Positions 1 to 37,138 of a stretch of DNA of 37,138 nucleotides are shown one piece after another. The notes beneath the pieces are model-generated. The model worked only from the letters and a program-made list of their open reading frames with translations. It was not told the origin of the DNA and did no database searches. The number at the start of each line of letters is the position of its first letter. Position 1 is the first letter of the stretch. The stretch lies in assembly GCA_003003615.1 (NCBI GenBank), contig PVWD01000029.1:1-37138 (forward strand), in the 5' to 3' direction. This DNA comes from a filamentous cyanobacterium CCP2 (GTDB taxonomy: Bacteria > Cyanobacteriota > Cyanobacteriia > Elainellales > Elainellaceae). Both the position numbers and the translations under genes were made by a program.

Positions 1-1170
1 CAATCTAAAGTTGCTTTTTTGTTGGCGTTTTTCGTTTCGTTTAGCCTGGTGTTTGTCCTGCAAACGGCGCAACCTGCCCGATCGCAAGCTGCTCCAAACG
101 AAATTCGGGGAGTGTGGCTAACGAACGTGGATAGCGATGTGCTGTTTAGCCGAGTTCGGTTAGAAAGGGCGATCGAAAACTTAACCACACTCAACTTTAA
201 TACGCTGTATCCGGTGGTTTGGAACTGGGGATATACGCTGTATCCTAGCCCAGTGGCAGAACGAAATTTTGGCGTTGCAGTTGACCCGCGTATTCCTGAG
301 CTGGCACTGCGAGATACGATCGCCGACACAATCCAGTTGGGGCATCAGCACAATATGGCTGTAATTCCCTGGTTTGAGTTTGGCTTTATGACCACTGCCG
401 AATCGGAAATTGCCGCTGCCCATCCCGACTGGATTACCCAACGTAAAGATGGAAGTAAGATTTGGCAAGAAACGATTTATCAACGGCTGTGGCTCAACCC
501 ATTCAAGCCCGAAGTGCAGCAGTTTATCCTGGATTTGGTATTAGAAATTGTCAATAACTATGACGTAGACGGAATCCAGTTTGACGATCACTTCGGATTG
601 CCCAGCGACTTTGGCTACGATGACTATACGATTCAGCTATATAAACAAGAACACAACGGACAAGCTCCACCCGATCGCGCTGACAACGCCGAATGGGTAC
701 GTTGGAGAGCCAACAAAATTACTGCCTTCATGGGTCGCATTCATCAGGCAGTGAAAGCCCAAAAAAGTAACGCGATCGTTTCTTTGTCACCGAATCATTA
801 TTCCTTTGCTTACAATCATTCCCTGCAAGATTGGAAGCTGTGGAATCAGCGCGGCTATATTGATGAATTAGTTGTGCAAATCTATCGAGATGGAATGGAC
901 TCCTTCCGCGCTGAAATGGCTCGCCCAGAACTGCAAGAAGCCCGTCAGCGGATTCCCGTGGCGATCGGCATTCTCACCGGATTAAAAGATAAGCCTGTCG
1001 GCATTCAGCAAGTTTGGGAGCAGGCACAAGCTGCCAGAGCAGAAGGCTTTCCCGGTATTTCCTTCTTCTTCTACGAAACGCTGTGGAACCTATCCCAGGA
1101 AGCAGAAACCGATCGGCAAGCAGTATTTCGATCGTTGTTTACATCCCCCGTGTTGCGACCGAATTGGTGA
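1..1170 (+). CDS. GHL10-type glycoside hydrolase (DUF187 family), 5'-truncated
   Basis: The frame is open from the first base, so the gene begins before the window; a TTG at 19 lies inside the hydrophobic stretch and is unlikely to be the start. The first ~30 residues look like the remains of a signal peptide (VAFLLAFFVSFSLVFVL, then a polar stretch ending ARSQA), so the enzyme is probably periplasmic or secreted. Counting from base 1, RGVWLTN lies near residue 36, VIPWFEFGF near 121 and DGIQFDDHFG near 190. These are hallmarks of the glycosyl hydrolase-like 10 family (TIM barrel), whose members act on surface or cell-wall polysaccharides; the exact substrate is not known. The acidic cluster DGIQFDD is the likely catalytic region (inference). 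The C-terminal end looks complete. A hairpin follows the stop. Confidence 0.85.
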   Translation, partial: QSKVAFLLAFFVSFSLVFVLQTAQPARSQAAPNEIRGVWLTNVDSDVLFSRVRLERAIENLTTLNFNTLYPVVWNWGYTLYPSPVAERNFGVAVDPRIPELALRDTIADTIQLGHQHNMAVIPWFEFGFMTTAESEIAAAHPDWITQRKDGSKIWQETIYQRLWLNPFKPEVQQFILDLVLEIVNNYDVDGIQFDDHFGLPSDFGYDDYTIQLYKQEHNGQAPPDRADNAEWVRWRANKITAFMGRIHQAVKAQKSNAIVSLSPNHYSFAYNHSLQDWKLWNQRGYIDELVVQIYRDGMDSFRAEMARPELQEARQRIPVAIGILTGLKDKPVGIQQVWEQAQAARAEGFPGISFFFYETLWNLSQEAETDRQAVFRSLFTSPVLRPNW

Positions 1171-1215
1171 GGGGAATGGATTAAAAGTGGAGGACTATCT
1201 GAATTCATACGAAAG

Positions 1216-1241
1216 ACGGTCAGATTGTTGATTCTGACCGT
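1216..1241. terminator. 9-bp hairpin downstream of the GHL10 gene
   Basis: ACGGTCAGA (1216-1224) pairs perfectly with TCTGACCGT (1233-1241) over an 8-base loop. It is followed by the doubled sequence TCAATCATT/TTCAATCATT rather than a clean T-run. It lies between two convergent genes, so it is a reasonable terminator, possibly acting in both directions. Confidence 0.45.
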
Positions 1242-1264
1242 TCAATCATTTTCAATCATTTAAG

Positions 1265-1305
1265 ACATTACATCTGTCACATGGGCTTTAGGACAGGTGC
1301 AATGT
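1265..1305. terminator. 14-bp imperfect hairpin between convergent genes
   Basis: Bases 1265-1278 pair with 1292-1305 with one mismatch and one G-T pair over a 13-base loop. It is the second hairpin in the 179-bp gap between the GHL10 gene and the V4R-like gene that converge here. Role as terminator is inferred from position. Confidence 0.35.
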
Positions 1306-1349
1306 TGTCATCTTTTCAGGTTTCCATACGCTGAGATGTCTTAACCGTT

Positions 1350-1820
1350 TCAAACGATCGGAGTAAACTCAAACACATCATAATCACTGCCCCGAAGCAC
1401 CGAACCAGTATGCTTCCCTTGCAAACGATTGCCAGTTAAGGCCTCAAGGGCCCCCCAAACAGCACCCAGCGTGAAGGTACATTTGCGTTCTGAGCCGATC
1501 GGTTCACCAGCAGAGCAAACGGTTTCACGGACATAGGCTTTAATCACATCACCTTCCTGTTCAATCCGATCGAGAACCAGCAAGCGAGTTCCATTTGAGC
1601 CCAGTGCCCAAGCTAGCTTTTCGGCAGCCTCATTTAGGGAAGTTGCTGAGTTGTTTAGCCCCAAATCCTGGGCAAGTTTTTTGCCGCGAGCGCGACCTGC
1701 TGCAATGAGTGAAATGGCGGTTGCCTTTTCGCCCAACGCCTCTTCCATCCCGACAATGATTGCCTTCAAGCAAATGATACTGCTGAAATCTCCCAATTGT
1801 TCACGTAATACAGTAGACAT
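1350..1820 (-). CDS. small V4R-like domain protein of the GTPase cassette
   Basis: A 156-residue protein read on the minus strand. A good Shine-Dalgarno sequence (AAGGAG) lies a few bases before the ATG. The pattern resembles the V4R (4-vinyl reductase, small-molecule binding) fold: an early GRARGKKLAQDLG segment and a C-terminal half with CTFTLGAVWGALEAL followed by a stretch ending YDVFEF, which matches the C-x-F-x-x-G...F-E-F layout of V4R domains. The usual late Cys pair of V4R (E-x-x-C...G-x-x-x-C-x-F) is absent, so any bound ligand may differ. No signal peptide or membrane segment, so cytoplasmic. It follows the DUF4388 - GTPase - roadblock genes in the same direction and probably belongs to that operon. 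The V4R call is a fold-level guess. Confidence 0.6.
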   Translation of the reverse strand: MSTVLREQLGDFSSIICLKAIIVGMEEALGEKATAISLIAAGRARGKKLAQDLGLNNSATSLNEAAEKLAWALGSNGTRLLVLDRIEQEGDVIKAYVRETVCSAGEPIGSERKCTFTLGAVWGALEALTGNRLQGKHTGSVLRGSDYDVFEFTPIV

Positions 1821-1881
1821 CAGTAACTCCTTGTTTCAGTTTGGTGATTGCAATGATGAATTTGAGCGTTCACAACAACGT

Positions 1882-2168
1882 TTACGCTACTAAGGGGAGA
1901 AGTTCAGAAACAATCCGCTTGATTTCCAAAAACAATAACCCTGCTTGGCATGGGAGCTAGCCAGCACCAGTAGAACTGCATCAGCCCCACAGCCCACCAA
2001 CACACCAAATCCCTTTTCTCCGTCAACAAAAATGCGATCGATCACTCCACGAGCCAGTTCATGTCCAATCCGCTCACTCAGAGAGAGCATGGTGGCAGAC
2101 ATGGCGGCAGTTCTTTCTTCATCGAAGCCGGACGGAAGAGCCGAAGCCAGAGCAAGTCCATTGATGAA
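1882..2168 (-). pseudogene. roadblock/LC7 (MglB-like) gene remnant, N-terminal half missing and frameshifted
   Basis: Reading the minus strand from 2168 gives NGLALASALPSGFDEERTAAM, then SATMLSLSERIGHELARG and EKGFGVLVGCGADAVLLVLA, the C-terminal two thirds of a roadblock/LC7 domain. A TGA at 2171-2169 closes the frame just upstream, and the usual first ~45 residues are absent; the preceding DNA is the 3' end of the GTPase gene, so a deletion seems to have joined the two genes. A second lesion lies near 1938-1941: the open frame stops early with an odd tail ending FLNFSP, but moving one base restores GLLFLEIKRIVSELLPLVA and a TAA at 1884-1882, the expected ending of the family. The first ATG left in frame (2102) is inside the domain. 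Intact relatives act as partners or GTPase-activating proteins of MglA-like GTPases, so this copy is very likely non-functional. An assembly fault cannot be excluded. Confidence 0.8.
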
Positions 2169-2676
2169 TCAGCGCAATCAATGCGTTAGAAACAGATGTG
2201 CGATCGGTGGCATTCACCTGAACCAGAGGAATTCGTCTGGTTGTATCAAACAACCCCAAGGCAAGAATAATATCATCCGGTGTCCAGGCATCTGGGTAGT
2301 CCATATGGGTTAACCCAACGACGATCGGAATTTGAACCCGTTGATTCATGAAATTAAGAATGCGGCGGACATCTCGAAAGTCTTGAGGGCGATGGGCATT
2401 GACCAGCAGAATGTAGGCATGAGCTTTGCGGATGAGAATATCCCCCATGAAATCAAATCGAGATTGCCCAGGAGTGCCATATAAATGCATCGCCTGATCC
2501 GGACTAATTGTAAGACGACCAAAATCAAAAGCTACGGTTGTATCGCGTTTGAGTTGAGCAGTTTCATCCGTTGCCCGTCGGTCAGTATTAACCACTTCAA
2601 TCTCGCTGATGGTTTGGATAAAGCTGGTTTTGCCTGCACCCACCGTACCCGTCACTACGATTCGCAAAATTTCCAT
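2119..2676 (-). CDS. small MglA-like GTPase
   Basis: A 185-residue soluble Ras-like GTPase. The P-loop GTVGAGKT is at residues 10-17, the Walker B/switch II GTPGQ at 67-71, the guanine-specificity motif THMD (in place of NKxD) at 123-126 and NATD (G5 position) at 155-158. Such bacterial GTPases usually sit next to a roadblock/LC7 protein that regulates them and act in cell polarity, motility or signalling. The ATG overlaps the TGA of the upstream DUF4388 gene (TGATG), so the two are translationally coupled. The last ~13 residues (after ALIALIHQ) are not GTPase sequence: they are roadblock-gene DNA read in another frame after the deletion near 2160-2175. The catalytic domain itself appears whole. 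Confidence 0.85.
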   Translation of the reverse strand: MEILRIVVTGTVGAGKTSFIQTISEIEVVNTDRRATDETAQLKRDTTVAFDFGRLTISPDQAMHLYGTPGQSRFDFMGDILIRKAHAYILLVNAHRPQDFRDVRRILNFMNQRVQIPIVVGLTHMDYPDAWTPDDIILALGLFDTTRRIPLVQVNATDRTSVSNALIALIHQWTCSGFGSSVRLR

Positions 2677-3563
2677 CAGGATTTACTCCGTAAAAAGCCA
2701 ACTAGATTTTGGAGTAACGAAGGACTCACTCTAGATTTTTCCGCTGTCTCCGACTTGCGTTTGTCAAGCAGATCAGAAAGGCTCGTAGCGGGAGCTAACA
2801 TATCTAATTCATCAACTGGGGAAGGCAAGGACGACTTGCAGACAACTAAGGGAATTTCTTCTACCAATCCAGCCAGCATCAAGCGGAAAGCAGCCTGTTG
2901 AATTGTAGTGGTGGGTTGGTTCAGTTGGATGGCGATGTCTTGTAGGGAAACGGTGCCTTTGGCAAATTCCCAGACTTGCCATTCGCGGGCATTCAAACGA
3001 ATTTGGGGTTGACCTGGCGTGATGTTTTGAATAGCCGAATCAGGAGTTGGCAGTGCATCAGCGAGGGCGTGCCAATTTTTGAGGGTTCTCAAGCCAGACA
3101 GAACCACTTCCATTGCTGGGGTGCTTAATCCGGTCATTTCCGTTGATGGAAGCGATGCTTTGCCATCCAAGTCAAACCGGCCCGTGCGAAATTCAAGCAG
3201 TTTCCAAATGTGCTGCATTTGAGACATAAACAGCCAGTTTAATTGCTCAGCTTGAAGTGCCCCTTGCATTTTAAGAGCTAAACCCAGAGGAATCTCAGAG
3301 CTAGAAAGCCCGTGCAGCCGTTCAATCACACGTTGACTCAACCAATTTTTTTCGACAATTTTTGAAGTCAAACCTTGTCCATCTGGGCGATCGGAAGCGG
3401 CAACCACTCGCCCCTGACGAAACCAAATGTAACAAGTTTGTGTTTCTGATGTCGGAGAGTTTGCTGAAACCCAAATTGTAAGGCGACCAGACTTATGCCC
3501 CTGGTCAATCATTCTGAACAATTCAGCGAGGGAAAAATCTTCAAGGGAACTAGCTAGGGTCAT
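2676..3563 (-). CDS. DUF4388 domain protein with C-terminal winged-helix-like segment
   Basis: A 295-residue soluble protein and the first gene of the minus-strand cassette. The N-terminus (LEDFSLAELFRMIDQGHKSG, then a beta strand and WFRQGRVVAA near residue 50) is the signature of DUF4388 (PATAN-like), found in cyanobacterial and myxobacterial regulators. Residues ~190-240 (WEFAKGTVSLQDIAIQLNQP and following) look like a small winged helix. The tail is polar and low in structure. Its stop codon shares one base with the GTPase start. Families of this kind usually serve as adaptors in signalling; that it works with the GTPase, the lost roadblock protein and the V4R-like protein is inferred from the operon. 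Confidence 0.75.
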   Translation of the reverse strand: MTLASSLEDFSLAELFRMIDQGHKSGRLTIWVSANSPTSETQTCYIWFRQGRVVAASDRPDGQGLTSKIVEKNWLSQRVIERLHGLSSSEIPLGLALKMQGALQAEQLNWLFMSQMQHIWKLLEFRTGRFDLDGKASLPSTEMTGLSTPAMEVVLSGLRTLKNWHALADALPTPDSAIQNITPGQPQIRLNAREWQVWEFAKGTVSLQDIAIQLNQPTTTIQQAAFRLMLAGLVEEIPLVVCKSSLPSPVDELDMLAPATSLSDLLDKRKSETAEKSRVSPSLLQNLVGFLRSKS

Positions 3564-4174
3564 GATGTCAAACCCGAAGGATGAGGGAGGTAGATGGGTT
3601 CGATCTCAACATTGATTTTACCTGGGCGATCGACTTCTCCGAATATCAGTCAGAGGATGAAAAGAATCGATAGAGCAGATTGAGTGAATGATGAGATGAA
3701 TTAAGAAGATGAGCAGAATAGATATAAAACAGCACCGTTCAATCTTTAGGTTTCTGTTGAGTTAGACCTGCAAAAAGATTACTTTCGGTAGCAATTAAGT
3801 TGAATGTTTACACAATATCAACCTTTTGCGATCGATGCGGCACCGAAACCAATGTATCCTGCTTGCACCTTCATGCTATCTAGAATGACATTTCTGAGGG
3901 CATAAGTTCTGAGTCATTTAGCGGATTCCGCATACGCGGTTTCTTGTAATGTCAGATACAGATTAGCAACAAACGGAAAGGTTGAAACTAATGTGAGCAT
4001 TTCATGAAAAAGCTGTAAATTTGCCGAGAATTCAGCAATATTTGATGGACGATCGCCCAAATTCTTCCTACGGTGGAAATCGGCTTGCACGAAATTCAGC
4101 AATCAGCTTGTTGCCGCCTCACCTCCCTATCTCTGTACCGATAGGGAAATCATGCTAAGGAAAATCCAAAAAGT
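3564..4174. other. 611-bp divergent intergenic region
   Basis: No supported gene. It separates the minus-strand GTPase cassette from the plus-strand PPC gene and should hold both promoters. A possible minus-strand promoter is listed separately. A minus-strand 62-codon frame starting with TTG at 4102 has no recognisable motif and no ribosome site. Confidence 0.6.
3715..3742 (-). promoter_or_regulatory. possible sigma70-type promoter of the GTPase cassette
   Basis: On the minus strand TTGAAC (3742-3737) and TATTCT (3720-3715) are separated by 16 bases, about 150 bases before the ATG of the DUF4388 gene. Both hexamers match consensus at four of six positions or better. The region is AT-rich, so chance matches are likely. 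Confidence 0.3.
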
Positions 4175-5389
4175 ATGTTAAGTAAATCTGGTAACACGCT
4201 CAGCACTGCCCGTAATCTAAGACAATTGAATGGAGCCAGAACGATTCGTGACTTTGTTGGTCAATCTGATAAATTTGATTTCTACCGCTTCACCCTGGGA
4301 GTCCGCAGCAGTTTTTCAACTTCGGTAAATCGTCTCAAATCTGCCGTTAATGTGCAAATTTTGAACGATCGAGGACGTGTAATTACTCGTTTTAACCAGC
4401 CCAAAGCTGCAAGGGGCAGAACAGTTACACGAGAACTTGAAGCCGGACGCTATTTTCTCCGCATTGCCCGCCGCAAAGGAGATACGCGCTATCAGTTAAG
4501 ACTGGCTTCATTTCCCACTCCGCTTCCTGTTCCGGCTCCTATCCCTGCTCCTGTTCCGGCTCCTATCCCTGCTCCTATTCCTACTCCTATTCCTACTCCT
4601 ATTCCCGCTCCAACCCCAACTCCACCTCCGCCACGGCCAATGGGTAACACGCTCAGCACAGCGTTTAACATTGGCACCCTGTCTGGAACTGCAACTCGGC
4701 AAGGCGTTGTGAACCCTGTTGATAATGTTGATATTTATCGATTTACCCTTAATCAAAATGCGAACCTGGAAGCCCGAATTAATGGCTCTTCAGCCGCAGC
4801 CCAGCTAGATTTAATTTTTGATGCAAACCGAAATGGTTTAATCGATGATGGTGAAATTCTTCGGACAGGTTCCAGTAACTTATCGTCCAGGAGCTTTACC
4901 GAGGCACTGCCAGCCGGAAATTACTTTGTCCGAGTCAGCCCCAGGAGTAGCAGTGCTTCTACAAGCTATGATTTTGCACTGGTGGCAACCCCAACTCCGG
5001 GAAATGTATCACCGCTTCCTGGGAATACATTACCAACTGCATTTAATGTTGGAACCTTAAATCAGCGTCCTGCCAGCACATTCGTTGCACGAGATTATGT
5101 CGGTGCGCTTGACGATCGAGATTTTTATCGGTTCAGTCTCAACCAAAACACCAATCTAGAGGTCAGAATTGCCAGTTCATCAGCAGCGGCTCAATCCAGC
5201 CTGATTTTTGATGCGAATGGGAATGGTTTGATTGATCAGGGAGAAGTTCTTCAGATTGGTTCCAGTAGTTTATCGTCCCGAAGCTTTACCAGAGCGTTAT
5301 CGGCTGGAACATATTTTGTTCAAGTTAGTCCCAGAAGTAGAAACACTTCGATGAATTACGAATTAACGCTGGTGGCGAATGCCGTTTGA
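4175..5389 (+). CDS. three-repeat PPC (pre-peptidase C-terminal) domain protein
   Basis: A 404-residue protein made almost wholly of PPC-like beta-sandwich repeats. Repeat 1 covers ~residues 4-110, then a Pro-rich linker (~114-153), repeat 2 (~156-272) and repeat 3 (~282-404). Each begins GNTLSTA/GNTLPTA, has an F-Y/D-x-Y-R-F-x-L core and ends with AG-x-Y-F-x-x-V. Repeats 2 and 3 are much closer to each other than to repeat 1 and share LIFDAN-x-NGLID-x-GE (from D216 and D346), an EF-hand/dockerin-like calcium loop that repeat 1 lacks. PPC domains normally hang on secreted proteases; here there is no protease and no signal peptide at the chosen ATG. Export by a C-terminal type I signal is possible but not visible. 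Function unknown; adhesive or structural role is a guess. Confidence 0.75.
   Translation: MLSKSGNTLSTARNLRQLNGARTIRDFVGQSDKFDFYRFTLGVRSSFSTSVNRLKSAVNVQILNDRGRVITRFNQPKAARGRTVTRELEAGRYFLRIARRKGDTRYQLRLASFPTPLPVPAPIPAPVPAPIPAPIPTPIPTPIPAPTPTPPPPRPMGNTLSTAFNIGTLSGTATRQGVVNPVDNVDIYRFTLNQNANLEARINGSSAAAQLDLIFDANRNGLIDDGEILRTGSSNLSSRSFTEALPAGNYFVRVSPRSSSASTSYDFALVATPTPGNVSPLPGNTLPTAFNVGTLNQRPASTFVARDYVGALDDRDFYRFSLNQNTNLEVRIASSSAAAQSSLIFDANGNGLIDQGEVLQIGSSSLSSRSFTRALSAGTYFVQVSPRSRNTSMNYELTLVANAV
4513..4640 (+). repeat. Pro-rich coding repeat (linker of PPC protein)
   Basis: In-frame repeats coding PVPAPIPA and PIPTPIPT units. A 24-base unit is repeated nearly twice at the start, then 12-base units follow. 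It separates PPC repeat 1 from repeats 2-3 and is a likely site of length variation. Confidence 0.8.
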
Positions 5390-5798
5390 TGCACGCTCGC
5401 ATTAAACCTGATCCAGCCAGGTTGAAGAGCTTTTAGCCTTGGTAAGGATCGCACGTCAAAGATTGTTGGTTAGAAGGAATGTTGGAGGCGGCATTTACCT
5501 GAGCTGACCAAAGTAATCCTTTGAGGTGCGATCCTTTTTGCAGGCAAATCCACACAGGCTGAGCCAGCGTGAAATGGTCTTATCAAATCCATATATTTTC
5601 CATATATCATCTTTTTTACTGAATTACCTTACAATTCGATCGTGAACCAAGATGGCAGTTAACCTTCAGCCTGTTTCGCAAGGAGCATGGCACTGGTGGG
5701 CTTTCTGATAAACATCCATTGCTTTTGTATCCTAGGCGATCCCACTGGACGATCGCGAAGTATTTTAATTAAGTATCAGTTAGGGTGAGGCAGTCAAC
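5390..5798. other. 409-bp intergenic region before the amylase gene
   Basis: No gene supported. It contains the long inverted repeat listed separately (5444-5536) and an AT-rich segment with a doubled CCATATAT near 5590-5608. The amylase promoter presumably lies near its right end; no clear -35/-10 pair was found. Confidence 0.6.
5444..5536. repeat. long imperfect inverted repeat (hairpin or MITE-like)
   Basis: AAGGATCGCACGTCAAAG (5444-5461) matches the reverse complement of 5519-5536 with a single mismatch. Inner parts can also pair (TTGGTTAG near 5465 with CTGACCAAA near 5504). The whole folds into a ~93-base hairpin 55 bases after the PPC stop. It could be the PPC terminator, a small non-coding RNA or a short mobile element. 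Confidence 0.55.
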
Positions 5799-7475
5799 AT
5801 GGCTAACATATTTAAGCAGTTAAGGGAACAATTTAAGACGCTGGGCAATGATTTAACCCCAGAGGTTTTAGAAAAGTCCAAGTCGTTTTTAAAAGAATGG
5901 CTGGAATCCAACTACGGACAACTTGCTGAACGGCGATACGACAGCGACCTCAACGGTACGATGATGCAATATTTCCACTGGTACGTTCCCAGTGATGGCT
6001 CCTTGTGGAATGAATTGAAGGAACGTTCCTCCAGTTTGGCAAAGGCTGGATTTACTGCCCTGTGGCTGCCACCTGCCTCGAAAGCGCATGGGGGAGGCTA
6101 CGATGTGGGCTATGGGGTTTATGATTTGTTTGATTTGGGAGAATTTGACCAAAAAGGCAGCATTCGCACCAAATATGGCACGAAAGAGGAATATGTTTCA
6201 GCAGTAAAAACGGCCCGGCAAGCAGGGCTGAATATCTATGCTGACATTGTGTTCAACCATAAAATGGGAGCCGATGCCGAGGAAGAATTTGAAGCGACCC
6301 CCTTTGACCCAGCCGATCGCAACCGTCCTTTAGAAGGGCTTCAGCCGATCAAATCCTGGACGCAATTTAACTTTTCGGGCCGGGGCGACAAGTACTCTAG
6401 CATGAAGTGGCACTGGTATCACTTTGATGCTGTGGACTACAACAGCTACAAGCCAGACTACAAAGCAGTTTATCTCGTTAAAGATAAAGCCTTTGACACC
6501 AAGGTAGACCTGTCTCAGGGCAACTACGATTACCTCATGGGTTGCGATCTAGATACCGATCACCCTGAAGTGCGGGGTGAGCTAAAGTATTGGGGCGAAT
6601 GGTTCATGGATACGGTTGGCGTGGATGGTTTCCGGTTGGATGCCATTAAGCATATCAACGGAGACTTTTTTAACGACTGGTTAGACCATTTGGAAGATTA
6701 TACAAAGCGCAATTTATTCACAGTGGGTGAATACTGGACGGAAAACCTGGGTACATTAGATTGGTACATTGGCAATGCTGGCGGACGGATTGCTTTATTT
6801 GATGTGCCATTACACTACAATTTCCAGCAGGCGAGCAAATCGGGGAATAGCTATGACATGCGATCGATCTTTGACAACAGCTTGATGAAGCACATTCCCT
6901 TGCTCTCGGTTACATTCGTTGACAATCACGATTCTCAACCGCTTCAGGCTCTCGAATCGGTGGTGGAAGGTTGGTTTAAGCCGCTGGCCTATGCGTTAAT
7001 CCTGCTGCGGGCGGAGGGCTATCCTTGTGTATTCTATGCTGATTACTATGGAGCGCACTACAAGGATAAAGGGCAAGATGGCAATGAGTACGAAATCTGG
7101 ATGGATTCTCACCAATGGATTATCGATCGCCTCCTGTTCGCCCGAAAAAACTACGCCTACGGAGCGCAGTATGATTACTTTGATCATCCCAACGTTGTAG
7201 GCTGGACGCGGCTTGGTTCTGAGAAAAATCCGAAGGCAATGGCCGTGGTCATGAGCAATGGTGAAAGCGGCAGCAAGTGGATGGAAGTGGGTAAGCCAAA
7301 TGCCACGTTTTATGATGTGACGGAACATGTTGCGGAACCCGTGCAAACCAATGAAGATGGCTGGGGCGAGTTTCGCTGCAATGGCGGTTCGGTTTCGGTT
7401 TGGTTAGAAAAACAATCTCTGCTTTCCCGCTTAGCGGATTTGGTTTCTCCTTGGGGCATTTCAATGAACGATTAG
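5799..7475 (+). CDS. alpha-amylase, GH13 (GH13_5-like), cytoplasmic
   Basis: A 558-residue enzyme that cuts internal alpha-1,4 bonds of glycogen or maltodextrins. After a ~50-residue helical extension, the TIM barrel starts at NGTMMQYFHWY (~52). The conserved GH13 regions are visible: ADIVFNHK (~150), GFRLDAIKH with the nucleophile D281, VGEYW with the acid/base E311 and FVDNHD with D378. The motif style matches bacterial liquefying-type amylases of subfamily 5, and the length is typical plus the N-terminal extension. No signal peptide is present, so it should act on intracellular glycogen. The ATG is preceded by GTGAGG at a slightly long distance. A hairpin with a T-run follows the stop. Confidence 0.93.
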   Translation: MANIFKQLREQFKTLGNDLTPEVLEKSKSFLKEWLESNYGQLAERRYDSDLNGTMMQYFHWYVPSDGSLWNELKERSSSLAKAGFTALWLPPASKAHGGGYDVGYGVYDLFDLGEFDQKGSIRTKYGTKEEYVSAVKTARQAGLNIYADIVFNHKMGADAEEEFEATPFDPADRNRPLEGLQPIKSWTQFNFSGRGDKYSSMKWHWYHFDAVDYNSYKPDYKAVYLVKDKAFDTKVDLSQGNYDYLMGCDLDTDHPEVRGELKYWGEWFMDTVGVDGFRLDAIKHINGDFFNDWLDHLEDYTKRNLFTVGEYWTENLGTLDWYIGNAGGRIALFDVPLHYNFQQASKSGNSYDMRSIFDNSLMKHIPLLSVTFVDNHDSQPLQALESVVEGWFKPLAYALILLRAEGYPCVFYADYYGAHYKDKGQDGNEYEIWMDSHQWIIDRLLFARKNYAYGAQYDYFDHPNVVGWTRLGSEKNPKAMAVVMSNGESGSKWMEVGKPNATFYDVTEHVAEPVQTNEDGWGEFRCNGGSVSVWLEKQSLLSRLADLVSPWGISMND

Positions 7476-7505
7476 AATTCGGAAAGATTGGAAATGAAAT
7501 AGCAC

Positions 7506-7556
7506 AAAAAATTTGACAGGCTTGATTAAGGTAAGGATTGAGTCTGTCAATTTTTT
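7506..7556 (+). terminator. rho-independent-type terminator of the amylase gene
   Basis: AAAAATTTGACAG (7507-7519) pairs with CTGTCAATTTTTT (7544-7556) over a ~24-base loop, with a T-run on the 3' side. It lies 30 bases after the amylase stop. Confidence 0.6.
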
Positions 7557-7749
7557 ACGATCGATTTTTATGAGCAGCAAATTAGAAATTTCATCGAAAG
7601 GTTTCAGGTAGAAGCGTTTCACGAAGTGCCCTTCAAGGGATATCTGTATCGTTAAAGTATCTTTTATGGATTCCCAAATACAAGTATTTGACAGAATTTT
7701 GTGTGAAATTGAAGAGATTTTTTACATGCTGTAGGGAAACCCAATTAAC

Positions 7750-7758
7750 TGTTATATA
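7750..7758 (+). promoter_or_regulatory. possible extended -10 element of the DUF1400/C45 gene
   Basis: TGTTATATA (TGn plus TATATA) lies ~85 bases before the ATG at 7842. If used, transcription would start near 7765, after the TTG at 7761, which favours a later ATG as the real start. No good -35 box is seen. Confidence 0.3.
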
Positions 7759-7841
7759 CTTTGCTAGTTCAATGCTTGTTCATCCGATTATTCAACCGAT
7801 CGCCCAAGTCTAAAATCCTGATTGATGCTGTTGAGTGTCCT

Positions 7842-10487
7842 ATGCCCCCTTTATCGCGCTTCTACCGTTTCTTACACTCACTGACTGCGCGCTGCCGTAT
7901 GGCTGTACACGGTCACACATTTCCCCGATCGCTACGTTTGGCACTTAGTGTCATTCTTGGCTTTGGGATCGCTGTTCTCTGTTGGACAAATCAAGTCAAG
8001 GCGGCAGAAACGGTTTTATTGCAATACCGTGATCTCAGATTGTCCGTTTCCCTGGCTGAATTCCAAACCTTTGCAGCAGACGGTAACGCTTCCCCAGCCC
8101 TACAAGACTTCCTCCAGCAGACCGAAGAAGACCCGGAAGCCGTTCGTCAATGGTTAACTACAGAAATTTCACCCGGTTTTAGCTCAGTTCTGCCGCAAGA
8201 ATTCATTTTGCTGCAAATTAGCAAAACTTTGGGCGAACCGTTGGAGCGGGAAGACTTGGGAGCATTAGGAACCGCTTTACGCGCTGCCTTTGAGAATGAT
8301 CAAGCATTCTCTGTCATGGAAGTGCTAGAGCAATATCCTGGGCCGAATGTCCGTCTAACTTTGAACCGTTTGGAGCAGGCTTATACCGATATCAATTTAG
8401 TTGTGACCCGGCTGGAACCTGTTCTCAATGTGGCGAAGCAACTCCTACCTGAATTAGTTTGTGACTGCGATCGAGCCGATTCTGCTTCATCTCCCCTCCC
8501 AAGTCCTGAATTATCCAGCCAAAAAGCCACCCTCAACCAGCCGAAAGCCTCGATCGCCTATACTCAAGCCCAAGCAGCCCTCCATCCCCTCTTCAGCCCT
8601 GAAACCCGACTAGCAAGCCATTCCACCGTCGTTGCTGCTCAACCCAACACCACCCTCGCTGCATCGGCAACCCAACCCAACCTCAATCAGCAACTGGTCT
8701 TCACCTTCGGCCCCTTCCGTCCATCCATTTCGATCGCCGATCTAACCACCTTTGTGGAAACGGGGGAACTATCGCGAGGCTGGCGGTTTTACCTGAATGT
8801 GGCCAATATCGATCGCGAGGAACTGCGCCGTTCCCTGAGCCAGGAGGTTACAGTGAATGCTCAGTTTCTCGATCGTATGCTCAACTCGGTGCTGGGCGAG
8901 TACTTGCTGTATGAAGTCGGGCAGATTATTCAAACCCCCTCTGGTAAAGCCAATATTCAGGCATTGCGATCGGCCATTATCCTTTCCAGTATTGACGATA
9001 ATCGCTTTTCAACCCTAGAACTGCTTCAGCATTACCCCACTCAGCAAATTCAAATTAACGGAGTCCGTTTGGCCCGCATTGGCACAAACCTGTCGCGGAT
9101 TGCTTCTCCCGATGGGTTGTCAGATGCGGTGTCGAATCTGGAAGGATGGCTAGTGCAAATTCAGGCTTCCACTGCCGAAGATGTTTGCAACTGTGAAAAT
9201 ATTCCTGCGATCGATGCCACCACGCTTTCAGAAGTTCCAACGATTTCAGCCGCCACTGTATCGCAGTTTTTACCCCTAGGCTGGCAACCCGTTCCCTCTC
9301 ACCGAGTCGATCGCGGCATCATTAAAGTGGTTTGGCTCACCGGAACTCCCTATGAAATGGGCTACCAGCATGGACAACTCCTCCATGATGAAATTGCTTC
9401 GATCGGTGACAACGTGCTTCAGGTGGCGCGGTTTGCCGGAGAAGGATTTGCCCTGGGAAGACTTGCCTCCAAGCGTTCTTTCCCGGATATTGAGGAAGAA
9501 TGTCGAGGCTTATCTGATGCAACAAAAGACCTAGGAATTACGCTAGATACCTGCATGATGATGGCCTATGCAGATGTCTACCAGGAATTATTAGGGCACA
9601 CATTGCCAAATGAACTGTTTTGGAATGGATGTAACCAGTTTGTTGCAACCAATGAAGCGACGATTAGCAGACGGCTCTATCACGGGAGTAGTGTAGATAA
9701 TTCCACACCGATTCCCTATGTGATGAATAATCCCGTGATTTTTGTGCGACAGCCTACAAACGGTTTGCCTCATATTTTTGTCACCTATCCAGGAGTTGTT
9801 TGGCCGAACTCTGGCATGAACGTTGCAGGAATATCCTTAGGATTAGATACGGCACTTCCAAGAGATCCAGATGAACTTTCTCTGTATGGTAGAAGTAATG
9901 TGCAAATTATGGCGCAAATCCTAGAAACTGCCACCCAGTTTGAAGAAGCGCGTACCCTCATGGAAACTCAGCCTCGCGTTCGGGCCAACCTGATCATGAT
10001 TGCCGATGGCAAATCGAAACAGGCAGGCGTATTTGAATTTACAGGTCAAAATTTGGGAGTCAGAGAGCTACAGGAAAACGGCGTTCTTTACACCACTAAT
10101 CATTTCGTCCTGCCCGAAATGTACGAGAAGCAGCCCCTTCCACCAGACCCATCCAGCATTTCCCGATTCGATCGCTTTCAACAGTTAATGGAACCCGGAC
10201 ATCGGGATTCCCACTATGGGCAAATTACCCCAGAAGTCATGGCGACGATTTTACGCGATCGGGTGAACCCGTATACTGGGCAAGCCAGCCCCAAAGATCT
10301 GTTTGATGATGATGCTAGCCCCGGTGGAAATGGGGCCCTGCGTCAGGCAATTTTTGATCCAGAAGGACTGCGCCTGTGGATTGCCGCCGGATCGGCACCT
10401 GTGCCCGAAAATCCGTTTGTTTGCTTTTCAATGGGCGAATTGCTGGAATTTCCCAATGCCACCCCTTGCGAATCCCCGGAAATGTGA
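7842..10487 (+). CDS. exported protein: two DUF1400 domains fused to a C45-type Ntn acyltransferase/hydrolase
   Basis: 881 residues from the ATG at 7842. The frame is open back to a TTG at 7761, and the ATG at 7899 would give a neat signal peptide ending in QVKA before AETV, so 7899 is an equally good start. Counted from 7842, DUF1400 copies cover ~53-198 and ~285-428; each has a VSY/TFGPF-like strand, S-x-x-L/F-x-x-F and a helical end. They are joined by an Ala/Pro/Ser/Thr-rich linker. From ~491, VVWLTGTPYEMGYQHGQLL, the pair NGC-NQF (C597) and SGMNVAGISLG match the C45 family (acyl-CoA:6-aminopenicillanate acyltransferase-like), in which this Cys becomes the N-terminal nucleophile after self-cleavage. 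DUF1400 normally precedes an alpha/beta hydrolase, so this pairing is unusual. Likely a periplasmic amide or ester hydrolase; substrate unknown. Confidence 0.75.
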   Translation: MPPLSRFYRFLHSLTARCRMAVHGHTFPRSLRLALSVILGFGIAVLCWTNQVKAAETVLLQYRDLRLSVSLAEFQTFAADGNASPALQDFLQQTEEDPEAVRQWLTTEISPGFSSVLPQEFILLQISKTLGEPLEREDLGALGTALRAAFENDQAFSVMEVLEQYPGPNVRLTLNRLEQAYTDINLVVTRLEPVLNVAKQLLPELVCDCDRADSASSPLPSPELSSQKATLNQPKASIAYTQAQAALHPLFSPETRLASHSTVVAAQPNTTLAASATQPNLNQQLVFTFGPFRPSISIADLTTFVETGELSRGWRFYLNVANIDREELRRSLSQEVTVNAQFLDRMLNSVLGEYLLYEVGQIIQTPSGKANIQALRSAIILSSIDDNRFSTLELLQHYPTQQIQINGVRLARIGTNLSRIASPDGLSDAVSNLEGWLVQIQASTAEDVCNCENIPAIDATTLSEVPTISAATVSQFLPLGWQPVPSHRVDRGIIKVVWLTGTPYEMGYQHGQLLHDEIASIGDNVLQVARFAGEGFALGRLASKRSFPDIEEECRGLSDATKDLGITLDTCMMMAYADVYQELLGHTLPNELFWNGCNQFVATNEATISRRLYHGSSVDNSTPIPYVMNNPVIFVRQPTNGLPHIFVTYPGVVWPNSGMNVAGISLGLDTALPRDPDELSLYGRSNVQIMAQILETATQFEEARTLMETQPRVRANLIMIADGKSKQAGVFEFTGQNLGVRELQENGVLYTTNHFVLPEMYEKQPLPPDPSSISRFDRFQQLMEPGHRDSHYGQITPEVMATILRDRVNPYTGQASPKDLFDDDASPGGNGALRQAIFDPEGLRLWIAAGSAPVPENPFVCFSMGELLEFPNATPCESPEM

Positions 10488-10895
10488 AATTAATTTTTAT
10501 AAACTTGACATTTCCCTTAGCAGTTTCCTATTGTTCTGTAAGAGTTTTATGGTGTCGTTCGCTTCAGTCAGGCTGTATCGCAAGGATCATTAGGGTAAGG
10601 TCTGTATTTCCAGTATTTCCAGTTCGATCTGCGATCGGACTCCTCCAATCAAGTTGTCTCAACTTTTCCACTCAATTTCATTTGAGTCTATCGCTGGATC
10701 TTTGCCTGATCTGACTCCTACAAAGCTCATCCATTATTGAGCCAATGTGGCAATTTTCAAACCTTTATTGCTCCATTCGGACTGGCTTCATCCAAGTTTC
10801 CCAAGGGAATGCCGATATCCGTAGTCTGAGGGTTTAGGTTGCTTCTGCCACATCTTGGTTCATCTTTAACCTGTTCAAATTATTTGGAGAAATGC
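10488..10895. other. 408-bp intergenic region
   Basis: No gene, RNA or convincing hairpin seen. It separates the DUF1400/C45 gene from the lipoprotein gene and presumably carries the promoter of the latter. A doubled CCAGTATTTCCAG-like stretch occurs near 10610-10622. Confidence 0.5.
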
Positions 10896-11537
10896 ATGAT
10901 TTCAACTCGTTGGCTTAGGGTACTCGTCCCTATTGCTCTTGGTTTAGTGCTGTTCGTGACAGCCTGCGCTCCTAAGTCATCGTCGCGGTATGCTGACATT
11001 CAAACCGAAACAACTCGTCGCAATGCTCCCGCTGCCGTTACCAAGGCGGCCGAATCAGGCGGAACCTTTAACAAGTTTTTTCCTGGCTCAACGGGAACCT
11101 ATGAGGTTGTTCCAGCCCAAGAGAAAAAAGGGTTTGCAGAATATAAGCTGAACAAAGACGGCAAGACCGTTGCCATGCTCGCCATTAATGACACCGCCGG
11201 GCTGCCCACCGCCGCCGCCAAGTTTAAAAGCAGCACAGAAACGATCGCCGGTTATCCTTCCGTGGAACAGGGCACAACCGCAACGGGCATTTTGATCAAC
11301 GATCGCTACCAGGTGAAGGTGCTGTCTCGTGATCCGGCTTTTACCAGAGACGATCGGGTGGACTGGTTGCAAAAGTTTGATCTAAGAGGGTTGGCAAAAT
11401 TAGAGTCGGCTGAATCAGTTGTCGTAGCCCCAGCAAACCGCAAAGCCAAATCGGGCAAACCCACTCCTGCCAATTCTCCCGAAGCAAGCCCAATTCCTGG
11501 ATTGCCGCCAATTTTATCCCCTCAACCTGCTACCTAA
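10896..11537 (+). CDS. unrecognised lipoprotein
   Basis: 213 residues from the ATG at 10896, chosen because GGAGA lies 5 bases upstream and because it begins a classic lipoprotein signal: MISTRWLRVL, a hydrophobic core and the lipobox FVTAC with Cys at residue 24. The frame is open further up (to 10839), but that would bury the signal. The mature part has one compact domain (~45-180, rich in K, T and short beta-prone stretches such as GTYEVVPAQ and GFAEYKLNKDGKTVAML), then a disordered Pro/Ser-rich tail (SPEASPIPGLPPILSPQP). No known domain is recognised; it looks like a cyanobacterial conserved protein. It should be anchored to a membrane facing the periplasm or thylakoid lumen. The next gene begins 60 bases on in the same direction. 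Confidence 0.75.
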   Translation: MISTRWLRVLVPIALGLVLFVTACAPKSSSRYADIQTETTRRNAPAAVTKAAESGGTFNKFFPGSTGTYEVVPAQEKKGFAEYKLNKDGKTVAMLAINDTAGLPTAAAKFKSSTETIAGYPSVEQGTTATGILINDRYQVKVLSRDPAFTRDDRVDWLQKFDLRGLAKLESAESVVVAPANRKAKSGKPTPANSPEASPIPGLPPILSPQPAT

Positions 11538-11597
11538 TGCAGGTGCAACCGTCCCGTCGTTATTGGAATTTGCGTTCCAGCACAGAAGGAGATTCGC

Positions 11598-12482
11598 ATG
11601 AGTAAACCCATTTTCAAAATTGTTGATGAGCTACCCACCGGAGGACTCACCGTTTCAGCATTGCGATCGTTGGATTTTGTCATTCCAGGACAGTGGAATA
11701 ATTTGGTGGGGTTTGACAACACCATTCGCACCGTCACCGGAGAAACCGACGAGGCCCTGGTGCAGCAGATTGGTGAGCGTGCCATTACGCTGTTTAACGA
11801 CAAGTCCGAAGGCTATCAGAGAGCATTGTGGCTATATGAAACCGTTGATTCAGCTTCCGGATTATTAGGGACTGCTGCCCTGATGAACCGCGTCGGGCAA
11901 GACACGTTTTTGGGGTTTTTGAAGCACCTGACTCCAAAGCCAGAACGGGCGCAAAGCATTGATCTGTCCGTTAAGTTAGTCACAGAAATTGTGGCCTTTT
12001 GCCAAATCAACGGCATTCCTGGCGACAGTATCGGAGACTTTTTGGCAGCCCTAAAAGATTACAGTGGCGAATCCTTGATGCGAATGGCGGCCCTCGTCTC
12101 TTTTGATGGGCTGATTCCCCTGGGGGCAAGCTTCACAGACAAAGCCCTGTCTTTGGTTAAAGGCATGTCTCCCTCTGAGCTAGGTGGAAACCAAACTTTT
12201 AAGGGCGTTAAGGATTTAATTCCTGGACAAAACGATGCGGGCAAGCTGAATTTCATCACAGAAAGCTTTGAGGCAACAAAGAGATGGATGGATGGCTTTG
12301 TTTCCTCTAAAGGACTCACCCAAAGCAACGTTGCTGACAACCTCTCAAAATTCATTGATTTTTCCGAAGACAAGCTCGATTACCTGGGTGCCTTACTGGA
12401 TGTTTCGGTGAAGTATTACCGTCACACAGGTGTGCAAACGCTGACAAGACGGTTAGTGGAAAGGGCCGTTGCTGAAATTTAG
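11598..12482 (+). CDS. unrecognised soluble protein, mostly helical
   Basis: 294 residues with a strong ribosome site (AAGGAG) 7 bases before the ATG, which fixes the start. No signal peptide. Opening VDELPTGGLTVSALRSLDFVIPG is followed by predicted helices; ALMNRVGQDTFLGFLKHLTPKPERAQ and LDYLGALLDVSVKYYRHTGVQTLTRRL are typical amphipathic stretches. No catalytic motif is evident. It follows the lipoprotein gene by 60 bases and precedes another unrecognised gene by ~220 bases, in the same direction. Function not known. Confidence 0.65.
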   Translation: MSKPIFKIVDELPTGGLTVSALRSLDFVIPGQWNNLVGFDNTIRTVTGETDEALVQQIGERAITLFNDKSEGYQRALWLYETVDSASGLLGTAALMNRVGQDTFLGFLKHLTPKPERAQSIDLSVKLVTEIVAFCQINGIPGDSIGDFLAALKDYSGESLMRMAALVSFDGLIPLGASFTDKALSLVKGMSPSELGGNQTFKGVKDLIPGQNDAGKLNFITESFEATKRWMDGFVSSKGLTQSNVADNLSKFIDFSEDKLDYLGALLDVSVKYYRHTGVQTLTRRLVERAVAEI

Positions 12483-12701
12483 GTACTTTAGTTCTTTGGC
12501 GCATCCATTACTTGTGATGAATCGAGCGATCGATTCGGAATAGTTTATGCATCAGAAGCGATCGTGTTTTAGAAAACAGCCAATCTATCTTTTAACATGC
12601 TAAAGATACTGGCATGGAGATTATTTGGCAAACAAAATCACCAAAAGAAACCTTGATTCTGTCCTGAAGTTCGCATTCTTAAAACCCATGGAGTTTACCC
12701 A

Positions 12702-13193
12702 ATGACAACGGCTGAAAGTTTTACCCCGGAAGAACTCAAAACCCTGGCTGGCTCTGTTATGCTGAGCGGTATGGCGGTATCAATGGTTGATATGGGAGTG
12801 GTTTCAACGGCGATCGAAGCAAATGCGATGGCGCAGGAAGTTGCGGGAGCCACCCAGAAATATCCCAGTAATGCAGTGATTCAAGCTTTGTTCTCCGAAG
12901 AAGCCGTAAAGCAGGCGAGAAGCAATGGCACAATGAAACTGGACGTGAAACCAGAGGAAATGCAGCCCAATCTTGCCGTTGACACGGCCGTCACCAAAAT
13001 TAATGAAGCTCTGGTGATTCTCAACCAGAAGGCAACCCCTGAAGAAACGCAGGAGTTCAAAGAATTCATTTATAGTGCAGCCGATCGGGTGGCAAATGCT
13101 GCTGGAAATGGTCTGTTTGGTTCTGGCGGTTCCAAGGTGAGCGATAAGGAAGCAGCCGCTCTGGCAAAATTAAAAGCCGCGCTTGGTTTGTAA
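12702..13193 (+). CDS. unrecognised small helical protein
   Basis: 163 residues. The N-terminal third is rich in small and Met residues (LAGSVMLSGMAVSMVDMGVVSTAIEANAMAQEV) and could be a hydrophobic helical hairpin rather than a signal peptide. The middle is charged, and the end, GLFGSGGSKVSDKEAAALAKLKAALGL, has a Gly/Ser hinge and a terminal amphipathic helix. No Shine-Dalgarno is clear (upstream TTTACCCA). No domain recognised. Coding is supported by length, clean frame and composition like its neighbours. A hairpin follows at 13248. Confidence 0.6.
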   Translation: MTTAESFTPEELKTLAGSVMLSGMAVSMVDMGVVSTAIEANAMAQEVAGATQKYPSNAVIQALFSEEAVKQARSNGTMKLDVKPEEMQPNLAVDTAVTKINEALVILNQKATPEETQEFKEFIYSAADRVANAAGNGLFGSGGSKVSDKEAAALAKLKAALGL

Positions 13194-13247
13194 ACCCTCA
13201 GCTTCAATTGTCGCAGAATAGTCAACCGTGAAGGGTTAGTTATGTTG

Positions 13248-13275
13248 GGGTGTGCCGATCGCAAATGGCACGCCC
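13248..13275. terminator. hairpin after the unrecognised gene
   Basis: GGGTGTGCC (13248-13256) pairs with GGCACGCCC (13267-13275) with one G-T pair over a 10-base loop containing GATCGC. No T-run follows, so termination is only suggested by position. Confidence 0.4.
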
Positions 13276-13434
13276 TAATTGATTGAGCTATATTGAGTGT
13301 CTAAGCAGGCTAATCTATCGTTCGGCACTTTCCGCACTTCGCCTATTCCCATTCCTTCACTTCGCCTATTTCCATCCTTTCCTTGCACTCAGCACCTTCC
13401 AACCATTCAAATTTCCCCATCCGCTGCCTAGGGT

Positions 13435-14337
13435 ATGTCATCGATCGAACCTGAATTTCTCCTATTTGCTCAGCATGGTTGGGCAGACGACAACCGGGCA
13501 ATGACCCACCTGTCCCAGCAGCTCGTTGGCGATGATCATGCACTGATTGTTGCACCTAATCTGGATTACATTCAGACCTGGATACGCATTGACCCGCTGA
13601 TTCAAACCGTTGAAGCCACTGCCGCCATTTACATGACTGACTATCCCGATGTGCCCCTCAGAATCGTTGGGCATTCAATGGGAGGGTTAATTTGGCTAGA
13701 ACTTCTGAATCGGCATCCGCGCTGGTGGTCAAGGATACATTCGTTGGTGCTGGTGGCTTCGCCGGTAGGAGGGGCAGATTTAGGACGCTTGCTTGACCCA
13801 CTCAAAGTTGGACTGGGCATTGCCGCAGATTTGGGCAACAATCGCAAACCGATCGCCGAAATGATCGCCGCTACCATCCCCACCCTGGTCATTGCTGGAG
13901 ATATTGATCACGGCAGTGATGGGACGGTTCCGGTAGAATGCACCAAAGTTCCCAATGCTCAATTTGTTCGCCTACCGCAGCTTTCCCATCCCGCTTTACG
14001 CAATCATCCCCTGGTGGCTGCCACCATTCGCGAATTTTGGGCGGGCACAACGTTTGAAGCCGTTGACTATGACGATGTGGTGCGACGGCTACACAAAGTT
14101 CCCGGCATTACGGATGGCCATTGGCGAGATTTCGATCGCGCTCAAGTGGCGATTCGCCTTAACAATGGCGGCACAATTCGCACCTGGACAAATCTCCTGG
14201 GCATTAATCACGTTTTTGTAGCATCGCCGCAGGGACAATGCTTGTATGCAGGCTTTGTCGGATGGATGCACGCCCTAGAGTTACAGCAAGCCCTGGAGGA
14301 AATTCGGCGGGAACATGCTGTTAAGGGAACGGCTTAA
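13435..14337 (+). CDS. alpha/beta hydrolase
   Basis: 300 residues. The nucleophile elbow VGHSMGG places the catalytic Ser at 81; the oxyanion-region HGW is at 15-17. The acid is probably in AGDIDHGSDGTVP (~160-172), as in lipase/esterase families, and the base His in LSHPALRNHP (~182-191). After the hydrolase core, about 90 residues form an added C-terminal region (VVRRLHKVPGITDGHWRDFD onward) not typical of simple esterases. No signal peptide is visible, so probably cytoplasmic. Substrate is unknown. It precedes purU by 66 bases, but a functional link is not evident. Confidence 0.8.
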   Translation: MSSIEPEFLLFAQHGWADDNRAMTHLSQQLVGDDHALIVAPNLDYIQTWIRIDPLIQTVEATAAIYMTDYPDVPLRIVGHSMGGLIWLELLNRHPRWWSRIHSLVLVASPVGGADLGRLLDPLKVGLGIAADLGNNRKPIAEMIAATIPTLVIAGDIDHGSDGTVPVECTKVPNAQFVRLPQLSHPALRNHPLVAATIREFWAGTTFEAVDYDDVVRRLHKVPGITDGHWRDFDRAQVAIRLNNGGTIRTWTNLLGINHVFVASPQGQCLYAGFVGWMHALELQQALEEIRREHAVKGTA

Positions 14338-14403
14338 CGCTTACAGTACAAAATCCGCGCAAACCTGCCCTAGTATTAGATGGATGGTTGATGTGGTGCG
14401 CCC

Positions 14404-15258
14404 ATGAGTCGTCCAACTGCTACGCTGTTAATCTCCTGCCCTGACCAAAAAGGCCTGGTGGCAAAATTTGCTAACTTTATTTATTCCAATGGCGGAAACA
14501 TCATCCACGCTGATCAGCACACAGACTTTTCAGCCGGATTGTTCCTCACGCGGATTGAGTGGGAACTAGAAGGGTTTAACCTACCGCGAGACATCATCGG
14601 TGCTGCCTTTGGGTCGATCGCCCAACCGCTAAACGCCTGCTGGCAACTCCATTTTTCTGATCAAATTCCCCGCATTGCTGTTTGGGTGAGTCGTCAAGAT
14701 CACTGTTTGTTTGACCTGATCTGGCGACAACGATCGCAGGAAATTGCCGCAGAAATTCCCCTGATCATCAGCAATCATCCACACCTGCAAGAAATTGCCG
14801 AGCAGTTTGGCATTGCCTATCACCACATTCCCATCACACCAGACACCAAGCCAGAGCAAGAAGCTAAACAGCTAGAGCTATTGCAAAAATACCAAATTGA
14901 TCTGGTGGTGTTAGCAAAATATATGCAGGTGCTCAGTTCAGACTTCATCGCCCAATTTCCCCACATCATCAATATTCACCATTCTTTTCTGCCCGCCTTC
15001 CCCGGAGCCAACCCCTATCACCGAGCAGCCGATCGCGGAGTTAAAATCATCGGAGCCACCGCCCATTATGTCACGCAAGATTTAGACGAAGGCCCGATTA
15101 TTGAGCAAGATGTGGTGCGGGTCAGCCATCGGGATCAGGTAGAAGATCTGATTCGCAAGGGCAAAGATCTGGAGCGAGTCGTTCTAGCTAGAGCGGTTCG
15201 GCTCCATCTGCAAAACCGGGTGTTAGTCTATGGAAACCGAACTGTCGTATTTGCCTAA
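14404..15258 (+). CDS. purU: formyltetrahydrofolate deformylase PurU
   Basis: 284 residues, the normal length. It hydrolyses 10-formyltetrahydrofolate to formate and tetrahydrofolate, feeding formate to PurT and balancing the one-carbon pool. An ACT-like domain covers ~5-85 (LISCPDQKGLVAKFANFIYSN-type start). The formyltransferase-like catalytic domain follows: IAVWVSRQDHC (~97), NIHHSFLPAF (N190, H192) and TQDLDEGPII with D228. The Asn-His-Asp triad typical of formyl-transfer enzymes is intact. The next gene begins 9 bases after the stop and may be co-transcribed. Confidence 0.93.
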   Translation: MSRPTATLLISCPDQKGLVAKFANFIYSNGGNIIHADQHTDFSAGLFLTRIEWELEGFNLPRDIIGAAFGSIAQPLNACWQLHFSDQIPRIAVWVSRQDHCLFDLIWRQRSQEIAAEIPLIISNHPHLQEIAEQFGIAYHHIPITPDTKPEQEAKQLELLQKYQIDLVVLAKYMQVLSSDFIAQFPHIINIHHSFLPAFPGANPYHRAADRGVKIIGATAHYVTQDLDEGPIIEQDVVRVSHRDQVEDLIRKGKDLERVVLARAVRLHLQNRVLVYGNRTVVFA

Positions 15259-15267
15259 TCCCCCCCT

Positions 15268-15843
15268 ATGACTGCCGTAACGATCGACTTCTCACCCTTA
15301 TTTGAGCTTACAGATGACGATTTTTATCAACTCTGTCAGAACAATCCTGATGTCCGATTTGAGCGCACGGCAAAGGGAGAGTTAGTGATTATGTCGCCTG
15401 TCGGAGGAGAAGGTGGAAAGCGCGAAGCAGACTTGATCACAGACCTGAATCTCTGGAACCGCCAAGCCAATCTGGGGGTTGTGTTCAGTTCTTCAGCCGG
15501 ATTCAAACTGCCCAACGGTGCAGACCGCTCCCCCGATGCCGCCTGGATCAGCCACGATCGCTGGAACACCCTCACCCCAGAACAAAAACGAAAATTTCCG
15601 CCGATCGCCCCTGATTTTGTGATTGAATTACGTTCTGAATCAGATGATTTGACCACCCTTCGCGCCAAATTGCAAGAGTATATGGACAACGGTGTGCAGT
15701 TGGGTTGGCTGATTGATCCTAAAGATCAAATTGTGGAAATCTATCGTCAGGGACAACCTGTTGAAGTTCTCAACGCCCCCACTCAAATTTCCGGAGAAAC
15801 CTTTCTCCCTGCATTCACGCTAGATCTCAAGCGCATTTTTTAA
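15268..15843 (+). CDS. Uma2-family (DUF820) putative endonuclease
   Basis: 191 residues of the PD-(D/E)xK-like Uma2/DUF820 family, which is greatly expanded in cyanobacteria. Family features are a start with TDDDFYQLCQNNPDVRFE, ELVIMSPVGGEGG (~38-50), RSPDAAWIS with D90, DFVIELRS with E120 and EYMDNGVQLGWLIDP (~137-151). The nuclease activity is predicted for the family from fold; biological role is not known, though copies often move horizontally. It lies 9 bases after purU. The downstream gap carries the palindrome plus heptamer element before wecB. Confidence 0.85.
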   Translation: MTAVTIDFSPLFELTDDDFYQLCQNNPDVRFERTAKGELVIMSPVGGEGGKREADLITDLNLWNRQANLGVVFSSSAGFKLPNGADRSPDAAWISHDRWNTLTPEQKRKFPPIAPDFVIELRSESDDLTTLRAKLQEYMDNGVQLGWLIDPKDQIVEIYRQGQPVEVLNAPTQISGETFLPAFTLDLKRIF

Positions 15844-15877
15844 CCCCAAACCCAAAATCTCTCACCCCTCCCCACTC

Positions 15878-15945
15878 CTACAAACGCAAAGTTTCGCGTC
15901 TCTACACCCACTCCCTACTCCCTACTCCCTACTCCCTACTCCCTC
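15878..15945 (+). repeat. palindrome plus ACTCCCT heptamer array abutting the wecB start
   Basis: A degenerate 28-bp palindrome (15878-15905, right arm TTTCGCGTCTCTAC) is followed after 4 bases by five perfect ACTCCCT heptamers (15910-15944), and one base later by the wecB ATG. The same layout occurs before the V4R gene at 30429. Heptamer arrays of this type are the cyanobacterial short tandemly repeated repetitive (STRR) sequences. Confidence 0.9.
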
Positions 15946-17058
15946 ATGTCTAAACCCATCCGCGTCTGCATCATCCTGGGAACCCGCCCCGAAGCGATTA
16001 AACTAGCCCCTGTCATCCAAGCTTTTAGGAACGATCGCGCCTTTGAAACTCAGGTGGTGCTGACGGGACAGCATCGAGAAATGGTGGCTCAGGTGATGGA
16101 CTTGTTTGATCTGAAATCCGATCATGACCTGGCAATCATGCAGCATGGACAAACCCTCAGCGACATCACCTGTCGGAGTTTGCAAGGACTAGAAGCTCTA
16201 TTTCAAACCCTTCAGCCTCAAATCGTTTTGGTACAAGGGGATACAACGACTGCCTTTGCTGCTGCGATCGCTGCTTTCTACCAACAAATTCCGGTGGGAC
16301 ACGTTGAAGCCGGACTGCGAACGGATAATATTTATAACCCTTACCCTGAAGAAGCCAACCGGCGGCTGATTTCCCAGATTACCCACCTGCACTTTGCCCC
16401 GACCACGCTGGCCGTGGAAAACCTGGAGCGATCGGGGGTGCTAGGCAAAATTCATCACACGGGCAATACAGTAATTGATGCTCTCTTAACAATGGCCGCC
16501 CGCCATCCAGCTTGTCCGGTTCCTGGCTTGGAGTGGGATAAGTATCGTGTGATTCTGTCTACCGTCCACCGACGGGAGAACTGGGGAGAACCGCTTCAGT
16601 CGATCGCCGCTGGCTTTCTGCAAGTGTTGGATAAATTCCCTGATACTGCCCTGCTGCTGCCGCTCCACCGGAACCCTACGGTACGCGAACCCCTAAAAGC
16701 AAGATTGGGCAACCATCCCAGAGTTTTTCTAACGGAACCATTGGACTATGGAGAACTGGTCGGAGCCATCCAACGTTGCTACTTACTCATGACCGATTCA
16801 GGCGGACTCCAGGAAGAAGCTCCCAGTCTGGGTAAACCTGTTCTCGTCCTGCGGGACACCACCGAACGCCCAGAGGCAGTGAGTTCTGGTACGGCCAAGC
16901 TGGTGGGAACCCATTCCGAGGCGATCGTGCAGGCAGCTTCAGATTTGTTGAGTCATCCCGATGCCTACAGCACCATGGCTAATGCAATCAACCCTTTTGG
17001 AGACGGTCAGGCATCCATGCGAATTGTTCAAGCGGTGAAGGAATATTTAGGGGAATAA
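15946..17058 (+). CDS. wecB: UDP-N-acetylglucosamine 2-epimerase (non-hydrolysing)
   Basis: 370 residues, the usual length. It interconverts UDP-GlcNAc and UDP-ManNAc for surface polysaccharide synthesis. Family motifs in order: GTRPEAIK (12-19), VQGDTTTAFA (96-105), HVEAGLRT (119-126), PEEANRR (134-140), VHRRENWG (~208) and MTDSGGLQEEAP (~280). All are intact. The start codon has no Shine-Dalgarno sequence; it is preceded directly by a pyrimidine-rich heptamer array, so translation may depend on a leaderless or S1-dependent mode (inference). No other surface polysaccharide gene is adjacent. Confidence 0.95.
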   Translation: MSKPIRVCIILGTRPEAIKLAPVIQAFRNDRAFETQVVLTGQHREMVAQVMDLFDLKSDHDLAIMQHGQTLSDITCRSLQGLEALFQTLQPQIVLVQGDTTTAFAAAIAAFYQQIPVGHVEAGLRTDNIYNPYPEEANRRLISQITHLHFAPTTLAVENLERSGVLGKIHHTGNTVIDALLTMAARHPACPVPGLEWDKYRVILSTVHRRENWGEPLQSIAAGFLQVLDKFPDTALLLPLHRNPTVREPLKARLGNHPRVFLTEPLDYGELVGAIQRCYLLMTDSGGLQEEAPSLGKPVLVLRDTTERPEAVSSGTAKLVGTHSEAIVQAASDLLSHPDAYSTMANAINPFGDGQASMRIVQAVKEYLGE

Positions 17059-17135
17059 TTCACGCTTCTCAGCGACATTTCATCCGCACTTCCCCAAGTT
17101 TTTCTAACAAGTTTTTCTAATCACAATTTCTCATT

Positions 17136-17870
17136 ATGTCCATTGCACTCATCACAGGCGGTAATTCTGGGATTGGTAAAGCTACAGCCCTCTTGTTTGC
17201 CGATCGTGGCTATAAAGTCGCCATTGCAGCGCGGCGAGCAGACCCACTTGAGCAAGTTCGACAAGCGATCGAGCAAGCAAGCGGTACGGCAATGTCCCTG
17301 ACTGTAGATGTCTGTGATGCGAAGGCTGTGAGCCGCATGGTTGAGCAGGTGATAGCTCAATGGGGACACATTGATGTGCTGGTGCATGCCGCAGGAGTGA
17401 TGTTTTCAGGTACTATCCTGTCTACTGAGGAAGACGACTGGGATCGGGTGATAAATATTAACCTCAAGGGAACCTATTTGGTGAATCAAGCGGTGCTGAA
17501 GCATATGGTGGAGCGACAGTCTGGCTCGATCGTGAATGTGGCTTCCGATGTCGGTTTTGCTGGCGCACGCAATGTTGCTGCTTATTCTGCCTCCAAAGGT
17601 GGCGTAGTGCTGTTAACCAAGTCAATGGCTCTTGATCATGCAGGGCAAGGTGTACGCATCAATGCATTGTGTCCGGGCCCTGTCGTCACACCCATGACGG
17701 ATGACCTCGACCCAGAGGAACGATCGCAATGGGAAAGTTTACTGCCGATGCAGCGTTTTGGAACCGTTGCTGAGATCGCAGAAGCCGCTTATTTTTTAGC
17801 TCATGCTGGATACACAACTGGGAGTTGTTTCCTAATGGATGGTGGAAACACGGCGGGTGGTGCGCTCTAG
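17136..17870 (+). CDS. SDR-family oxidoreductase
   Basis: 244 residues, a classical short-chain dehydrogenase/reductase. The cofactor loop TGGNSGIG is at 7-14, the AARRAD segment (~31-36, favouring NADP) follows the second strand, HAAG at 84-87, and the catalytic set N109, S137, Y150, K154 is complete (YSASK). The C-terminal end (GSCFLMDGGNTAGG) is the standard one. The family reduces or oxidises carbonyl or alcohol groups; the substrate cannot be told. It lies 77 bases after wecB and converges with the desaturase gene, whose stop is only 11 bases away. Confidence 0.9.
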   Translation: MSIALITGGNSGIGKATALLFADRGYKVAIAARRADPLEQVRQAIEQASGTAMSLTVDVCDAKAVSRMVEQVIAQWGHIDVLVHAAGVMFSGTILSTEEDDWDRVININLKGTYLVNQAVLKHMVERQSGSIVNVASDVGFAGARNVAAYSASKGGVVLLTKSMALDHAGQGVRINALCPGPVVTPMTDDLDPEERSQWESLLPMQRFGTVAEIAEAAYFLAHAGYTTGSCFLMDGGNTAGGAL

Positions 17871-17881
17871 GATCGCTAGCT

Positions 17882-18955
17882 TTATGCTGTTTCTGTTGCA
17901 GGATTAGTAGGCTTTGAGACAGGTTGTTTCAACCAATCCAATGGTTCGCGAGCAACCAAAAAAGAAACGCCGACTGCCCCCACAAACTGTTCTAAACTGA
18001 CTCCATTTTCTGTCTCAATCACGGCTCCTTGATTGCCAAATAACCGATCGACTCGGAATTGGTGAAAATTGCGAACGAGTTGCGCCAGGGTGACATACTG
18101 GCGATAGTCACGCGGATATAGCTCAGCATCTAGTTGCGGCAGTAAATACCAGGGACAGCGCATCACCCGATGGTGGGCATTGTGGTAGCTGAAATTGAGC
18201 AAAAGCAGATTCAGCCATGACCAACGAGCAGACACCAGATTTGAAAACGTATTCGCTTCTTCGTATGCCAAATCAAACTGCGGAATTGCTTCCCCAAATT
18301 GAAACACCTCATAGGTGTGCTGAAAACAGTCTACAAACCGCAAGATGTTAATAAAGCTAATGTATGCAACAAAGTAGAGAACTACGGCTTTTGCTGAATA
18401 TAAGGCAAGCGCAATAAATAGCCCTCCTCGTAGCAGCAACAGCAGGGTATTTTTGAGGCGTTCATCACGGCGATGCGGTTCCAAAAATGGAGAAATGGCC
18501 ACCATCCAGCGTAAGCCGAATTCAACGATCGGAAAGTAGAGCCACTCCAGAGTGACGACCCAGTTCAAAATCGGTTTGGGTAAGCTGTTCAGATAATTGG
18601 CGATCGAAAATGAAGCAAAATCTGCCCGATGTTTATGATGGGCCAGGTGCAGGCTGGCAACCGCTCGATATTGGCTGTAGCAGGAACCCGTTAGGAACAA
18701 TAGAATCTGAGCAATGACATGATTCAACGATCGCTGAAACAAGTTGCCATGAATGAGTTCATGCACCAAATAGGCAGACCAAAGTAACGTATGGGTGATT
18801 AAAATGATACCGATCAGATTCACCCACCCTGTCTGTTGCGTGATACAAAAAATACCGAATCCGTATCCAATTAACGCATAGGCAACGGCACTACCGTTTA
18901 GCCAAACATTGCGATCGTTGATGTAAAAACTAAAGTCAGGTGAAGTTGCGGTCAT
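17882..18955 (-). CDS. membrane fatty acid desaturase-family protein
   Basis: 357 residues with three His boxes: HELIHG (65-70), HLAHHKH (103-109) and HNAHH (258-262), plus an extra His at 213. These bind the di-iron centre of membrane desaturases/hydroxylases. Several hydrophobic helices surround them (~21-55, ~80-92, ~175-205). The second box HxxHH and third HxxHH agree with acyl-lipid desaturases, but the sequence does not read as DesA, DesB or DesC; a carotenoid ketolase/hydroxylase-like or other lipid substrate is possible. The last ~70 residues are soluble. It lies in the same direction as the upstream binding-protein gene with a 186-bp gap. Confidence 0.8.
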   Translation of the reverse strand: MTATSPDFSFYINDRNVWLNGSAVAYALIGYGFGIFCITQQTGWVNLIGIILITHTLLWSAYLVHELIHGNLFQRSLNHVIAQILLFLTGSCYSQYRAVASLHLAHHKHRADFASFSIANYLNSLPKPILNWVVTLEWLYFPIVEFGLRWMVAISPFLEPHRRDERLKNTLLLLLRGGLFIALALYSAKAVVLYFVAYISFINILRFVDCFQHTYEVFQFGEAIPQFDLAYEEANTFSNLVSARWSWLNLLLLNFSYHNAHHRVMRCPWYLLPQLDAELYPRDYRQYVTLAQLVRNFHQFRVDRLFGNQGAVIETENGVSLEQFVGAVGVSFLVAREPLDWLKQPVSKPTNPATETA

Positions 18956-19020
18956 GCACTCTCCTTGTCGCTTTGTTTGCCATCATGCTGTTATATCGCC
19001 ATAAATTATCGCCATAAACG

Positions 19021-19056
19021 CAGACCCCCAGCTTCTTTAAAGAAACCAGGGATCTG
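19021..19056. repeat. 36-bp imperfect palindrome
   Basis: Arms 19021-19038 and 19039-19056 meet at a perfect core TTCTTTAAAGAA (19033-19044), and 14 of 18 positions pair overall. It lies after the binding-protein stop and before the desaturase gene. Similar CCC...TTCTTTAAAGAA...GGG palindromes are common dispersed elements in cyanobacteria (recalled, not checked); here it could also end transcription of the minus-strand binding-protein gene. Confidence 0.55.
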
Positions 19057-19141
19057 GTAGGCATTTTATTACAGCGATCGGCCCACAAACTGTAGGCTAC
19101 ATAGCTTGTTATGCCTCTTGTTGGGACTTTGCCCAACTCAA

Positions 19142-20542
19142 TTAATCTACGCCAACCTCGATCGTAGACTGCACCTCCAGGCTGCCACCATCTGTAATTG
19201 TCCAAACATCGTAGGCTCCCACAACATCTCCTTCGTCGTTAAAGTCCACGCTGCCACTTGCCCCTTCATAGTTAATGGGCTGTCCATCCCGAACCAGCGC
19301 AAGAGCCTCACAAATATCTGAAACCTCTTGTCCTGGTGCGTTCGCCACTTCCCGGATTTGATCTTTCAATGCAGCACCCGTTGTTCCCTGAGCGGATTCT
19401 GCTGCCAGTAAAAGAACTGCGGCCGCATCCCAGGTGTTTGGATCAAAGACATTAGGATCACGGTTAAACCGAGACGTGTAGATTTCTTGGAAAGCATCCA
19501 GCCCGGGGCCGCCTGCGCTAGGAGCCGTTCCAATCACACCAGACACAATGTAGCCGCCATCTGGATCTCTACCCACTAGCTCGGCAAGCTGATCGGTTTT
19601 CATGCCGTCCGTGAGGAGGATTTGGGTTTCGCCATCCAGCAGCCCTTGCTCATAGGCTGATTTTAGAATTAAGCTTCCTGTCTCAGGATAAGCAACCAAT
19701 AGTACCGCATCTGGATCACCACTGAAGGCCGCCGCTAGCTCGGAATCAAACGTTGTTGCACCCTCAGAGTAAAGGGTCGGGTTTGCCTCATTAATCACGG
19801 TTCCTCCTTCAGCAGTGAAGGCAGTTGTGAAAGCTTGAACCAAACCATTCCCATAGTCGTTGTTAATGGCCAACACTGCCACATTTTCAAAGCCCTCTTC
19901 CCTAGCCAGTTGCGCTAAGGCATCACCTTGAAAAGTATCCGGTGGGGCCGTGCGAAACCAAAAACCATCAAAATCGCCTTGTCTGGCCCGCTCGGTGAAC
20001 TCTGGGCTGGTGCTAGAAGGAGAAATTTGCACCACCTGGTTGCGAACTGCAATATCAACGGCAGCACTGGATACAGCACTTCCCGCCGCCCCAATTACGC
20101 CAGCCACCCGATCGACTTCCGCCAGTTTGGTCATACCTGAAGCCCCAGCCGCCGGGTCGGTTTGGTCATCTTCTGAAACCAGTTCAACCGGCTGCCCCAA
20201 AGCTCCATCACAAGCATTCGCCGTTTCAATCAACAGTTGGGCAGTATCCTGCATGGTTGTGCCATATTGAGCCAGATCGCCGGTAATGGGAAGCAGTGAG
20301 CCAAGCTTCAGGGCACCGTCCGTGCCGTTACTGGCCGTTGTTGTTTCGGTTTCGGTTTCAGGAGCTTCGGTCGTCGTTTGGGTTCCGTTGCCGCAAGCGG
20401 TCAATAGCAGGAGTAAAGCAATCATCCCTCCCTGCCCCCAATGCTTTCCGGTTCGCAGCCAAGCTGTTATGGATTGACGCAATGGGCGATCGGACTGGGA
20501 TTGGAGATGAGCTAGTGTCGGTTTATGTGTCGGTTGAGGCAT
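19142..20542 (-). CDS. ABC transporter substrate-binding lipoprotein (branched-chain amino acid type)
   Basis: 466 residues. A long polar start precedes a lipoprotein signal, MIALLLLLTAC, with Cys at 50, so the ATG at residue 40 is an alternative start. A Thr/Glu-rich spacer leads into a type I periplasmic binding domain: LKLGSLLPITGDLAQYG (~78), VIGAAGSAVSSAA (~148), QISPSSTSPEFT (~172) and AVLAINNDYGNG (~222). This matches the LivK/AmiC/urea-type receptor family (Peripla_BP_6). It probably binds an amino acid, amide or urea on the periplasmic side. No permease or ATPase gene is adjacent, so it is an orphan receptor within this window. Confidence 0.88.
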   Translation of the reverse strand: MPQPTHKPTLAHLQSQSDRPLRQSITAWLRTGKHWGQGGMIALLLLLTACGNGTQTTTEAPETETETTTASNGTDGALKLGSLLPITGDLAQYGTTMQDTAQLLIETANACDGALGQPVELVSEDDQTDPAAGASGMTKLAEVDRVAGVIGAAGSAVSSAAVDIAVRNQVVQISPSSTSPEFTERARQGDFDGFWFRTAPPDTFQGDALAQLAREEGFENVAVLAINNDYGNGLVQAFTTAFTAEGGTVINEANPTLYSEGATTFDSELAAAFSGDPDAVLLVAYPETGSLILKSAYEQGLLDGETQILLTDGMKTDQLAELVGRDPDGGYIVSGVIGTAPSAGGPGLDAFQEIYTSRFNRDPNVFDPNTWDAAAVLLLAAESAQGTTGAALKDQIREVANAPGQEVSDICEALALVRDGQPINYEGASGSVDFNDEGDVVGAYDVWTITDGGSLEVQSTIEVGVD

Positions 20543-21027
20543 AGAATAAAACCACCTTGAAAACGAAATTTATACGAGAAAAGTAAGAAGTTGACAATAG
20601 ACTGCACCGAGGCAGCAAGCCCTAAAGCAACAAGCCACAGTCTTCATCATCTATCATGAATTGACTGAGTAACTAATCATCATACTTCAGCCAAGTGGAA
20701 CCATTTCTGCTGTTGGCGAGTCACTGAGGAGGGCAGCATCCACGATGCAGCATCCACTATTAAGTGTCATAGGAACATGCCCCAAACGGTTGCCAATAAT
20801 GCTAATTTGTGTGAACCTTGTTTGCTAGTTTCGGTAGGTTTGTAACCAATCTACGAAGACAGGTAGAATTTTAAGCTTGAGTAAAGGCATGAGGAGCAGC
20901 CAATTCGTTTGGTCAATCGGTCACAAAGCATCCCCAAGGCAGGATTGAGCAGAACGTAATTGTGGGAAAAAGCACATGATCAATGGGGAATTTGTTGAGT
21001 GCAGATGTCGTTTTTCAAGGAGCGTTT
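20543..21027. other. 485-bp divergent intergenic region
   Basis: No gene supported. It separates the minus-strand binding protein from the plus-strand Tic22-like gene and must hold both promoters. A 14-base direct repeat of GCAGCATCCAC plus 3 bases occurs at 20733-20746 and 20747-20760. No clear promoter hexamers were identified. Confidence 0.55.
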
Positions 21028-21828
21028 ATGAAGTCATTTATCCGTTGGAGTGCCACCTTAACCTTGGTTGGAAGTGTGCTACTTGGCTCCCTTTTCGGTG
21101 GTAGCGCACGAGTCCTGGCCCTTCCTGATGAACAAGTCATGGAGCGGTTAGATAACGTTCCAGTTTTTACACTAGTTGATGGTGAGGGTTCCCTGGTGGT
21201 AGCAACTCTTTCCCAGGAGGCAGACGCGCTTCCGGTTGCCACAGTCTTCATCAGCCATCAGAATGCTGAAAACTTCCTGCGGAACATGCAGTCAACCAAC
21301 CCAGAAGCAGCAGAAGGGGTTCGGATAGCACCAGTTTCGCTGGCACAGGTTTATGAAATTGCGCTGGCGGGCAGAAGTGAAGAGAATCCGTTGGAGGTTG
21401 CGTTTATTCCGGTTCCTCAGGAAGTGGAAGCAGCCCTGACGATTTTGCGGGAGGATGGCCAAAACCTGGAGGAGTTCCCTGGTGTGCCGTTGTTTATTGC
21501 TAAGTCGGGAGAGGGGGAGAATGAAGCAACGCTGACCGTGCTGCGGGGAGAAGAGGAAGTCATCCCAATGTATTTCAGCGAAGCCGACATTCAAGCGACG
21601 ATCGCCACATTGCGGGAAACCCAGCCTGAGTTGGCTGACTCCGTGCGCATAGAGGTCATTTCGCTGGGACGATTAATTGACAACCTTCGCAGCAGCGATA
21701 ACCCCGATCTCAACCAAATTTATCTAGTTCCCTCCAGAGAAAGCGTTGAATTTGTTCGATCGCTCCAGGAGCGCGTGAATGAGCAACAAGCTCCCAATCA
21801 ACAAGCCCCCGCTCAGCCTAATCAATAA
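21028..21828 (+). CDS. Tic22-like periplasmic/lumenal protein
   Basis: 266 residues from the ATG at 21028, preferred over the upstream frame opening (20983) because AAGGAG lies 7 bases before it and a signal peptide starts there (MKSFIRWSATLTLVGSVLL, cleavage near VLA-LPDEQ). The mature part has the doubled Tic22 layout: VPVFTLVDGEGSLVVA with ...PVATVFISHQNAENFL, then FPGVPLFIAKSGEGENEATL with a second similar unit and DLNQIYLVPSRESVEFV. Cyanobacterial Tic22 proteins are periplasmic or thylakoid proteins needed for outer membrane biogenesis. The tail is Gln/Pro/Asn-rich. prmC begins 5 bases after the stop, so the pair is probably one transcript. Confidence 0.85.
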   Translation: MKSFIRWSATLTLVGSVLLGSLFGGSARVLALPDEQVMERLDNVPVFTLVDGEGSLVVATLSQEADALPVATVFISHQNAENFLRNMQSTNPEAAEGVRIAPVSLAQVYEIALAGRSEENPLEVAFIPVPQEVEAALTILREDGQNLEEFPGVPLFIAKSGEGENEATLTVLRGEEEVIPMYFSEADIQATIATLRETQPELADSVRIEVISLGRLIDNLRSSDNPDLNQIYLVPSRESVEFVRSLQERVNEQQAPNQQAPAQPNQ

Positions 21829-21833
21829 ACCCT

Positions 21834-22739
21834 ATGGATGCTTCTGCTGCCCAAATTGTGACGGGTTTAGAACTGTGGCAGTGGCGGTTTGAGGCAAAGC
21901 AAAAGGCGATCGCAGGAAACGTTCCCCCCAATGAAGTGGATTGGCTGCTTCAGGAGGTAGCTCCCCTCGATCGTCTTTCGTTGCGTCTGGAAACATTCAA
22001 AACCCGAACTGAAATTCCCCTCACACGATCGCTAGCAGACTTAACAGAACTTTGGCAACGGCGGATTGAAGCGAATGTGCCTGTGCAGTACCTTGTGGGG
22101 GTAGCACCCTGGCGAAATTTTGTCTTGACTGTCTCGCCTGCGGTACTGATTCCTCGTCCTGAAACTGAACAGATCATTGACCTGGCGATTAACGCTGTTC
22201 AGGCTAGCCCTACCTTAAAAACGGGGCATTGGTCAGATTTAGGCACAGGTAGTGGAGCCATCATCCTGGGATTGGCCGAATCCTTCCCCCAGGCGACGCT
22301 TCATGCAGTGGATTACAGCCTGGATGCCCTCACTCTTGCCCAAACAAATGCTCAGAAATTGGGACTGAGCGATCGCATCCAGTTTTATCACGGCAGTTGG
22401 TTTGAACCGTTATCCCACTTAAAGGGCAACTTGAGCGGCATGGTGTCTAATCCGCCCTACATTCCCAGTGACATGATTTCTGACCTACAACCAGAAGTCA
22501 GCCTGCATGAGCCTCATTTAGCCCTGGATGGTGGACAGGATGGCTTAGCCTGCATTCGGCATTTAATTACAACTGCTCCAGATTATCTGATTTCTGGCGG
22601 GATTTGGCTGATTGAACTAATGGCAGGGCAGGCAGAAGCCGTCACCCAACTCCTGCAAGCTCAGGGCAGCTACTGCTCGATTCAAATCCACAAAGACTTA
22701 GCCGGAATCGATCGGTTTGTGTTGGCCTACCGGGTTTAG
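21834..22739 (+). CDS. prmC: peptide chain release factor N5-glutamine methyltransferase PrmC (HemK)
   Basis: 301 residues. It methylates the Gln of the GGQ motif of release factors RF1 and RF2 using SAM. The N-terminal helical release-factor-binding part covers ~1-95; VQYLVGVAPWRNF (84-96) and IPRPETE (106-112) precede the SAM site DLGTGSGA (135-142). NPPYIPS (206-212) is the signature catalytic motif. The C-terminal GIWLIELMAGQ and end strand are typical. The start is 5 bases after the Tic22-like stop. Confidence 0.95.
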   Translation: MDASAAQIVTGLELWQWRFEAKQKAIAGNVPPNEVDWLLQEVAPLDRLSLRLETFKTRTEIPLTRSLADLTELWQRRIEANVPVQYLVGVAPWRNFVLTVSPAVLIPRPETEQIIDLAINAVQASPTLKTGHWSDLGTGSGAIILGLAESFPQATLHAVDYSLDALTLAQTNAQKLGLSDRIQFYHGSWFEPLSHLKGNLSGMVSNPPYIPSDMISDLQPEVSLHEPHLALDGGQDGLACIRHLITTAPDYLISGGIWLIELMAGQAEAVTQLLQAQGSYCSIQIHKDLAGIDRFVLAYRV

Positions 22740-22896
22740 GCAGACTGCACACTCCACTCAATCCAAATCGATTCAGGATTATTCATCAGGATTTATTTAA
22801 CAGGATTTATTTATAACGAACTTGCACAGAAACCCGATCGATCGTCTATATTCAATTAGCGTTATCGCAACCGATCGCGCAATGGAGCGTTAACCC

Positions 22897-24720
22897 GTGA
22901 AAGCAATCTGGAAGAAAAAATCGACCCTGTTGATTACCGTTGGCACTGCGGTAGGTTTAGTGGCAGGTGGAGCAACGGCATGGTGGCTCTTGAGGCAGCA
23001 TACTCCCATTTCAGAGTTGCCCAGTGGAGCCGACATTTTGCCGCAGAATACGGCCATCAGCTTATCTGTTTCAACGGATGCAGGGCAGTGGCGACGGTTA
23101 CGGCAGTATGGCAACACTCAGTCTCAGAGTTCATTTGACCAAACCCTCGTGAGATGGCGCGATCGGCTGTTTTACGAGAATGGGCTTGATTATCAACAGG
23201 ATATTCAGCCTTGGGTAGGGGAAGAAATTACCGTTGCTTTTCTCAATCCGGAGTTTTCGGAGGAGTCAGATCCAGAAATTTTGCCCTATCAGTTGCCCAA
23301 TGCGGCAGAGTACGATCGCTCTGCGGTGATGATGATGCCGATCGCCAATGCCACGCGGGCCGAATCATTTTGGAGCCAACCTGCGGTAAGAGAAGGGCAA
23401 GACTGGGCAGACCGAGACTATAAAGGCATCAAAATTCGCGAGGTTCACGGACAGGAACGGTTGGATTATGCCCTGGCAAAATTGGACGATCGCTTTCTGA
23501 TTGCTTCTGGTGATACACGATCTCTGGAGCAGGTAATTGATACCTTCCGGGGAGAACCGTCTGTGGCTCGTAGTGCCGACTATGGGCGAGCCTTTAGCCA
23601 ACTGCGCGAAACGGTGACGAATCCCTTCATGCGGGTTTATGTTAATGTTCCTACCGCCAGAGAATTTACGGCAACCAATACCAATCAACCGATTCCGCCA
23701 CAATTATTAGCTTTGCTGCAAAGCAACCAGGGCCTTGCCTCAGCCATGACCCTGGAAACAGACGGGCTGCGCTTCCGGGGAGTGAGCTGGCTTGCCCCCA
23801 ATAGCCGGATTCGCTTGAAGGTGGACAACGAAGCCGATCGGATGCCCGTTTTGCTGCCTCAAGAGTCGGTTTTAATGACTTCAGGCGATGATTTTCAGCA
23901 GTTCTGGCAAACCTACAGCCAGTCCACTGAGGAACAAGCAGAACAAGTCTCCCAGGCAGCCCCTCGCAATCAGGCGTTTAGCCCTGCCACCATTCAGCGC
24001 ACCTTTAACAACCTGACTGGACTCGATTGGGATCAAGACATTGTTCCCTGGACAGGTGGAGAGTTTGCCCTTTCCTTGCTCTCTGCCCCTGCCGCCAATG
24101 CCACCACACCGCCAACAACAGGTTTACTCTTCATGCTTCAGGTGAGCGATCGACGAGCCGCAGATGCCGCATGGGAAAAGCTCGATTTGGCCATGCAAGA
24201 GCGAAATGATTGGCAGGTGCAAGCCTCAGAGGTGGAAGGGCAACCCGTCACTCAGTGGACTTCTCCTTTTGGTTCGCTGTCTCTGACTCGCGGCTGGCTG
24301 GAAGGGGATGTGATGTTTTTGGCACTGGGGGCAGGAACTCGTTCCACTGTGGCAGAGGCCGTTTTACCTACTCCCACAACCTCATTGGTAAACAGCGACC
24401 TTTTCCGCTCCGCTACCGCAACCGACCTTAAACCCAACAATGGACACTTTTTTATCGCGATCGACCCCTTAATCAACCCAGACATCAGCTTGCCCGTTCC
24501 CGCCTTTTCCCCATCCAGTCAGGAAGTTTTAGGATCATTTCAGGCGATCGGGTTAACCACTGCCGTACAAGACAACCGCACCACCCGCCATGATGCTCGG
24601 ATTTTGCTTCCCCGTGCCAGCGCAGCTCCAGGGGCACTTCCACCTCCTGGCACAGCCATTTCCCAACCTGAAGCCAACCCAGAGGCTGAACCGGCCGAAC
24701 CGGAAGAGTCTGTTGAATAG
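22897..24720 (+). CDS. DUF3352 membrane-anchored protein
   Basis: 607 residues beginning with GTG; an in-frame ATG upstream is ruled out by a TAA at 22891. A single N-terminal membrane segment (~11-31, LLITVGTAVGLVAGGATAWWLL) is uncleaved in appearance and puts the rest outside the cytoplasm. The body, with LPQNTAISLSVSTDAGQW near 48 and two related beta/alpha halves, is the DUF3352 family common in cyanobacteria. The end is an acidic Glu/Pro tail. No enzymatic motif is seen and the function is unknown. Two copies of the GGGGAGT heptamer begin 10 bases after the stop. Confidence 0.85.
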   Translation: MKAIWKKKSTLLITVGTAVGLVAGGATAWWLLRQHTPISELPSGADILPQNTAISLSVSTDAGQWRRLRQYGNTQSQSSFDQTLVRWRDRLFYENGLDYQQDIQPWVGEEITVAFLNPEFSEESDPEILPYQLPNAAEYDRSAVMMMPIANATRAESFWSQPAVREGQDWADRDYKGIKIREVHGQERLDYALAKLDDRFLIASGDTRSLEQVIDTFRGEPSVARSADYGRAFSQLRETVTNPFMRVYVNVPTAREFTATNTNQPIPPQLLALLQSNQGLASAMTLETDGLRFRGVSWLAPNSRIRLKVDNEADRMPVLLPQESVLMTSGDDFQQFWQTYSQSTEEQAEQVSQAAPRNQAFSPATIQRTFNNLTGLDWDQDIVPWTGGEFALSLLSAPAANATTPPTTGLLFMLQVSDRRAADAAWEKLDLAMQERNDWQVQASEVEGQPVTQWTSPFGSLSLTRGWLEGDVMFLALGAGTRSTVAEAVLPTPTTSLVNSDLFRSATATDLKPNNGHFFIAIDPLINPDISLPVPAFSPSSQEVLGSFQAIGLTTAVQDNRTTRHDARILLPRASAAPGALPPPGTAISQPEANPEAEPAEPEESVE

Positions 24721-24729
24721 GTGAGGAGC

Positions 24730-24743
24730 GGGGAGTGGGGAGT
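24730..24743. repeat. two GGGGAGT heptamers (STRR)
   Basis: GGGGAGT occurs twice in tandem, 9 bases after the DUF3352 stop. It is the reverse complement form of the heptamer array found before wecB and the V4R gene, here at a 3' end. Confidence 0.65.
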
Positions 24744-24807
24744 TGCGGGATTCAATTAAACGATCGCCAAACCTATTGTTGTGGAAGTTAAGAATTTAAT
24801 CAGGTAA

Positions 24808-24842
24808 TCCGTAGCGCAGGCATCTTGCCTGCCAGTGGGACG
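24808..24842 (+). repeat. dispersed repeat with core GCAGGCATCTTGCCTGC, copy 1
   Basis: TCCGTAGCGCAGGCATCTTG, then CCTGCCAGTGGGACG. The core forms a short hairpin. Copies 2 (27595) and 3 (32581, inverted) are in other intergenic gaps of this window. Confidence 0.8.
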
Positions 24843-24907
24843 ATCGCCAAACTTTATTAGATTTGGTTACGTCAATTGTCCTCAGCCGACTATCTGTTGC
24901 CATAAAA

Positions 24908-24958
24908 CCCCCCTCGGCATAACTTCAGAGCTTGTCCAGAAGTTTCACCAAAGGGGGG
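24908..24958. terminator. nested hairpin between convergent genes
   Basis: CCCCCCT (24908-24914) pairs with AGGGGGG (24952-24958), and inside it AACTTC (24921-24926) pairs with GAAGTT. No T-run follows. It may block transcription from both sides; evidence is structural only. Confidence 0.4.
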
Positions 24959-25034
24959 AGATCATCAGGTTTCAACATTTACCGAGCCAGGGTCACACAA
25001 CTTGCAAGCTCTAAAAACAACGCAATTTGTTCGA

Positions 25035-25703
25035 CTAGACTTTTAGCACCCACTCTTCGCGAGTATCCATGCTGATAAAGGAGGCCGGAACGTAGTCAAT
25101 ATCCACACCAAGTGAAATAAAGGCTGCACGGATGGCAGTGGCATGGGCTGATTCTGTAGAGCCGATCGTCGCTCCAGCAGTCACCAAAGCGGGGGTTTTC
25201 AAGTTAGCAATTTCGCCAGCATAGGCGATCGCTGCATCTGTTTCCAATGCCAGAGCCAGTTTAGCAATGTTCACATCTGAATCCAGGTTGCCTTCCCCCC
25301 GCTCGATATATCCTGACAGGTCGTAGCTGTCTTCTGCATTGACGGGAGTTCCGCCTAAACTTTCAACCACTGAGGCGAGGGTGTCTCGGTGGGCCATGTG
25401 GTCTGCTTGGTTTCTGAGAGCCAAAGCCAATACCGCCTGCCCAACCTCAGTATCGCTCAGTTCGCCTGCTGCTACACCATAGGCCCAAATTGCCTGATGT
25501 TCATAGTAGAGGGCACCGTTCAAAATTTCAGCATCGTTGGCGGCATCACTCGCAGCCCCATGACTGGAAGCCCGACCAGGACGAGCCGCAGACAAACCAA
25601 TGGCACCGCTCAACCCAGCAACGGCTCCACCCAAAACAATAGACCGACGAGACAGGAAACTCGACTGCCGACGAGGTACAGAAATAATTTTGTGATCGTT
25701 CAT
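25035..25703 (-). CDS. Tat-exported ferritin-like (Ferritin_2) protein
   Basis: 222 residues, ATG with GGAG 6 bases upstream. A twin-arginine signal is present: SRRSIVLGG (18-26) followed by a weakly hydrophobic stretch and a likely cleavage near RASS. The mature part is a four-helix ferritin-like bundle with possible metal ligands E68 and H69 (YYEHQ), H102 and H105 (DHMAH), E near TDAAIAYAGE and ESAH in the last helix. Export folded by Tat fits a metal-loaded protein. Such Tat ferritin-like proteins are often called DUF4439/Ferritin_2; role in iron storage or stress is inferred. It is divergent from the ECF sigma factor gene, which may control it. Confidence 0.85.
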   Translation of the reverse strand: MNDHKIISVPRRQSSFLSRRSIVLGGAVAGLSGAIGLSAARPGRASSHGAASDAANDAEILNGALYYEHQAIWAYGVAAGELSDTEVGQAVLALALRNQADHMAHRDTLASVVESLGGTPVNAEDSYDLSGYIERGEGNLDSDVNIAKLALALETDAAIAYAGEIANLKTPALVTAGATIGSTESAHATAIRAAFISLGVDIDYVPASFISMDTREEWVLKV

Positions 25704-26025
25704 GCGTACTCCAGGTTCAACACATTCTCAAAGAATCAAACTATGAGATATACGAGTACCCACTGCGATCGGATTTAACCCATTGGCTTTTCGCTTCCTT
25801 GCTGCCGGGCGATCGTTTCCCAATACCAGAGCAGGAAAGATTCTCCGTTTCCAGTTTTATTCATTCAGTGGACTCAGCACCTTGCCTCCTCATTTAACGA
25901 TCTGTTGCCATAAAAATTGGGACAATCCAATTGGGTTTGGTTTTCGTATCGTTGTAGGGAGTTTTAATGAAGTGATGGCGGAATTCATAATTCCGTTAAG
26001 ATTCACTTGGCGTTATTCTCAAGAA
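25704..26025. other. 322-bp divergent region between ferritin-like and ECF sigma genes
   Basis: No gene supported; the sigma frame is open back to 25783, but that part has no domain similarity. It should contain promoters for both genes, possibly shared targets of the sigma factor. No certain ECF-type -35 (GGAAC-like) was found. Confidence 0.5.
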
Positions 26026-26625
26026 ATGTCTACAGACTCCCCCACGCCTGACCCTCGCCACCCAAGCCACCGCATGTCTGATGCGACAGATTTTGAATTG
26101 CTTCAAGCCATGCAGCAAGGACAGTCTGAGGCATTAGGTACGCTGTACGATCGCTATGTTCGTCTGGTGTATGGGCTGGCACTGCGAATTTTGGAAAACG
26201 CTCAAGAGGCAGAAGATTTGACTCAAGACGTGTTTCTGTCCCTTTACCATCGCAATCGATATGACCCCAAACGCGGCTCCCTCAGCAGCTTTTTAACCAC
26301 CATGACCCGGTCTCGCGCCATTGATAAACTTCGATCGCGGGGGACAAAGCTCAAATTTTTAGAACGGTGGAAGGGCGTTGTGCGGGGTGAAACCTTCTCA
26401 GCGTCGCCTTTAGAACAGGTTTCTACTCTAGAACGGTCACAGCGAGTTCGAGAAGCGTTGGCGCAACTTCCCGAAGCAGAACGACAGGTTTTAGAAGTTG
26501 CCTATTATGAGGGACTTTCTCAGACTGAAATTGCTACACGGCTCAACATTCCCCTCGGCACTGTCAAGACTCGATCGCGCCAAGGCTTGCTAAAACTCCG
26601 AAGGTTATTACAAGACACCCTTTAG
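26026..26625 (+). CDS. ECF RNA polymerase sigma factor (SigK-like)
   Basis: 199 residues from the ATG at 26026, chosen because the conserved part starts soon after; the open frame extends to 25783 and an ATG at 26074 is also possible. Region 2: DRYVRLVYGLALRIL, DLTQDVFLSLY and the DNA-melting/-10 reading segment (SFLTTMTRSRAIDKLRS). Region 4: LPEAERQVLEVAYYEGLSQTEIA plus helix-turn-helix GTVKTRSRQGLLKLRRLL. No region 1.1 or 3. It directs polymerase to stress-type promoters. The anti-sigma gene follows after 164 bases. Confidence 0.93.
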   Translation: MSTDSPTPDPRHPSHRMSDATDFELLQAMQQGQSEALGTLYDRYVRLVYGLALRILENAQEAEDLTQDVFLSLYHRNRYDPKRGSLSSFLTTMTRSRAIDKLRSRGTKLKFLERWKGVVRGETFSASPLEQVSTLERSQRVREALAQLPEAERQVLEVAYYEGLSQTEIATRLNIPLGTVKTRSRQGLLKLRRLLQDTL

Positions 26626-26789
26626 TCAACCCAAATTAGTCAACCCAAAACCAGAATTTTAACGACCTTTAGAACCGCCAAAACCGTTAACCTAAAGCTC
26701 TGATTCATCCACCTGTTTAACTATCTCTTTCTTTTTAACTGGCTCTTTCTTTAAACCAATTCTTTAGATCCGCGACTTCAATTCCTCCG

Positions 26790-27539
26790 ATGACGCACTC
26801 CTCCCCCCCCGATCGCTGGCAAGACTTAATGGCAGGGTACGCCCTGGGCAATCTTAGTGCTGAAGAAGCAGAAGAGTTGCAGCAGGTTTTGGCAAATCAT
26901 CCTGAGATGCAAACAGAACTCGATCGTCTTCAGGAAACTTCTCTCCTTGTCTCGGAGTCACTTTCTGATGCAGTACCTTCTCCTTCCCTCAAAAACAATA
27001 TTCTGCAAACGGCGCGATCGGGACAAATGCCCTTGGCTGTCTCAATGTCGCGATCGGGTTCTAGAGGCTTATATCCGGTGCTGTTGGGGATGGGGGGGGC
27101 GGTTGCAGCTGTATTGGTGATGGCTCTGGCATTAGATAACTACCAGTTGCGGCAACAGGTTCAGGCAAACCAGGATATTATTACTGCCCTGCAACAGCCC
27201 GAAACGCGGCTTTACGCCCTCGAAGGTACAGAGGATGCTGAGCGTGCCTCTGGCAGTTTAGTCATCAACCCAACCCAACAGGAAGTTTTTGCTGTGGTGC
27301 AAAATTTACCGGAATTGCCTTCAAACCAGGCTTATCGGCTATGGGCGATCGTGGCAGAAAATCCTGATCCAGTTTACTGTGGACAGTTCAATACCTTGCC
27401 GACGGGAAGCGTAACCACTCGCTGGACAGTTGCTGACGAGGTGTGCAGTGCAGAAGTTTCGCAACTATTAATTACGGCAGAATCAGCAACGGCACCCCCC
27501 ATTCCAGCCGGAGAACTGGTGATGCAAAGCGTGTTGTAG
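26790..27539 (+). CDS. RskA-like anti-sigma factor
   Basis: 249 residues. The N-terminal cytoplasmic segment (WQDLMAGYALGNLSAEEAEEL, 10-30) is the anti-sigma binding part of RskA-type factors and lacks the His-Cys zinc motif of other anti-sigma factors. One membrane span lies at ~96-116, then a periplasmic RskA domain with VFAVVQNLPELPSNQAYRLW (~174) and an ending LVMQSVL. It should hold the ECF sigma factor inactive at the membrane until signalled. The ATG has no clear Shine-Dalgarno sequence. Directly downstream of the sigma gene, same direction. Confidence 0.88.
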   Translation: MTHSSPPDRWQDLMAGYALGNLSAEEAEELQQVLANHPEMQTELDRLQETSLLVSESLSDAVPSPSLKNNILQTARSGQMPLAVSMSRSGSRGLYPVLLGMGGAVAAVLVMALALDNYQLRQQVQANQDIITALQQPETRLYALEGTEDAERASGSLVINPTQQEVFAVVQNLPELPSNQAYRLWAIVAENPDPVYCGQFNTLPTGSVTTRWTVADEVCSAEVSQLLITAESATAPPIPAGELVMQSVL

Positions 27540-27594
27540 ATATCAATTACCTTTATTACGCAATGTGCAATTAAAGCCTGAAATTTCTGATTTT

Positions 27595-27650
27595 CCGTAG
27601 CGCAGTCATCTTGCCTGCTGAGTCTGGACGGGCAAGATGCCCATCTCACA
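27595..27650 (+). repeat. dispersed repeat with core GCATCTTGCC, copy 2
   Basis: CCGTAGCGCAGTCATCTTGC, then CTGCTGAGTC..., and after a short gap GGGCAAGATGCCC. The two parts are inverted and can pair. It lies between the anti-sigma gene and the kinase gene that converges on it. Confidence 0.75.
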
Positions 27651-27709
27651 AGAGATCAGAATAAGTTGCCCATTGGGTTTTATTAAGACCTACGCCCTTG
27701 CCCCTTGAT

Positions 27710-29698
27710 CTAGAACAGTAGCTCTAGGTCTGCTTTTTGTAAGTCGATCGCATGGAGGTTTCCTTGTGGTTCCTGCCAGGTTGCCACGAAGAGGGTATGG
27801 GGTGCCCCAAAAGCAATAGCTGTAATCGGTAAGTCAGTTTGCAGTTGTCCGCTTTGTCGTCCTTCTCGATCCAGTGCGACGATCGCCCCTTCGGGGTTAG
27901 CAAGAATGTAGCCCCAGGAGGTGGCAATCAGGTGAGTGGGTTGGATGTCTACGCCGATCCGCAAAATTCGATAGGGTTTAAGGTCTACCAGTAATACTGT
28001 TTTCGGGTTTTGGCGGTCAACGGTCATCAGCCGATATGGATTTGCTGTTAGGGCAAGTTGTCCAGCGTTCACAGGTAAATCTAACGCCCCAACGACCTGT
28101 CCTCTTCGCGTCAACACTTTAACGAATTTACCTGGGGTGTCTGAATCTTTAGCTTCTGAATCTTTAGCTTGAGCCGCAGATGGAAACGATCGCCCCTGAC
28201 CGTTGGTGAGTGCCTCAGCCACAATTGCCACATGGCTACGATTTAACGGCAAAAGCTGAAGGGATGAAGCATGATACCGCTTTAAGGGAATTTGGATAGG
28301 GAAGGGCGTAAGTGAGAGGCGTGAAGAAACTCCAGGTAAAGGATGAAACGTCAGCGTTCCAATTTTTGCCTCAGCATCCATCGTGAGTAGTGCCATCCAT
28401 CGTCCTGACGGTTCGATCGCCACTAAACTGCCTTGCTCAAACTCCAAAATCGGAGGCGATATTTCATCAGGCGGAGGTTCTGCCGGTTGTGGAATTAAGT
28501 GGAGCGATCGTTGCGTGACGACAAAGCAGCCCTGGGGACGCGGAAAAATCGTTTCAATGGCAGTGCCATAGGACGAACGATGAGCTTCTTTAGGGGATGA
28601 TGAACGCAATGAACCTTGAGAAGACGGCACAGCCTCGCTGTTTTCCCTAAACCGCTCAAATGGTTGAACGATGACAGATTGTTTGTCTACTCGGTAAAGA
28701 TAAATCGGGCTGAGGGCTTCCCCGTTCGATCGGTTAGTTGGAGGCAAGCTAGCCTTGGAAACCGACTGCATCGCTGCTAATGCAGTCATGGGACGAGTTA
28801 GCCGTTCGGTGTGCTGAGGACGGACGGGTGAGATAGAAAGCGATGGAGCAGGTTGGAGCAAGGGCAGATGAATTGAGCGATCGAGCCAGGAGCCAGACCC
28901 CTCTGCATTGGCGATCGAGCGGAGAGCAGACAACATTTCGTTGGCCGATCGAAACCGACGAGCGGAAAGCTTTTGCAGTGCAGTCACCAGAAATGGATGC
29001 CAGATTTCAGGAATGGCTTCAGGAATTTTGACCGGCTGATTCAGGTGAGCTGACATTAGCTCAGTGGGTGTTCCAGAAAAGGGACGATACCCTGCTAAAA
29101 GTTCAAACAGCAAAATTCCCACAGAATATAAATCAGAAGTCAGAGAATACTGCCCATAAAACCGTTCTGGAGCCATGTATGCAGGTGAGCCAGTATTGCC
29201 GGAATCCTGGTTATTTAACTCCTGGCTAATGCGAGCAATCCCAAAATCTGAGATGCGAGCAGTCCATCCTGTCGCCGTGACATTTAGAAGAATATTCTCT
29301 GGTTTAATATCGCAGTGAACCACCTCCCGCTTATGGGCATGGACTAACCCCTCAAGGATATCTGCGACAAGCTTTAAGCTTTGTGGAAGACTGAGGCGGG
29401 CATCTTCCAACATCAGGCTGCGGAGGGTTCCTCCCTCACAGTAGTCCATTACCAAACAACGCCCCGTGGTGGTTTGCTCCAGTGCCTGACAGGTGACAAT
29501 ATTTGGGTGTTGCAAACTCAGCAGAATGCGTAACTCACGCAAAAACTTATGGGTCGGAAATCGTTCACGCTCCAAGCTTTTAAGGGCGACGAGCTTTCCT
29601 GTCTGGCGATGTACTGCACAAAAGACTCGACCAAACTGCCCTTGCCCTACCAGTCCGAGGATTCGATACTTTGAATGTCTTAATTCAGTTCCCAGCAC
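27710..29698 (-). CDS. Hanks-type Ser/Thr protein kinase with propeller-like C-terminal half
   Basis: 662 residues, GTG start, with a GGAGG just 2 bases upstream (short spacing, so the real start may differ slightly). Kinase domain ~11-265: loop GQGQFGRV (18-25), K40 in VALK, catalytic loop HCDIKPENIL (128-137; HCD in place of HRD) and DFG (151-153), with APE in the activation segment (PAYMAPE). A Ser/Pro-rich linker (~265-400) leads into repeated beta-strand units like those of WD/beta propellers. No membrane segment is seen. It is the last gene of the minus-strand PAP-like cluster, the place where Synechocystis has spkG (slr0152), so a link to photosystem II assembly is inferred. Confidence 0.88.
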   Translation of the reverse strand: MLGTELRHSKYRILGLVGQGQFGRVFCAVHRQTGKLVALKSLERERFPTHKFLRELRILLSLQHPNIVTCQALEQTTTGRCLVMDYCEGGTLRSLMLEDARLSLPQSLKLVADILEGLVHAHKREVVHCDIKPENILLNVTATGWTARISDFGIARISQELNNQDSGNTGSPAYMAPERFYGQYSLTSDLYSVGILLFELLAGYRPFSGTPTELMSAHLNQPVKIPEAIPEIWHPFLVTALQKLSARRFRSANEMLSALRSIANAEGSGSWLDRSIHLPLLQPAPSLSISPVRPQHTERLTRPMTALAAMQSVSKASLPPTNRSNGEALSPIYLYRVDKQSVIVQPFERFRENSEAVPSSQGSLRSSSPKEAHRSSYGTAIETIFPRPQGCFVVTQRSLHLIPQPAEPPPDEISPPILEFEQGSLVAIEPSGRWMALLTMDAEAKIGTLTFHPLPGVSSRLSLTPFPIQIPLKRYHASSLQLLPLNRSHVAIVAEALTNGQGRSFPSAAQAKDSEAKDSDTPGKFVKVLTRRGQVVGALDLPVNAGQLALTANPYRLMTVDRQNPKTVLLVDLKPYRILRIGVDIQPTHLIATSWGYILANPEGAIVALDREGRQSGQLQTDLPITAIAFGAPHTLFVATWQEPQGNLHAIDLQKADLELLF

Positions 29699-29700
29699 TT

Positions 29701-29758
29701 CCTCCCCGCTCCCGATTCCCGGTTCCTTGTTCCCTACTCCTCCCTCACCCCTCTCAAT
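29701..29758. repeat. degenerate C/T-rich heptamer-like repeat
   Basis: TCCTCCCCGCTCCCGATTCC and following CCCTACTCCTCCC units resemble the ACTCCC heptamers but are not in register. It fills most of the 77-bp gap between the kinase and V4R genes and, on the minus strand, supplies the GGAGG near the kinase start. Confidence 0.5.
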
Positions 29759-29775
29759 TTTTGCGTCCTAGTCCA

Positions 29776-30429
29776 CTATTGACACAGTTCTCGCATAATT
29801 GAGTCATGATCTAAGTTTGTCACCATGGTTTCGATCGACTCTAACCGTTTTGGCAGTCCTAAAATAAAGCGGTTGCAGTCTGCCCCCATTGATTCGCAGG
29901 TGGTTTGGATGCAGTGCAAGTCGCGCCCGGTGAGATGGCTAAAAAAGGCAGAAAGGACACCTGCCTCCAGGTAACAAACGGGCTGGTTCCAGTTGGGAGC
30001 CAGTTTTGCAAAGGGAGAATTCCAGGTTTTAATGACTAAAAATCCGCGATGTTGGTAGGTTTGATCCAGGTCAAGCCTGCCCCAGCCATGGGTCACCCAG
30101 CACTGTTGTAAAGACTGGAGAAACTCCACCATTGGCATATCTGCCGTTGAAATGTTGTAATAATCTGTCAACTGTTCGCAAAAGCGGGTGTAAAAGCTCC
30201 TGCCCCACCAGCGGCCGCAGTTGAATAATACTAAACGAGTTGCCTGCCCCGTTTCTTTGTCAAGACCAGAGTATATGGCTTGAATTAGCGTTTCAGGGAG
30301 AGCAAGCAGCCGATCGCCCTGACGGTTCTCTAGCAGACCCATTTCCAGGTCGCCCCGCACGTAGGCATCGACAGCAAAGTAATTACCAGGAATTCGGTTA
30401 TCGACGAGTAAGTCAGCGACGGAAATCAT
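29776..30429 (-). CDS. V4R domain protein (Slr0147-like)
   Basis: 217 residues, soluble. The V4R fold is read from GRWWGRSFYTRFCEQL (~72-87), GWGRLDL (~116-122), VCYLEAGVLSAFFSHLTGRDLHC (~151) and TTCESMGADCNRFI (~176-189), the last being the C-x-S-x-G-x-x-C-x-F type ligand signature. V4R domains bind small hydrophobic or tetrapyrrole molecules. Second of two V4R genes in the PAP-like cluster; order relative to the phycobilisome-like gene matches slr0146-slr0147. The ATG is preceded by 4 bases and then a heptamer array rather than a ribosome site. Confidence 0.82.
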   Translation of the reverse strand: MISVADLLVDNRIPGNYFAVDAYVRGDLEMGLLENRQGDRLLALPETLIQAIYSGLDKETGQATRLVLFNCGRWWGRSFYTRFCEQLTDYYNISTADMPMVEFLQSLQQCWVTHGWGRLDLDQTYQHRGFLVIKTWNSPFAKLAPNWNQPVCYLEAGVLSAFFSHLTGRDLHCIQTTCESMGADCNRFILGLPKRLESIETMVTNLDHDSIMRELCQ

Positions 30430-30433
30430 AGTT

Positions 30434-30495
30434 GGGGAGTGGGGAGTGGGGAATAGGGAGTGGAGAAGTAGAGACGCGAAATTTCACGTCTGTAC
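30434..30495 (-). repeat. palindrome plus heptamer array abutting the V4R start
   Basis: On the minus strand a 28-bp palindrome (30495-30468, only two mismatches to GTAGAGACGCGAAA and its complement) is followed by 6 bases and then four heptamers (ACTCCCT, ATTCCCC, ACTCCCC, ACTCCCC; 30461-30434), 4 bases before the ATG at 30429. Same order and orientation as before wecB. Confidence 0.85.
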
Positions 30496-30512
30496 GGGAG
30501 GTTTTGCCGGGG

Positions 30513-31004
30513 TTAGCCGAGCGCAGCCCCGTTGACTGAGGTGGATGCAGAGAGAAGGGCAGTTTGAGCTAGGGTGAGCATGGGAGCAAGAAGGCTCATT
30601 TGGGAAGGACTGAGGGACTGCTTAAGCTGCTGGTTCAATAATCGATGAAGGAGGGTGTCTATCTTTTCAGTGTTGTAAACCTTAACACCTTGACTCACCC
30701 AACTTAAAAATCGATCTTTTACTAGCGATTCATCATTCAATAACATCGCCATACTGCAATGGCGTAGCATTAATAGCGCGTTTTTGATGCAGCGTTCTAA
30801 ATTATCCTGCTTTTCCTGAGGCATCTGAGCTTGCAGTTGATCTGCCACAGCCTGCATCATTTCAAGCTCACGATCGCGCAAATGGCGATAAACCTCTAAC
30901 CGCTCCGGGAGCGATTCAACATACTGCGTAACACATTGGAGTTCTTCTGGTTTGAGATATCGAGTCTCGGCGTTGTCAAAAATTTGGTCAATTTGGGGAT
31001 GCAT
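30513..31004 (-). CDS. phycobilisome-like protein (Slr0146-like), Cys-84 equivalent kept
   Basis: 163 residues from the ATG at 31004; a GTG at 31016 is also possible. It has the all-helical globin-like fold of phycobiliproteins: YLKPEELQCVTQYVESLPERLEVY and KNALLMLRHCSMAMLLNDESLVKDRFLSWVSQG align with allophycocyanin helices. C72 (ERCIKN) falls where allophycocyanin holds its bilin (C-L-R-D...L-R), so bilin attachment is possible, though the neighbouring RD is KN. In Synechocystis the gene lies in the slr0144-0152 photosystem II assembly cluster. It precedes the V4R gene by 83 bases. Confidence 0.82.
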   Translation of the reverse strand: MHPQIDQIFDNAETRYLKPEELQCVTQYVESLPERLEVYRHLRDRELEMMQAVADQLQAQMPQEKQDNLERCIKNALLMLRHCSMAMLLNDESLVKDRFLSWVSQGVKVYNTEKIDTLLHRLLNQQLKQSLSPSQMSLLAPMLTLAQTALLSASTSVNGAALG

Positions 31005-31033
31005 AATTGGAAGCACCTAAGTTCTAAAACAGA

Positions 31034-31390
31034 TCAGAAAAGATCGGAAAAGTCATCCAGGGTGAAGGCATCAACGGGATTTACAGAAACGGCAGGTTGC
31101 TCAGGGGCAGGGAGGGAGGCAATTTGGTTGCCGTCCCAGTCGATCGCCGTGAAAAATTGTTTAACAGTCAGCGTCAGGCTCAATGGCAGTTGCCCGTTGG
31201 ACACCGTTTGGCGGAGTTCCTGAACTTCTGGCGGATTGTCGTTCCAGTTGAAGTTGCCAAAGAACTGGCGAACGGTTTGCCGCATCCAGGTGCTATCGGT
31301 GGAAGAAGAGGCTGAACCAAATTGTGAACCGCCAGATTGTGAACCATTTGCGTGAGGCAAATTGGTTTGAGGCAAAACCCTACTCGTCAT
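31034..31390 (-). CDS. small protein with internal repeat (Slr0145-like)
   Basis: 118 residues. The start overlaps the upstream V4R stop by four bases (ATGA), so the two are translationally coupled. After a disordered Ser/Gly/Gln-rich beginning, a motif occurs twice: TVRQFFGNFNWNDN (~39-52) and TVKQFFTAIDWDGN (~79-92). The acidic end (DDFSDLF) is unstructured. No known domain is recognised. Position between V4R and phycobilisome-like genes is that of slr0145. The paired short motif suggests a linker or bridging role (inference). Confidence 0.75.
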   Translation of the reverse strand: MTSRVLPQTNLPHANGSQSGGSQFGSASSSTDSTWMRQTVRQFFGNFNWNDNPPEVQELRQTVSNGQLPLSLTLTVKQFFTAIDWDGNQIASLPAPEQPAVSVNPVDAFTLDDFSDLF

Positions 31391-32070
31391 CGCAATATCT
31401 CTCCTGCACGCAGGCGTTTTTCAATGTCTCTGGCCGTTGCCCCTTCATTCATCCAGAAGGCAGCCGCATCAATGCGATCTTGTCCACCCAGCAGGAACTT
31501 ACAGTAGGTTTCCCCCATTGAATAACATTGAATTTCGATGCAACTGAGCCGTTTCTTAACTAGCTCTGTGAAAAAGCCTGCAAACAAGCCAGCGTAAAGA
31601 TAGCAAACGGGCTTACCCACATCACCTAGGGTACGGGCCACCGCAGAGTCAAAAATGTTAATAAACATGAACCCTTGCTTTCGATCGCCCATGTCCACTT
31701 CCCAACGGCCCCACCCTTGGGAGGTAAAGGGCCACCACCAGGTTTCTAGCAGGAATAAAAGATTGGTTTGGCGAACGCTGCGATCGAACTCTTTTTCAAA
31801 CCATTTTTCAAAGAAGAAGGCATCTTTTTGCCCCCATTCACAGCCGATCGTATACATGGTGGCTGCTGAAGCTTCTCCCACTTCTTCCTCTAAGCCTTCT
31901 ACCAGCCCAATGATAAAGTCCTCTGTCGTAAGAACGTTCTGGCTACCGTTCCAATCAACTATGATGCCCTTTTCAGTATCAAACTGAAAGAAGTCTTGAA
32001 ACCCGTAATGGTTATGCTTCTTAGGGTTTTTTCGTTTTGCAGGATGTAAGGGTTCGGGTGCAGTTACCAT
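31387..32070 (-). CDS. V4R domain protein (Slr0144-like)
   Basis: 227 residues from the ATG at 32070; a TTG at 32088 also opens the frame. A basic start (AKRKNPKKHNHYGF) leads into V4R: VEGLEEEVGEASAATMYTIGCEWG, a long Trp-rich stretch (LLETWWWPF), GWGRWEVDMGD, VCYLYAGLFAGFFTELVKKRLSC and IQCYSMGETYCKFLLGG, where the Cys residues fit the V4R ligand signature. In Synechocystis Slr0144 is a photosystem II assembly (PAP) protein proposed to bind a tetrapyrrole. The gene overlaps the next one (ATGA) and is preceded by a 609-bp gap. Confidence 0.85.
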   Translation of the reverse strand: MVTAPEPLHPAKRKNPKKHNHYGFQDFFQFDTEKGIIVDWNGSQNVLTTEDFIIGLVEGLEEEVGEASAATMYTIGCEWGQKDAFFFEKWFEKEFDRSVRQTNLLFLLETWWWPFTSQGWGRWEVDMGDRKQGFMFINIFDSAVARTLGDVGKPVCYLYAGLFAGFFTELVKKRLSCIEIQCYSMGETYCKFLLGGQDRIDAAAFWMNEGATARDIEKRLRAGEILR

Positions 32071-32474
32071 AGGATTTTTGCTCGACAAATTCCAACTGAA
32101 TTTGAGGTAGAAGCGAGATGAAAGAAGGGGTGCTGTCGTCTGAATGAATCTGTCAGCGAATACAGAATGACTGCCTTGAAATGAACATCAATGCAAATAC
32201 TCGGAAAAGCAATGCATCGCTGCAATTCTTGTGCAAAAACACTGGCAGAAACATAACATCATCATAATGCCCTGCTTTCCCTGCAAATGGCTCACTGCAT
32301 CAAAGATCGTTAAGATCTCCAAAAATTAGAGTTTTTGCAAATTAGCATTTAGCACTTGTTGAAGAGCGTTTGTCCATCATCTCTATTGATGTGAATATTC
32401 CCAAAAGCTCAAAATATTTAACGCAAATTGTTTTTCACTCAATCCCACGTTTTATTTCTAAATAAAACTTTTTT

Positions 32475-32518
32475 GCTTTCAATATTTCTTAATCATGCTT
32501 TCAATATTTCTTGATTAT
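32475..32518. repeat. 22-bp tandem duplication
   Basis: GCTTTCAATATTTCTT plus AATCAT (32475-32496) is repeated at 32497-32518 with the end changed to GATTAT. Confidence 0.85.
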
Positions 32519-32580
32519 ATAAGCAGACACGTCGCTTTCACGGGGGTGCATCCCACTTTTGCATTTCCATGACAAATCTC

Positions 32581-32611
32581 TCACTGGCAGGCAAGATGCC
32601 TGCGTTACGGA
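32581..32611 (-). repeat. dispersed repeat with core GCAGGCATCTTGCCTGC, copy 3 (inverted)
   Basis: TCACTGGCAGGCAAGATGCC, then TGCGTTACGGA, is the reverse complement of copy 1 with few changes. Confidence 0.8.
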
Positions 32612-32679
32612 AATCGATCCATTTGCATCACGTCCATTTGCATCAATGGGATGCTCCCTTTCACGGTTCTTCACAGCAA

Positions 32680-33156
32680 TTAGGCAATTACTCCTAGTGT
32701 GCAGCGATTTAGCTCCAGGATGGGGCAAACCAAATCAGCTTCCGAGGGGGATAAATGTTGCTTAACGATGCTTTGCAACACTCGATAGGTCATGTCACAA
32801 CTGCGTTGAGTTCCAAAGGCCCGCATGACGGTTTGAAACCACAGCAAAAACCGTTCTCTTAGCGTGTCTGGATCATTCATTAGCACTGCGATCGCCGTGT
32901 ACCGTAATACCCGAATAGTGTCCTGCTTCCACTTCAGGCTGGCATCTGCATTGCCATAGTTAAACAGGGATGCATCGATCGATCGCATCTTATCGTAGGT
33001 TTGCTGTACCAGGGTTGATTCTAGTTCTTGCAGTTTTAAATAGGCTTCAAGTCGTGGCTGAAAGGATTGCACATAATCCACAATAAATTGCAGTTCTAAA
33101 TCGGTGGCATATCGACCATCCATTGCAAGACTAAGACATTCAAACTGGCTCAGCAT
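32680..33156 (-). CDS. phycobilisome-like protein, Cys-84 equivalent lost
   Basis: 158 residues, globin-like all-helical phycobiliprotein relative. ELQFIVDYVQSFQPRLEAYLKL and QDTIRVLRYTAIAVLMNDPDTLRERFLLWFQTVM correspond to allophycocyanin helices. The position holding the bilin Cys in allophycocyanin (C-x-x-D...L-R-Y) is W76 here, so it probably does not attach a bilin there. It is a paralogue of the protein at 30513 and lies between ferredoxin and V4R genes. Role is inferred from the cluster: a chromophore-free assembly factor. Confidence 0.8.
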   Translation of the reverse strand: MLSQFECLSLAMDGRYATDLELQFIVDYVQSFQPRLEAYLKLQELESTLVQQTYDKMRSIDASLFNYGNADASLKWKQDTIRVLRYTAIAVLMNDPDTLRERFLLWFQTVMRAFGTQRSCDMTYRVLQSIVKQHLSPSEADLVCPILELNRCTLGVIA

Positions 33157-33260
33157 AAAGACAAAAAATGTGAACTGTTCTAATCAAAAATCAACGATCG
33201 TTCATTCCATCTAGAACAACAAATTTCTTAACATTGACTCCGATCGCTTCGATTGCCAAA

Positions 33261-33283
33261 ATGGGCAAGTAGGCAGTGCCCAT
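33261..33283. terminator. 7-bp hairpin with following T-run
   Basis: ATGGGCA (33261-33267) pairs with TGCCCAT (33277-33283) over a 9-base loop, and CCTGCTTTTTATC follows on the plus strand. It lies between the ferredoxin and the phycobilisome-like gene, both on the minus strand, so it may attenuate rather than end transcription. Confidence 0.35.
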
Positions 33284-33345
33284 CCTGCTTTTTATCTGAC
33301 TCTTGCTGATCAATGGCTTAGTCCTCAGTCCTTGGTTCTCAGCCC

Positions 33346-33831
33346 TCAAATATCACTACTATTTGAGAAGAAAGATCCAAAGTTAAAGCTGGTGTTGTTT
33401 TCGATTTGTTTCAGCATCGATCGCGTGATGAGCTTGCCTTCTTCAACTAAAACTTGTCCGGTAACGGGGTGCAGTAGGTTTTGCTCGGCTCGCCTGCCAA
33501 TGAGAGCTTCAATATCTTTAATTGAGTTAATGTACATACCGGGCGGAAGCTCTACCACAACGCCTTCAGCCAAAACTCTAGCCTGACAGGCTAACCGCGA
33601 ATTTGGCTTGCAGGTGGTGATCACTTCCAGGGTTCGCTGTTCTCGACGGTTGATGGGCGACAGGGCAGCCATGCCTTCTCTTACATAAACATGGCAGGTC
33701 GCACACATTCCTCTGCCACCGCATTCTTTGAGGACATCCAGATCCTCTGAGATCAAGATCGAAAGTAAATTACCGTTGGTTTCAACAGAGGTTTCTTGAG
33801 CGATCGGTTCCAGGCGAACGGTCTTAACCAT
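33346..33831 (-). CDS. 2Fe-2S ferredoxin-type protein (Slr0148-like) with C-terminal extension
   Basis: 161 residues from the ATG at 33831, supported by GGAG 9 bases upstream; the frame opens at a TTG (33846). The plant-type 2Fe-2S motif is present: CGGRGMCATC with C37, C43, C46 and the fourth ligand C82 (LACQAR). An extra Cys is at 74. About 70 residues follow the fold (INSIKDIEALIGRRAEQNLLHP onward), longer than normal soluble ferredoxin. Slr0148 of the Synechocystis PAP operon has this type; electron transfer in photosystem II assembly or repair is inferred. It starts 24 bases after the stop of the preceding gene. Confidence 0.85.
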   Translation of the reverse strand: MVKTVRLEPIAQETSVETNGNLLSILISEDLDVLKECGGRGMCATCHVYVREGMAALSPINRREQRTLEVITTCKPNSRLACQARVLAEGVVVELPPGMYINSIKDIEALIGRRAEQNLLHPVTGQVLVEEGKLITRSMLKQIENNTSFNFGSFFSNSSDI

Positions 33832-33855
33832 TGATAAATTCTCCAAAAAATCAGG

Positions 33856-34698
33856 CTAGTCGCGTAGTAAAAGAGATTTTTGTCGATCGTCCAATCCGGC
33901 ATTTCTCAACGATTTTGGGAAATCTCGAATGACTTTGGTACAGCGATCGATAAAGGCAGCCACCCACTCGCGTAACCATTGATGTTGTTCTGCGGTCAAC
34001 AGGGTAGATGAGGCAGATGCATCTGAGAGGGTAATTTGAGCCGATCGTTCAACTTGAAAGGACGTTAGCCAATCTCCCTTTGGGCGGGTGGCTTTCCAAT
34101 AGTTAGCAACGACGATTGGCCCTAGATACTGGGTTGCGTACTGGCTGAGCTGGTTCATGGCCAGCAAAACTTCCTTGAGGGCGATCGAAGTAGCTGGCTG
34201 GGTTCGTTCCGAGGCTTGACTGGATAATTGGAACATCGGCTCGTGAATAACCTCATACCCAGAAGGGCTGCTGGTATAAGGATTGCCGTTAGAGTCTTGC
34301 TTCCAATAATTTTGCCCTGGCAGGGTTGTGCTTCCTGCGAGTAGCCGAAAGGTGGCGATCGTGTTGGTGACATCCTGTTGCAGTTCTGCCTTGAGGCGTT
34401 CTACAACTTCGGCATAGGCAGATTGTGGTAAGGTGTCAATCGTCAGAACGAGCAAAATCATTCCGTGATGCAGCTTGTAAATGTAAACTTGATGCCCGCT
34501 GAATTGAAATTGAAAAAAATCAAAATCGGCAGGGGTTGTTTCAATGACTTGCTGAATTCCCTGAGCCAATGCCTCTTTTTGCTGAAAGTTGAGCGATCGA
34601 TCCATTCCGCAGAAATAGGGGCGCGATCGTCCATCCATGAGAGCGAGTCCGGTGATTCCGGGCAAATTTAGAAAATTTTGAACAACCTCCCGCTTCAT
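33856..34698 (-). CDS. roadblock-like protein of the PAP-like cluster (Slr0149-like)
   Basis: 280 residues, soluble. The N-terminal part (REVVQNFLNLPGITGLALMD, then a beta/alpha pattern to ~120 including FFQFQFSGHQVYIYKL and MILLVLTIDTL) resembles a roadblock/profilin-like fold. The remainder is helical with a linker of Ser/Gln (~140-175). No catalytic residues are evident. It is the first gene of the minus-strand cluster; the position next to the ferredoxin gene suggests it is the Slr0149 counterpart, which is a tentative match. The fold parallels the roadblock gene of the GTPase cassette at the other end of the window. Confidence 0.65.
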   Translation of the reverse strand: MKREVVQNFLNLPGITGLALMDGRSRPYFCGMDRSLNFQQKEALAQGIQQVIETTPADFDFFQFQFSGHQVYIYKLHHGMILLVLTIDTLPQSAYAEVVERLKAELQQDVTNTIATFRLLAGSTTLPGQNYWKQDSNGNPYTSSPSGYEVIHEPMFQLSSQASERTQPATSIALKEVLLAMNQLSQYATQYLGPIVVANYWKATRPKGDWLTSFQVERSAQITLSDASASSTLLTAEQHQWLREWVAAFIDRCTKVIRDFPKSLRNAGLDDRQKSLLLRD

Positions 34699-35127
34699 AA
34701 GGCTCTAAGTACCCGTATCAAAGTAAAACGTTTCACACTGCTTCAAATTTCAAACCCCAAAAAACAAAACCAGAGATTCAACCCAGAGTATGTCAGCATA
34801 ATGATTATGTTTGACGATGACCGACACGAGAAAGGCGGAGAGCAACAATGCAATTCCCTTGTTTCTCTCGACCTAAAATCTACCTATCAATTATGATTCT
34901 CCATAGCTCAACTCATATTACTCTCAGATCATCAACCGTTCGTTTTCAAACCTATTTCACCAGGCAGCGTTATGGATAATCATGCCCCTGTTCAGGCAGT
35001 GCCTCTGGATTTAGCTCTAGATGCACTGCTTTGTTAATTTTTCTTGAGGGGGTTTTTTCCCATTTTCGGATAGTTTTGTCTATCATGTTTGGTTTTCAGG
35101 CTCTTTTCCCTTTGTCATGTAGCAGCT
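34699..35127. other. 429-bp divergent region between PAP-like cluster and rbcR
   Basis: No gene supported. It should contain promoters for both. A 22-codon frame from the ATG at 34972 has no ribosome site. AT-rich stretches at 34720-34760 and 35030-35090 are candidates for promoters, but no pair was certain. Confidence 0.55.
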
Positions 35128-36138
35128 ATGTCTGATCTCCCTTTTACTTTGGATCAGTTACGCATTCTTAAAGCCATTGCCGCCGAGGGAAGCTTTAAGC
35201 GTGCTGCCGACAGTCTTTATGTTTCCCAACCTGCCGTGAGTCTTCAGGTGCAAAACCTGGAGCGACAGTTGGATGTTCCCCTGTTCGATCGAGGGGGGAG
35301 ACGTGCCCAACTGACGGAAGCAGGACACCTCCTACTCAGCTATGGCGATCGCATCCTGAGTTTGTGCCAGGAAACCTGCCGCGCCATTGAAGACTTGCAA
35401 AATTTACAAGGCGGCACCCTGATTGTGGGAGCCAGTCAAACGACGGGTACGTATTTGCTGCCCAGAATGCTGGGTTTGTTTCGGCAGAAGTATCCTGAAG
35501 TGGCAGTACAGCTTCACGTTCACTCCACTCGTCGCACTGCATGGAGTGTTGCGAATGGGCAGATTGATTTGGCCATCATTGGTGGTGAGGTGCCCCCCGA
35601 ATTGCAGGATTCTTTAGAAATTATTCCCTATGCTGAAGATGAACTTGCACTGATCCTGCCGGTGTTTCATCCCCTGGCCCGAAATGCTCAGGTGGAAAAA
35701 GATGATTTGTATAAGCTTCAGTTCATTGCCTTGGATTCACAGTCTACGATTCGTAAGGTGATTGACCAGGTGTTAACCCGTTGTGGCATTGAAACGCGAC
35801 GGCTTAAGATTGAAATGGAACTGAATACGATCGAGGCAATTAAGAATGCGGTGCAGGCTGGCTTAGGAGCAGCGTTTGTGTCGATCTCGGCGATCGAAAA
35901 GGAGCTTCAGATGGAGGTGCTTTATCGCTCCAAAATTGAAGGAGTGGTTGTGAACCGAACCCTGTCCGTTATCATTAATCCCAACCGATACCGTTCCAAG
36001 GCAGCCGATGCTTTCATGAAGGAAGTTTTGCCTCAATTTTCTACCTATAAGCCTCCTGAAGACACTAGTAAGGCGATCGTTGAGCCTGTGGAACCTCTGT
36101 CCCTAGAGCCTACCCCATCTCATCCTGGCGGAAATTAG
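35128..36138 (+). CDS. rbcR: LysR-type regulator RbcR (Ycf30 family)
   Basis: 336 residues from the ATG at 35128; the frame is open from a TTG at 35089, but the protein family begins [11 protein letters not shown] as here. The winged helix-turn-helix covers ~5-65 ([30 protein letters not shown]). The LysR effector domain runs ~90-295 ([21 protein letters not shown] first). The end is a disordered Pro/Glu/Ser-rich tail. In cyanobacteria and plastids RbcR (Ycf30) activates the rubisco operon rbcLXS; rubisco is not in the window. The kinase start lies 25 bases after the stop, within a short direct repeat, so the two could be transcribed together. Confidence 0.88.
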
Positions 36139-36161
36139 TTGCACGACGCTAGTTGCACGAC
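36136..36161 (+). repeat. 12-bp direct repeat between rbcR and the kinase
   Basis: TAGTTGCACGAC at 36136-36147, repeated at 36150-36161 after 2 bases. The first copy includes the rbcR stop, the second ends 2 bases before the kinase ATG. Confidence 0.8.
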
Positions 36162-36163
36162 AC

Positions 36164-37119
36164 ATGGAACTTCAATGCACACGTCCGACCTGCCCCCGAC
36201 CACTGAATCATTTTCCAGATCTGGACGACAATACTACATTGAAGTCAGCATCACAGAAATTTTGCATCACCTGTGGGATGCCGCAGATTCTGGCAGGCCG
36301 CTATTTACCTCTAAAGCTCCTGGGTCGGGGCGGGTTTGGTGCGGCGTTTCTGGCGATCGATCGGTATACGCCTACCATGCGCCAGTGTGTGGTGAAGCAG
36401 TTTCAACCTTCGGGCAATCTCACCCCAGAGCAGCTCAAGCTTGCACAACGCCTGTTTGAACGCGAAGCAGAAGTTCTAGAAAGTTTGGGCAACCGCCATC
36501 CACAAATCCCTAACCTCCTGGCGTTTTTTGAACTGGATGTGCCAAGCCGCACCCCTGGAGAAACAGAGCGGTTCTTTTATCTGGTTCAGGAGTACATTAA
36601 CGGCAAAAACATGGAGGAATTGCTGGAGCAACAGGGAGCCATGTCTGAGGTAGATGTGACCCAGATGATGGAGGAAATCCTCAAGGTGCTCAAATTCGTT
36701 CATGATAACGGCTCAATTCACCGAGACATTAAGCCCTCCAACATCATGAAGCATCGGGATGGGCAATATTTTCTCCTGGACTTTGGAGCCGTGAAACAAG
36801 TGACGACAACTGCCTCCATTGCCGGACAACCTCCCGGACGATCGACGGGTATCTATTCCAGAGGATATGCTCCACCAGAGCAGGTGGCAGGAAGTGTGGT
36901 CTATCCCGCTACTGACTTATACGCGCTCGCCGTAACCTGCATTACTCTGCTCACAGGAAAACAGCCCCATGATTTATTTGACCCCCTCAGCAATAGCTTT
37001 AACTGGCGATCGGAAACTCAGGTGAGCGATCGGCTAGCTGCCATTTTGAATCGGCTTTTGCTGCCTGCCCCGAATCAGCGATTTCAGTCCGCAGAACAGG
37101 TGTTAGACGCTTTACATAC
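36164..37119 (+). CDS. Ser/Thr protein kinase with N-terminal Cys motif (SpkB-like), 3'-truncated
   Basis: At least 318 residues; the gene runs off the end of the contig. The N-terminus has a four-Cys zinc-ribbon-like motif (C5, C10, C34, C37). The kinase domain follows: LGRGGFGAAF (~53-62), K78 in VVKQF, HRDIKPSNI and DFGAVKQ, so it is a complete active-site set. Cyanobacterial SpkB (Slr1697) has such a Cys motif and is linked to oxidative stress tolerance; SpkB-like is the best call by domain layout. It shares direction with rbcR, 25 bases upstream. The last codons before the adapter are LDALHT. Confidence 0.85.
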
Positions 37120-37138
37120 CTGTCTCTTATACACATCT
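37120..37138. other. Nextera/Tn5 mosaic-end adapter at contig end
   Basis: The last 19 bases are CTGTCTCTTATACACATCT, exactly the Tn5 mosaic end used in Nextera libraries. It is library adapter, not genome sequence, so the kinase sequence after 37119 is not real. Confidence 0.97.

Follow-up and report, generated by a model that had tools for sequence, protein, structure and literature searches.

A predicted exported C45-type Ntn hydrolase fused to two DUF1400 domains in a filamentous cyanobacterium, and a candidate partnership encoded in several layouts

Introduction

DUF1400 has been described as a domain that precedes the actual alpha/beta hydrolase domain (PMC11878206). In the gene described here, two copies of it stand in front of an enzyme of another fold. 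The domain is nearly universal in the cyanobacterial class concerned (184 of 186 listed genomes of that class contain it, against none of those listed from other classes), yet the literature searched, with subscription papers outside its scope, contained no tested function for it, and the same search found no paper joining 'peptidase C45' and 'cyanobacteria'. The arrangement occurs in the window, meaning the whole stretch of 37,138 nucleotides that was analysed. An initial annotation had read the gene as two DUF1400 domains fused to a C45-type self-processing hydrolase, and had taken DUF1400 for a portable export, lipid or pro-domain module that works with unrelated hydrolases. Here, the fused gene, its relatives and its separately encoded counterparts are described, and the possible roles of the DUF1400 pair are weighed.

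Architecture of the fused gene

The open frame codes for 881 residues with no interruption and then a stop (Table 1). A Pfam-A search of the protein returned DUF1400 (two stretches, E 2.6e-56) and AAT (PF03417, E 1e-11), the latter in the C-terminal part with 45.4 bits (cut-off 23.2). Both DUF1400 domains lie above the curated PF07176 cut-off of 23.4 bits, and the NCBIfam profile NF040521 (C45_proenzyme) matched residues 500-844 with 133.2 bits (cut-off 85). The tandem DUF1400 domains, the C45-like Ntn hydrolase and the Cys expected at residue 597 were thus all borne out, the last standing in the motif NGCNQF and being Cys in 17/17 aligned homologues. The outcomes that the initial annotation had named as counting against it (no match to PF07176, no match to C45, no conserved Cys) were each checked, and the opposite was found every time. 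No alpha/beta hydrolase domain follows the DUF1400 domains in this protein; AAT/C45 is the sole match there and the fold is Ntn. The hairpin upstream is weak evidence for a terminator, because comparable hits are no commoner here than in shuffled sequence. A profile search of the source genome returned seven further DUF1400 domains beyond the two in the fused gene.

Table 1. Features of the fused gene and its upstream interval, in positions of the window.
Feature	Position	Strand	Basis
Terminator-like hairpin between the upstream alpha-amylase-like gene and the fused gene	7513..7550	+	15-pair stem and T run
Fused gene: signal segment, two DUF1400 domains and C45 Ntn hydrolase	7842..10487	+	Open frame, family matches, same architecture elsewhere
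Signal-peptide-like N terminus: Arg-rich start, hydrophobic run LALSVILGFGIAVLCW, end VKAAE	7842..8006	+	Reading of the sequence, no dedicated predictor
DUF1400 domain 1 (PF07176), residues 54-172	8001..8357	+	70.1 bits, E 1.1e-18
Cys-x-Cys motif 1, C207-D-C209	8460..8468	+	Both Cys invariant in 17 C45-linked DUF1400 pairs
Linker between the DUF1400 domains, low confidence, probably disordered	8469..8687	+	pLDDT <50 at residues 216-275
DUF1400 domain 2 (PF07176), residues 283-406	8688..9059	+	130.9 bits, E 1.6e-37
Cys-x-Cys motif 2, C449-N-C451	9186..9194	+	Both Cys invariant in 17 C45-linked DUF1400 pairs
C45 family Ntn hydrolase domain (isopenicillin N acyltransferase / acid ceramidase / NAAA fold)	9279..10484	+	NF040521 above cut-off; Z 37.2 to 2x1c
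Predicted self-cleavage site Gly596-Cys597 with catalytic Cys	9627..9632	+	Cys in 17/17 homologues; alignment to beta-chain starts

Predicted fold and nucleophile of the C45 enzyme

An AlphaFold2 model of the fused protein, built from 37 sequences (the window and related loci), had a mean pLDDT of 84.4 and a pTM of 0.77. Foldseek placed isopenicillin N acyltransferase (2x1c, E 6.3e-18) at the top of its matches, followed by acid ceramidase and NAAA. In VIA-align, model residues 494-870 superposed on 2x1c_A over 328 residues (Z 37.2, 2.5 A, 20% identity), and acid ceramidase and NAAA gave Z about 30 with 12-16% identity. Alignments to NAAA, acid ceramidase, bile salt hydrolases and penicillin V acylases, each taken as mature chains, mostly begin at model residue 597, which lies opposite residue 126 of NAAA and residue 143 of acid ceramidase, the starts of their beta-chains. 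The residue before the nucleophile is Gly in 15/17 homologues, and the remaining two carry an insertion immediately before the Cys. D619 is invariant in the same alignment, and by its spacing, with the alignment read by eye, it would be the counterpart of Asp162 of acid ceramidase; on the same footing, the equivalent of Arg159 of acid ceramidase appears to be Ser or Thr in the fused clade. Asp162 of acid ceramidase has been discussed (PMC5915598). Fungal isopenicillin N acyltransferase undergoes self-cleavage at the Gly102-Cys103 bond of its DGCTT motif (PMC2692852). It is very likely that the cyanobacterial enzyme is exported and self-cleaving, as predicted. An exported C45-type N-terminal-nucleophile amidase or acyltransferase would cut before Cys597, leaving this residue as the nucleophile, and by analogy with fold relatives that cut acyl amides its substrate probably contains an acyl-amide bond.

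The fusion in other genomes

The initial annotation had proposed counting this architecture in genomes, and the complete fusion was found in nine besides the source. Within the family of the source these are G011, G295, G300, G301, G303, G308, G316 (two copies) and G320, at 53-64% identity; outside it there is G438. Named records of the fusion (L071, L072, L074, L075 and L076), which partly duplicate the numbered genomes and were counted once, come from Leptolyngbyaceae cyanobacterium SL_7_1, Pegethrix bostrychoides, Elainella saxicola, Synechococcales cyanobacterium M55_K2018_004 and Elainella sp. Prado103. An artefact, or a fusion peculiar to one genome, is ruled out by these nine genomes with the full architecture. 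In G302, DUF1400 domain 1 lies in a separate, overlapping frame, and in G304 the fusion gene is interrupted by a contig end. The split into DUF1400 and DUF1400-C45 frames in L070/L047 may not be a real split gene; since the two frames overlap, it may be a draft-genome frameshift. In a tree of C45 domains, the fused members form one clade of eight with support 100/100.

Enzyme and DUF1400 pair in separate genes

Outside the fused clade, the same two components are encoded in three further ways: (i) the C45 gene stands alone with a DUF1400-pair gene next on the same strand, about 11 to 350 bases away (L078, L079, L080, L082, L083, L086, L087, L088, L089 and L091); (ii) the DUF1400-pair gene is divergent from the C45 gene (L077); or (iii) DUF1400 is absent nearby and the pair gene lies elsewhere in the genome, as for L081, L084 and L103 (pair genes G304/L151, G300/L149 and G302/L150, respectively) and for Adonisia turfae (G611, L085), where pair and enzyme are 1.6 Mb apart. 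Among the same-strand loci, L086 belongs to Leptolyngbya sp. Heron Island J, and L091 is from Lyngbya confervoides, where the record carrying both genes has a title that calls it an unlocalised plasmid. Since the separate genes stand in the opposite order to the fused domains, the simple loss of a stop codon did not create the fusion. In a tree of the pairs, all C45-linked pairs stand apart from stand-alone DUF1400 gene pairs (support 100/100), and L149, L150 and L151 group in one clade whose branching order matches that of the three C45 enzymes. Besides the enzyme and DUF1400, no third gene recurs around most C45 loci.

In the separate layouts, C45 enzyme and DUF1400 pair each carry an N-terminal signal-like segment, which makes an export role for the pair unlikely. 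Furthermore, the exported C45 relatives in Myxococcota and Bdellovibrionota have no DUF1400. Both observations speak against the export-module part of the initial annotation, and the latter also indicates that a DUF1400 partner is not required by every exported C45 enzyme. As for the pro-domain idea, its purely covalent version is insufficient, since in many cases the partner is encoded in trans, including at unlinked loci. The fused, neighbouring and distant layouts together suggest that exported hydrolases have a functional partner in the DUF1400 pair.

Co-occurrence and matching of partners

The sample for co-occurrence comprised 388 cyanobacterial genomes of the class, 22 of which contain the C45 enzyme. 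DUF1400 pairs were assigned to the C45-linked type at 430 bits or more, which gave 18 listed genomes and G304 (by L151); the enzyme is present in 19/19 of them. The next-best pairs scored 321-366 bits, each match spanning a stop codon, and the cases read at the DNA level (G294, G301 and G312) are stand-alone gene pairs. Three of the 22 C45 genomes (G292, G293 and G305) have no C45-type pair, and they form the lineage whose enzyme is without a signal peptide: in G293 and G305 a signal peptide is not possible because the frame begins a few residues ahead of the C45 domain, and in G292 there is a C45 gene fragment only. Enzymes with neither signal peptide nor partner (L090 at 3850-5136 (+), L054 and L055) have ~12 extra residues immediately before the catalytic Cys (GAGFSIGRSSPVAC).

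The probability of the co-occurrence by chance is 2e-29 if genomes are treated as independent, which they are not; the co-occurrence is weighted to one cyanobacterial family and the figures ignore phylogeny. Passive association, in which gene proximity and fusion have no functional meaning and co-occurrence only reflects common ancestry, would fit the concentration of module-bearing genomes in one family. We regard it as highly improbable, since three layouts and unlinked partners are kept in at least two lineages, the partner is absent together with the signal peptide, and the partner trees follow paralogues. Distances among enzymes and among partners are correlated (Mantel r 0.79, with 0/20,000 permutations as high). 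In two genomes that have a solo enzyme as well as a fused (or frame-split) one, r was 0.74 to 0.95 when enzymes were matched with their own partners and -0.41 to 0.19 when the partners were swapped. Partners are not exchanged between paralogues, and the partner trees track paralogues, not species.

The DUF1400 pair, its Cys-x-Cys motifs and other DUF1400 hosts

In the C45-linked pairs each DUF1400 domain ends in a helix followed by Cys-x-Cys, and the four Cys are invariant in 17 sequences. The motif is also present in most members of the stand-alone DUF1400 gene pairs. It was not found in single DUF1400 proteins or in two TamB-like hosts, and it follows DUF1400 in 0/10 DUF1400-alpha/beta hydrolases. 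Because of this distribution, the C45-linked pair belongs to the paired DUF1400 branch and not to the alpha/beta hydrolase branch. Disulfides or a metal site could form at these motifs and hold the two DUF1400 domains. Cys-x-Cys conservation and the separate-gene layouts are stronger evidence than the basis on which the initial annotation had drawn.

An AlphaFold model of the DUF1400 pair alone reached a pTM of 0.68. Searched as a two-domain whole with this modest-confidence model, no known fold was returned by Foldseek at E <0.3 or by VIA at Z >3.2, a negative that does not show a new fold given the quality and two-domain form of the query.

DUF1400 is joined to several hosts, namely PAF-AH/PETase-like alpha/beta hydrolases, an alpha/beta hydrolase with SBP_bac_3, and a TamB-like protein, and it also occurs alone or in adjacent gene pairs. 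The proposal that it is portable therefore stood, as did the claim that it accompanies hydrolases of unrelated folds (C45 Ntn versus PAF-AH/PETase-like alpha/beta hydrolases). Proteins of 838-955 residues in L195 (1496-4126, +), L196 (1561-4185, +), L197 (319-3183, -), L198 (706-3219, -) and L199 (274-2946, -) combine DUF1400, a PETase/PAF-AH-like alpha/beta hydrolase and a solute-binding-protein-like C-terminal part, the last recognised as SBP_bac_3 by Pfam in L195 and by eye in the others. A TamB-like protein with a C-terminal DUF1400 was seen in two related genomes (L079, 8677-12600 (-); L200, 1-2802 (+)). In the source genome, a single DUF1400 gene and a TamB-like gene are divergent on contig C20 (L006, 1429-1983 (-) and 2001-3371 (+)). 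A link to TamB as the general role of DUF1400 was rejected, because the evidence amounts to one divergent neighbour and one fusion lineage, and none of the other loci examined has a TamB-like frame. The source genome also has, on contig C30, a stand-alone DUF1400 pair with Cys-x-Cys (L004, 454-2026 (+)), directly followed by a frame that by eye resembles D-Ala-D-Ala ligase.

Proposed role of the DUF1400 pair

The explanation that we favour, at a probability of roughly 0.6, is that an exported, self-cleaving C45 enzyme works with a dedicated DUF1400-pair accessory subunit aiding its folding, maturation or stability. The pair would be the enzyme's own dedicated partner, fused to it here and in many relatives made as a separate exported protein from a neighbouring or distant gene. 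Most likely it would be a specific accessory subunit, docked on the enzyme, that helps it to fold, mature or remain active outside the cytoplasm. If the C45 part alone were fixed, a pTM of about 0.45 to 0.5 would be expected by our own estimate; the values for the whole protein and for the pair exceed what independent placement of the domains would be expected to give and therefore weakly suggest that the domains are in contact in the model.

A fixed contact of this kind would also suit a pair that acts as an inhibitor, be it a pro-region or a subunit, and whose removal or release would switch the enzyme on, and the N-terminal position in the fusion and the separable gene recall enzyme/inhibitor pairs. 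This is distinctly unlikely, because Ntn hydrolases of the family are already activated by self-cleavage before the Cys (PMC2692852) and DUF1400 is also found on a non-hydrolase host.

The main rival is a localisation module holding exported hydrolases at the membrane, cell wall or a lipid surface, with no part in folding or catalysis. Several non-cyanobacterial C45 relatives have lipoprotein-like N termini and Asp-rich linkers, so anchoring may be needed and DUF1400 could substitute for it; other hosts of the domain (lipase-like alpha/beta hydrolases, the TamB-like protein) fit lipid surroundings. However, a localisation module encoded by a separate gene would need to bind the enzyme anyway, and no lipid-binding fold was recognised by Foldseek or VIA for the pair model, a two-domain query of modest confidence. 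Anchoring is thus considered unlikely, and the accessory subunit is the role that we favour.

More broadly, DUF1400 might be a cyanobacterial partner family, its fold not yet solved, that acts in cis or in trans as an aid to several exported enzymes unrelated to one another. The C45 enzyme would then depend on the C45-linked type, a two-domain subunit held together by a disulfide or metal site of four Cys (2 x CxC). This extension is tentative and we hold it to be somewhat doubtful. C45 Ntn hydrolases and DUF1400 proteins are each known; the literature searched appears to contain no description of their partnership or of its several layouts. The series of fused, adjacent and unlinked genes makes the role of DUF1400 directly testable with one enzyme, as the separate-gene versions let the partner be omitted cleanly.

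Comparison with known systems

A close architectural comparison is with the DUF1400-alpha/beta hydrolases (L001, L002, L007, L195-L199), which are likewise exported hydrolases with an N-terminal DUF1400, but have one DUF1400 domain, an unrelated enzyme fold and no Cys-x-Cys. Stand-alone DUF1400 gene pairs share the two DUF1400 units, mostly Cys-x-Cys-ended, and come out closest to the C45-linked pairs in sequence searches, whereas they consist of two genes and have no C45 gene in the short flanks examined. The lipase-specific foldase (Lif) of Pseudomonas and Burkholderia is a dedicated partner encoded beside an exported hydrolase, its client being an alpha/beta hydrolase; to our knowledge it has no Cys-x-Cys, and the comparison is one of working likeness, not of relatedness.

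Among the enzymes, acid ceramidase (ASAH1) and NAAA are exported lipid amidases that resemble the window protein in fold and in the position of Cys597 at the start of the mature beta-chain, a likeness drawn from the fold match; we know of no DUF1400 in either. By eye, C45 relatives outside cyanobacteria (L092, L094, L096-L098 and L102) look lipoprotein-like, several with long Asp-rich linkers, and two archaeal frames of ~1012 residues (L107, 5725-8760 (+); L110, 5707-8745 (+)) each contain two C45-profile stretches. Isopenicillin N acyltransferase (2x1c; MEROPS C45, PF03417) shares the predicted fold and a Gly-Cys cleavage site, DGCTT in the fungal enzyme (PMC2692852) and NGCNQ in the window. 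The fungal enzyme is peroxisomal and has no DUF1400, whereas the window protein combines a signal-like segment with a DUF1400 pair.
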